A stretch of 64,000 nucleotides of DNA from Mesodorylaimus sp. YZB2_4 (Eukaryota > Nematoda > Enoplea > Dorylaimida > Dorylaimidae), in NCBI GenBank assembly GCA_030248295.1, contig JASANH010000455.1:1-64000 (forward strand), written 5' to 3'. Made by a program: the position numbers and the translations under genes. Positions 1 through 64,000 of this stretch are shown here, piece by piece. How positions within the stretch are numbered: position 1 is the first letter of the stretch; every line of letters begins with the position of its first letter. The notes below the pieces were generated by a model that worked only from the letters and a program-made list of their open reading frames with translations, made no database searches and had not been told where the DNA came from.

Positions 1-91
1 AAGCACGCCCTCACGATTAGGGAACTTACGCTAGGCGCAGTTGCGGTCGAGTGTTCCACTCGCCAGGTACATCATTTCTTGTACAATGTGT

Positions 92-395
92 CCCTCCTCG
101 CGAGGGCATCCTGGACTTGACACCGACTTTCTCAGACGATGGCGAGTGGGCTGTGAACCCTGTTGGTGCTCGACAGCCGAGACTGTCGGCTTCCGGCTTC
201 CGTCTCTCCACTCGGAGCACCTCCATGGTACCGGGTGAGCCACTCTCGGCCTGGCGCGAGCGGTCAGCGAGGGTTTGTGGCTCGCAAACCAACCTTCGTC
301 CCCAGGGACCGAAGTCGGGACTAGTCCAGCCATTTGCTCCCAGGCAATACGGAGAGACGAATGTGAACCGCTGCAATACCGCGGCCGCGTAAAAC
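92..395 (-). repeat. SINE family A copy 1 (tRNA-derived)
   Basis: Matches the other family A copies over about 300 bases. The tRNA-like head is at the right end (GCGGCCGCGGTATTGCAGCGG on the minus strand). Head and middle are present; the tail is lost. Confidence 0.75.
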
Positions 396-934
396 ATAAT
401 CACGATGAACGTCGATTTACGATTCTTTCTCCACACGGGCCCAATGCTGCGTTCCATGTATGTCGTTTCGCCTGCAGTGGTGACTGGATGAGGGGGACTG
501 CAACGGACCATGCCACATTGTGACACACAGTGATATCGCTTGTGCTCTCTCACGACCTCAGGTTGTGCCTCGGTCGGCCATGCTATCTACGATCGACCAT
601 AACTCAGGTGCTGGTCACGTGCAAAGCTAGCATTGGTTCCACAATCATCCTTGCTGTACAGTACAGTTAGACAGCGTGGGAGAAGTTTGTGTTGCGTTAT
701 TTCTTATCAAAATGCAGTCTAACTGTTGAATCAACGCACAGCTTCCTCGCAAAAATACAGAGGTTCCTCCTTCTCATTCATTCTGTCATCACCGCGAAAA
801 GCATCAGAATCTACCCGAAAGCACAACACACATGAAAGAATGAGCGAGTTTCATGCATACAATTTCGTATTTCCTAGTTTCTTTTGATGTGATGAGCTAC
901 CAACACGTTTTTGTGAACTGAACCCCTGATCTAA
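396..934. other. No gene seen
   Basis: Unique-looking sequence between SINE A copy 1 and the end of bestrophin A. Open frames here are short and lack splice or family support. Confidence 0.5.
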
Positions 935-3728
935 CTAGAAAAAATTAGGTGGAGTCCAGTTTCGGAAGTGCAGTTTCTGCAGGATCCAATGACGTTTCTC
1001 CTCGCGTGGCTTCTTCAACACTTGGGTGTGTTCATTCTCGTCCTTCAGGTTTATGTGAGCACGCATTTTCGGTGGGTTATTAATTACTCTAGTGGCTGCC
1101 ACGCTGTAGGTCAGGTTGCTGGCCATCTTTTGACCTATCTGCATGCGCAAGCTTTGGTCGAAAATTATATCTGGCGATTCTTCTCTCACCTCAGTGGCCA
1201 TACTCCAGGCCACTGCGGCGTGGCGATCCAAGATGCAGTTCAGTTCGACGTCGTCCTCGTCTAAAAAAACATCCAATGAGTCTAGGATCTTGAAGCTGAG
1301 CAAGGGGAGAAGGAGGATAGGTCAAAGGTTCGTTTGTATGGACCCGACCTCGGGGTTGTAAAACAAGACTCAGGAGGTGGATTTCAGGTGGCTGGGTGGA
1401 TTTCAGCTCGAACAATCTATCCGATCACACAGTATCTACTTGTGACTTTATTACCTTTTCCATATTTCTTTTATTGCGTACCACAATCGACAAACACAAA
1501 ATTTTGAGCCAACAGCTGCAATCCGCTCAGCCTATCCCAGACATGTAAGCCAAGGTGAGGTGTTGACGGAGCACCAACATACCTTCGCCAAACGGATGCA
1601 TCAGATCACGAGCCACATTTAGCCAGCCGACGTAGAATATGAATTGCGAGATTGAAATCCAAGGCACGTAGAGGTCGATGGTCTTGCCCACATACTGGTG
1701 TCCAATAAGGGCGAAGACAAAGTAGCCATAGACCACGATGGCTACCGTTTGTGTGTAGACCAGTGGGATGTTGATCCAATCGTATCTGCAAGATCAAGGA
1801 CAGTAGCATCACTAATTGTAGCCAGTGAGGGAGTGTGATAAAGTAGGACTTAGTGTCAAGGCTACAATATTCATTGAGGGTCTGCGAATTGTCTACAGTG
1901 GACGTTTGATCAGCTACAACGAGAAGACTTATTATACAAAAATGGCTTCCCTGCACGGTTCGCAAGCGGTCGGGACGTGTTGTGCGTTGGGGTAGCGGTA
2001 AAGAAACATGTGCGCATCCCGATAAACGTGGGTTGCATAGGTAATGATGGAATGGGGGATGACTGCCTTTCTGCGCCACCTTACATGGGCATCATGCAGA
2101 CAGGACCAAAGAAGTTAGAAGTGTAATGGCATTACAATGGAGACGAGCAGGGAGCGAATTTCTAGGGTCACTCTGAGCGCGTGGTGCCGTCAAGATCAGT
2201 CGGCTGGTGAGGTCGTGAGCCCGTGAGAAGACTGACCAAACGAAAATGGCTCCCCTGCACGGCTCGATGATGGAAGTGAGCGTCAATTCGCCGGCCGTGA
2301 CCATGGCCCTCGTGGCGGCTGTCGCTATCATAGTGTTGGCCGGCTTGGTGGTCGCGACGTTGATGTGCGCCTGCGGTGGAGGAAAGAAAGAAACGCCGAC
2401 TTTGCTCGACGATCAACCGAAACTGGCACCCGCCGCTGTGGCACCGACGAGCGAAACGCCAGCTCCCGCTGTGGAAGAAGCGAAATCGATTGGTAGACAA
2501 ACGGCCAAATCGGCGTCCTTGTTCGATAAATCCATGGCTGCCAACGCCGCTCCGCCGTTGCTGCTCACCTCTCAAGGAAGGGGGGTTACTCTCTCGCTAG
2601 TCATCTATTTTCTAGTTGAGTACTTCCATTTCGGAAGGGCGCGATCGCCGGAGCAGACGATGATCAGAAACTGCGGCCTCGGAACGTGTCGGGCGTCAGT
2701 CTGGCCTTGAACAGCGTTCACACGGCGAGCGAGACTGCGCAACCGAGCGACGCCGACGCCGTCAGCGTCAAATCTGCCTCCCTGGTAGCCAGCAAAAGCA
2801 TCGTCAACAAACCGAAAACCGTCCATCGCGGTCCTCTGCGATCCCTCTCGGTGGCTGCTTGAAGAAAAGAAGGAACGTGATCGGCAGAGATCAGTGATGT
2901 CTCGTTTGGTCTGTGCTCGCTTCCTCATGTGAATGTTGTGCGGACAGGATGGTCCCGTGAGCAGAATGGTTCTGTGTTGAGAATGCCGGATGGTGAACGA
3001 ATAAAACTGGAGAAAATCGGAGATCAGTTCATATGTACCAGTTTCTGAAAACTGTTTCTGAAAGCATTACAGAGAACGAAATGCACTTACGTGAATAGTT
3101 CTCGCATGTGACCACGAAATGTGTTGACACTGCCGACGAAGGCCACTTTGACAATGGCATCGATGTCAGCCGGAAATATGACCTTGTCGATAATCCAATC
3201 CAGTGGCATCTGCCAACGAGTGTTCCTACACTTGGTGCGTCGAACTATGTCCAATTCTTGTTTGGTCATGAGACCAGCATCTACCAAGTGGTCCAGCTTT
3301 GGAAACCGTTTCCTTATACGGCTCGATATCTTGCGTAGGACCATGGCCTCGCTCAATACTATCCATCTCGCCACTGTTTCTCGTATGGCTTTCAGATGAT
3401 CACCGTCGTACAAACATGAATTTGCTACAGCAACGATGTCATCAGGCCAAGCTACTGCCATGACCTGACTCCACCAACGAGTCACTACTTGGCCAACGTA
3501 AAAGCCAAGAATAAAGACGAGAGGTAGGTCATCGCAGAAGCCGTCAAACATGGCTACCACTTTGCCCACATCCTCTTTCTGCCCTTCGCTGACTGCGTAG
3601 CGAAGTATGAAATAGATAGTGTACCAGAGGACCAGCCAAATAAGCAGATGCTTCCATACTGTCTTCCACACACTGCCTTTCCATCGACATAGTAGAAGGT
3701 GGATTCGCTCCGAGTATGTGATTGTCAT
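935..3728 (-). CDS. Bestrophin-family anion channel, copy A (3 exons)
   Basis: Bestrophins are pentameric, calcium-gated chloride channels of the plasma membrane. Exons (minus strand) are 3728-3091, 1785-1583 and 1260-935, with introns in phases 2 and 1, giving 388 residues. Visible family signatures are the MTITY start, the neck LPLVFILGFYV (F80 and F84 of human BEST1 kept, I76 replaced by L), the VVTRWW motif after it, YDWINIPLVYTQ, and the calcium clasp HPFGEDEDD, which matches the spacing of human NPFGEDDDD. The N-terminus is about eight residues shorter than human BEST1 just after MTITY, and the C-terminal tail is short. Intron 1 (1786-3090) contains a gene on the other strand. A second bestrophin lies immediately upstream in the same orientation, with the same exon lengths for exons 1 and 2, so the pair arose by tandem duplication. 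Family assignment is firm; exact ion selectivity is not visible. Confidence 0.93.
1935..1965 (+). repeat. Partial duplicate of the nested gene's 5' end
   Basis: About 30 bases around an ATG closely match the start region of the nested gene at 2236-2266 (Met-Ala-x-Leu-His-Gly-Ser in both). The reading frame after this copy is short. It looks like a small local duplication. Confidence 0.5.
2246..2862 (+). CDS. Small single-pass membrane protein nested in bestrophin A intron 1
   Basis: I do not recognise this gene. It lies entirely inside intron 1 of bestrophin A, on the opposite strand. Exon 1 is 2246-2584; exon 2 is probably 2638-2862. The reading frame after the proposed junction is open and uses similar codons, but the donor (GTTACT) is weak, so the exact join is inferred. 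The product would be about 187 residues. A hydrophobic helix at residues 19-43 (ending in LMCACGGGKK) is followed by an Ala/Pro/Thr/Ser-rich tail with scattered lysines, as in a type I or III single-pass protein with a disordered cytoplasmic tail. A polyadenylation signal AATAAA lies at 3000-3005. A degraded copy of the start region lies 300 bases upstream (1935-1965). The antisense position could allow interference with bestrophin A, but nothing shows this. Confidence 0.55.
3000..3005 (+). promoter_or_regulatory. AATAAA polyadenylation signal of nested gene
   Basis: A canonical AATAAA lies about 140 bases after the TGA at 2860-2862 and before the start of bestrophin A exon 1. It supports a plus-strand transcript ending inside the bestrophin intron. 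Confidence 0.45.
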
Positions 3729-4444
3729 TGGTACTCTCGGTGGTGATTCTTTCTTCGCAAGACCAAAAGTCTATGCACTATGAATGACTACTTTGAGGAC
3801 TACGTGAGGTCAATAGTGAGGCAGTCTTTTATCCAGCAGAGATCCCTAAGCTTGTATTTGGCAACCCTTTCCAATGGCTTCCTGCGTGGACGTCAGCCAA
3901 GCGTCAGTAAATACAGGAACCTATTCACTGAACAATGGACTGCTGATGGATAAGTGAGCAAGCCAATTCAAATGTCAGACTATCTGCACGCCAGCTTGTT
4001 GCGCTTTTCCGGGGGGTAAGGTACTGTTTACCTTTAGCGCACCAATAGTCACGCTAACCGGAATCGTGGTTTGTACAGATGAGCGAACAGGAAATTTGAG
4101 ATAGCCAATTGGATTGCAATGTACGGAACTGCCAAGGACCTTGAGACAACGTATGTTTAGACGACTGAAGAAGGTGAGGGCGGAAAGACATTAGGCGTGA
4201 CTAGAGCTCTTGCCAAGTGAAGGTGCGAAAGACAGAACAGTCAGACTGGCACAAAAAAAATACCTTGGCATTCTATTGTGCTGGTAGAACACTGGTGAGA
4301 GAATACAAGAATTGAAGGGTTCTAATGGTAAGAGTAGATACATGTGACATGATTACCAGTGCACCAGCTAAAAATGTAATCTGCTCTAATGGGGCTGTCA
4401 GATCTATGCAAAACATCATCGCTAATTTCGGCCCGTTTACAGGC
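3729..4444. other. Intergenic space between the bestrophins
   Basis: This 716-base stretch should hold the promoter of bestrophin A and the 3' end of copy B. I see no coding sequence or clear control motif. Confidence 0.5.
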
Positions 4445-5861
4445 CTAAAAGAAGTTTGGTGGAATATTAGTTTTCCACATCGTATTCTTCTCTGTTGGCT
4501 TCGGCGGAGGTGGTTTAGCTTGTGCTTGCTCGGCCTGCTTAACTTCGCAGTGCGCGCGCATCTTGGGCGGATTATTAACAATTTTAGAAGCTGATATGCT
4601 GTAGGTCAATTGATTGCCCATTTTCTCCCCCAAATCGCGGCGGATCTGCTCATCGAAAATGATATCGGGGGATTCCTCCCGGACTTCAGTTGCGAGACTG
4701 TGAGCGACGGCAGCATGCCGATCCAGAATGCAGTTGAGTTCCAAATCATCTTCATCTTCGCCTGAAAGGGTTCACGAATCAGTCAGATGCAGGCTTGCGA
4801 AGAGTACAGAACCCTCACCAAACGGGTTCATCATTTCTCTTGCAACATTGAACCAGCCAACGAAGAAAATGAACTGCAGGATGGACAACCAGGGCACGAA
4901 CAGATCCATTTTCTTTCCGACATACTGATGACCAATGAGGGCAAAGAGGAAGTAGCCGTATACCACGATGGCAACCGTCTGCGTGTACACTAGTGGTATG
5001 CCGATCCAGTCGAAGCTGAAACAAAGTGCAGATCGCTGTCATGCATTCTAGTTACCTATAATAAGACAGTATGACTTTCAGGCAGGTCGTTTCTAACCCA
5101 TTGCAGTAGCAAATATTACAACCTACGGAAAACTTGGGTCACTGTGTCCACTGACCATTAGAGCTTACAAGCAGTTTACAAAATTCTGGACCCGTAGGGA
5201 ATCAATGTGGCTGACAACCTACGTGAACAACTGCTGCATCTTTTCTCGGAAGGCATTAACACTCCCGCAGAAAGCCACTTTGACAACAGGCTGCGCTTCG
5301 GAGGGGAAGATGACTTTGTCCACGATCCAGTTCAATGGAAGCTGCCAGCGGGTATTTTTGCATTTAATATTTTGTATCAATACCAGTTCTTGCTTGGTCA
5401 TCAGCCCTGCATCAACCAAGTGATCAAGCTGAGGGAATCGTTTATGAATGCGAGGGCTGATCTGACGGAAAACCATGGCTTCGGACAGGACCAACCATCG
5501 TGCCACCGATTCGCGAATTAGCTTTTACGTGATCGCCATCGAAAAGGTACGAGTTGGCCACAACCACGCAGCTGTCAGGCCAGGGAATAGACATGACTAT
5601 GCTCCACCATCGAGTCACCACTTGGCCGACATAGAAGCCAAGGATGAAGAAAAGTGGTAAATCGCGGCAGAATTGATCGAACATGGCCACTACATCGCCC
5701 GCCGCCTTCTGCTGATCTTGTGTAAGACCGAACTTGAGGATGAAGTAGAGTATGTACCAGGCGATAAGCCAATTAAGCAAATGTCTCCAGACGGTTTTCC
5801 AAACACTGCCTTTCCATCGGGTCAAAAGAAAACGGATCTGTTCCGGGTAAGTGATGGTCAT
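4445..5861 (-). CDS. Bestrophin-family anion channel, copy B (frameshifted)
   Basis: This is the tandem neighbour of bestrophin A. Exons are 5861-5223, 5015-4813 and 4761 (or 4755)-4445. Exon 2 is 203 bases, the same as in A, and the intron phases are the same. Exon 1 is 639 bases against 638 in A. The extra base is a T at 5518 or 5519 on the plus strand, after the codons for DGDHVKA; the frame runs out 23 codons later unless it is ignored. Skipping it restores IRESVARW and everything downstream matches A. The neck LPLFFILGFYV and the clasp NPFGE are intact. Exon 3 has two possible acceptors six bases apart. Without the extra base the product is 383 or 385 residues. It is either a recently disabled copy or a sequencing/assembly error. 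Close agreement with A suggests recent function. Confidence 0.9.
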
Positions 5862-6711
5862 TCTTTTATGATTCCCACCTGTAGTCTTTCGTGACTGAAG
5901 CTGAAGGGAAAGACGACTATCATTGAACTTATAGGATGACAGATTGACTCCTTTTGGAAGAGTTGCTGTATATTTCTAAATGGATGAACTGGCTCCTTCA
6001 AAGGCATCCAGAAATGGCTTCTTAGCCCATCCGGTTGCAAAAGTCATCGGTATGCAGACTTTGCGCCGTCAGAAAAACAGTTCACTATGCCAACGCCAAT
6101 GAATCACAAGTATATCTGTATCAAACCCTGCGAAAAAAGTGAGACAGCCGTTGGACTCCAACTATTCTAGTTTTGTCCTTGTCCGCTACGATAGTAATCG
6201 TGCCGATGAGATTTTGATCGTTGACGCACCATGCCTCATATATAAAAGGCCTTGCGCGATAGCGTGGTAATGCCGCGATGGCAGTATGTTCATAGTGTCA
6301 CTCTAGTGCGCCATTCTGCCTGAGGGAGAGTAGATTGCACTGCTGATGACATTTTTTCAGCATCATCGAGACCGCGAAGGGCGCAACTAGTTCATCGTTT
6401 ATTTTCAAAAGTTGCATGCCCCGAAAACTGGCGCGAGCTGAAGAAGGCGGATAGCTCTTGTTTTACATTGCAAAAAAGCAACTCTAATGGTGCAGGGCAG
6501 GGACTGCGCAAGAGCAATATTACCATTTAAATCCTAGGCTGTGTTTCTTTTTGGCAAAGCCCCAGTTTCAATGTAAGCTTAAAAGATGTTATTCAGAGAA
6601 GTTCAGACCAAGAACTCGAGGCCAGCCTCAAGTGATGCCTGCGAACAACCAATATTTCGACTGCGATATTGCTGTAGGTTTTGTGCCTGACCCTGACATA
6701 ATGACGACTGC
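5862..6711. other. Upstream region of bestrophin B, no gene seen
   Basis: A TATATAAAAG word at about 6239-6248 (plus strand) is a chance-level TATA candidate. The open frames on either strand look random. Confidence 0.45.
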
Positions 6712-7142
6712 AGTTTTTTGTTTTTTCAATTTTTGTGGGCCGAAGCCCGTTTTGCCAAAAGCCGGCCAGAAGTCAAACTTTAAAAGCAAGGCTGTGCGGG
6801 GACCGGCACACACAGCAGCTTCCCTCTGCGTGTCTCCACTAGGAGCACCTCCACGCGAGGGCATCCTGGACAGGATACCGACTTCCTCGGACGATGGCGG
6901 GCTTTAAGCCCTGTCGGTGCTCGACAGCCGAGACTGTCCACTCGTTTTGCTTCCGTCTCTCCACTCGGAGCACCTCGAAGGTACCGGGTGAGTCACCCAG
7001 GCCTGGCGTGCAAGTTCAGCGAGGTTTTATGGTTTCGCGAACCGACCTCCATCACCGGGTATTGAACCCGGGACGAGTCCAGCCACTCGCTCCCAAGCAA
7101 TACGGAGAGACGAATGCCGAACCGCTGCACCGCCGCGGCCGC
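6712..7142 (-). repeat. SINE family A copy 2, near full length
   Basis: Minus-strand copy. The head reads GCGGTGCAGCGG, followed about 45 bases later by a B-box-like GGGTTCAATACCC. The body matches copies 1 and 4. The tail ends near 6712 with the words GGGCTTCGGCCC and ACAAAAATTG, shared (inverted) with the fragment at 45.2 kb. Confidence 0.8.
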
Positions 7143-7428
7143 CTGACGACTGCAGTGGCTGCAAGAATATTCGATGGCTATTCGTCAGTTGTGCTGCAGA
7201 GTGTCCGACTTCGCCGTTATACCGCAATGCTTCTGGTTGAGTAGCCTGACCAGCATGAGTGTAATCCGTGCCTACCTACTCTTCTTCCTTAAGTGCTTCC
7301 TTAAGTCCTTAAGTCCTGCTTTCTTAAGAAATGAGTAAATTATGAGGGTATGATGCTTTATCCTTCAAATTTTCAATGTAATAGCCTCATCACATGCATC
7401 ATCCTGTTATCAATAAGACCTTATCCTA

Positions 7429-8908
7429 CTATGGATAAAAAGTAGTAAAGTAAGCTTCACCAGTGTCCTTCTTGACGGCGTATATGTACTGGGTGCCGAT
7501 GGCGACGGCTGAAATGCCCCCATTGAAAGCGATCTTGACCCAATTGTTATTTTTCCATGCAAAGATCTCTCCAGCCCCATTGAGCATGACCACGCGTGAC
7601 TCAGTGGCCACGTCGACTTGGACTGGATTGGTGCCTGGCCGCTGAACCCAATTAAATTGCCCGGTAGTTGGGTTATAATCCCAGTGGTATAACTTTTTGT
7701 CCGCTCCCACCATCCAATGATCTGGCTCGTCTGTTTTGATCGAAGCAATGGAAACCGCGCTTCCCTGCATTTGAGCCCACTGGCCATTGTCGCCATATAC
7801 GTAAATCTTTCCCGACTGACCAGCTGCCAAGACGTAGTTATGTCGCTTCACACTCAGGCTCACCAAGATGTCGCAGGCTGGTGTGGGCATTTGCTCCCAT
7901 TTCGAATTTGGCGTTGGTGTCCGACGCCAAGCTGTGTAACTCACACAGCAAGACTGCAAGAAACACAAGCAGTGAACTCTCAATTACGTACAATATTTAA
8001 TCCCTAAAAGACGTCTCGTAAAAAGAGCTTTCACTAAGCCCCATTCCAGAAGTACTGTGTTTCCGTCTGGTTTACCTTGATACCAAAGTTGAACAAGTCG
8101 TTACGAAGAGGGCGCAAGTCTTACATATTTTGTCCCCGCTCCGGCCTCATTTTCCCCACGAGACTTTCAATACGTTGCTTAATTAAAGCCGGCCAGCAGT
8201 CGCGATATGATAAGAGAGGCCGCGAGGTGACCAACTCTCACGGCAGCTTCCCTGACTCAGTAAAGCAGTAAGCTTGAACTTGAATTTAAACTTAACTTCC
8301 CGGTTGGGGTCTATGGGCCTGGCCTCCTGCGCCAACACAGCCGCCTGGTATGACATTGGGCGAGAAGGGAGGCTCCTAGCCGACCTTCCTGATTCCTTGC
8401 TCCTTACTCCTTTGGCGTCCCACACTTGACTGGCACTGGCTTGGGTTAGTCGCCAAGAACCAGGTACAGTATGCATGGCCAGCGCTAGGCTTAGAAACTT
8501 GCCGTCCTCAGTTAGAATAGAAGTGAGGCCTCCTGGTCAGGTGCCCACCTTAGCCAATTGGTCGTGAGCCACCGCGGCTCGTTGAAATACAATATCAATA
8601 CCAAAACTATAAGCTTTGTCTGGTCACTACGAAGCGTAGGCGAGTCTTACACTGCTTGGAGGAACTTGCTGCGTCAAGGCCCACGTCGTTCCATCGTATC
8701 CTTGGGACACTTGGTATCCTCCACCGGCCCAGCTGTAATTGAACTGATAGCCGTCCCACTGGGCAAATTTACTCGATGCGTCCGCTATCCATACTGCCTG
8801 GCCATTGGCCGAAATGAACTGTATGCCCGAGAGGCCGGAGAAGGGATACCATACCTGGGCCACAGATGGGACTGCGACCACTACTAGCAGAGAGAATAAA
8901 ACGTGCAT
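7429..8908 (-). CDS. Secreted tectonin-repeat (beta-propeller) protein
   Basis: Exons are 8908-8651 and 7953-7429, joined in phase 0, giving 260 residues. The first 17 residues (MHVLFSLLVVVAVPSVA) look like a signal peptide. The mature part has at least four tectonin-type repeats with the usual pattern of hydrophobic strand, Gly-x-Ile/Leu-tyr, Trp-x-x, for example around WIADASSKFAQWDG, GKIYVYGDNGQW, KKLYHWDYN and GEIFAWKNNNW. Tectonin domains form six-bladed propellers; relatives include fish-egg lectins and horseshoe-crab tachylectin-1, which bind glycans or bacterial surfaces. A sugar-binding or innate-immune role is therefore possible but only inferred. The region at the exon junction (SSSCCVSYTAW) fits the repeat poorly, so an exon in the 0.7-kb intron may have been missed. 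Confidence 0.78.
8135..8580 (-). repeat. SINE family B copy 1
   Basis: Minus-strand copy, head at the right end (CCGCGGTGGCTCACGACC), followed by GACCAGGAGGCC and a body ending GTCCTCAGTTAGAA on the plus strand. It matches the copy at 57.1-57.5 kb. Its left end (GCCGGCCAGCAGTCGCGATATGATA) is shared with the tail of family A. Confidence 0.7.
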
Positions 8909-10539
8909 GACTGTTGTTTAAAAGAACGGTATCTTGCATCACAGAGTTAGCTTCGGTTTCTTATGCGATCGTCGTATGTGCTGCCAGCTTGTGTGTGGAT
9001 TGAAATTATTTGATTCTCTGAGGCGACATAAGGCTGGCTGGAAATACACTGTACAAGGTGTCGCAGTCTCAACATGTTAACTGCGCCTACTTACCAGGCG
9101 GTCGTTTCTCTTTTGAGTAACGCCCCCATTTTGTACAGAGGGCTTTCAGATTCAGCTGGGCTGCTAAGCCGTAAACTAGATGGCTAAAGTGGCCAAAACG
9201 TGAATTATTCTTGTTTTTATGTTTGCTGCAGGAAGTTTGATTTCACGACAGTTTGAAGCCTAACATTCAAAAGCGGGTCAAACACCCAGACCGAAAAATG
9301 TGTTTTTACAAAATTAGTGATCTTTCCGCTGTACGTGCAAAGGTCTAATTGTAAGAGAAGGGAAACGCATCTGAGGCGGTTGCTGGCTCGAATCATTTTG
9401 ATCGAGAGTTGGATGCATATTCTGTCATCCGTAAGGAAACCGTTATGGTGAGCCTTATGAAGTGGATTGATGAGTCTTTTGGTACAGTAAAGCATGGCAT
9501 AGCAGAGCAAGGAAAAATGGTCTTGCCGTGTATCCTAGAAGGGCCATGTGTCCATGTTCTAAGTGCAGATGGGCGAAATGTGAGGGAGCGACGCGTACTG
9601 TAATGCCTAGCGAGTCAAGCTAGGCGCCGTGCGATAACTGGGTCACCAGTTCAAAAAGAAGAGGGCTTACCAAATTCGAATAGCCACACCCTTACAGTAC
9701 CAGGGGTGAAAATCCAGGAAGTGAGATATGGAGGGGAAAATTGTGAGAAAGGGGCGAAGTTTCAGTTCCCAATGGATGCCCCGTTCAGAATGCTGCACAC
9801 ATGTGTGGTAAAGTCAATGCAGAGTAGCAAATCCTGCGGACTCGCTCGCAGGAGAGCAAAAAACGCGGCGCATTCCATTTGTCTGATTTCCCCGACTGCC
9901 GTCATACTACGAATAACGACAACTTTCATGTGTGCATGGTCGTGACCAGACATGATCTCCTGAAGCTTAGTGAGCCCTAGAAGGGAGCACCGAACGGTTC
10001 TTTTTGCGAACTGTTCGCCCTCGTGACGCTGCTTATGTCGATACCTTTGGCGGTCTTATGAACTGTCTACCTCTCTATAGTATAAACTTTCTGCGCGATG
10101 TCTTGAGTTTTTAGCAGCGAGCACTGACAAGAGTCTGCGAGCTCATCAATTTATGCTGCATCAACTAGGCACTAATCCTGCGTGATTGACACCTTCTTAC
10201 GATGATCTAGCTCGATGATGGTGCCGATCACCTCGATGTATTAAAGACTGAACGAAACTTTCAGCGACAGCGGGTCCTGTTGGTCCCCTTCGAGTAGGGT
10301 GTAGGTGTTGTGGGATGAAAATCAAGAAAGTACAGTAGGTTGGGGACACTGATCGTGAGTCCTACCTAATGTTGCCTATTCCACCGATTCCATTGTTTGT
10401 GCCACTGGGCTCTTAAAGGCAGTATCCAACAACCAGAGTATACAGTACAAGCCATTTCTTTCTTATTCTACGATCATTCTTCATCTTTCTTGTTCAGGTT
10501 CATTATCATGTTTTACCACATCACCAAACGCTTATGCGC
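8909..10539. other. No gene seen
   Basis: Upstream of the tectonin gene. Short frames of under 100 residues occur on both strands without signal peptides, domains or splice partners. Confidence 0.45.
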
Positions 10540-10690
10540 ACTCGAGGGTGAAGGGACACATTTTGCACGAAATGGTATGCCGGACCGCGAGTCGAACACT
10601 CGCCCGTAACTGCGCACCTGGCGTGAGAGGCAGACGCCAAACCCACCAGGCCACGAGGCCGGTACCAGGCCGCGAGGCCACGAGGTCTTT
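10540..10690 (-). repeat. SINE family C copy 1 (tRNA-related)
   Basis: On the minus strand it reads GTGGCCTGGTGGGTTTGGCGTC then GTGTTCGACTCGCGG, resembling tRNA A and B boxes. The end CACTCGAGGGTG (plus) is shared with the other copies. Confidence 0.65.
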
Positions 10691-10781
10691 CTTATTCATT
10701 ATTCTATGATCGGAGGTGGTACGCACTTGTGCTCTGAAGGACTGAAGTTCTGTTTTCACTGGCACCATGTGCCCATTTGTG

Positions 10782-10926
10782 CAAACATTTTTGGCCAAGG
10801 ATTTCGGGCAGCTGGACGTGTGGAAGTCCTCGAAAATCAGCTGTGTAAGACAAACATGGCTCTCAATCGATACAAGGAAGAAATCGCGAGGCTACAGGAA
10901 GAGGGCAGACAACTGAGGTCAACGTA
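10782..10926 (+). other. Orphan coiled-coil exon candidate
   Basis: An open stretch with clear heptads (VEVLENQLCKTNMAL, YKEEIARLQEEGRQL) ends at a strong donor, GTAAGT. A possible acceptor lies near 10812. No partner exons were found on either side. It borders repeat D, as does the coiled-coil pseudogene at 42 kb, so it may be part of a broken or duplicated gene. Confidence 0.4.
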
Positions 10927-10939
10927 AGTTTGGCATTCG

Positions 10940-11560
10940 CTAATCTAATGATGGAATAATGCAGTCATAATCCTACTTTCTGGCGTTCGCGGTAAAACAA
11001 ACACTCTCAGGTTCCCAATGCTCAAGCGGGTGTGCATCAGTCAACGTCAGAAAGACCCGGTGGAGCTAAGCCGCTAGCTGGTAAGCAGGATGTTTGGATA
11101 ATTTAGGGAACTGTCCTCAAACCAAGACATGGGATGCACCAACTAACAACCAAAAAAAAGATATGGGATGCACGCAGATCAGGACAGAACTTCAACGATA
11201 CACTGAGCTGTGCTCTCCATTTGAAAATCTTTTTTTTAAGATTTTTTTATCCTACAGTCCAGCGGGAGGAGCGGATATCGGCGCACGAATCGCCCTAAGC
11301 ACTTAAAATGGCCGAGTCTGACGACGTACAATTTTCCATTTTTCTTTTCTGCTGTTCGAAAAATATTTTAAAAATGTTTTCGGTGTTGTTTTGGTAACCG
11401 ATTTTTTCGAACTATCCAAATCCAAATCCAGGGCATAATCCAAGTGGAAAGTAAAATTAGTCTGCTTCTCAGTTGTCACGTCGTGCGAGCCTGTAGACTC
11501 GATGGCAAAGCCGGCTTACACGCCAGGTGACAAGTGGCGTGTAAGCCGGCTTTGGTCACT
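10940..11560 (+). repeat. Dispersed repeat D, copy 1
   Basis: Inverted partner of 41545-42125. Shared words include ATGGAATAATGCAGTCATAAT, CAAGCGGGTGTGCATCAGTC, the ATCCAAATCCAAATCCAGG area and CACGCCAGGTGACAAGTGG. The similarity covers nearly 600 bases with small gaps. No transposase frame is visible, so it looks non-autonomous. The right end carries a perfect 19-bp hairpin. Confidence 0.78.
11507..11553. repeat. Perfect 19-bp inverted repeat (hairpin)
   Basis: Arms 11507-11525 (AAAGCCGGCTTACACGCCA) and 11535-11553 are exact reverse complements, separated by the nine bases GGTGACAAG. It sits at the end of repeat D copy 1. DNA or RNA from here could fold into a stable stem. Confidence 0.9.
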
Positions 11561-11837
11561 GGCGCTCATGGTCACTGGCGGGTAGGTTCGATACAGACGA
11601 ATATGTAGAACGCTACATAAGGCGAATGATAATAGAGTCAAATCCAGGTAAGTTTGTCACGGATACAGTACATACGCCATGATACACGTTTATGCGTATC
11701 CAGGTTTTGTAATTCCCCCAGACCACCACAAGCCTCCTGACTTGTGTGTAGCGCAAGAGCACCGCCCTACGGGTGACTAGTGACGACCGTTTCCACACAT
11801 CTTTCCATAGAGCAGTGTACAGAATACTACTGCTAGG

Positions 11838-11873
11838 CGGAAATATCCTCGCCCATTGCGGGCGAGGTGGCAT
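11838..11873 (-). pseudogene. Short DUF1647-like gene scrap
   Basis: The 19 bases at 11854-11872 are identical to 15660-15678, which encode ATSPAM in the DUF1647 gene. Similarity extends to about 34 bases (the next codons give GEDIS instead of YEYFP). Downstream frames are broken. It may be the rest of a second DUF1647 gene lost next to the MSP gene. Confidence 0.35.
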
Positions 11874-11926
11874 TCTGTTTTATTGGTGTCCGTTGGGTGC
11901 AGTCGTTCGACTTATGGTCTCGCAGT

Positions 11927-12591
11927 ATGGCTGCTGTGGATGACGATTTCCAGCCTGACAAATCAGGCAGGAAGCCGAACAAGGCATTGGAAACGATGCC
12001 ACCAAACGAGGTTGTAATCGATGGCATACGGCACACTGAAATTGTCACGACTCCGTTGAAAGTCAAGAACGTAAGCAAGAACAAGATCGCTTACAAGGTA
12101 ATCTCTACTGTCATTCCATTTGGGTAATGCCCTTCCTTGATGGTCATTTATTCCATTGTTAGTCCGAATGGCTCATACTGGCAGGAAGTGAGCTAGCCCG
12201 AACCACTCTTTCGCATTACAGGTCATGGTCAATCACCCGTTTGTGATAACGGCTACTCCAGAAAGAGGATTCATAGAGCCTGGGGCCACTACTACGCTCA
12301 CTGTCACCCGCATCAAATTCGACTCCTACAAGTACGATTCACAGGGCCGGAAGACGTTGATTCTTCTCCAACACGTTAACGTATCGCACAAAGCAAACGA
12401 CATTCGGGTGAGATGACTGTAGCTAAAACGGCTAAGGATAAGAGCTCGCAGTTGCCCATTTCGTTTAGAAAATTTGGGGCCACACTATCGGTGGAACGGC
12501 AATGAAGAAACGAATTCCTGTCAAGCTGATGGGGCCGGCCAATCAAGTGCTGGGAGAAAACGATCATGCTGCTGATTCCGACTGTTTCTAA
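11927..12591 (+). CDS. Single MSP-domain protein (3 exons)
   Basis: Exons are 11927-12097, 12222-12407 and 12469-12591, all phase 0, giving 159 residues. The protein is almost entirely one major-sperm-protein fold: an N-terminal strand with PNEVVIDG, the central strand LKVKNVSKNKIAYKV, the turn region FIEPGATTTLTVTR, and a C-terminal strand KKRIPVKL. There is no transmembrane tail, so it is not a VAP-type ER anchor. Free MSP-domain proteins are abundant in nematodes as sperm cytoskeletal proteins and signals, but single-domain relatives occur in other animals. An in-frame ATG at 11867 would add 20 residues with no family resemblance, so 11927 is preferred. The 34 bases upstream resemble a piece of the DUF1647 gene found at 15.6 kb. 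Confidence 0.82.
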
Positions 12592-13069
12592 ATGTTTCTA
12601 ACGAACCAGTCACGCCCTAGGATAGTAGCTGATGTCGTATCATTTACTTTTAAGTGAGGTGCTACAGGAAGGTACAGAGGGACATAGCCGCATAGTATTC
12701 TTGTACTGTACTCGACGTGAATGCTTGTGGGTCAAACTGACGATGAGTATAATCACTTTTCTCTTTGTGATACTGATACTGTTAATACTCTATTTTGTCG
12801 CAGCCCTTTCTTGCCAGTTGCAGAAAATCGAACCAAAACTTTGGTTTTGGCTACACTCCTTCCCTGCGGTTAGCTACTCCCATGGCGGAAACGATCCATA
12901 ACAGACCGCCTACCGCTCTTCCTTAAACAAGCATGGTGTGAACAGTAAAAAAAATGAGCTTGACAAGCAAAATTTAGAAATCGTGTTTTGCCTACAGCAA
13001 AGCGTACCTTTATTGGGCTACTCAGAAGTCACAGAGGAGAAGAACGAGAAATCATCCAACCTCTAGCAA
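12592..13069. other. Gap between MSP and DEG/ENaC genes
   Basis: The two genes point towards each other here, so this is shared 3' sequence. A hydrophobic 89-residue frame on the plus strand (12632-12901) has no supporting features. Confidence 0.45.
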
Positions 13070-14870
13070 CTACTGGTTGCGATCATTTTGGATCACTCGA
13101 TACAGGCAATGCCATGTGTAAGCAAATAATTGTATAATGCTAATTAGACTAATGCCAGTCCAGACACCCAACGCCCCTCCTATATTAGAGATTAGTTCAT
13201 CCAAGGAGACCCGATTAAATTTCTCAACCACCCTAACATACATCGACTCGTAGACTAGGTGGACTGAAATAAACTGGCGGACGTCATCCATGCTGAAATT
13301 CTCACCCACTACTCGGCTTACATAGCGCTGCATCGATACTGCCTTATTAGGGGCTGGGAAGGAAGCCGAGTTGTGCAGTATCTTGATCCGTCCATATTTG
13401 CACGGCTCGATGCAGCGTGACTGACATTTGCGTAACTGAGCATGGGCGTTGCTGTCATTCCTGAATAGGACGCGGCATAGATTGGCAGTAAGGCTTATGT
13501 GGTCTCAACTTACGCCCTCTGCATCCCACATGACACTGTCTGCTCTGCATTGCAGATATTGAACCATCTGCGAACCGACTGTCCACTCGATAGAACGCAT
13601 CCGCACGTGATAAGCGACATTTGAAATGAGCAGTCCAAACGGCATAATTCAGGATTATAGTGCTCTGAAAGGGGGGCAGCTACATATAACCGCCGGCATA
13701 TTCTAGTCCAAAAGACTTACCTTCAGCTAAGATCTTATAAGACAGGTTATTTGTACATGGAGGTTTCAAATTGTACAACTTCTGAATAGCATTTAACAAT
13801 CTCCTGCTCACTATGCGTCGTCTCTCCAAGGTCATCCAGATCACGTTATGGGTACCAGGACTGAGCAGGACAGGAATACTGCCCGCGTTATCCTTTAGTG
13901 ATAACGATATACTGAACCCAGCAGCGGGCATGTTTTCTGGCATGAACACTGGATTATAATCGCTGAGGCGTGGGTGCAGAAGCAAGTAGACACCGCTGGC
14001 TAAAAACTGTGGACAATTAGACAAAGTAAAATAGCTAACCACTACAAATTCACACTCACATTCACGTGTGATGTAGACTGGCTCTCTATCGGGCTCCAAG
14101 AAGCTGAAATGCATGCACTGATCGGCCCTTTCGTAATAGTTTTTCTCACAACACGATGCTCCATTGGCTATTGATCCATCAGTGGTCATGCCGCACGCAA
14201 GCACACTGGCTTTGCAGGAATGGCTAGCATTTCTCAAAAATTGTTTCACACCAGCTTTGACCGCTGCTGGAAATCTGTCGAAAAGGCGTCGAATGCGAGA
14301 AAGATTTTCTTTAATCGACTCATTATAATCGCTAGTGAGCGGATAAATTGGAGTAGGACTGAGATATTGCTGATAAAATGTATACAGGTACTGACCTTTG
14401 GACAACATGAGCATACTTGGTTCAATGTTCAGCCAATCCAAATAGCTTTGATTGAACAAGTTTAAACTACACAGCGTCACGTTAGGCATAGGCAGACCCT
14501 GAGGTCCAGCATCAGTGAAGTGCATGTTGGTCATCCATTGTTCCTCAGACCAGTAATCGTGCAACATTGAAAATATCTGGTTGGCACCGAGCAATGCAGA
14601 CACAGTGATTATTATGGCCCAGAATGCACGGACCTTAGCATTTTCTGCTTCATAACAATCCAAAATACCATGCCAGCCAGTCACCCTGCACCACTTTCTC
14701 AGAGGGCTTTCGTTACCAGGCTTGCGTAGTCTGGGGGGTCGCTGTCTCGGTTGGTCGACGCTCGGACGACAACTGGCGATGGAAATACGTGGGATCATAG
14801 GCGAGAGAGAGTGACCATGGATGGTCCAAATATTGGGTGAACTATGTCGCTTCTTCGGGTCGGCGGACAT
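13070..14870 (-). CDS. DEG/ENaC-family sodium channel subunit
   Basis: Exons are 14870-13721, 13664-13514 and 13460-13070 (phases 1 and 2), giving 563 residues. DEG/ENaC proteins are trimeric, amiloride-sensitive cation channels gated by peptides, acid or force. Here the cytoplasmic His-Gly gating motif is at residues 67-68 (GWHGILD), TM1 at about 82-100, and TM2 at about 527-549 with Gly-Ile-Ser at 536-538 in the selectivity-filter position. Between them is a large extracellular domain whose C-terminal half has the expected cysteine-rich pattern (LCRLDC, CGC, CQSRCIEPC). The arrangement fits a full-length subunit. Two short introns separate the three exons. It could belong to the FMRFamide-gated, acid-sensing or degenerin groups; I cannot tell which. 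Confidence 0.9.
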
Positions 14871-15326
14871 TGTCAGAACGATATCACTGCTATGAATGCT
14901 TCATATGACTAACCTGTTCAGTCGATCAGAAAATATGATTATGTTTCTGATATAAGAAGGCCAGCAGGAGCAGGATCAGCCACAAAACCCGATACACGAT
15001 CCTTGTCAATAGACCGCGGTCAAGGTAAATTTTCACGTACATATTAGCTGTATGCACTAAGCTAGGGCAAACTAATGTTAAGAGAAAGCTAATACACTGC
15101 GTCGGTAAGAAGTCTGGATAACCCTTTGGAAAAGCACTAAAGCTCAGTCAATCCCGTGCTTGCATTTGGACAGATTTAGAAACCCTAGAAGGGAAGGTCA
15201 GATTGGTTATTTTAATTCTATGAATCATAGATTAATAACAAAGTTTAAACCATTCGATTATCACTGATCTGCACATATCACTCTTCTAACTAACAATTAC
15301 AAAGATACGCAAAACAAATCAATATC
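14871..15326. other. Gap between DEG/ENaC and DUF1647 genes
   Basis: It contains the presumed promoter of the channel gene and the 3' end of the DUF1647 gene. Nothing else is visible. Confidence 0.45.
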
Positions 15327-16655
15327 CTAACCCGACCTCTCGATCTGTACCGCGCCTTTCGGCTTATCCCTATGGTATTTCTTGTCATCATAACCATTTT
15401 CTGTTGCCACAAGGATATTGAGGGCAGATTGGTCGAAACGGTGGCAGTCGGCATATTCTGTACTCCTGTTTGAAGCATATGGGAATGAGCATGAGAGGGA
15501 ACTTTGAGGAGGATCCATACAGTCTTCTTCCAACGCGCACAACACCCACCACCTGATAATATCCCTTTGAACCATCCTTCTTCTAAAAAATACGAACGCA
15601 GTCGCGCCGTACATTTTGGTTTGTTGCGCCGTGGTCTTATTGATTGGAAAATATTCGTACATTGCGGGCGAGGTGGCAGCAAATATGCTATGCGATGTAA
15701 AATGCGGTAAGACTAGTGGGTACAGAACATTCCAGTCACCACCAGATTTTATATAATCTTTGTAATACCATTCTAAAACACCGTCATACGATATGCGAAC
15801 AGAAGAATCGAACCACCAGTAACGATCGTGGGTCGTCGTAGCAAGCACATCGGCAATGATCAGTGGCTTCCATCGATAGCTGAGTAATGATGCGACGTAA
15901 TCGGGGTATTGGGAGAATTGGAACGATCGGAGTTGGACCAGCCCTTTGAACCTTATTTGAAGCACTGCCTTAGCTCTTGAGTTCAGACCAAGATCGTAAA
16001 CGTAAACCACAACGGACTGTTTAAATTTCGAGGCAAATTTCTGAAACAAGACGCCTCGAGTCCAAGAAAGTACTCTCCTACGGCTGTCCACATCAAGATG
16101 TTGGTCAATGATGCTACAGCGTGGCTCCATTACAGTAGCTGCGCACAACAAATGTTTACTTACTCGCACAGAATTTAGCATTATTATGGCCTCACCGAAA
16201 TGATTATCCGAAAATGCTGTCGCTATAACCGTCTGCTTCTCCTCCAAGCCTGGCTGAGCATCTCCATTGTAATCCTCCCCATTGAATTCCAGCCCCAACG
16301 TTGCCAGCACATCTTTCCACTTATGACTAAACGACCTGTTCGCAAGGACGTGTCCATTCGACCATCGAAACTCTGTACTCGGCAAGCGGCTCTTCACTGA
16401 AGGAGTGCTCCAAAAGGATTGACCATAAAGCATGATCGTAACGGCTAATATGGACACACACAAAATTTTCCTCGCGTTCAGGCGTATAGCCATAGCGAGT
16501 AAAGCCAAGCGGATTGCAGAAGGGGCCTTTGCAGGCCGTTTCCTTGCCAGGCCGAACGCAAATAAGCCAGGTAACGGAAGAGCATACCTCACAGGGATCG
16601 CCCTATTAGTGTGCATGTGCATACGTACTGTATAAAGCCAATGGCCAAAAGACAC
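15327..16655 (-). CDS. DUF1647-family type II membrane protein
   Basis: A single open frame of 442 residues. The start is uncertain: an ATG at 16493 gives 388 residues beginning MAIRLNARKIL and places a hydrophobic signal anchor near the N-terminus, as expected for a Golgi-type type II protein. The earlier ATG at 16655 adds a Pro/Ala-rich stretch. Features typical of DUF1647 proteins are the opening VIATAFSDNHFGEA, the aromatic-acidic DRYWWFDSSVR, ATSPAMYEYFP, the WWVLCALEEDC region, and CHRFDQSALNIL near the C-terminus. The family is common in nematodes and found in other invertebrates. Its fold and the paired acidic motifs resemble glycosyltransferases, so a Golgi sugar-transfer role is plausible, but no member's reaction is known to me. 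No introns are seen. Confidence 0.8.
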   Translation of the reverse strand: MSFGHWLYTVRMHMHTNRAIPVRYALPLPGLFAFGLARKRPAKAPSAIRLALLAMAIRLNARKILCVSILAVTIMLYGQSFWSTPSVKSRLPSTEFRWSNGHVLANRSFSHKWKDVLATLGLEFNGEDYNGDAQPGLEEKQTVIATAFSDNHFGEAIIMLNSVRVSKHLLCAATVMEPRCSIIDQHLDVDSRRRVLSWTRGVLFQKFASKFKQSVVVYVYDLGLNSRAKAVLQIRFKGLVQLRSFQFSQYPDYVASLLSYRWKPLIIADVLATTTHDRYWWFDSSVRISYDGVLEWYYKDYIKSGGDWNVLYPLVLPHFTSHSIFAATSPAMYEYFPINKTTAQQTKMYGATAFVFFRRRMVQRDIIRWWVLCALEEDCMDPPQSSLSCSFPYASNRSTEYADCHRFDQSALNILVATENGYDDKKYHRDKPKGAVQIERSG

Positions 16656-16911
16656 GTGGAAGCTGTTGTAGTTCGATGAATTAGCTACAAAACATTTAGC
16701 GCCCGCGAGTCGTATAACACAGCTGATACACTAGCACAGCTCTTGCAAATGCTCCGTGGAAATATCGCGATTGCACAGTCACGGATCTTATGTGTACAAA
16801 TACAGTAATAAGGGGCTGCTCGTAAAACAGGATGGCGGTATGGTTGGCCTGAAGGAGTGCTACGATACAAACCATCAGCTATAAATTTCAATTTCCTGAA
16901 ACATATCATGT

Positions 16912-16985
16912 TCAGAGTTTACCACAAGGCACGCGCACTCGAGGGTGCAGGGACACATTGCACACAAAATGATTTACCAGGCCAC
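16912..16985 (-). repeat. SINE family C fragment
   Basis: Shares GCGCACTCGAGGGTG, GGGACACATT and AAATGATTTACCAGGCC with the other two family C copies. The tRNA-like head is missing. Confidence 0.6.
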
Positions 16986-18543
16986 TACTGAAGAAACTTT
17001 CCATAGCACATACAATATGATCCATTCTATAGAGCAGGATATTAGAGTTTACCATGTGTCTGATAATTGAACTAGCTTTGCTAATAGTACATATAAGCGC
17101 GCGTCTGTTGATTCTCCCCGGTGCAGAAGAGCAGTACAAAGACCTCAAGCACTTCCTTTTCTGCGTGATCAGTGAATACCCAATTGTGTAAACTGTCGGT
17201 CCATTCCAGTTGCTCTTTCAATTCTGCAAACAAAATTCATTTTTGCATCACTTGTATTACAGACAGTTCTTTCTACTCTCCTCCCGCTTGAGCGATTGGC
17301 AACGATGGATGATCTGCTCGAGCATGGTCATGCAGATAATGCCATTACATCAATAGATCACGCAAAGATTCCAGTTGTCAGTCCTTGCATGCATACGAGA
17401 TCCACAAAACTATCATGCGCTTTCTTGGAATGTAATTTCCAACCCCAACCGCGACGTAATTTAAGAAGCCCTGGTCGATGATCCGCAGATTCTCATCAGC
17501 AAATTTGCATCCGCTTGATGCGAACGCGGGAGAGAACACAGACACGTGCCTATCACAAGATACAGTTGGTGATATGATGGACGATGCTAAGGAGGAGTGT
17601 ACAGCAGTGATAGACGGTTGCAAGGATAATAATGCTCAGGGCTGTCGTTTTTTAGTGAGTCGAGGTGCTGTTGTGCTCTATCCGTTCTTTCAAGTATGTG
17701 CATCCCGAGCAGCAAATCTAAATGTACCTACTGTGCACTGATTCTGTTGTCTACAAGCCCTTTCACAAATTGGCAACTCTTTATTCGAAGACGGTGAAAG
17801 GCAAAAATGGCTGTTCGAATACTGCTCAGGCACGTCTCTTAAAATTCGCCTAAAGGCACTTTATTTGCTCGTTGTCTGCTCAAAAATTTCATTCTTCCGA
17901 TATTCGCTCAAAAACTGTTCGTGAGATGTGCCCTGGCGGGTAGACAATAGGCGGAACCACTCCGCACTGCCGGTGGCAATTATCATTTTAAATCGCGCGC
18001 CTTTTTTGATGGGCAGGTTCAAGGCACTTTATTTACTCGTTGTCTGCTCAAAAATTTCATTCTTGCAATGTCTTCGCATAAAAATCCTGTAAATCAAAAG
18101 CCGATTTTTTGAAATAAAAATGACAGCCTTAAGATATTTGTGTCAGAATTTAGCCCGCAATCGAACCGCCATCAGTCAATCGCTCGATTCGTGCAGGTTG
18201 TTTTCGAATTTAGGATGCGCTCGACTTGGAGAGCAAGACTGGCTGAAAACGAAAGAGGTTGATGGAAAACGATGGATGTCAGCGCAGCAAGTATGTTAGC
18301 TTGCCGAAAAGCATTAAAAATGATTTTGATGGTTTCTGCACGCATAATTATCGGTGACTCCTAAAGAGCCTGCAAGCGACTTTAAAAAAAAAACAGGTCC
18401 GGGGTGCGTTCAGTCCCTTTTTCTAAAAACACCGGGTCCAGGGCCCCCCCTTTTCAAATGACTAGCTGTTCGTGCAAGCATGTGTGGTCCTGACCCTGGC
18501 CTGTCACCTACGTATATTGTACGCATCAGATTGATCACGTCGA
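16986..18543. other. Repeat-bearing gap; one weak exon candidate
   Basis: Apart from the 44-base direct repeat, an open stretch at about 17497-17655 reads with four cysteines (DTCLSQD, EECTAVIDGC, QGCRF) and ends at a GTGAGT donor. No partner exon is seen, so I do not call a gene. Poly-A and poly-C runs lie near 18390 and 18445. Confidence 0.35.
17853..18064 (+). repeat. Local direct repeat, 44 bases, 168 apart
   Basis: 17853-17896 and 18021-18064 are identical except for one G/A change (AAGGCACTTTATTTGCTCGT and onward). It suggests a short tandem or target-flanking duplication. The sequence between holds no gene. Confidence 0.75.
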
Positions 18544-19575
18544 ATGCTGGTTTCTCAAAGTTATTTGCCTCCTCTAGTGGCATCATCTATAGCAGTAGTC
18601 CATGTTGTATGGGCATACTTGTTTCAGACCACAGCGTACAGTCATACGGAAGATTCTATTAGAGACGCTCCCGCTGCCGCAAGCAATCCGTTGCTCGCCC
18701 ACGATGTGAAGTCTGACGACTGGTTTTGGAATCGATACACGGACAAGTCGTATCATCTGCAGGACGGCCTGGATCCAAACGAGTGGCTTCTGCTTTATCG
18801 AATCGGCGACGAAAAACAACGGAATCGGATAGAGTACAGTTTGTACGGCATTGCATTAGGAGCATTTGCTTGCGGCACGTTTATTTTCGTGGTCACCTGC
18901 CTTCGACGAGACGAGAATCCATTCGGTGTTGCGCCAGGGTTTATCCTCGGTGGCATTTTGTGTATTGGATACGGTGTGAGGTTACGGCGATACGGGGTCG
19001 TTCGGCTGTATGCGGTAAGCATGGTGCCCAACTGCATGTCAGCCTTTGACATGTCTAGAAGTAGTCAAAAGAACTTTCTGGGATGCTCCTCGAGGGACTG
19101 CCTGTCACGGGAGAACACAATGGCGCATGCGATTGGGACTAAGGGAAGGTGTTAGAGGGTTTAGCAAGCCTATATGGACTGGCAAAGCTGCCAGATTTGC
19201 TTGGATCTTCTAAGAAGTACATTCGTCCGCATCATCTGCTTATTATTCTTATTTTAATTAAAACTGTTTCTTTTTCAGAGACGAAATGAGCAAGAGCAAT
19301 GGGAACGATGGCGTTTCGAACAACTTTTGAAGAAGCCTGATGAACGCAGCATAAATGCACCCACACGCCATTACCGTATCGTATGGACTGACCTTTTTCA
19401 TCGGCCTCGCATGTTTGCCTATAACAGCCGTCAAATTTCCGATTGGGTCCATCGCAAAACGTGGATTTCGCGAAGCATGAACGGCAATTTCCTCGTTCTC
19501 GGTCGTCCTTGGGCAGTTCATCCAGAATTTTTCGATGAACCACCAGACTACATCTTTATTCGTCGAGCTAGATAA
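18544..19575 (+). CDS. Multi-pass membrane protein of unknown family (255 aa)
   Basis: I do not recognise this gene. Exons are 18544-19014 and 19279-19575, joined in phase 0 at strong splice sites (GCG/GTAAGC, CAG/AGA). Hydrophobic segments lie at about residues 11-28, 99-120 and 127-145. A polar loop between the first two contains a conserved-looking acidic/aromatic patch (DDWFWNRYTDKSYHL, then EWLLLYRIGDEKQRNR). After the third helix comes a charged amphipathic stretch (RRNEQEQWERWRFEQLL) and a basic, Trp/Phe/Tyr-rich tail. The first segment could be a signal peptide or mitochondrial presequence. The layout (short helix pair plus soluble tail) recalls small mitochondrial or ER assembly factors, but that is a guess. 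Long open frames on both sides of a clean intron argue that it is a real gene. Confidence 0.65.
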
Positions 19576-20484
19576 GTAGGTACTGAAGATTTGTGCGACG
19601 ACATAAATATGAACGTGTATGAGGCATTTCGATTGGTAGGCTGCCTGGTAGGTTCTCAATGTCATATCTTTTGTTGTAGCCTATGCTTTTTGTGTATTAC
19701 AGCGAGCACGACTTTCTTTGCTATAGTGTTTCAAGACATTAATCATCCATATATCGTCTCAGCATGGGATTATCTTAGTGTGCTATGCGCACCAAGCATA
19801 TTTCACATGAATGGACCTTTTTCAGGCTCTATGACGGTCGTAGCAAAAGCTCAGAGATGGATTCTGTCTGGCTGTATAGGATAATCACGCTCTTTCTCTA
19901 ATTAAGGCTTGTGAAGGTTCGTGACTCGGAATGGACGAATAAGGAACCAGATTTTGGATTTGTTGCGGGAATGAGAGGACTGCGAACAAGAATACTTCCT
20001 AGATGCCGAATGCAAATAGTGCGCATATGTCGTGTACGTAGGGACAGTGACAGAGCATTGAACCAGGCCCACAACCTTCATATCCATGTTAATAATCGAG
20101 AGGTACTCCAAGGGGCTTTTGGATTCGCCTAGATCCAATGTTTCTCAGCTGGCCTAAGCCCTGTAGGCCAGACAGTCGACATCTGCGCTGCTTAAGAGCC
20201 AATCTTCAATTACTCGTGTTCACTGGTTCATGAAAATGTAAATTCGAAAGCGAATGAATGCATAACGCGCAATGTGCGTGGGAACAGTGACAGTAGCTAT
20301 CGATCATGGCCAAGATTTGCAAATCTTCCCACACGAGTTTTGGGAAAGATAGGTGAAAGTACAAACCTCAGAGTTATTGTCATCTAGCCATTGTTCGTCA
20401 TTGTGACACAGTATACAAACATATACACCCACTCTCGATGGACTCTGGTGCCTTAACTTTTTCCACCACTTCTATTAGACTGAT
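19576..20484. other. No gene seen
   Basis: The plus-strand gene and the insulin-like gene converge here, so it holds both 3' ends. Remaining frames look random. Confidence 0.45.
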
Positions 20485-21234
20485 CTAAAAAGGACCGCAA
20501 TAAGGAAGCAGGTCACGAATATCGCATCCCACATCGCAACATATTTTCATAATTTCACTCAACGTAGCTGGTCGAAATCCTTTAATGCTCCTCTTTGCTA
20601 TCTCAGTTTCTCCATCCAATTCCAAACCGCCTGGTGTTTTCGATGAAATCATGCCCAAGATTTCACTTCGAGCATCTGAAACACAACCGTTTACCATATA
20701 AGGCATTATAAGCATGGTTTTTAGGGTCCGCATAAACTTGATAAGCTTGTTTGCACTGCGTGCGCAAAGACCCCGTCGGAAATGTTTGCCTTCCTCTGAC
20801 TTTTATTCGAGTCCTAATGATCGGCAAGGAAGTCTAGTGTGCTAACGCGGATGTGCTTGCGGGCAAAGGAGGAGGGAAGGTGATGAAGCTTATAAGTGAT
20901 GTTCGATTAGAGTTGTTGTTGCATTTCGGAGCGGTGGCCAATGAAATTTAGCTCCTCGCACGTGCCTTGTAGGGGATGCGCATGACACAAGAAGCATAAC
21001 TTGGATGCTACAGTATGCCCTGACTGAGTGCGTGCACAAGAAGCCACAGTTCTTACCGCGTTTACGTCGTTTCTTCATTTCGCAGGCCAATGTCCAGGCC
21101 ATGGTGAAGGCCTTGCCGCCGGGTGGACACAGCATGAGTTGTCCGAAAGGTTCATCCTTTCTTTTTTCGGCATCCGCCGCCACGACGAGGAACATTGGCA
21201 CCAGGCAGCAGAGCAGTGTCGTATAGTATTTCAT
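20485..21234 (-). CDS. Insulin-like peptide precursor
   Basis: Exons are 21234-21057 and 20675-20485, joined in phase 1, giving 122 residues. A signal peptide covers about residues 1-20. The B chain has Cys36 and Cys51 and ends in the basic cleavage site KKRRKR (54-59). A connecting peptide of about 29 residues ends in AKR (86-88). The A chain carries the diagnostic pattern Cys105-Cys106-x3-Cys110-x8-Cys119 (ICCDVGCDIRDLLPYC). The precursor therefore has exactly six non-signal cysteines in insulin order. The B-chain spacing is odd: 14 residues between the cysteines instead of 11. GKAFTMAWTLAC aligns with human GSHLVEALYLVC, so three residues (PPG) appear inserted after the first cysteine. The intron falls just after the B chain, near the usual position. 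The product would be a secreted hormone acting on an insulin/relaxin-type receptor. Confidence 0.85.
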
Positions 21235-21433
21235 ATTCTCGGATCGCAAGGAGAGGGCTATTTGGACAAGTACGAACAAGTTTGCACTACTGACGAGCCG
21301 AGATTGAAGACTGCGATCTCCAACAATTTTCCCACGACGTATTGTGCCGGCTAACGAACTGAGTCCAGACGGTGAAGGATTAGAAGAAGGAGGCAGCAGC
21401 GTTTTCTTCTCCGATCGTACCCTTTCCGTCAAC

Positions 21434-21444
21434 GATATATAGCA
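21434..21444 (-). promoter_or_regulatory. Possible TATA box of the insulin-like gene
   Basis: The minus strand reads GCTATATATCG about 200 bases before the start codon at 21234. Position and sequence fit a TATA element, but such words occur by chance in a genome of this composition. Confidence 0.25.
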
Positions 21445-23689
21445 TGGGCTTAGAGTGGACCTTTTCTTCCTTTCTTCGCCTACAAAGAGAGATATAACAG
21501 TTTTTCTTTTATAATTATATCTCACACGTCGCTTCCAACCAAGACCCCGTCGACTTCGTAGAAGGCTGCCGGGCGTCAGCGCCTTGTTCTCAAAGATATG
21601 TAGCTAGCTCCTAAATCCGATACCTATATGAATAAGTCAGCACCCACGCTAATGGCTCAGCCCCTCACCCCTCGCCCTTCGCCCCTCACCCCACTTCCTC
21701 GCTTAGTCGTGCAACAGACTTGGAAAAACGCCGACCAACATCCACCACCCACAGTGTTGTGAGCGGGATGGAAAAACGGGATTCTACTCAATTCCAATTC
21801 AAGTCAATGAGATCATTTGTGAAAGGAGGAGATAACAAAGTTATAGTTTTAGGTTTTCTCCAACAATAAGTGCACTTTGCACTTCTCAATCAAAAACCAT
21901 ATCCATTATATTTTTTCGAATGAACACTCGAATCACACAGCGGCGTATCTTTCACCACGCTCTCGAGCATTCTATCGCGTGCTGTCTCGTAAAAATGCGA
22001 CTTTTTCCAATCAAAGCCAAGCAAGAAGACAAGCAGTGGGATTATGTAAATTCATTCATCCAAGAGTGGCATCGATTCTTTTTTCTGTTCGCCTTTTGAC
22101 AGCTGGCTACGAATCGCGTTGATGGCCAGAACATTACAAGATATTACCCTAACACACGCAGGACACTCCCTGACCCCTCCTTATCATCCCACGCATCTCA
22201 GTTATTTCAGGACATTTTCTAGAATGAGCTAGCCAAAACGCCATCGACCAATGTATTTAATTGACCGTGCACCGGCTGCTGGCGTAAACGACGATAAAGA
22301 CGGAAAGGTCACTTGGCCATTTGTCCCACCCGATCAAACATATGATCACCAAGGGAGTGCTGTGCTACATTTCATTGGCTAATCACCTTGTCACTAAGAT
22401 CAGCATGGACGTCTTCGTGACCTGGCGCAAGTTGGCAGTCACGAGCAAGCTTATGGAACTAATTGTGGCCCCTACAAAGCCAAACTGAGATGATGACGTT
22501 GTTTGAGAACGACAAGACGCACAGCATTGGGTCATGAAATATGGACCGTTACTATGGTCTACAGTACACGGGAAATGAATACAACCTATACGTTTAGTGT
22601 TGGGCCGTGAAGAATAGTTGTTTATAAAGGATGACGAAGGAAACGGTCAAGTTGGGCTCTTGGAAACGTGAAGCCCTCGTTCCGTAGCTGAACACGAACC
22701 AGGCAATCATGCGTGACCTGGAATCACCCGCACTGAAAGTGAAAGAGTCTAGAAGAGAGGATGTCAAGAACCTTTTCTGACAAACCTGCGCAAGATAAGG
22801 TACGGGCGAGTAAGTCCTAGATGACGACAGAACAGCCAGAAATATGCTGTCCGCCCACACATACGAGTACACAGTACAGTATATGATAAGTGCAGACGGA
22901 CACATCATGTGATCTATCACAAGTACTCGGAGATACCTACGGTCCCGAAGGATTGGGCGAGTCCATGATAATTCATTCTGAGCCTTGTGATAAGAGGACA
23001 TGGGATCGGCTGCTATAAAAAATCGCTTCTATTATGATAGTCTGAGGAAATAAGAACGTGGATAAGAGAGCGTAAAAAACATGCCACGGGGTGTTGTTAC
23101 GACAAATGATCAAATTGTAGTTATGATTAACAAATGCCTAACGTATTGGGCCTACACAATCTTCCCAAATTGTCGTTTCAATTAACATCATTACACCGAA
23201 AAAACAAAATCACGCTAGCTTGTTCTTTCTGTTGTTTTTTTCTCAAATCTATATCGGCAAGGCATCCAGTAACGCAACCTACATTGTTGGTTCAGTGCAG
23301 CAGTCAGATAGGGCATTACCTTGTTAGAACATGTTCTTTATACTTTCCTTTCTGCACGCACGATTAGGACTGTGATTCTACTGGGCCTTGGCTGGAGGGA
23401 GTGATTGATGGATGAGGCTTTTGTACCACGCTGAAAGCCTGAAATGGAGAGAAGTATGAGGAACGAGTTCGTCTGTCAGCTACCCCAAAGGTGTGGGCCT
23501 GTAGAAAGGCCATGGTGGTGCAATCGTTCGGTATTTCCTTAAAAATTTTTTGACCGTGCCTATTTCAGCGGAGTCCTCTTTGCCTATAAATAACGTCCTT
23601 GTCAGCCACAGTATAATCACATGTATATACATGTATAGTCGTGTGGGGAATGTCCGCACGGGTTTTTCTCTCTGTGACTACACTAGGAG

Positions 23690-23885
23690 CATCTACTCGA
23701 GAGCATCTGGACTGGACACTAATTTTTCTCGGCAAGGGGCGAGGCCGTGAACCCTGTCGGCGCTCGACGGCTAGCGATAAGACTGTCCGTTTGCTTCCGT
23801 CTCTTAACGGGTGAGCCACCCAAGGCCTGGCGTGGAAGGTCAGCGAGAGTTTGTGGCTCGCAACCCCACCTTAGTCACTTCGATT
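23690..23885 (-). repeat. SINE family A copy 3, truncated head
   Basis: Matches the middle of copies 1, 2 and 4 (AGCACCT-like block, GTGAACCCTGTCGG, GCTCGACGGC, GGTCAGCGAG) but lacks the tRNA-like head. Confidence 0.65.
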
Positions 23886-24059
23886 AGGACCAGTGACGCC
23901 CGAAACACTCTATAAAAATTAAAAATGCGTTGAGTCGGCTAGGTCGAGTCGGAAACCTCTTTCTGAGTTGGGTCAGAAGCTGTTTACCAGAGAGTGTCCG
24001 CAGAAGCGGCTCTTTGGAGCTGCAGCGGGCATGATTTAGAAATGGCAGGTCCGATTCGG

Positions 24060-24275
24060 GGCAGGCAGACTCGACTTGAAGGAGGCGACTGGTTCAACTT
24101 TGGGGCGATAGGTTCAACTTGGGAGGCGGCAGGGTTCGACTTTGGGGTTTGGCAGACTTGACATGGGAAACGGCGGGTCTTACTTGGTGGCGATAGGCTT
24201 GATCTACGGGTGCTGCAGGTCTAACTTGGATGTGACGACAGAATCAGCTCAGGAGCGACAGGACCAACTTAGAGC
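24060..24275 (+). repeat. Degenerate minisatellite, about 22-base unit
   Basis: Roughly nine loose copies of a unit like GTTCAACTTTGGGGCGATAG occur in a row. Units differ at many places, so it is old. Confidence 0.65.
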
Positions 24276-25290
24276 CTAACCCGCTAAAATACCTTTTTTG
24301 GGGGGGGGGGGCAATGAATGCGCTCGCTGGACAAGTCAAAGGTCTATTTCGGTAAAGACCTTTACGGTAAAGACTCGAGACATTGCATGACGTCGTGCGC
24401 AGAAGGATGAAGACCAAGAAGTGATGCCCAATTGCCATGATACGCTCGTGATATTTTGAGGTGTGTGCTTTTCTTATTTGGTTTGTTTGTTTGTTGCGCG
24501 GAAGTCCAAAGCAAAACACGAAGTCTTTGTATTGAGAAGTGATCGTGCTCCAACAGCTCTTGGCAGCAGGGTCCAATCACGATTGCAAGCGATAAGCTGA
24601 AGTGGTCCTGCTGTGAGCGTCGCTTCTTGAGCGCTTCTTCCTGGCTATCTGCCACAAAACAGAGAACGGGAACCAATCAATCATGATCAGAGAGCGATAA
24701 CCTGAACAGAAATGACTTGGTTCACATCAAAAAGCCGAATATAAAAATACAAAAAGCCAAGCATCTTACACGCTCTCGGACTCGTGCAATGCTCGACCAT
24801 CAGGCTAATCCCTGTCATTGCTCTTATGCATGCATCACGTCGTGCGTGTCACAGCATAATCGCAGCACATTTTGGCTTATTGCTGTATTGTGAGCTGTTA
24901 GTATACCGCCGTAAATGCTAACACCTTCTCGGAGCTCGCTGATAACTACTATGACTGATCAGCAGCCAGCATCCAATCACCCATTTAGACTAACTGAGCT
25001 GCCAATTTGGCCGATTCAAAGTTATCAAGCGAGCGCGGCTTTAAACAATTGGTGAAGAAAATCCCGAGAGCAAGTGAGGCTAAAAATCCGTGAAATCTTC
25101 ACACACCTCACGGACCCCTGATCTGAGCTAGCTGTGCATTCTGTAAGCGAAGGCGGTTCTCGAAAAATGACAGCGCAAGGCAGCATCATGTGGACCCAGA
25201 GTAGGCAGCTCGATTACTCAAGGATCCAGAGATCAAACAGCACACACATTCAGCAAGTTAGTAGTTCACACACTGATCGCCAAATTACTC
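24276..25290. other. No gene seen
   Basis: A G tract near 24300 and ordinary sequence up to the end of the lysine-rich protein gene. Confidence 0.45.
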
Positions 25291-26810
25291 TCACTTCCGA
25301 GGTTTCTTTCCTGCCTTCTTGATCGGACTCTTGCCCTTGCCCTTTGCCTTGCCCTGGTCCTTGCTTTGTGCCTGGCCCTTGCCTTTTTTCGCTGGCGGTC
25401 CCTTTTTCTTTGGCTTGGCAGGCTTCTTCTCGCCGTCGGTCTGCGTTTCTGTTTCTTCCTTCGCCGACGTCTTCGCTTCAGTTTCGCTGGCGAGATTGGT
25501 GGACGTCGCAGCTTCGGTCGCGACGGTCGATTTAGTTCGAGTTGATTGAGCTTCGGTCGTGGCCGCAGTCGTGGCCGCAGTTGTGGCCGCAGTCGTGGCC
25601 GCGGTCGTGGCTACGGACGTAGCCGCTGTCGCTTCTGTGAGCATGGCACTAAAACGTGCGTGCAGATTAAAAACCTATTCACTACCCATTAAAATCATCA
25701 AATATTCATTTACCTTGCGGCTGCCAGCTTTTTCTTGCCTTTCTTCTTCTTCCGGGTTAACGGCAGCCGCCAACGCTTCCTCTTGCCCGCACGCGTCACT
25801 TCGCTCGAACTTTCATCCGATTCTGACGGCATTCGTCCACGACGACGCCGTCGTCGGCGATCTTGTTGTTGTTTGTACCACAGCGCCCCGATGACGCACA
25901 GAACGAGCAAGATTGGAATCCCAATCATCGCCACCAGCTCCAGCGTGGACCATCCTTCATTTGTGGAACGTTTTCGGTAGCCAAGGGCTTCGTAGTCGAC
26001 GTCTTTGTCACCCGCGGGCGGAGCTTCGACCTTCCCTTTGTCGTTGAAGAAGGCGCCCAGAAAATCCTGCCTCCCTGTCAGTCCGCCGACCAAGGACGAT
26101 ACGCCACCCATGGCCATGGGCGCGTACGAGAGCACGCCAGGCCGCTTGTACCCAGAGTACATGTCCACGTAGCCGCCACCGTAATACATTTCGTCTCCAT
26201 AGCCAAAATCGTCAGCGTAGTATTCGCGGCCATAGCGTCCGTAGTCGTCATAGCCGTACCCGTGCTTCGACTTCTTCTTCTTTTTCGGCGGCTTCTTCCT
26301 CTTTTTGTACTTCTTCTTCTTTTCATTGAACTTCTTCGAGCTGGCTCCATTCTTCTTGCGAGCCGGTCTGGGCTTCTTCTTTGGTGGCCTCTTTGGTCTC
26401 TTTTTCTTCTTTTTCTTATTTTTGTTCCTCCATTTTGGCGGAGGTGGCCTTGGTGGTTTCCACTTGTTTTTGGATTTTTTCCACGTAAACATGCCTTTGA
26501 ACTTACCCCACCTGCTCGTCGGTGGTTTGCCTCGACCCCATCCGCCATATTGCTTTGGTGGCCTGTTCCAAAAGTTCCAGCTCATTGGCTTGATCATGTC
26601 GACGAAGATTGAAGGACTGTCTGCGGCCTGGTTGCCTTGGCCGCTGACTTGCAGCTCACTGGTCGCATTGGTCGCATTGGTCACGAGTGAGGATGAATTT
26701 GAACCAGGCGTAGGGCTAGACGGCTTCAGGATCGGTGCAGCCGAAATGGCCGAAATGGCCAGCATCAGAACTAGCGCATGCATGGAGAACATTTTGTTGA
26801 TAATCATCAT
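25291..26810 (-). CDS. Lysine-rich single-pass membrane protein (484 aa)
   Basis: I do not recognise a family. Exons are 26810-25714 and 25648-25291 (phase 2). The start at 26810 gives a good signal peptide (hydrophobic LVLMLAISAISAAP). Then come a Ser/Thr/Asn-rich segment with NATNAT glycosylation sites, a Trp/Gly/Pro-rich patch, and about 80 residues of Lys/Arg/Pro with runs such as NKKKKKKRPKRPPKKK. A Tyr/Gly/Asp-rich block (GYGYDDYGRYGREYY) and a dibasic YRKRSTNE site that a furin-type protease could cut follow. The transmembrane helix is at about 292-313 (IGIPILLVLCVIGALWY). The cytoplasmic side has an Arg run, an acidic Ser patch and more Lys, then an Ala-Thr repeat tract and a Lys/Gly tail encoded by exon 2. 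The charged, Tyr-rich outer part suggests matrix, cuticle or mineral contact; this is inference only. Confidence 0.7.
25552..25622 (-). repeat. 12-base coding minisatellite (Ala-Ala-Thr-Thr repeat)
   Basis: A 12-base unit, GTGGCCGCAGTC on the plus strand, repeats about four to five times with few changes. Read on the minus strand it encodes the Thr-Ala block at the start of exon 2 of the lysine-rich protein. In-frame unit length means copy number can change without frameshift. Confidence 0.7.
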
Positions 26811-27409
26811 TGCTTGATGCTTGCAGGAAGGCGAGAAATGAATCGAATGAACGGTGTTCACGGTGTCAGTTTTGCAACTGATATGCGCACACCGTAGCTT
26901 GTCCACGCAATCACCTGACCAATCAGCAATCACCGAGAATGACATCACGTCATTTCCATTGGCTAGAAAACTTGTGAATAACTTTACACTGTGAACTGGA
27001 AAGAAAGCGTGAGCATGCTTTGAAGTGTTGGTGCAGATTAGCGTTCTAGCTTTATGCGAAATCGCAACTGGATCTCTCAGTATTGAAAGGGTTTAACGGG
27101 ACCGCACTGCCTAGGGAATTTGTATTTGAGGGCTTCACTTGGCCCACATCGTAAATTGTCACAAATTTTTTAAATTTTCGACAAAAATACCATGCCGTGA
27201 GAAGTATAGCGGCTCTGGCTCAAAGAAGCTGTCTTGCTGTTCGTGGATTGTCGCAAGACGGTGTTTCATTTCGTCATCGATTCTGGTTGAGCAGCTAAAG
27301 CAGCAAAAATTTCTGTAACTGTTTTGACCATTTCACTGTTCACTTGTGTACAAACTCGGTCCTTTCGGATAGCACTGAATTACACAGGCCAAATGGACTA
27401 GTTTGGGAT

Positions 27410-27520
27410 CACCTTAGCTGGTGGTGAAATCCTTGGCCTATCCTGGGGCAAACTAACGATAAGACAAGGCAGTGGCCCTGACTTAGGAGAGGCAGACCAG
27501 TTATCTGAACAAATGCACTG
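27410..27520 (+). repeat. Dispersed repeat G fragment
   Basis: Shares GGTGAAATCCT, GGCC-TAT/CGCCCTAGGGC-like and CCTGACTTAGGAGAG with separated parts of 57605-57935. Confidence 0.4.
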
Positions 27521-27540
27521 ATAGGTGCACATAAGCGTAC

Positions 27541-27641
27541 CACTCATGCCATCCATGAGGCATAGAGTATATAACGGCGACTCCATCTCGCACTAGGACG
27601 TTGCTATCACCGTCGCAGATGTCATAATTTTCGATAGCGAA
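27541..27641 (-). repeat. Dispersed repeat F, copy 1
   Basis: The minus strand matches 28840-28965: GGTGATAGCAACGTCC, GTGCGAGATGGAGT and CCTCATGGATGGC are shared. Both copies can be read as a similar peptide containing GDSNV-VRDGV. Confidence 0.6.
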
Positions 27642-28839
27642 AGCCTGAAATAAGCGCAGCCTTGGCGCGGCGATTCTGTTAAAAGATCTCTTCATCTTTT
27701 CCAAACGTTGTGTGTTGCTCTTATACGTTCCAAGGGGGAGGGACTGTCATTTGATAAATTGTAAATTTCTTATCCCAGTTCTACTATTGTAAATCGAGCA
27801 CCCGGGCTGCAACATATTATGGCAAAAAATGACTACTGCACTGTTACTTTAATTAATTTGAATTCAGATTAGCATTTCTGATTAGCGTGATTACAGTATA
27901 AGGTCTCGCGGACGGACCGTACACACTCGCTTTGTTGCCAGAAACTATTTTGACTCTATTTCGTCAGTCAGGTGCAGTATTTTGAACAAAAGGAACGTGT
28001 ATCTTTGACGAATGATGTTTTGTGGCGGCTGGCAAACTGATGAGACAATGACAAAAAAGCCTCCAAGTATCATTCATTCCAGCTGAAGACTACTTCAGTA
28101 GGATGATGCGATGGAACATCACTGAATGGTACTTTGACTGCGAGGAATATCTTGGCCAAGGGAGGGGAGGTAAAACGTATGGTTTTCTACCCTATGCAAG
28201 GCCTAGGCTAACTAGTGAAAGAACGCAAGATAAAATTTGCTACAAAAAATTGTCAGAAACACCACAGTATTGTACACGACTCATGCGCTTCTTCTCGCAA
28301 TCACCAAACCACCCTCCCTGGCGATGAGACATGCTACGCAAAATGCGAACAGAAAACAGCTTCTTCAAATGTTTTTGATGTAGCCAATGGGCCTGTGCTT
28401 GGATATGCTGGCCAGCACTCAAATAATAGTCAGCTCCAAGAATGTCCAGACAGTCTGTGAGACCAGACACAGCATGCCTTCCGAAATGGGCGTGTTACAA
28501 AACCAGAAAAACGTACATGCGGGAGACCCCGCGAATAGTAGTAGAAGCTAGAGATGCCTCCTGTTGCGTTAAGATGAAAGGCTGCTTCGTATTTGGCTCC
28601 ACCAGCCGAATTGGGATTATAATTTGCAAGAGCAAACATACGTGAAACGAGGTGGCGTGTCTGGATTTTACTACTTCCTGGTTTGTTAGAGCCAGACTAC
28701 CGTGACTTGGAAAAGTTGTAAGTTCCTGTGTGCGCTGATGCGTGACTGGGAGTTTGGGAAACCTTGGGGGCAGAGTGGGGTCAGGGCCATCAATACTTTA
28801 TAACCTTTGGGTTCGCTTATCAGCATCGTCATGCCAAGG

Positions 28840-28965
28840 CTGTGCAATCTCCAAAATCATGACGTCTGTATCGGCAACGGTGATAGCAACGTCCGAGTGC
28901 GAGATGGAGTAACCGCGATAAATACGAGACCCCGCGATCCGTACCTCATGGACGGCGTGAGTGAG
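28840..28965 (+). repeat. Dispersed repeat F, copy 2
   Basis: Inverted partner of 27541-27641, 1.2 kb away. The reading NGDSNVRVRDGV is kept, but no larger gene is visible around it. Confidence 0.6.
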
Positions 28966-29411
28966 CAGCAGTGCTTTTTCCTTTCTTCTGCCCGTTCGCT
29001 TAACTCTCAAGTCCTAAGTCCCAGTCTGCATGAGATATTCAAAGGAACAGTGCTGACAAATATTTCCATGTTTGCTCCTCTATTGTCCCGCTTGCGAACT
29101 TGCTAATCACTAAATAAATAAGGCATTGCTCAGTAATAGCGTAGCTAGCTTACGATAGCTTGGCCAGTCGCCGTATTGCCTGACACGAAAAGGCATGAAA
29201 CGGGCCTTCGTGTAGTGAAATAACTCAGGCCGACCTAATGTAGCCTTAGACGATCACATCCTCTTGCTAATGTCCGTGTGCGCCTAATGGTGGCCCGATT
29301 TAGACCTCATTATGGCCTCGGCGCCACCTTTCAAAGTGTACCCGCGAGCAACAGGAGTCTCTTTTCTTTACCGATCAGATAAGGAGAGTGGCACGCGCGG
29401 AGCAGCCGTAT

Positions 29412-29702
29412 ATGGTCATCATCATGATCATGTGTGCCTCCCCCATCGTTGCTGGCCTTCAGCCAATACGAGTGTGCGAGGCTGCCTTCGAGGTCGTATT
29501 CAAAGGGGACATTAAAGATTTTTGCGCCGCCGTCAATGTCGATTTTCCGACTCGCATTCATAAGCTAGCCAGCCAAGCCGAGGCCAGCTGCCATTCTGTC
29601 TCGACGAGTGGCATGTCGGCCATTGCCACCAACAGCAATGGTGGCTCGCCACATCAGTCCCCGAGCTTATACTGCTGCTCGCCTCAAGTCATTTCACCGT
29701 AG
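29412..29702 (+). CDS. Possible small secreted cysteine-containing protein
   Basis: A 96-residue open frame starts with MVIIMIMCASPIVAGLQP, which resembles a signal peptide. It continues with a mixed mature part holding cysteines at RVCEAAF, DFCAAV, ASCHSV and YCC. No family is recognised and no introns are needed. Earlier bases in the frame lack an ATG. It lies alone in a gene-poor stretch, so it may be a chance reading frame. Confidence 0.3.
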   Translation: MVIIMIMCASPIVAGLQPIRVCEAAFEVVFKGDIKDFCAAVNVDFPTRIHKLASQAEASCHSVSTSGMSAIATNSNGGSPHQSPSLYCCSPQVISP

Positions 29703-32497
29703 GCACTACTCGGACTCTGGTCTTTCGATTTTATGCCCTTTTCCCCTCGCCATTTATTTATGCCAAAAATGAGCATTTTCGCAGACCCGAGCTATCCTTC
29801 ATACGAATCGTTTTATTCTTTGTAGCGTGGGTCGTGATGTGAGACTGCGAGTAACTGATTATAACGGGGCTCAAAAGGAATTCGAAGCCTCTGTAATGGA
29901 AATCCTACTCAAAAAGCGCGGGAAATTCAAATATAATTTGTATACTTAGATAATATGCTGTCTTTGTGTATGGCTGCACCCTATGGCCAACTAGCGGCAG
30001 GAAATCCCAGTTTTATGTAATTTGATCTCCCTATGATGGGAATGAGCGCGCAACCGAGCTTTTCCTTCGCTCCCATCTGTGAACATAAAAGTGCTTTACT
30101 TATTGACAAGGTGGTACAAATGTCGATTCTCATTTCGCTTCGACTTCCGTCCTAGTTTATGGATTTCCAACTCGGGAATTGAGCCAGAAAAATATTTTCT
30201 GCGTGGGTAAGAAAACGGTTCAATTACCAGGAACCAAATAGGAGACCTTTTTTATGGAAATGAAATTGCATCCCCCAAAGCTTCCCCCCCCCCCGCCGTC
30301 ACGTTCTAGCCTAGAAAGCAGTCGACAGCTCGCCTCAGACTCTGATGTGACGTCAGCAGGTGATAAATCTTCGATCGACTGATTTTTTTAAGCTTCGGTT
30401 TTTTTACTCGCATGAATGAGAAAGCGAATGAAATTCATTATTTCTAGGGACTGGTATCGACCGGAGGACCAAGCGTAGAATGGATGGTGACTGGCGGGTG
30501 ATGAAATCAGAGAGGATAAGCCAGGAGGGAAGATGAGCCAGCTTACACGCGCCATTATCGGCTAGTTTCCAACTTTCGAGTCCTTTCCTTCTCGTCTTGC
30601 CAGCAGTTGATTAAGGAATGGGCAGTTGTTCTTTGAGCAGATTGTTGGCAGCTGCGAGTTTAATCCGTTTCGATTAGAGAAGACCTTTTGCTCGAAACGA
30701 GCTCTCTTCCTAGCTACAGCTGCTCTTCGTCAGCAAAGTATGCGACCAAACTAGGATTTCAGGCAAAGCCCCCTTAGGTCTTTGGTTGGTCGTTATAAGC
30801 TGCATGTCGAACCAATTCGTTTGTCTCATTCGGCTGGGTTGTTCCATATCGATCGTCTGGCTATGTCTTCCTCGTTTGAGTGGTCTATGTCGGAGGGTGT
30901 CTGCTCGAAAGCGTGCTTTGTGCTACTGCGCCCTTTTATGGAAATGTTACTCGGCCTGTTAGTCACACGTGCACCAGTTTCGGCCTTGCTCCTAGATAAC
31001 GAACGCGAGACTTAGACGGATCGGGAAAAGAAATTTTCTCGCTTCTCAGCTCTTCTCAAGGTTTCGCGTTTGAGTTGAGGCAAACGTGCAGCAAAGGAGG
31101 GGAATGGGCCCTATAAACTGCCAATGCCTACTCACTCGCCTCTTTCTCGTCTTTTTCGAAAAGTAAGTCAGAATCCAATGACGTAAGGACTTTTCACAAT
31201 TTTGGGACCTTATGATAGATGTCATCGTCAGTCGGTGGTTGGAACGCGTAAGTTTTGCGTGTTAGGTCACAGAAACTGTCATTTAAAAATATTTCTTCTA
31301 TATGTCAAATAGAATAGTTTTTCCATTTTCCTACCAAAGCAGTAATCAATTTTAGGTTTCTACTTGTCGCTAAAATGACATTTGAAATTCATCTTCGTTC
31401 TCACCGAGCACATTCGAGCAGGGGAACACTGGTTTCCCTGTCGGGACGATTTGTCGACACCGTTTTTCAGACTTAAACATATTTGGGAGTGGCTAGAACC
31501 AGTTACCCTATCTTATTATATCCGGGACTAATCGTCAGTCAGAAAAGTTCTTTGCAGATAAATATCAGGCCATAAATGGATATTAGAAAGAGTTGATGGA
31601 GATGTGGGTGGGCCAACCAATGACCCAAACAAGCTTATCAGTATTTACACGCTGGCGGGATGTGCAGATTAGACAAAAATGTTCCCACGCTTGTATCTCC
31701 ACTATTTCTCACCATGATTTTTTTATGGGTGTTTTTGACAGACCTGCGTCATCTAGCAAGGGTGGAAGTTGGAGGGAAAACAAATTTGAATGTCACGAAT
31801 TGTGCTCAGCCTTAGTCACTTTCGAATAGATTCTCGTTAGTGCGATGAATGGCCGTTTTTCAAACCTGTCGAGTAAGCATGCAAATATCGATCAGTGGGT
31901 GCTTATCAGTCCACGCATGGCTGGGGGTCGAAGTCTACTCGGGTACTAAGTGCCTGAAACTATTTCCAATCGTCGTGCCCTTTTCTTGAGACTCACGAAA
32001 GGTCTAGTTTAGTCTGGACAGGTTTTATGTGCCGTATAAGGTCTAAGCACCTAGCAGCGGGCAATGGTCGTTGCAGATGGCTGACTCGGATCCCCTGCTT
32101 TGCTTATGGAGAAGTGTCCGAAGGAGGAATTTTCTAAATTCACTGTCCCAATACCCTGGACATCTGTGCTAGCAACGGGTGTTTGCATAATGCCAGTATG
32201 TAGAGTAGTCTGTGAACACAACCTGTTTCATCTTTTTCTTCGCCAAGTGTCATTGTGCGACTACAATTTACGCCTAGACTGGTTTGCTTGCTTGCCGAGG
32301 GGTGTGGGTGGGGACGGGGTGAAGAGGCTGCTCGTCTCATTGAACGGTTGTGGTACCTAGTCGTGCACCCATTGCAATCGTGTCGGTGCCGGTCCCTCTA
32401 CGAATAGCCGTTCATAAACATTCATTAAAAAGGAAAGAGCGCGTTGCCGCGTTCTTAAGTTTTTGTAACGCGAAGTTTAAATTTGTAAATTTTGAAA

Positions 32498-35400
32498 ATG
32501 TTATTTAATAATTCTCGTTGGCGCAGGCCGACAACACCGGAAGAAGAAAACCAAGAAACTGAACTGTTATCGCCAGTTCGATTAGTATCAGTTACTTCCT
32601 CGTCCCCGAATATGCATCCGAAAGTTGATCGATTGGAATCGAATGGATCGAATGCGAACAATGATGGCACGAATACGGATGGAAGTGGATCGGGCCAAAT
32701 TCCTAGAAATCCATCTCGATTTTTGGTCAATAAAGTGGATAGTGGCGAAGAAGCAGTTTTGGCAGTTGTAGACGATACGGCTGGAGTCAATGGTCATGGT
32801 TCATCGCCCGATGGTGTGGTCATGGCGGCCCCGGAAAACCAGCCACATCGGGGTGTCCACTTCGATGTGGGAACGAGCGATGCGACTAGTAATAGCGAAC
32901 ATACGCAAGGAGCTGGCACGTATGGAACGGCTAATTTCAAAAGTTTTCGTGCCCTGCAAACAGTCGAAAAGATTCCGCACGTCGATCATTATCGGAATAT
33001 CATGTCCGTCGAAGGCGCAATGGCCGCCCGACCAACCTTGGCTCAATTACACGACGAGGAATTCGGACAGAAAGCAGCGGCGCCTAATCATGTCGAACAG
33101 TTGGGGAATTTCGAACGGTTTGGAATGCTGGAGGTAAAAATGATTGTTTCAGATATGACTTGGCCCTGTGGTATCACAGATTGTGATGAGGGATTATGTG
33201 GGCCATTTCCATTTCTTCTTTTGGGCCCTACATTTATCATTGGATCCGTAAATGGAGCATCTGTGACCCAGCGGCCGTCGGAGCTTGACCTTTCAAGATT
33301 CTAGAGCTGCACATTCTACTTCTTACTTCAGGGTGAAAAAAATCTCGTCTCGGCCGAGTACCTTCGTCCAGCGGCAGTAGGACAAAAGTTTGGATGGATT
33401 CAAGGAGTGTTGGTAAGCATATTTCACATAGCTGGTTTTTGGCGTATGTATGGACAAGGTCTAGATCCTGGGACGACGAGTCTAGAATTGTCCGTCATAG
33501 TTCAGAAAGCTTACGAATTCTGGGCTCGATTTACTCCGGAATCCTTTTCCAGATGCGATGCACTCTCAGTATTCTCGGCACCATGCTTTATTTGCGTATT
33601 AGCTGGGTGGCTGGCGTAGCTGGAATTGGTTTTGGATCGTTGATTATTGCTGTGAGTACAATCGTAGTGACCATAACTGCGATTTCCATGTGCGCAATAT
33701 CGACGAATGGAGAGATCAAAGGTGGGGGAGCGTACTATATGATATCACGATCCCTCGGTCCCGAATTCGGTGGTTCGATCGGACTAATATTCAGTTTTGC
33801 TAACGCCGTGGCAGCTGCTATGTGTGTGGTCGGATTTGCCGAAGTATTGAGGGATATGTTAAGGGTAAGGCGGGCTGCGTAGGATCCAGAGAGGGAGGCT
33901 TTCTTCTCATAGTTCAAAATCTGAACAATTTGATTAATTTCCTTTTTAGAACGAACACGATATCACGATCGTGGATGGCGGTGTGAACGATGTTCGAATA
34001 ATTTCCTACGCCACAATTATGCTAATTCTGTGCGTGGTTATCGTGGGCGTATCGTTCGAGGCAAAAGCTCAGTTGGTTCTATTAGCTGTATTGGCTCTCT
34101 CGATAGTCGATTACGTAATTGGAACATTCATACCTCCCGATGATGAAAAGGTAGGTTGCATTGGTTAGAGTGCTTGTGATTTCTCACGTGGTTACATTGC
34201 AGCAAGGCAAAGGCATGACCGGATATTCGCTAGCCAATTTGCGCGACAACTTTTTCCCACTTTGGGGAAGTCAAAATTTCTTCTCGGTCTTCAGCGTATT
34301 TTTTCCCGCGTGTACTGGTAAGTGAGAGTCTAGGCTGATGGAGGAGGAATGGGGGGGGGGGGGGGGGAAGGTGGCGTGCTAGGATAATGAGTATGTGAGT
34401 AAGGGGTGAGTGTAGCAGCGACTGTGACGCATAGCCGTAGCGAACAGTGGGTGTCACTGGGTTTGGCGGAACGAATTGAAAGTTAGGCCTGTCTGGGTGA
34501 TTCATCCGGCTGTTTGTAACATACATGCATGAGCAGGGGGGTAGGGGAGGGGAAGGTCAAGCCTCTCCCAGGGTTTGGTCCACCAATCAATTGTGGAGGG
34601 TCCCCTGCCCCCTAGGACGATGGATTCAGATAAAACTAGTGAATTGACGCTAGCAGGTGCCTTTAGTGAATATATATTGTAAAAATGGCAAACTTATGTT
34701 TAATAATGCGAGAAATACAATTATTCACAAAAAATCAAATTAAAAAAGCGGCGGGAAACTTGGCATGCGCGCAAATTAACGTAATTATCCGCGCCTTCGC
34801 ACAACTCTTTCTTTTTCAGGTATTATGGCAGGAGCAAATATCTCTGGCGATCTGGCCGATCCGCAAATGGCGATCCCGAAGGGGACGTTGTGGGCCATCC
34901 TCATCTGTATGACCCTGTATTTGGGCGCCATTTGGACAACTGGATTAACTTTCGTGAGGTAAGTGGGTCTGTCTTCTTGCATTGGGCAGTAATGAAAGCT
35001 GATGTATTTCAGGGAGGCGACGGGTAACTACACTGAGATGGTGATGATGAGTTTACTGGATCCGAATGCTACCGAGCCAGTGCACTACACGTACGGTTTG
35101 TTGCATAATTTTCAAATTATGGAAATCTCTGGAGCGTGGCGCCCTTTGGTAACGGCTGGAATCTTCGCAGCGACACTGAGCTCTGCTTTGGCCGCTTTCG
35201 TTTCGGCTCCGAAAGTGTTCCAGGTGAGTCTGGCCGTGACTAGTTATTGTTCGAATTGGGCTAATCCATGGTTTGTGTTTCAGGCCGTTTGCAAAGACAA
35301 GCTATTTCCCTACATTCATGTGTTTGGCAAAGGATACGGGGCCAGCGATGAACCTCGGATGGGTTATATTTTGGCCTTCATTATTTCGTTGGCTATTATT

Positions 35401-38400
35401 TCAATCGGTGAGGAATTATGGGGAGAGGGGTGAGTCTGTCCACCCATGGGGTAGATGGTGGTGCGATCGACTCATGCACGTACAGTATGGGGACACTAGT
35501 CCTTGACTGAACTCACTCTGAGGAGGGTGGTAATTTAGAGGAACGGGTGGTATTTTCTCGGCAGTCCCCTTGTGTTCGTGGGCCTGATGAAACTTGCAGC
35601 TCAGGGCATACTGGTTCATGCTTCATAGCCTACTGACAAGAAATTGAATAAAAATCTAAGTTCTGATGCATGCCTGTAACATTGCGGATAAGCACATTTA
35701 AGGGGTAAGATCCTGAAGTAAAACTGCTCAGAAAGAATTTGGCTCGTCGCAAATTTATCCTGTTTGCCAAAAAGAATTTTCAAAAACCTGCCAAATTTTA
35801 CCCGAATTCAACAAATCGATAACATGTGAATTTATCGATTTTCCTCGTAGGAGTAAGTTTCTGGAGACTCCTTCGGGTAAGTTTTAGCGTAGGATCTTCT
35901 TACCTGTCTAATGACCCTATCCGCAACATTTCAGGCTGAGTCATGCTTGAATATCATCGCAGCTTCAGTTTTTTGGTCAATTTTTAGTACACCAGTGGAG
36001 CACAGGCGAAATCAGTCGTTAGATTAGCTAATTCAGGGCATGAAGGATCTTTGAAAAGTTTTCTGGGAGGAAATGGGAGAGACGCGTTCGGGATTTCTCT
36101 ATGAGTTCTCAGGCCAGCTAAAAATTTAATCATGGTCGGGCAGGTTCGAGGACGCTTAAATTTTGAATTTTTGACCAGTTTTCGACTAATTTTTTGAAGT
36201 CTCCTCGAATATATGACCCTATGGAAACACAGCTGATGGATTTGGTGAAACATGCGGGCGGATGAGAAGCACTCGCTTGACTCATGCCCCATCGTCTCAT
36301 CGTCTCATCTTGCTTCAGGTGACTTGAATCTGATAGCGCCGATCATTTCGAATTTCTTTTTGATGTCGTACGCATTGGTCAATTATGCCTGTTTCGACGC
36401 CTCGTTCGCTGGTTCGCCCGGATTTCGTCCCGGCTTTCGATACTATAACATGTGGGTATCGCTATTCGGGGCCGTGCTATGTCTTGCAGTCATGTTCATT
36501 ATAAGTTGGTGGAACGCCTTGATCACTTTCGGCTTCGTCACCACCTTGTACGTCTACATTCTCTACAGGAAGCCGGGTAAGAGTTAATGGTTGTATGGGA
36601 CGAGGCGATTCTCTGACTCGTGTTTCTTACGTTTCAGAAGTGAATTGGGGCTCGTCGACGCAAGCTCATTCGTACAAGTCGGCCTTGCAGTCATCGCTGA
36701 AAGTGGCTTTTGGTGGTGATGAACACGTGAAGAATTATCGACCTCAAATATTGGTCTTGACAGGAAATCCAGTGGCGAGACCGGCTTTGGTTGATTTCGC
36801 TGCGAATATTACCAAGGATAACAGCTTATTGATCTGCGGAGATGTAGTCAAGGTAAAGTCAGTTGGAGTGACTTGTTTTAATTTCACAATTGCAAATATT
36901 TTGTTGTTTAGGCAAATCCATCCGGTCGGACTTTGGCCCAAATCGCTAATTTCTCGCGACAAATTTACGAGTGGTTGGATAAACGGAAAGTTAAAGGCTT
37001 CTATGTATCGATGGCGAATCCTAACTTCAGAGAAGGTGTTCAATCTTTATTGCAAGTTTCGGGATTGGGAAAACTGAAACCGAATGTTGTGCTGCTGGGA
37101 TTCAAAAATGATTGGCGAAAGACTGCTTTGATCGATTCGTCAAATATTGACTACTTCGATATTATACAGTAAGCAGGTTAAGGCTGGCTGAACCCCAGGG
37201 AGATCAGCAGTGAGCGATAGTACAATCATTGCATTGGGGATGGGAGCAAGGGTCCATAGGCCTTTAGGCGCATCCTGCCAATTCAGAGATGGCTCGTCTG
37301 GTAACCAGTCCTTCACTCAGTGCCGACAGTTTGTCAATACCCTTGAGGGTGATGGTTCAGCCACGGCTACCCTGAGCTTTTGGCGTAGTGGAAAAGTTGC
37401 TACCGCTTACAATCTTTTACAACCTGTATGGTTTTCAGCGATGTGTTCGAGAACAATTGCGGTGTTGGCATACTACGCGTTCCTGGCGGCTTGGATTTCT
37501 CGGACATGATGTCGCAGCACAACGTTGGAGACACTCAGAAATTGAAATTACCCGAACCATCGCATCCGTCTACATTTGATCAAGGCGGTTCTGGATTCAT
37601 GAATATCATGGATAGTACCAGGGTTCTCTCGCCGGACAGCGTGGCTGGTGGTGCTTCGTCGAGTGCACTACACTCGAGCACAAATATTCGGGACGGAAAG
37701 GACAACAGTTCGGAGAAGCAACGCGACGATTCGAATTGCTCATTCGCTGAGAAGTTGTACAATGCTGGGTCGGAAGACGACAGAGTGAACGAGGGTGGAG
37801 AAGGTGACGGTAACGAGGAAATGGATGAAGCGCAGCAACGACAGGAAGAAGATCAGCAGAAGGAAGAATTGGGTGAGATGTTGAACCTATTGCACGAAGG
37901 CAGTATTCAATCGGGATCGACTGGACGCAGTCCGGACACGACCGTTTCCCCACCAAACTCTCCCCAGACTGGCCAGTCGATGTCGATGAAAGCTCAACGT
38001 TCTCGGCATATGTCAAAGAAACAAAGAGAGGTTATGGACATTATCAATCAGTTCCAAATCAAAGTCAAGAAGCCAGTGCTCCATGTCTATTGGCTATTCG
38101 ACGACGGAGGTGGGTAGCATTTTCATGAATTATTTCTAGAATACGTATCCATTGTGTAGTTTGTACAGTGATTGGCACGGGGACACTAGTATACTGGTAA
38201 TTTGAGTGAAAGTTGCTTAATTTCAGGTCTTGGCTTATTGATTCCGCATTTGCTAACCTTGCCTCGCTCGTACTTGGAAGGAGCGAAACTGAATGTGTTT
38301 ACAGTGGCCGCCAGCCGAAGCCAATTGGAAAGGGAGCAAAGGAGGTGAGCTCAGTCTAAGCTATGACACACTTGTGTATAAACTAAACCTTCGTTTCAGC

Positions 38401-39459
38401 ATGGCCGCCCTTCTAAGTCGATTCCGTATCGATTACTCGGACGTGTTTGTCATACCCGATTTGGCTAAGAAACCTCAAAAAGAAACGATCCAAGAATTTG
38501 AAGAGTTTATCGCTCCTTTCCGAGCTCCAGCTGACGAATCAGCTGTCGATGAGAATGAGGGAAGTGGTGGCGGAACTACGGGTGGCGGGAGTACACCCAA
38601 CTCTGCTCGTGGACTGATCAGCGAAACTGAATACGTCGCCTTGCGATCTAAGGTAAGTTGTGGCCATTCGATGTCTGTTCTCGCTAACGTTCGACGGTGG
38701 GGGGGGGGGGTGTGGGTTTTTTAGGGTGATCCTCGGATCTCAGATCCCTGAGGGGGACAGGCATGAGAAAAAGCTGAGTTTCAAAGGCCGCCTATCTGTT
38801 TATTTCTTGACATGTTCTAGAAATTTCATGATGTTCACCCTGCATTTTTTACCAGGCCTTCACATATACCGCATTGCGGCATACTCTCGGCCAAGTATGG
38901 GCTAGGTCGACTGGGTTAGGTGGGGGTTTTGAAAGGGGGAGGGGAAACGGGTAGAGATCAGATCAGATCAGATCGCCTAAGCCTGTTCTGATCGCGTGTG
39001 GGATAGGTCAGGCCAGGTCATGTTTGGGTCGAGTCGAGTGAGTCATGTCTTAGTCCAGCCCAGATACAATTTGATCGCTTTTGCTTCCTTCCTTTTTTTT
39101 CTTCCTGCTGGACCTGAGGTAGGGGGCTTAAAGAAAGGGTTCTGTGTCCTGGCCGACCCAACAGGGGTTAACCCCGCCTACCCCCCCCCTCCTTGCCATA
39201 CTTGCTTTCGGCCCCAGTCGAACTGTATTCTCGGCTGAAAAATGTTTTATTTCAGACGTACCGTCAGCTGCGAATTCGTGAGCTTTTATTACATCATTCG
39301 AGCAAGGCCAATTTGACCGTGGTCACGCTGCCGGTACCTCGGAAAGGTATTTTGTCGGCCAGCTTATACTTGGCTTGGTTGGATTTCGTATCGAAGGATC
39401 TTCCGCCCGTTTTATTCCTGCGGGGTAACCAGCAATCAGTTTTGACCTTTTATTCTTAG
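32498..39459 (+). CDS. NKCC: NKCC-type Na-K-2Cl cotransporter (SLC12 family), 15 exons
   Basis: A complete SLC12 cation-chloride cotransporter, 1264 residues. Exons: 32498-33133, 33332-33412, 33553-33864, 33950-34150, 34203-34317, 34820-34958, 35013-35223, 35284-35407, 36319-36576, 36638-36852, 36912-37168, 37439-38109, 38227-38344, 38400-38652, 39256-39459; all phases agree. It imports Na, K and Cl together across the plasma membrane. The disordered N-tail carries an RFLV motif at residues 74-77, matching the RFxV docking site for SPAK/OSR1 kinases, then a Ser/Thr-rich activation segment and HVDHYRN, as in vertebrate NKCC1. Transmembrane signatures include [22 protein letters not shown] and [12 protein letters not shown]. 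The C-terminal domain has VNWGSSTQA, a long acidic insert (exon 12), and the NKCC1-like end [13 protein letters not shown]. The sequence is closer to NKCC1/2/NCC than to the potassium-chloride group. Confidence 0.95.
34352..34369. repeat. Long G tract in SLC12 intron 5
   Basis: A run of about 18 G. Similar poly-G or poly-C tracts occur at about 24300, 30285, 38700, 39180, 44262, 47622 and 51766, several inside introns. Length in the assembly may be unreliable. Confidence 0.8.
38876..39190 (+). repeat. Dispersed repeat E, copy 1 (SLC12 intron 14)
   Basis: Matches the reverse complement of 51756-52045. Shared words: CCAAGTATGGGC, GATCAGATCAGATCGCCTAAG, GACAGGTCAGG-like, GGGTCGAGTC, and TCCTGGCCGACCCAACAGG followed by a poly-C tract. 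It lies wholly within the intron. Confidence 0.75.
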
Positions 39460-41544
39460 GCATAATTCGAAAATTGGATGAGCAATATGTTGTGTTGATA
39501 GTATTCGATTAAGCATGCTGATAACCATTGTTGGAGATGTCTTTGTTGTCCGACAGGTCTGAACTTGAAGAAACGTATCTAATACGCGGATTCCGCTTCG
39601 TAGTGCATATGCAAGTGGGCCTGTTTCTGTCTCGGTGGTGTGGTACAAAATGGTTAAAGATGTGTTTGTACCTCGCTTCGGATTGTATTATGCGTACTTG
39701 CCTATCATTTTCTTGACCTGCTACTTGTCTTTTTTTGAGCGTAATTTTTTTGAATTTTCTTTTGAGTTGTGGAGGTGGTAGATGTTGTCTTAGTTGATAA
39801 GATCCATGATGGACTTACTGCATAACACGTTGGTCATGTTGAGGTTTGTGCGCCACTTTGAGCTTTTATCGGATTCCGGAGATGCGCGCTAAGTAATACA
39901 GGTAAAGAATTGTCGGAGTAAAAAGTTGTTAGACTGTGGGGTGAGGAGAAGAATCGACAGGTTCTGAAGGAGATGCATTTCAGAAGGATGAAATGAGATT
40001 TTTACCCTACGTACAGACCACCCCCGGTGTAGATCCAACTTACTGACGTGTAGACTGCGCGGCAGCAGGGATGCAGCCCACGTTTGTCTCGTCCAGGGTT
40101 CGAATTTCGGCAGTAAAGGTCCGTTTGCATCAGGAGCGTGAATGGTTCACGTCCCCTTGCCCAAGGTCCGGTAAAGCCTTTGGCTGGTGCGCTATGTAAG
40201 CGCTTTATGGGAGAAGTTTTTCGAAAACTGTCCGCAGAAGTTTGTAACATGTGGACGATAGATATATTGGTGCACACCTGCAGATTCAAGCATAGCCATG
40301 AATTTTTTGCATGGTTCAGTACATGGGCGTGAGTATGGTGATGGACCGCTTGGCAAGTAGCATAGCATCGGTAACAGCAACCATTCAGGAACAGAACACG
40401 CTTGTCGGGACTTATGCTAGCATGGTTCGTCCTGGCAAGCGGGACATATCAAGATAAAGCAGGGGGACGCAGATGAAGTAGTGGCTGCGGGATAGTCATA
40501 TGTCAGCCAGTCGGGACTCATGCAAGTCCAAAAGTGTCTCGGCTGACAGCCGAATCTGCTCACCTCATCCACGAGCTTGTCAAACTTATGCTCGTATGGG
40601 CCTTCCATGCTTGTGTCACAAGCATAGGTCAATCCTACGCTTGTGACACTGCAGTACGATGGGTACATATACTGTAGGTAAGCAGAATTGTGTGTAGGTG
40701 GGATCAGACCAGAGCAAGGGCTAGGAGAGATTGGCCAAGCCCGAGGAGAGTACCAGCTTGGAATTGGAGATGGACCCAATGAATCCCTCTCAAAGGCGCG
40801 TTGGCTTCGCATTTTAAGAGACGCAACTTCGCCCATGGGAATTTGAGGGAGCGAGAAAGTATTTTTATGTAGAAGCCATTTCTGTGTGGCTGTAACAAGA
40901 TTACGATGACGACCAACGACCTTTCACAGCGCCAGCACGACGCGCTGACGATGAAGAGTCGAGTACCAGCAGGCACTTGGCATTCCTCGAAACATAGTCA
41001 GAGATGTCCTTCAGGCGCCTGGACCACTCAAAACTACATAAAGATCAAGTTCAGACTTGCGAAGCGACACTATGGCCAGGCTGGCAGTAAGTACTTACGA
41101 GTAAGTCCTCCCTTTGTTTTGACTCGCAGTATACCCCAGGTGGGCATATTCGACTGAGAGACTTTCGAGTAAACACTGTGCGTGCTGTACATGGAAATAG
41201 TAAGCCAGTTATACTGCATGTATGCGTACTGTACCCGTATTTCACACGACAGCTTTACCCCGGGAATGGGATGTAGGAGTGTGAGCGTAGACAGCAAATC
41301 TTTTAGGTTTTGCAGTCCACCTTCGTTTTCAGCTTCATCTACGCCCTTGTCCGTTCAACAGCGGAGCTTGAGACAATAAATTCCTCCTATCCTGGTTTTG
41401 ACTCCCACCGTCATTCGCCTTATTTAGCGTTTCATTATTCGTCTTGATTGAACCGACCCATTAATGACCATGAGCAAGGTGCGTCATAGTTACAATGTGC
41501 CAGGCTTCATGTTGTTCGACAAATTTGACAAGAAATATTTTAGT
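39460..41544. other. No gene seen after the cotransporter
   Basis: It should hold the 3' untranslated region of the cotransporter. The rest has only short unsupported frames. Confidence 0.45.
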
Positions 41545-42125
41545 GAACGGCCACTTGTCACCTGGCGTGTAGCCGGCTTTGCCATCGAGTCTATTGGCTC
41601 ACACCACGTGAAAACTTACAGGAAGACTAATTTTACTTTCCACTTGGATTATAACCTGGATTTGGATTTGGATTCTTCGAAAAAAACTGGTTACAAAAAA
41701 CACCAAAAACTTTTTTAAAATATTTTTCGAACCCCAAAGAGGAATCTGGAAAATTGTGCGTCGTCATACTCGGCGACTGCCAAGTGCTGACGGCGCTTTG
41801 TGCGCCGATATCCGCTCTTCCCGCTGGACTGTTTATTGGAAAAATCTAAAACAGAAAAGAATTTTCGAATGGAGAGCACAACACAGTGTATCCTTGAAGT
41901 TCTTCCCAGATCTGCTTGCATCCCATATCTTGGTTTGAGGACAGTTACTGCCATCTGAGGACATACAGTTCCCTAAATTATCCAAACAGGCTGCTTACCA
42001 GCTAGTGGCTATGATCCAGCGGGTCACTTTCTGACGTTGACTGATGCACACCCGCTTGAGCATTAGGGACCTCAGTATGTTCGTTTTCCCGGGAATGCCT
42101 GAAAGTAGGATTATGACTGCATTAT
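41545..42125 (-). repeat. Dispersed repeat D, copy 2 (inverted)
   Basis: Reverse complement of repeat D at 10940-11560, about 30 kb away. The terminal hairpin of copy 1 is present only as a single arm here. A third partial piece (GTGCGTCGTCAGACTC to TTCTTCCCGC) is at 43290-43365. Confidence 0.78.
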
Positions 42126-42158
42126 TCCATCTTTTAAAAAAAGGAAGTTAAACTTACA

Positions 42159-43260
42159 TTGACAACAACGACAACATCTGCCAACGAGCTTACGAAACAA
42201 ACAACAGAATCAATGTCAGGCGACTTTGGGCACTGCAGACGCGCGCGCGCGCTGGTTGGGCGCGCAGACGCGCTGGTTGCAGTGCACGACAGAAAATTAG
42301 AGCACGCGATGGAACTGATGGCGATGGTGGATTCGTTTATGGCGATGGCAGGGTCATTAATGAGAAAGAACGAAGTCAAGATCAGAGATGAGCTGATCTG
42401 CGAAAATGCCGCGTTAGAACGCCAGCTCCAAGGAACCAGTCATGAATTGACTCGTCCTCAAAGTCAAACGGTCGTCAAACCATCCGAGCTGAAACAGTCT
42501 CGGCAATATCACGGGGAGAAACTCAGCGCTTATGAAGCCAAACGTCAGGCGACCCAACATCAAGTTAATCAGTTACGAGCCATGGTGGATGTGCAAGAAG
42601 CAGTGGTCAAATCCATCACGAAAGAGCGCGACGAGGCAAATGCTCAATGCGAGAACTTGCTCTACGAGATTCACGCCGCGCGAAGACAGGTTCGCGAAAA
42701 GGAGCATCTGCAGAGTGCCAACCAGCGTCTGCAAAAGAAACTCGACGAGCTGCAACAAGGTTACGAGGCCCAACGACAGAATCAACGTCGCTCTGGGCAG
42801 TGGCGTGGCTAAAAGCAAGGTGTTGGAGCTGACGGCGATGGCTGATTCGTTGCGGCAGGAGATCGCGGCGATGGCAAGTTCATTGGCGAGAACGAATAAA
42901 GAGTTCGAAGCGTTCAAAGCGGCATCTGTGGAGCAAACGACGCCGCGACGCCGAGATTGTTTGGAATCACGCGATATTGAAATAGCTCGTCCAGCAAACG
43001 AACTAAGTACAGTAAGGCCAAAGAACGCATCCATAGGTTGAAGCAGTCGAGGGAAGACGCCGAGTCCGCAAGTTTGAATCGAGCGGCTGAAGCTGCTCCG
43101 CGTTCACGAATTGGAAGACAGCGTCAAAAGGATCGAAATCTAGCTGTCTGCGGGGCAAGATCGAGCGACAAAGTTGGAATAACTGGTGAATCGTCTTGAA
43201 AGATCTTGCGACGAGGCGGATGCCATAAAAGTGGAATATCGCAAAAAAACTTGGAGCTGG
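42159..43260 (+). pseudogene. Decayed coiled-coil protein gene
   Basis: A 217-residue open frame (42159-42812) is strongly heptad-like (for example ENAALERQLQG, QRLQKKLDELQQGY). Coiled-coil coding continues in another frame from about 42790 (KVLELTAMADSLRQEIAAM) to 43041. It then reappears in pieces with stop codons (HELEDSVKRIE, LVNRLERSCDEADAIKV) to about 43260. Two segments, at about 42306-42360 and 42828-42890, resemble each other, so the coil has an internal repeat. At least two frame changes and several stops make it a pseudogene or an old intronless copy. The parent is not identifiable; myosin-tail-like and CCDC proteins look alike at this level. It lies next to dispersed repeat D. Confidence 0.55.
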
Positions 43261-43289
43261 AAGCGCTCATTCGCAATCCCATTTGAACA

Positions 43290-43365
43290 TTGTGCGTCGT
43301 CAGACTCATCGTCAGCCGCTTTAAGTGCTGACGTGCGCCGGTATCCGTTCTTCCCGCTTAGGCTC
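43290..43365 (-). repeat. Repeat D fragment
   Basis: Resembles 41755-41825 (TGTGCGTCGTCA, AAGTGCTGACG, GATATCCG/GGTATCCG, CTTCCCGC). It follows the coiled-coil pseudogene, so repeat D sequence flanks the pseudogene on both sides. Confidence 0.5.
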
Positions 43366-43929
43366 TTCCCGCAGGGGGCGCCACTCCGACGATCTTGTCC
43401 GGTGGGCTTGGAGTCTCCGCATGTCCAGTTTCTGCGAACAATTCGTAAAAATATGAACGGGTGCAGAGTCCTTGCTAAATGCCTGAGCACGATGGCAGAA
43501 TGGCACTGGTACACAGTGCCTAGCAATGGCGTAGAATGGCTGGTCTACTTGGCCACAGGAAGAGTGAGAGTACCTCACAAACTGCGCACTGCGCAAGCAT
43601 TATCACTCACATAAAAGCATGCATCAAAGCCGGGATCTATTGTGTGCACGACCAATGCGAACTCTGCGACCCTAGATGGGCGAAGACTCTGGACACAATC
43701 ATCTTGAAGTCCAAGCAGAATGGAATGGATCCACATGGAAAGGCTAGAAAATGATGGATTCATGTGGATTTTGGTGGATCCACGATGGATTCTAATGGAT
43801 TAGGTTGTCTGGGATCAGCCTCTTACGCCACGCTGCAATAATAAGGGGCAATACGCTTCCAAAGAATACTACGCTTCAGCCTGCAGGCACTCTAGTGGCT
43901 CCAAATCGCAAGATTTGTGCATGTTCCTG

Positions 43930-44090
43930 TTTTATCACATCACCAAACACATGTGTCAAGGTTTAAGGGACATATTATACACTAAATGATTTACAAGGCC
44001 GCGAGTCGAATACTCGCCCATAATGCGCGACTGGAATGAGAGACCCAGCCCATTACCACGACCCCAGCTTACTTCCATACTGGCGGGTCG
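43930..44090 (-). repeat. SINE family C copy 2
   Basis: Matches 10540-10690 (CACATCACCAAAC, GGGACATATT, AAATGATTTACAAGGCCGCGAGTCGAA in pieces). On the minus strand it has GGGCGAGTATTCGACTCGCGG as the B-box region. Confidence 0.65.
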
Positions 44091-45104
44091 AAACCAACCA
44101 TTCTCCCTTTACAGTATTTGTTCTTCTTGCATTTGCATACTTCACACTGCATACTTCATCTACTGTACATGATAAATTTATGGCCATTTTAGATACGAGT
44201 GTATCATCAACGTGACCGTTCTAGTCTGGCATGCTACTTTGAAACTGGGACCATTGAGCCCCCCCCCCCTCAAATCAGCTCCTCGCAAACATGTGCTGAC
44301 TGAAATAAGTTTTATCGCTCATACTATGCCAAAAGAGACCTACAGTAGGTAATTTCGGCTAACATTTTGGGCCAACTGTCTCTAAATAGAACCAGTGATG
44401 TTCTACGATGGAGCTGTCGTGTGAAGGGTTTCTTTCAAGTAGCCAGATGGGATGCACGGGGACAGCTAGACGTATTCGACTTTTTTCCTGTGCGTATGCG
44501 CTTGACGTATGCGACTTTTTTGCTGTCTGCCGATGTCTAGAGAAAAAAGACTGATCCTCATCGTCAGGTCTTGACTCTGCAGAGGCTCGACTGGCAATCG
44601 CTACTCTGTACAGAGCCGGCAGCTGAAAGCGCCACTCGTCAGGGTGATGTTTCAGCCATGGACTAGATCGAAAGTCTAAATTGGCTGTCCTGAGTTTTTT
44701 AGCGTGATGCAACCAGCCACTCCTTCCCAGAAATACAAACTGCCCCCACCCCAATTAGCGCCCATATAAATGCCAGTGGCCATGCTTGATTGGACATATA
44801 CAAAATGTGGGGCTTATTGTGGATGTGTACATGTGCTGTTTGTGGGACATTGCTCAAAAACGTCCACTTCTGATCAAAGCGAATGCAAGCTTGCTTCACC
44901 ATCACATTCCCCGGTCAGGTCCACACCATCAGGGACAGCTGACGTCAATATTATTCCATCTCAATTAGCGTCGTAGCGGCGTAGACTCTCTCCACATAAA
45001 ATATGTAAACGAACCATTACAAAACTCAATCAAAATAGTTACTTACAGTTGTAGTAAAATGAACTCCAGATATTCAGTATACTGTATGCCCATGTACTGT
45101 GCGG

Positions 45105-45255
45105 CCAGTCCAGGATCACCTCGCGTTGAGGTGCTCCTAGTGGAGACGCACGGAAAGACGCTGCTTGTTCCAGCACATCCTTCTTATACGGTTTTACTGC
45201 TAGCGGCTATTGGCAAAAACGAGCTTTGGCCCACAAAAACTTAAAAAACAAGTTT
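45105..45255 (+). repeat. SINE family A tail fragment
   Basis: Carries the GAGGTGCTCCTAGTGGAGACGC block and the terminal GGCTATTGGCAAAAACG...CCCACAAAAA tail of family A in plus orientation. The head and most of the body are missing. Confidence 0.6.
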
Positions 45256-45659
45256 TTGCAATCGTCGGCCGGCGGGACTCTTCAAGTTTCCTCGGAAATC
45301 CTTCAGCATCTTTCGGCTAGGTGGGGCATTTGGCCAGGCGGGACAGTCGGTAACTAACTGCATCCGTCAGGAGATACGCAATCACTGGTTTACCCTTGCA
45401 TTCTTCTTTATTTTGAAATAGTCATCTTTGTCTTGACTCTCCCCACGTCATTTGCCGCACGTTATTGCGCAACTGTTTGTCGCTGGGAATGAATAAATCA
45501 GATCAGAGCAGGGCGGAGTCCAAGGAAATCGGTTTATCAAGTCAAGAGCCATCAGGTATCAGTCTAGTATGTGTCCACATCCGAGTGACCGTTACCTCTG
45601 GCGTGTAGCATGTCTCCACATGTGTAACAGTACAGAGGGACGCGTGTATTGTATTTTTT

Positions 45660-45925
45660 GTGTCCACAGTGGATGACTCTGGGCAAGAAATTCGTATGTT
45701 TCATGCATTGCGACGCGACGAGGCAGCTTTGCGATGGATCATCCAACGGCATGCTTCTCCACGAACCACAATTACAGTAGGTCGGACGAGTGGGCAGCAT
45801 ACAACATCCACACGTGGCGGCTTCAACCATGTCCATCATCAGGTGAATTTTGTCGATCCAGTAACTGGAGCACATGCGCAGCCAATCGAATGTCATTGGG
45901 GCATATCAAGACGAAAATGATTGAT
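45660..45925 (+). pseudogene. Degenerate Merlin/ISXO2-like transposase remnant
   Basis: Two overlapping frames carry the end of a DDE transposase of the IS1595/Merlin type. One frame gives VNFVDPVTGAHAQPIECHW, very like the family's NFVDP-TG-HTQ-IE-W region that holds the last catalytic acid. Another frame gives SDEWAAYN, the usual block with the second aspartate. A frameshift between them and the lack of a full-length upstream part make it a dead fragment. Confidence 0.68.
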
Positions 45926-47649
45926 GATGATTGACTTCTGAAAATCTTTTGCCAGGCCATCTTGCTGAATAGTGGAAAAAGATGCACTCCAGTACACCAT
46001 TCAACGATATTTCACCGTGTGGGGACATGCTATATTTAAGAGGCCAAGGTTTCTCCGATGTGGAGACATGCTAAATACTGTAAATGCTTCTCCCAATACC
46101 CTCACACATGCGGAGACATATATTACATGTCCTAATACCGGGTAATCACTTGCGTATACACGGGATCGTGGCTCCACTATGGCAGGATATGCCACTCGCC
46201 CTGTGCACAGAAACGATAGTTACAGGCAGACGGGTGTATCGTACGCAGCGTTAACAATAACGATATTATGTCGTTAACGACATCTTCTCCAACGTCGTTG
46301 ACGAAACGATTGTATTGTATTGTATGACTTCGACTGCGAAGCACAGATCGTGCACTGATAAAGCAGAAGGACACATAAACGAAAGAAAATAAACAGCTCA
46401 TGTCGAGTAAAACTAATCAACGATATTTTTTATGAAATAACGGAAACGATGCGATATTTGTCCCAGAAAACGATATGATGTCGTTAATTATACCGTTAGT
46501 TCTTAGCTCCAAATTATGAAATCCCCGAGCCTTATATGTACGTTATTGAGCACAATCACAGGATATCGCTGTAGGTAAGTAAAGCGCTACATCAGTCTCC
46601 CAGAACCCGCACATTTTTCCCGACCCAAGTACTGTACCAGACGCGGCGTCAGAAAGCACCTGCACCAGGAGTATCTAGAATGTCAACAGTGTTCCCCAAC
46701 ATGTCAAAAAAGATTGTAGAATAAGCAAGCAGAAGATTAAAAATAGCCGGCGGTATGGAAAGGGGCATATTGACAGTATTTTGATGAGACTTCTGCTTGG
46801 ACGGCAGAGGTCTGATTTTGCACTTGCATAGTGAAATCAACGAGCCCATCCTATGAATACAAGGTCAGATCACATCCTCAATCAAATGGTAATCCAAGAA
46901 AGGTGAAGGAAGCTTTCAAGCGACCATGAATCTGGTAGTCCTTCTCCTTGGTGTCGGTGTCGCTAGTGCAATGGTGGACAATGATGGGCCATTAGGGCAA
47001 ATTGGCTAGCGAGCCAGATTCCGTCGACATGAATAGGGATTACGGCCGCAATTCGGTCAAAGAAGCAGACCTCAGTTTGTGCGGTCACAATCTGAACACG
47101 GAAGCAGCCCATCATCTAGACAAGGCTGGGCCGATCAAGTGGCAGCAATGGAGGAGGTGCCTCGGAAACAGTTGACTGTCGGACCTCCTTGAAGGGGTAA
47201 GTCCACTGTTTCTCTGCGGCCGCGGTGGTGCAGCGCAGTGGCGTAGCCAGGATTTGAGGTAGGGGGTGCTCACTTGAAAAATAAGGCATGTGAATTCAGC
47301 TGTTTTTGGCTACATCAGCCTGTGCGAGAGCGCGAAGCGCCCGAGAGGGGGTGGGCCCCCGCCCCGCCGGAGGCGGAAAATTTGAGTTTTATGGCTCCAA
47401 GAAACTGATTTTTCCACGACAAACCACCATATAATATATCAAATTAATCGAAGCTTGCGATTAGTCTACAATGCGCGAATTTAAAAATCAAGATCGAGAC
47501 ATAAAACATGAATGGGGAAAAATACGCACCACAGAGTGACTGGACATTACGATCACGTGAAATGTCTACAGGTCTACCTTGACACTTCTTCTAAGGAGGG
47601 GGGTGCATTTGCATCCTCGAACCCCCCCCCCCCCCTCCCCCCCGGCCTA

Positions 47650-48125
47650 CGCGCCTGCAGCGGTTTGGCATTCGTCTCTCCGTAATGCTTGGAAGCGAGT
47701 GGCTGGACTCGTCCTGGGTTCGATCCCTGGTGATGGAGGTCAGTTTGCGAACCGTAAACCCTCGCTGACTGCCTGCATGCCAGGATGACTCACCCGGTAC
47801 CTTCGAGGTGCAACGAGTGGAGAGACGGAAGCCAAACGAGGAGACAGTCACGGCTGTCGAACGCCGACAGGGTTCACAGCCCACCCGCCATCGTCCAAGG
47901 ATGTCGGTGTCCTGTCCAAGATGCCCTCGCGTGGAGGTGCTCCTCCACGCGAGGGCATCTTGGTGGAGTGGAGACGCGCAGAGGGACGCTGTCGAGAGAG
48001 CTGGTCACCTCACGGCCTCGTCTATCATATCATGACTGCTGGCCAGCTATAGGAAAAACGCCCGTTGGGAAAGTGGGGCGGCGCGGGGCGGCGCGGGGCC
48101 CAACCCACAAATTTTTTTTTTTAAA
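47650..48125 (+). repeat. SINE family A copy 4, most complete
   Basis: Plus-strand copy of about 475 bases. The head has GCAGCGGTTTGGCATTCGTC and, about 50 bases on, GGTTCGATCC, an exact fit to the RNA polymerase III B box. A shared body follows, then an oligo-T/A-rich end. A stray head-like piece (GCCGCGGTGGTGCAGCG, with an exact A-box match TGGTGCAGCG) lies at 47218-47235. The block around 47925-47965 contains a short inverted repeat, CCTCGCGTGGAGG/CCTCCACGCGAGG. Confidence 0.82.
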
Positions 48126-49340
48126 ATTTACTGTTTCTCTCCAGTGCTCAGAAGTCCAGCGGAAGCACCGCGACTCCTGAGCTTCATAGCCTGAGCTCCT
48201 GAGTTCCATCGGACAGGAATACTGAGATTTTTCTGCGCAAAAAACGATATTTAAACGCATCAACGATATCGTTTGAGAACCGGTTAACGATAGCGATATC
48301 TTTTTCCGTAACGATATATATCTACGTTAGACGGGTGGCAGTGTAATGTCGATCGTAATGTAAAGTTGGTGGGACGAGTGGCATATCCTGTTGGCACGGG
48401 ATATGGTCATACTTGCCAACTGGCTCTTGCACCCAGCTCACTGATGACTCACCCCACTGTAGCTTTACCTGGCCTGCATTCATTTTCCTACCATCTTTTG
48501 CAACATGCTCGTGTTTTCCTGCCCATTGCATTGGATGGGGGCGATAAAGCGGGCTGCTAGTCTACATCGCCTTGCCCTATATGGTCAGTGCGCGGGGGGC
48601 GGTCGTCAGGTGAGTGTGCCGATCAATCGTAGGCTGCTGCCTTTACCTGGCTCGCCCTCGTAGGCACTCGTAGGCCCGTTGGATGGGGGTCGGTGGACGA
48701 CACAACAATCCTGTCGTCATTCCGTGTTTGCGGTCGATTCGAGCGCGGCCACGTTTTCCACTATTGCCAGCCTACCGAAATCTACGCTAAGTTTTGCCGA
48801 CAGGTTTCGTTGTCATTCGTCGGCCTGTGTGTCTATGGAGTAGTCGAATGGAGTAGGGGTGCGCGTTTTTGTGAAAAATATTCGTTCAAGGTCATTTTTC
48901 TCTTTTGCTTATGCCCAAATATTACCTTGTCTCTTTATTGACTAGGCAGGCGAGACGGGGACGAAGCGAGGATATGTTACGAGCACGACAACGCCGTGTC
49001 ATTTTTCGAATGGTGACGCCGTCTAGTGTTGACCCACGCCGACGACGACGATAAACTTTTGTAGACACAACGTTTAGAAAGTTTTCCCTTCTTGCCTTTG
49101 CTCGGTCATGAACGTGAATTGATTGGGACCAGCTTGTTATGGACGAAAATGTCCTGCCTCGTCGAGTCAGTCAGTGGGCGCGAGTTGGAAGCGATTCATT
49201 CCCGTCTTATCTCCAATGTGAACAAGTGAATCAACAAATGGCTTCGAAGCTATGAGACCAGCGAATTTACGCCTTTTTGATTTGATACGACGTTACTATT
49301 TTTTAAATATATTGAAAAAACGCCGGGCGTTTTTCAAAAA

Positions 49341-52300
49341 ATGCCAAAATTAAAAATGAAATTGGAAATTTTCTTTTTTCGTTTGTTATTTCCATCTTCA
49401 TCTTTTCTACGTCGTCTTTATTTGTGTTTCTATTTTTGTATATTCTCATTTTCATCTCGAACTTTGGCCATTGATGAATCGATGCGATATTATCAAGACG
49501 TTGGTGGAATTTATAGCAAAAACCATACTCTCTATTTTCAAGACGGCCCTTATCGAGCCACTAAAAATCTTGTTGTCCAGGCTGGAGCTAATCTCACAAT
49601 TGAACAAGGGGTCAAGATTTATTTCGATAAAGGTGTCGGAATTGTGGTGCAGGGAATCTTACATGCTGTGGTAAGTCTGGTCTGTGGGATTTGAAATGTG
49701 GTTTGCAATGCAAGTTCTCAGAACGAGGCCGTAGCTGCCAAATGCACGCTTCAATCATCAATGGACAGGTTTATTAGCAGACTTGTTTGTGGAGGGAGAA
49801 CTGGATTCGGCTTTGAGCAATGAAGTTGTTTGTACTGTAGAAAACCAGCGAATTAGAAGATTGAATTCGTGCGATAAAATTTTGAAATATAGTCGATCTC
49901 TGTTCGAGCAAAAGAACTTTTGTTGCAGTTAACCCAGGCCGATTGTAGCTACAGCAGAGTACTATAGATTAATCGAGATTTAATCGATTCTAAATTCGAA
50001 TCCAAGGACGAATGATTTTCTTACAAAAATGCACTTTTCCCACTTTTGGGGATTTCGATTTGGATCTGGTCGGGGATTGAGCCCAAGGTGAACAGTATTT
50101 GGCGCGTGCGTGGGCTACCTCGGGGGATTTCGAGGACCATGCGGACGTCCAGACAACGTAAGCTGTCTGGCTATTGTCTGGTCTACCTGCTGGACATTGG
50201 ACGCTGGTCGAGGCGAGGTAAACAACAAACAAGCCTGTTCTCGGACGATTGATCAAGGAAAATGCATGGCAGAAATGACCATTTTTGGTTAGGGCGGCGT
50301 GGTGCTGACTGGGATTGGTTTCATGCTTCCTGGAGCAGAAATTGGTTTTTGAACGCGGGCGAAAATTGAATAGCGCCTTTTGTGAAAGCCGAGGGGTGGG
50401 TTAATCCTCTTAGGTTTTTATACAGGTGTTTTTCGGCCACCTTTTTGTCCGGTGCATTTGAGGTCATTAAGGGGTCTGTGTACTTGTAAATGTCCAACGG
50501 CTGACTTGCACTTGGCCTTTTCACCTTTTTCTCTGAGGTGCTAGTCCTAAATGATGGTTGGCAATGTTTTCCTTTCTTGCGAGTTGACCGTGGTCAGTAC
50601 GGTGTACAATAGAGTGTTGTTTGTGCAGGGGAGCTGGTACGTGCCTATTCAATTCTTGCCCAGCCGATCGCCGGCCAACGACGAACACGAGGTTGAATTT
50701 CCTAATTATCGACTGGTCGACGGGCCGACAACTCGCCAAGGTCGATTGGAGACCTATTATAACGGACGATGGAGGGCCGTTTGTACCAGAAACACAAAGT
50801 ATGTACAGCACAATCGTCTTTATTATGGGACTGTGCCCTAAGGTGGGAGACTGGTCTTCGATTATGAACGTGGGAAGTAGATGATTCAGGTGGCAGGAAG
50901 CTGGCATAAAATCCTAGCCTAGTCACGGGTGCTCGTCCTAGCGTGAAAAGAAATGATTAGCATATCGGGCACACGTCAGCTGTGCCAGCTTGTAGCGTGC
51001 AAGTGACTCATGCATCAAACTTTGAGAGCTGTTGAAGATGCCATTCTTGGCCATTATCTCCAAGCATGGCTAAAAGGCAATCAAAGGGAGCGTGCAGTGA
51101 ATGGGAGGGCTTATGCAATAGAGCTTTCTTTTTCAGTTGGACCGATGTTGACTACGCCGTGGCTTGTCGAGCCATGGGATTCTCGGGTGGTGGTTTCTGG
51201 CGATGGTATCGACGGAACAATGATACGCATCCGTTAGCAATGCCCAGGCCCGGCTGCCAAGCCTCGATGACGTCACTGACACAATGCGTGAATTGGACCG
51301 ATTCTATGATCGGTTTGGGTGAATTCTTATGCCAAGGCGAGGACGATTTGGGTCTGATTTGTTGGGGCCCACCGACATTCCAAGGATGGCAGTTCCATTG
51401 GCGAGGTGTCGAGTTCGTCAATGCCCCGTGGATCGAAGTGCCTGCTGATCTGGATAACATCGCGTTGCAAAGACAGTCCAAGTCGAGGATGGAGTGGGTC
51501 CATATTCATTATGCGGGATACGACAGGTGAGAGGCAGGGCATGCAAGTTGGGACCAGCTGCTAAATGAGTGGTTTGCTTTGCAGAGAAACGGATAATAGC
51601 ACTGCAGCGATCTACGTGCAAGGGATGCCACCTGTGCTCAATTTCGTGAATGTCCTGCATAGTGCCAGGGACGGCATCAGAATCATCGAACCAGATGGAC
51701 CCGTCGAAATCACCAATTGCACCATAAACTATAATCGAGGTGAGAAAGTATGGGCATACTTTCTCCCCCCCCCCCCCCGCCTGTTGGGCCGGCCAGGACA
51801 TCGAACCCTTCCTTTCGAAACTCCCCCTCCACTTCAGGTCCAGCCCTGGCCTCCAAGCACAGGCCAATTATCCAGCCAGCCTACAGTACTGCATGTAAAC
51901 AGTCATACAACTCACTCACTGGACTCGACCCAAACCTGACCTGTCTCACACGCAATCAGATCAGGCTTAGGCGATCTGATCTGATCTTTACCCCCTCCCC
52001 GCAACCCCTCTCTAACCCAGCCGACCTTGCCCATACTTGGAGGTAAGACTGTGGTGGATAGGTCATTCAAATGTAGGCATTCCTGGGGCGGTCGAAAGGG
52101 AGGGCTCTTTAGTTTGATGCACCTGGTACTTGTAAGTTCTGAGCAAAGGTCGACTTGAGTCTTCTGGTTTGTCTGTGAGGGGTGTTAGAGAGCCCGTTGA
52201 AATCAAGTGATTTCTTTTCTAGGACATGGTGTGGTTGTGGAGAACACGACTGATGGTAGAGTTTTTATAAACGAAACGCGAATCCAGTTCAATTGGGGCG

Positions 52301-55300
52301 ATGGAATTCAGTACTCGGTGCGAACGAGGGCAGGATATTCGGCTTTACTTGGTACGTGCGTGATGGCGCATGCGTCGTGGCTGATAACCATTTATCGTTT
52401 GCAGACCGATTCGCCTACGATACTGTTTCGTATTATGAACCAGAGTTTCCCGAAATGAATTTCTGCAAGGATCATCAATTATCGGGGAAAAGACGACATT
52501 TTCCACACGTTATCGCTGCCCAACTACCCAACGGCACGGCGATGACCAACGATTCTTCGTTTCCATGCTACATGGTAAGGGTATGGCTGAGGGAATGACT
52601 TATGAACTCGTTGACCGTCATGAACAGCACTCATCTGGTCGATGGTCATTCTTGACTGCTAGGATGGGAGGGCGGGCTTTCTTATATTTTTACTCGCTTG
52701 ATGGGAGTAGCCATTGACGCCTGCCGCCTGTCACGAGCACAATAGGCAGTGAGTGTCGTCCAGTGCCTGATCGAAGGACAGGAAGTGGAGGAAGGGCGAG
52801 GTCGACCTAGATTTATGCGCATTCTAGGTACCGTCTACGCCAACATTTCAATGACCCGTAACGTGCATGGGCATTGAGGGAGGGTGAAATGGGCGCATGT
52901 CATTGGTTAGGCGCCGAAGGGTGATTACAGGAATGTAGGACGTGGGAACGCTAATTTCGATGTGAACGGCTCGTTACGTTTCCGGGCTGAAACAGGTGCT
53001 TTGCATAAGAAAGTGGAAATGCACGGGAACGGAAAGGGCGGATTTGGGAGAGAGGTTTAGCGCATAGGTCTGGGAATAATACTGCTGAAATCACTTTGAT
53101 TTAATTTTATCATTTTTTATCCTCCTAAGCACCAGTAGTTTCTGTTCACGCCATATAATGATTAGGCAACGAATTGACTCTTGGTCTTGATAAAATAATT
53201 GAAAACCTTGAAGGAGCCATGCACGAAGGACTGGGTACTTCTAAAACATTGTGTCAGAATGAGCGTGGTCAAAACTTCCCTACCCTCTCAGAACTGAATC
53301 TATATCTCAAGGCATGGCCCGCCATGGCATACCGTTTCTGGCCCTTGCATAACATCGGCGCCTCTGCAGTCTAAGGTACTGTAATTATGTATTGTCAAGA
53401 GGTCAATTAGGGAGCGCGTTGTGAAGCTGGTGAAGTGGTAAAACAGGAACTCGGACAGGGTGCTCTATTTCTCCAGAAAATTTAGCCGTGAGACGCTGAA
53501 CGAAGATGCTGGATCTGACGAATCGCACGCTCGCACAGACACAGGAGGTGCAGGCGGAGGAGCAGACAGGACAGAAGGCTGCACAGGAGTCTGGAGTCGC
53601 ACGCTCTGGAGATTGATACTGTTCTGTTTTCAGAAACTTTCTCTTCCACCCAAATTGCCTTATACGTACACGATACAGTTTTTGGATATCCGTAATTATA
53701 ATCCTCGACGATTGGGTACTCGGACGTATGTGCAAATTTGTGACAACTACGTGAATGGGTGTGCAACGCCCCGTTACAAGATACCTCTATACGACAATGT
53801 CATGATTCCTAGTGTGGATGCGATGTAGGTGGTCAGTTGGGAGTGACCAGGGCAGCAATCAGTTTCTATCGTTTTTAGAAACACTGCCGCCGGACTGTGG
53901 ATCGGATTGAAACACGAAGGTGCGCCGAATGGCCAGTTGTATGGGGATATTCGATTGGTGATGAAGATACATGCTAGTGTGAAGGGTAAGGGTGACATTG
54001 ATTTGTTTTCGTTACTCTAATTAGTTTTTATTTACAGATCAAGTGATCTATGGTCTGAACGTCAGCAATTCGCGTGTGACGCACAATTGGGGCAAAGGCA
54101 TCTTTTTGGCCAATTTACGTGATCGGACAGTGATCAATAACGTCACTATAATGTACAATCGTCATGTGGCCGGTGTGCACGTGTTGGGCGGTGCTGGCGA
54201 TATCTGGATCAATAACTCGTATATCGAGAACAATCTGGGCGATGGGGTCAACATATCTTATTGTGGTGGCTCAACTATCGTCAATAGTACATCTATCAGT
54301 AACAACACGCTGAGAGGGATCGCCTTCCATTACAACGACTCGTATCCGTTCCTTCCGGTCAAGCAAGAAATAGTTATCAAAGGCCGGCCATCGAATAACA
54401 ACGATTATAAACCGACTATGATCAATTATAATTTTTGGGGTGGTATTTTGATTGGAAATTTTTGCGCGCACGCATTGAATCCAGTGGCGTATCCGAAGGT
54501 GATTGTGAATTATGTGGAATTGATTGGGAATAAGTATCATCCGGCATTCGAATATCATAGTTGCCAGCGGGATAACCAACCTTATCCGACCACTGTGGAA
54601 TTCTCTGGATCTCGATGTCAATATTCGACTGGATTCTGCGTGCGAGTTCAACCAGCTGTGAACATAAGGTTGGATATAAATGATAATATATTTTTCAATA
54701 ATGAGAGGAGCGTACTGATTGTGAGAAATAAGGGCCACCCGCAATTGGCTCATTTACCGGCCATGGTATCGATTACGAGGAATCAGATGAAATTCAATTC
54801 GGGACCATTCATAGTGAATATCGGATTGAATGATAGATCAGCAGTTCAGAAAATGCATTTCAATTTACAAAATGAAATTCGTGAGAATACGGTATTTAAT
54901 CCGTTCCCGTTCTTGACTGCGAGGTAAGTTGTAGTTTTGTGAATTTTGTTTTTTAGAGATGTGATAAGCGTATGCTCTTTTTAGGCATCAACCGTACGCA
55001 GCCTTGATCGTCTCGTCTTCGAATGTGGTCCTTCGACGGAACTGTTTTAATAATCCTCGAGCAGAGTACGAGATCGCAACTGATTTGGATGAACATTATC
55101 GAGTGATTGATGCCGAAGAGAATAATTGGGGCGGAAGTGATCCATCGATTTTTATGTACAAGATATTCGATCATTTCAAACGATACACCTTGGCCACGAT
55201 CGACGTCGATCCTTATATGGCTATATGCAATGCGCAGACGCCGAGAATCACTCCGTTGTTTAGTTTTTATCGTCAATTTCGTAAATCCGAATTGCCGAAT

Positions 55301-58300
55301 GTGTTGGGCGGAGTTGTGTACGAGAACACGGACCTGTCGACTGGCGAGTACACGGTGGTGGACGATTTGCACGTGGCGCCCGGAGCAACGTTGAATTTGG
55401 CACCGGGCGTGACACTGAAGTTCAAGGACTCGATCGGATTATTGGTGCAAGGCGAATTATTGAGGGCGTCGTATCCGAGCTCGCAGCAATCCGCTTCCGA
55501 TCCCATATTGTTTACGAGAATCGGTTGGGAACCGCCCGCAGTGCCCAACATACGATTAGTGTCCATGGACCCGTTACATCCGAAAGGTCGACCGGCGACT
55601 GAAGGACGTTTGGAAGTGATGATCGATGGTGAATGGGGGACGGTGTGCAATCGAAGTTGGACGGTGGAGCTGGCCTCGTTGGCGTGTAATCAGTTGGGTA
55701 TGATTATCGATCCTGAATTTTTGGAGAACTGGATCGCTTACGTATCGCCGGGCGAATTGCCTATTATTATGGATATTATTCGATGCGAAGAATGGGAAAC
55801 GGACTTGACTCGGTGTCGACACGATACGCCCTGGGAGACGAGGAACAATTCGTGCAAGCCGTACGACATTGTTGGAGTGCGATGCGTGGAACCGCATTGG
55901 GCTGGTGTTCGGTATACTTTATTGGCCAATCCACCGACTGTGACTGGACAAAGTGCAATAAGGAATTTGATCATTGAAAAAGCCGGTTTGTTGGATTATG
56001 GAGCCCCCGAATTCGTTGCCGCTTTACAAATCGATTGGAACTGTCACCTGTTTCAAGATTTGATCGTTCGAGACAATTTCTGGAATGGAGTCGATATCAT
56101 TTACAATGACCTCGTGCGGAAACCGAAGGTTAGTAATAGCCGATTCGAACGCAATCGACGACACGGAATGCGATTGAGATCGGTCGGATTGACGATGGAG
56201 TACGTTGTGGTGGCGAACAATGACAATGCTGGCATTATGTACAATCCGATCGTGTCGGCCAAGGAGCAAAGAGACGTTTATACGTGGATTCACAGACAGG
56301 ACGCAGTCACCAACAATGTTAACGTGATTCCGGACTCGAATTTGGAGGAAGTGCATTTGACACCGGCCTTGAGAGAACAACGTCAATTCTTGGTGAGCAA
56401 GGAAGTGGGCGAGTGTCAGAACGTCAGTGTGGCACGCCCGTGCTCGTATACCTTACGTGTTGTGGCCAGTGGTGGTCAAGTGGGTGTCGAGTCGAGGATT
56501 GGCGTACAAATTATTAGTCGACCGAGCAATTTGTCCGATGAGAACATGATATTCATTGATGGAAGTCAACAGCGAAGATGGAACATGAGGAACGACTTGA
56601 TCTACTTCCCCGTCGTCACACAGTTGAACACTTTGACCATACAGTATAACCGAAGTTATGGACCAGCTGCGATCGTAGTTTTGCTGCTGTATTTGGACTG
56701 TAAGTTGTGTTTGGCTCATGGGCGAGGGGGTTGTCCTGAGTTGGTTGAACCAAACTTTAAGCTCGGGGTGCAATTCACCATATGCAGAGTTATGGGGCTC
56801 AGTTGGTTCCACACTGCTTGGACCGTGAGGCCGCAGTTCTGCTCCAGCTGAGTGGCTGCTGATGGCGATTTAGTAGGTCCATCGCTGGCTTTGCACGCCT
56901 GGTCCTGGGCGACTCACCCACTGCGGTCAAGTGGCGGACGCCGAGCGAGTAGAGAATCAGGAAACTTGTCCTCAAACAAGGGAGGGTCCCTCCCTCCTCG
57001 CACGCTATCATCCAGGAAGCTGGAATCGGCATAGTGTGTCCTCGGCGGAGGTGCTCCTAGTGGAGACGTTAAAGGGAACCTGCCGTGAGATGTGACCCCA
57101 CCTATCATATCATGACTAGGCAAAACGAGGGGGAGGGTTGGAGGTTGGGTTGGTTCCTGCGCCATCCCAGTTCCCCCACGGGACTTCCAAATGATAAGCG
57201 AGGCTGTGAGATGACCAGCTTTCACGGCAGCTTCCCTCTGCGCGTCTCATCCTGTGCCAGCACTAGCGTCACAGGATGATGCTGGGCGAGAAGGCTGGAT
57301 CTTTCCCGACTTGTGTCAGAGAACCAGCTGCCTAATTCTCGCTCGTTCGGCCACTTGACGGTTTGGGTGAGTCGTCCACTGCCAGGCGTGCCAGGCTAGC
57401 GACGGACTAAATTGCTGTCGAAGACTGGCTCCTTCTCCGAACAACGGGCTTACTAAACTGCCGTCCTCAGCTGGAACAGAACTGCGGCCTCCTGGTCAAG
57501 GTTGCGGGACCAACGCCAACTGAGCCACCGCAGATCTGCTATTTGGAGAGCCTCTCCTTTTTTGAAATGGCGCTGGGCTTATTGATGTCGACCCCTTTGC
57601 CGATGCTGTTGGTGAAATCCTCGGCTCGCCCTAGGGCTGACCAGAAGATGGCTCAAGCAACAGGAACAAGCCCACACAGTCCGCGGACACCTCGTGCTAT
57701 AGTTTACTGTCCCACACCACAAGGGCCGTGTAGACTTACAATTCGGGGAGCAGCCGCACGTGCCGGCCGTCAAAGAGGCTCTGACGGACCTTGGCTCGAA
57801 GTGGTCACAGAGCAGTTCAGACCAGGAATTCAGACCAGTCTTCTACCGACGTCTGCAAACCAACCAGACCTTGGTCTCGTGCTGGCCCTGACTTAGGAGA
57901 GACCGGCTCCCTGAACCAGTGCGCCAATGGGTTGGAGATGCCCTTTACATTAATTAGCTCAGTTCTGTCTTGCCTTCAGTCCGAGTGTCAATCGATCACT
58001 GCATTTTAGATTACCAACTGATCGATACGTTCATTCACATGAGGTATAGTCGGATCGAGAATAATCAATACGCAGTGGCCACCTTGCATTACTCGAATTT
58101 CACGCACGATGATGGTTCAATTATCAATCGTCACATACGCGAACAGTTGTGGTTTCGTAGAACGAATTTTACTAGGAATAGAGAAGCCGTCATTTGGGTG
58201 AATGGCCCTTTACGCGATTTCAGTCAATACAGTCCGATCGCGGAAATTGAATATTATATCGATAATTGTTCGATCACTTTGAATAACGGGAGCATCATAG

Positions 58301-61300
58301 AAACTCATCGCGATTTGTACAGCTCGGCCAATGTATTCTTGTGGAAAGTTTGGAGATCGAATTTTATTCGCAATGCCAACAGCGGATTTTCGGTAGCTTT
58401 GCCCGATATTTTCGATCAATTCGTGCCCAACGTTCATCGATTTGAAGTAATCGAAAATGAATTTATTGAAAATTCGAGGTTCGAATTCGTACTTTCCGGT
58501 TACTACGCTTGGGTGAATGTGAGTTCGAATAATTTCACTTCGAATGCGGCACGAGTTGATGGCAACGGAGGGATCTTGAAAATAACGGGTATGGAGAAGG
58601 AGTTGATTATGGTTAGGAATCGATTCAATTATAATTGGGGCAAGTACATGATCTTTTACGATATACGGAGTCAATCGATCAATAACAGCTTTATACCGGC
58701 CGAAATTCGATACAATTATGTGACGGATAATTATTATTTATTGCGAGTGGACGAACCCCAAGTCGATAATTGGCCTCGTAGTTTTGCATGCGGCGTAATT
58801 GGATTACAAAAAGTGAACGTCAATTATAATAATTTCCGAAATGATTTGATGGATTTTGAAATGGTGGTCGGTTTGAAAGGGTCGCAACTGACGGACACGA
58901 TGAATATTACGTTCAATTATTGGGGAAAATTGACAGCGGCCGAAATCGATAATCGTATATTCGATTTTGATGATTGGAATATTTATTCGGTTTCCAATTT
59001 TAGTCCATATTATGTGACCGAGGAACGAAGTATTAATTTCGAATGGCGTCCCGAGGATGCGCAGATAGCGAGGTACGTGTACGAGGAGCCGAGCGTGGAC
59101 GATTTGCACGGGCGTGTGTTCAAGTCGGTGACGTTGACGAGGAGGAGGGACAAGTGGCCAGTCTATCCCTTCTATTATAAGCCGGATAAACCGTATAGAA
59201 TAAGAAAGGATTTGACTATTATGCCTGGTGCCACTTTGACCATCGAGAAGGGCGTGGAGGTGCATATCTATCCCAATGTGAGGTAAGTGAGACGGAGGGG
59301 ACGGTGTGTCCTGGGCACCTTATTTGTCATTATTTATTTTCAGAATCCTAATTTTGGGGACACTGATCGCGGAAGGGACGTTCTACGAGCCGATTCGTCT
59401 CAAGCCGATCAATATCACGGAATGGCTGGAAATTAATTCGAATAAGACGGCGCAGATTCAGCAACTTTTGCAGCAGCAACGAAGTATGAGTGGGAACGGG
59501 TCGAGTGCGAGGCCGAAATCAATGCTAAAGCGTCAAGCGGAGTTGCTGGCTTTGAAACATCGATTGAAGAGGGACGTGATTTACCGTCAGTTCCCGCTAC
59601 TTCATCGAGTGGATGGGTTCTTCCAGAAATTCGATTGTTTCCTCGTGGGTGGCCAGGATAATCGAAGTGGATTTGTGGAAATTTACAATAAGACGACTGG
59701 CGAGTTGGTGCCATTGTGCGATAGGCAGTTCACGAAACGGAATGCGGAAGTGGTGTGCAGGGAGCTCGGATACGAGACGAGGAACGCGTACGTTTGGATT
59801 GGACCACGGTACGATCATGACCCGAAATTGCGAATTATCAAAGCATATTCGGAACCAAGGCAATGTACGGGCGACGAAAAACGGTTGGATATGTGCGATT
59901 TGCGATTGCAGGTGAGCAGTGGTGTGAAATGGGGATGAGGGGAGACAGAGGGGGCTCTGACTGTCTTTTGCGATTCAAGGGCGATCTGAAACTGTGGCAA
60001 TGCAGCGACGCCGAGCACTATGTCTTCGTTCATTGCGCCCCATTCCGAAGTACGGACGATGTCTATATCGGCGAGTGGGGCGGAATTTTCCTCAGCGCCA
60101 CCAGTCTGGACGCGGCCTCTGCTGCACTTCCCGGCAGCAATGTCGGGGTGCCTAGCCAGAAAAATAGTATCCTTCGGCATATGGAAATCGTCGGAGCGGG
60201 GTACGCTCATAATGATAGCTACGCTAGTGCATTGACGACCGTTTTCCAAACGCCAGTTCTGGATCATGTGAATGTGACCAATAGTTCGATGCATGGGTTG
60301 CATATCATCGCGCCGAGGCAGTCCGTGGAATTGACAAAGTTGAATATCACTTTCAATCACGGCGTTGGTTTGAATGTGCTCACGTTGAATTTGCAAAGTC
60401 AGACGTCGACCAATGAACCACTGAGGAATGTGACCGTGCCTTATAATCTGTTCGGCTTCGTGGACATGTGCTCGGTGGGAAAGGAGATCAATGTGGAAAG
60501 TCGGCTGCTGGTTTATTTCAAATACGATAGCTACCCAGTCGACTGCGTCAAATTCTTCACCAGCGTCGGTGGGGTGAAGCCGATCGGGTTCAAATTGCTT
60601 CAGGCTAACTTCTACGATACGAATGATCCGACGGCCAGACCGGACGGATTGGCTTTTTACAATGGACGAAACGTAACTCCGAGTAGCCTAATTGGGAAGT
60701 TACGATATGACACGAGTGGAGCCGATTTGGGACGAAGTTTTCAAAGTCAAGGATCGACGTTGGCTGTGCATTGGAAAGCGAATGCAGCTGATGGATCGTA
60801 TGGGTTTATTGCCGAAGTGGTAACGCTGCCCGCACCCCCTGATTTGGGTAAGTGAGTGTAATAAGGTTACAGAGCAGACCATGGTTCTCTGGGTGATCGT
60901 AGATGACCGTATAACTAGTCTGGTTGAAGTTTCTGATCTTTGACTCTCGTCTGATCAGAAACGTCAACGGTATAAAATTTTCGACCATTAGAGTCGAAGG
61001 TCGCTGCTCTGATCGTATGTAAGATCCCCGCAGTCTTGCCTTACCAACTTCAATCTCTGACTCAAGGAGACGCCAACATGTGAGTGGGGTAGTGTGTCAC
61101 AGCATCGTGGGTGTGAGATTCGAGCGGGCTCTTGTGAATGCGCTCTGGGTACGGCTGCTTCAGAGCAGTCTGTCAGATCATAACCACCACGTCCTCATTT
61201 CAGCCAATATTCGTCAAGTGGCCGTCAAGGACTCCCGTTTCGAACGCAACGATCGAGGTGCCTTCAACTACTACAGTATGGGCGAAGTGAATCCTGACCT

Positions 61301-64000
61301 ATTTATTGATCAGTGCTACTTCGGTCGCAATGGCTATCACGTGTGGGGCAATTTCACAACCAGCGAGAATGCCGCTCGCCTTGATTTGCATAACACTCAG
61401 AATATGAAATTCCAGAATTCAGTTTTCTATCGCAATCAAGGCGGTTTGGTCATCAGCGCAGGATCAACGTCCGCAAGCGCGCGATTGGAAGGAGTGATCA
61501 AAAATTGCGCTTTCGCCAATAATCGATACGCGGAGACGTTGAGATTGGAAGGACGAGATTATCAGTTGATTTATGTTCTGAATAATTATTTCGGCAAGAA
61601 TTGGGCGCCTTATCACGACACTGTCATGGTCAATCGCATATTGGTCAATTTCACCCACAATGTCTTTTTCAACAACACTGGTCTGCATATCGTCGATTTG
61701 ACTGGCTATCGTCAAGTGGCCACTGAATTCCAGACGTTCTACAATAATTATTTGTATGACAATCTGGCCATGGGGCACGGATATCAATTCGGAGTCAAGT
61801 ACGGATATTTTCCAGATGGTGATGTTGGTTATGTGTATCGAGAGCAGAAGAGGAAGAAAAGGCAGACGGGCGAGAATGCGGATATTGTCTTCTTGAATAA
61901 TCCATTCGATCGACCACCATCAGAACAAGCCTTGCCATCGCCTGGACAATTCCCGGATGGAACAAGTTTCGAATGGTGGGCCAATGTGGGCTACGAAACG
62001 GAGAGGTACAGGAGTACGATTCTGGCTGGTACTGGACAACAACATTATGAAATGAACTTTTTCAATAATCCGCTGAATGATTTCGAATTGACGACAGTCA
62101 CGTCGAGCCCGTAAGTTTGGATTTGGTGGTTGGAGAGAGGGTCTTTGGGAAATGGAAGGAGGCTGAGGGTACATGAATTCCTGAATTTCAGATACGACGC
62201 TTACAGCGGGCCTGTGATAGCCAGGCTCAACTATTGGGGTTACCCTGGAACACCAGCGGTGGCTGCTGGACGAATTCGCGATGGGCACGATTCTAGTTTC
62301 TTGATCAATGTCGATTACGTGCCAGTTTTAGAATCGAATACCACTCTTATGGATGGTGGGTGAAAGTGAGTGTTGTAGTCGTCACTAGCTAGTACATATT
62401 CTGGTTTCAGGGTTCTGCCCGCCAGGATGGTTCAGGGCTGGAACGGAGGACTGGAAGTCTTTCCAATCGTGTTTCCTCTATGTGCCCGGCGTGGCGACGT
62501 TCAAGGAGGCCAATCAGTTCTGCAAGGTGGGTGCTTGGGTTCGGTAGGTTGATGCAAGACGTCTCCCAGGGACCATGTCATTTTAGGACCAAGATGCGTA
62601 CATGCCGTTCTTCCGAGCCAATGATCGGCGACTGCCGGGAGTAGCGACGAAGGTGGACGAAATGAGTAGAAAATACGTTTTGCCCTACGAACGATATGTG
62701 CCTTACGATGCGGTAAGGAAGACCTCGTTAGTCCTCGTGTAAGGTATGACGGTATGGCCTCGTTTCAGAATCGGGACGTCATATTTTGGATCAGCGGGGT
62801 GAGCGTCCCCCCAGAGCAATGCGGTTACTTGTCCTCTCGAACAGGCGAGATAGGATACTACAACTGCGAGGATCTATTGCCGTTCATTTGCGAAAAGGGT
62901 AAGTGCTGTGATGTCATTGTTTTGGGCCGGAATAACAAAGCTATCGATTTTAGGACCTGGGCAATATGGAGAGCCAGTGTTTTGGACACCAGCAGGAATA
63001 GCAGCCCTTGTCATCGGCCTAATCTTGCTGTTGGTTATCGCCATTATCGTAGTTATGTGGTACGTGAAGTCGAGGCGACGTACGAAAGAATTTTTCGAAC
63101 GAAAAACTTCATTGCGCAATTCGATTCGATCAAACAAGATCGCTGCCGAAAAGCAAGAGCAAAGTAAACGTAAGTTGGAACAAGAAAAGAAGATTCGTCC
63201 GCCTTCGCAAGCAATATCATCCGGAAATCGAAGTCCAGACTTGGTGAAAGAAGCTCATAGAAAATTGGTGCTGGCTGGGAGCAAGCATAGTTTGGTGGCT
63301 GATTCGAGTATGAGAGCGAATAAGCCGAGCAGCCCGAGCTCATTGACGAAAGTCAGCGAGTCGAAGACCAGTTTGGACAGCCAGTCGTCGACGACGTATT
63401 TGGCATCGACCAGGCCAGCTACTACAACAACGGGTGATAGTGGACGAAAGAAAGTGTCAGTCCCGTCTGGCACAACATCGGCGTACAGAAGTGACTATTC
63501 GCCCAGCGATACTACGCCAACTTCCTATTTCTCGTCCTCGGCTTATAATAATAAATCGGTTCCATCGCTGTCTAGTTTCAAGAGCCCAGTCGATTCGAAG
63601 TCTATGACATCAATCAACTCGTTGCTGGCCAATTTGGCACCTAAGAAAAGTAAGCGTCGATAAGTTTTGGGGGTTTCTATGTCGCGGAGGGTCTTGAACA
63701 GTCGGACTCAGAAGTTGGTAGGTTAGAGAACAGTTTTTGTGGGCAGGGCTTCGTGAAATGTGAGCTGTTGGGACACTGATGATTAATTATTTATGCTTTT
63801 TTTCAGCATCACTAACGGCCGATGCGGAAGTGAAACTGCGGCCCAAGTCAATGTTTAGCCGACGTGCCGAGAACAGAATTTCTGATGCAACCACGACGAC
63901 TGCCACTGCAACTTGCTCAACGTGCCAAACGGATCGTACAACAGACGTCAGTTACGATCCTTCAGTAACGGAAGAAGACAACGAGAATCGTACGACCTAT
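49341..64000 (+). CDS. bark: Bark beetle/Anakonda homologue (5' 20 exons; runs off window)
   Basis: Exons: 49341-49670, 50629-50798, 51137-51526, 51585-51739, 52223-52351, 52405-52574, 53634-53824, 53879-53985, 54038-54923, 54985-56699, 57980-59282, 59344-59911, 59980-60847, 61204-62110, 62192-62355, 62411-62526, 62587-62712, 62769-62898, 62954-63649, 63807-64000+. All phases agree; 3105 residues lie in the window, close to the length of Drosophila Bark. Bark is the transmembrane organiser of tricellular septate junctions in epithelia. Domains: signal peptide; SRCR at about 136-260, 1031-1150 and 1945-2060; a CUB-like region at about 400-545; many parallel beta-helix repeats between them; a C-type lectin domain at 2686-2807 (GFCPPGW start); a transmembrane helix at about 2817-2845; and a Ser/Thr/Lys-rich cytoplasmic tail, which is still open at base 64000. 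The order matches the family. The start at 49356 is a possible alternative. Confidence 0.93.
51756..52045 (-). repeat. Dispersed repeat E, copy 2 (bark intron 4)
   Basis: Inverted partner of 38876-39190, within intron 4 of the bark homologue. It begins with a long C tract and contains GATCGCCTAAG on the minus strand next to repeated GATCA units. Confidence 0.75.
57030..57540 (-). repeat. SINE family B copy 2 with adjacent family A tail
   Basis: Lies in intron 10 of the bark homologue. The right end read on the minus strand is GCGGTGGCTCAGTTGG, a good A-box-like head. The body matches 8135-8580. The left part (57030-57130) is a plus-strand family A tail, so two elements are nested or joined here. 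Confidence 0.7.
57605..57935 (+). repeat. Dispersed repeat G, longer copy (bark intron 10)
   Basis: Contains GTTGGTGAAATCCTCGGC near its start and GGCCCTGACTTAGGAGAGA near its end, both found about 60 bases apart at 27.4-27.5 kb. It follows directly after the SINE B copy, in the same intron. Confidence 0.4.

Follow-up and report, generated by a model that had tools for sequence, protein, structure and literature searches.

Does an insulin-like precursor whose two B-chain cysteines lie 14 rather than 11 residues apart define a subgroup of its own in a single nematode lineage, or does it belong to a type that is already known? This question is raised by a locus of the dorylaimid nematode Mesodorylaimus sp. 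YZB2_4, found on the first 64,000 nucleotides of contig JASANH010000455.1 (assembly GCA_030248295.1), a stretch to which we refer as the window. The initial annotation had described there a two-exon insulin-like gene with a Pro-Pro-Gly insertion in its B chain, and had proposed that it may define a lineage-specific subgroup of insulins.

Gene model and chain architecture

The gene is encoded on the minus strand of the window and consists of the following features.

21057..21234, minus strand: exon 1, with signal peptide, B chain and the start of the C part (from the ATG at 21234 to the donor; similarity to paralogs)
20676..21056, minus strand: phase-1 GT-AG intron of 381 nt in the C part, starting with GTAAGA and ending with TTTCAG
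20485..20675, minus strand: exon 2, with the remaining C part, the A chain and the stop codon (translation; similarity to paralogs)
21169..21234, minus strand: probable signal peptide, residues 1-22, with the hydrophobic core LLCCLVPMFLVVAA (by eye from the translation)
21082..21129, minus strand: B-chain cysteine loop CPPGGKAFTMAWTLAC, C-X14-C (translation, pattern count)
21118..21126, minus strand: Pro-Pro-Gly, the additional residues that follow the first B cysteine (splice listing, paralog comparison)
21058..21075, minus strand: basic run KKRRKR, a likely convertase site ending the B chain (by eye from the translation)
20590..20595, minus strand: Lys-Arg ahead of the A chain, a likely convertase site (by eye from the translation)
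20497..20541, minus strand: A-chain core CCDVGCDIRDLLPYC, the sole insulin A-chain signature match in the six frames of the window

Joined at 21057/20675, the two exons stay in the reading frame that had been claimed and translate into a precursor of 122 residues. A hydrophobic N-terminus leads into the B part QLMLCPPGGKAFTMAWTLACEMKKRRKR; a short C part, with KR as its last residues, connects this to the A part, in which the core is succeeded by a C-terminal GPF. With its signal peptide, its B, C and A parts and the A-chain signature in place, the precursor is insulin-like as annotated, and the window gene is confirmed as a real and correctly described insulin-like gene. Its C-part intron has the same phase and place in all four paralog models described below; one study names a phase-1 intron in the C part as a characteristic mark of insulin-related genes (PMC8286064).

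Counting along the translation places the B-chain cysteines at residues 36 and 51, with 14 residues between them, which upholds the spacing reported at the outset; the genomic codons at the insert read TGT-CCA-CCC-GGC-GGC. The B-chain helix keeps F, A, W, L and C at the positions that correspond to L11, A14, L15, L17 and C19 of insulin. The A chain, CC-X3-C-X8-C, is canonical, as had been stated. The signature used, a PROSITE-like pattern, has a single match across all six frames of the window, against a mean of 0.0 in 50 single-base shuffles. Since it is virtually absent from the shuffles, and since four diverged paralogs exist, the gene is not a chance pattern.

Elsewhere in the window, adjoining bestrophin-like frames are present at 3087-3770 and 5442-5975 (both minus strand; a Pfam match for the former, judged by eye for the latter). 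Two adjoining frames with beta-helix and SRCR domains, which we take to resemble arthropod Bark/Anakonda, are located at 54025-56851 on the plus strand, and similar frames occur between about 49 and 63 kb.

A family of five genes and an intron at the insert

The assembly comprises 145 Mb in 1067 contigs. It contains 133 matches to the cuticle-collagen N-terminal family, which we take to be a nematode mark, versus none in 14 prokaryote control genomes; these matches spoke against the tardigrade, mite or flatworm origin that genome size and GC content had suggested. No copy of the 22-mer SL1 leader was found in the genome, either exact or with two mismatches allowed, a hint of an early-branching nematode. 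There are 15 COX1-like matches (on C73, C273, C47 and other contigs), one of them spanning nearly the whole family model, and one COX1 copy follows the invertebrate mitochondrial code; these matches represent either mitochondrial inserts or mitochondrial pieces in contigs.

When this assembly was searched with the precursor at E values up to 10, all ten scored matches fell inside five genes, a count to be read as a lower bound given that only the best candidates were scored and more are possible. Besides the window gene, these are two paralogs about 6 kb apart on C127, one on C20 and one on C26. All five models have a signal peptide, the B-C-A order, basic cleavage sites (signal peptides and cleavage sites judged by eye) and the phase-1 C-part intron. 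The basic run at the B-chain end, the signature CC-x3-C-x8-C and six cysteines outside the likely signal peptide (placed by eye) are likewise found in every member, while the C-terminal sequence DPFGxWNS is present in three of the five and absent from the window gene. Prokaryote contigs yielded 30 stretches fitting a pattern, none of which was confirmed as a relative, and a single-sequence search of solved structures gave no match.

None of the five B chains has C-X11-C with a Gly behind the first cysteine; the spacing is X14 in four members and X12 in one, and Pro or Ser follows the cysteine. Three paralogs carry 14-residue loops (CPAGGRSFMVAWNLAC, CPSGGRSFMMAWNLAC and CPAGGRGFQMAWNLAC) and one a 12-residue loop (CSGRAFVTAWNLAC); at the position of the Pro-Pro-Gly, the former have PAG, PSG and PAG, and the latter a single S. 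Across the five genes, loop length varies solely between the first cysteine and the helix-opening Gly-Arg/Lys. This confinement confirms the earlier placement of the insert directly after the first B cysteine, the 12-residue paralog showing that length varies at this very point.

Over 52 aligned codons, from which the insert and the C part were left out, simple counting gave pS values of 0.73-0.95 and pN values of 0.10-0.21 in all ten gene pairs. For the B part alone, pN ranged from 0.07 to 0.26 and was highest (0.21-0.26) in the four pairs that involve the window gene. Synonymous change near saturation combined with low replacement change is indicative of purifying selection; as judged from these counts, the five genes are old duplicates under purifying selection and not haplotype copies.

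The insert coincides with an intron in most members. Four of the five genes have a phase-1 intron that splits the codon ending PxG (a Ser codon in the C26 gene), and the window gene is the one that lacks a B-loop intron. With the paralog splice joins predicted from consensus sites, exon 1 closes with TGC-A|GTAAGT in the 12-residue member and with TGC-CCN-NCT-G|GTAAG in the other paralogs. Moving the donor site by six bases would explain why the loops differ by two residues, 12 versus 14. The B-loop intron may either have been lost in the window gene or gained in the others; the trees, with bootstraps of 31-45, are compatible with both. One might go further and suppose that splicing of this intron tunes loop length, a movable donor giving 12 or 14 residues and thereby graded ligands for the three insulin-receptor-type genes discussed below, with the longer loop setting INS-17-type ligands apart at the receptor. 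This more elaborate scenario we regard as improbable.

An intron at the insert site in four paralogs also lends some credence to the idea that the gene model is an artefact, and that another splice form drops the Pro-Pro-Gly and restores the usual spacing. Among GT-AG pairs that begin downstream of the ATG, six could excise the insert, their donors lying ahead of the Pro-Pro-Gly and their acceptors between it and the second B cysteine: three remain in frame but lose the first B cysteine, and three break the frame. Not one of these six removes the insert while retaining the first cysteine in frame. Moreover, three of the four paralogs retain PxG despite the intron there, and we consider an artefact of this kind extremely improbable. 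Scarcely more credible is the view that the window gene is an insulin-like pseudogene in decay, with a loop that has drifted. It is alone among the five in lacking the B-loop intron, is devoid of the C-terminal tail found in three paralogs, scores below the Pfam cut-off and has the highest replacement change in the B part, all of which would fit decay; its two exons are nevertheless open, all six cysteines are retained, and in each of its four pairs replacement change is low while synonymous change is close to saturation.

Relation to INS-17 and to other insulins

Pfam Insulin (PF00049) is the best family for all five members, at 15.5-21.1 bits and thus below the curated cut-off of 23 bits, which is a threshold and not a structural criterion. 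The 12-residue member (20.8 bits) scores no better than one of the 14-residue members (21.1 bits), and the insert is therefore not the main cause of the low scores. A PF00049 search of the unspliced genomic DNA detected three other insulins (on C1, C76 and C7) and none of the five. These three, which we take to resemble INS-1, share the B-C-A order and the A-chain pattern with the window family, but they exceed the Pfam cut-off and possess the ordinary 11-residue B loop (LCGEKLVKMVLSLC). Two of them have an extra cysteine in each chain, presumably like INS-1, whereas the window family has six cysteines. In a profile comparison of the three with the window family, the A chain alone aligned, with a probability of 2.9.

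Human insulin, IGF-1 and relaxin also share the A-chain pattern with the window family, and the family profile touches the A chains of IGF-1, relaxin, INSL3 and INSL5 at E values of 0.05-0.8. The B chain of insulin-like peptides is given as Cx[11]C, with a Gly directly after the first cysteine, in one source (PMC8698791); human insulin, IGF-1 and relaxin have this arrangement, while the window family has a longer loop and Pro or Ser in place of the Gly. The relaxin/dilp7 and gonadulin types (PMC7357564; PMC8286064) were considered and, going by general features of these types, are not favoured.

Our comparison with INS-17 of C. elegans used a provisional version of its sequence, set down after the window sequence was known; the identification that follows is for this reason a strong lead and not proof. 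In this version, INS-17 is a peptide of 108 residues with CPPGG, a 14-residue B spacing, and the segments KLCPPGGASFLDAFNLIC and CCETGCEFTDIFAICNPFG. Its length equals the published 108 residues; the Haemonchus contortus counterpart Hc-INS-17 has 106 residues and is 54.7% identical to INS-17 (PMC4741068). Against the profile of the five genes, the provisional INS-17 scored 61.5 bits, the highest of 500 shuffles of it 8.3, human insulin 4.6, the C7 insulin of this worm 4.2, a provisional INS-1 sequence 2.5, and the C1 and C76 insulins, entered as rough joined sequences, -0.9 and -1.9 bits. An hhalign comparison of the provisional INS-17 with the family gave a probability of 99.4, and all seven of its matches in the genome lay in the five genes, none in C1, C76 or C7. 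In this provisional sequence, the likeness includes GSLxLCPPGG, the 14-residue loop, the basic run behind the B chain, six cysteines, CCxxGCE and the C[ND]PFG end.

It is against this likeness that the proposal of a new insulin-like subgroup, limited to this nematode lineage and with a PxG loop gained independently of INS-17, has to be weighed. The family does have features of its own, namely the DPFGxWNS end in three of five members and the B-loop intron in four, and the tree that included the provisional INS-17 gave no clear branching (bootstraps 31-45). Yet independent gain is at odds with the shared GSLxLCPPGG, basic run, CCxxGCE and C[ND]PFG end, and with a profile score of INS-17 far above those of the other insulins; we hold it to be unlikely. 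As the provisional INS-17 has both CPPGG and the 14-residue spacing, the longer loop looks like a shared INS-17 trait. The initial proposal of a lineage-specific subgroup hence stands in so far as a distinct group of five genes exists in this genome, but its novelty does not, since by the match to the provisional INS-17 the window family most likely represents the nematode INS-17 type. Uncommon as the loop is across insulins, within INS-17 it is most likely the norm. What is new here, and may set these genes apart from INS-17, is a five-gene family, an intron at the insert in four genes, and one natural 12-residue member.

Two further statements bear on this assignment, the first in its favour and the second against it: ins-17 has been reported from all five nematode groups in one survey, and another source says that INS-17 has no B chain and tabulates it as an agonist (PMC8698791). 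A search of the full-text literature, with figures and supplements outside its reach, returned no printed statement of the loop with the letters CPPGG.

Proposed mode of action and its significance

Quite probably, the window gene is a functional nematode INS-17-type insulin-like gene that encodes a secreted, convertase-cut, two-chain ligand of an insulin-receptor-type kinase, with the Pro-Pro-Gly as a stiff turn. This reading starts from the gene, the family, its conservation, and the receptor-type domains and kinase motifs found in the genome; from these we infer processing, disulfides, the receptor involved, the sign of action and the INS-17 identity. The INS-17 type would, in the sense used here, be of the gamma class, with three disulfides. 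The secreted precursor would be cut at KKRRKR and KR, with loss of the C peptide, and the B and A chains would be held together by two disulfides, with a third within the A chain. The Pro-Pro-Gly may act as a stiff turn or rigid spacer that separates the first B cysteine from the helix, whereby the helix would keep its register.

Candidate receptors are encoded at three insulin-receptor-type loci with kinase motifs.

C63, about 179-207 kb: two insulin-receptor-type loci, their L domains 20 kb apart, with kinase motifs
C68, about 321-328 kb: one insulin-receptor-type locus, with kinase motifs

The best solved match of the C68 L domain is the insulin receptor (E 7e-25). That of the C63 179-kb domain is the IGF-1 receptor (E 5e-21) and that of the C63 200-kb domain an insulin-like receptor (E 3e-23), in both cases with erbB-3 close behind. 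Each of the three is followed by kinase motifs 7-9 kb downstream. Since the C63 200-kb and C68 L domains share 72-73% identity with the C63 179-kb domain, the loci are paralogs and not haplotypes; C. elegans has one insulin receptor gene, compared with three loci here. An L domain on C119 is of the EGF-receptor type, and another is located on C3. The ligand would bind an insulin-receptor-type kinase of the worm as a modulator, perhaps an antagonistic one, the role reported for INS-17 in C. elegans. INS-17 is described as a DAF-2 antagonist (PMC13143180; PMC4741068) and as dauer-promoting (PMC6332619), but the agonist entry in PMC8698791 disagrees on the sign.

Collectively, these findings show that insulin-like peptides can depart from a B loop of 11 residues, and that genes of this sort can escape curated insulin models: even when spliced, all five fall below the Pfam cut-off. 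The change in loop length at an intron edge, 12 versus 14 residues, amounts to a natural experiment, on a small scale, in insulin structure. Should the INS-17 identity be correct, the range of this family would extend to a nematode whose genome yielded no match to the standard SL1 leader.
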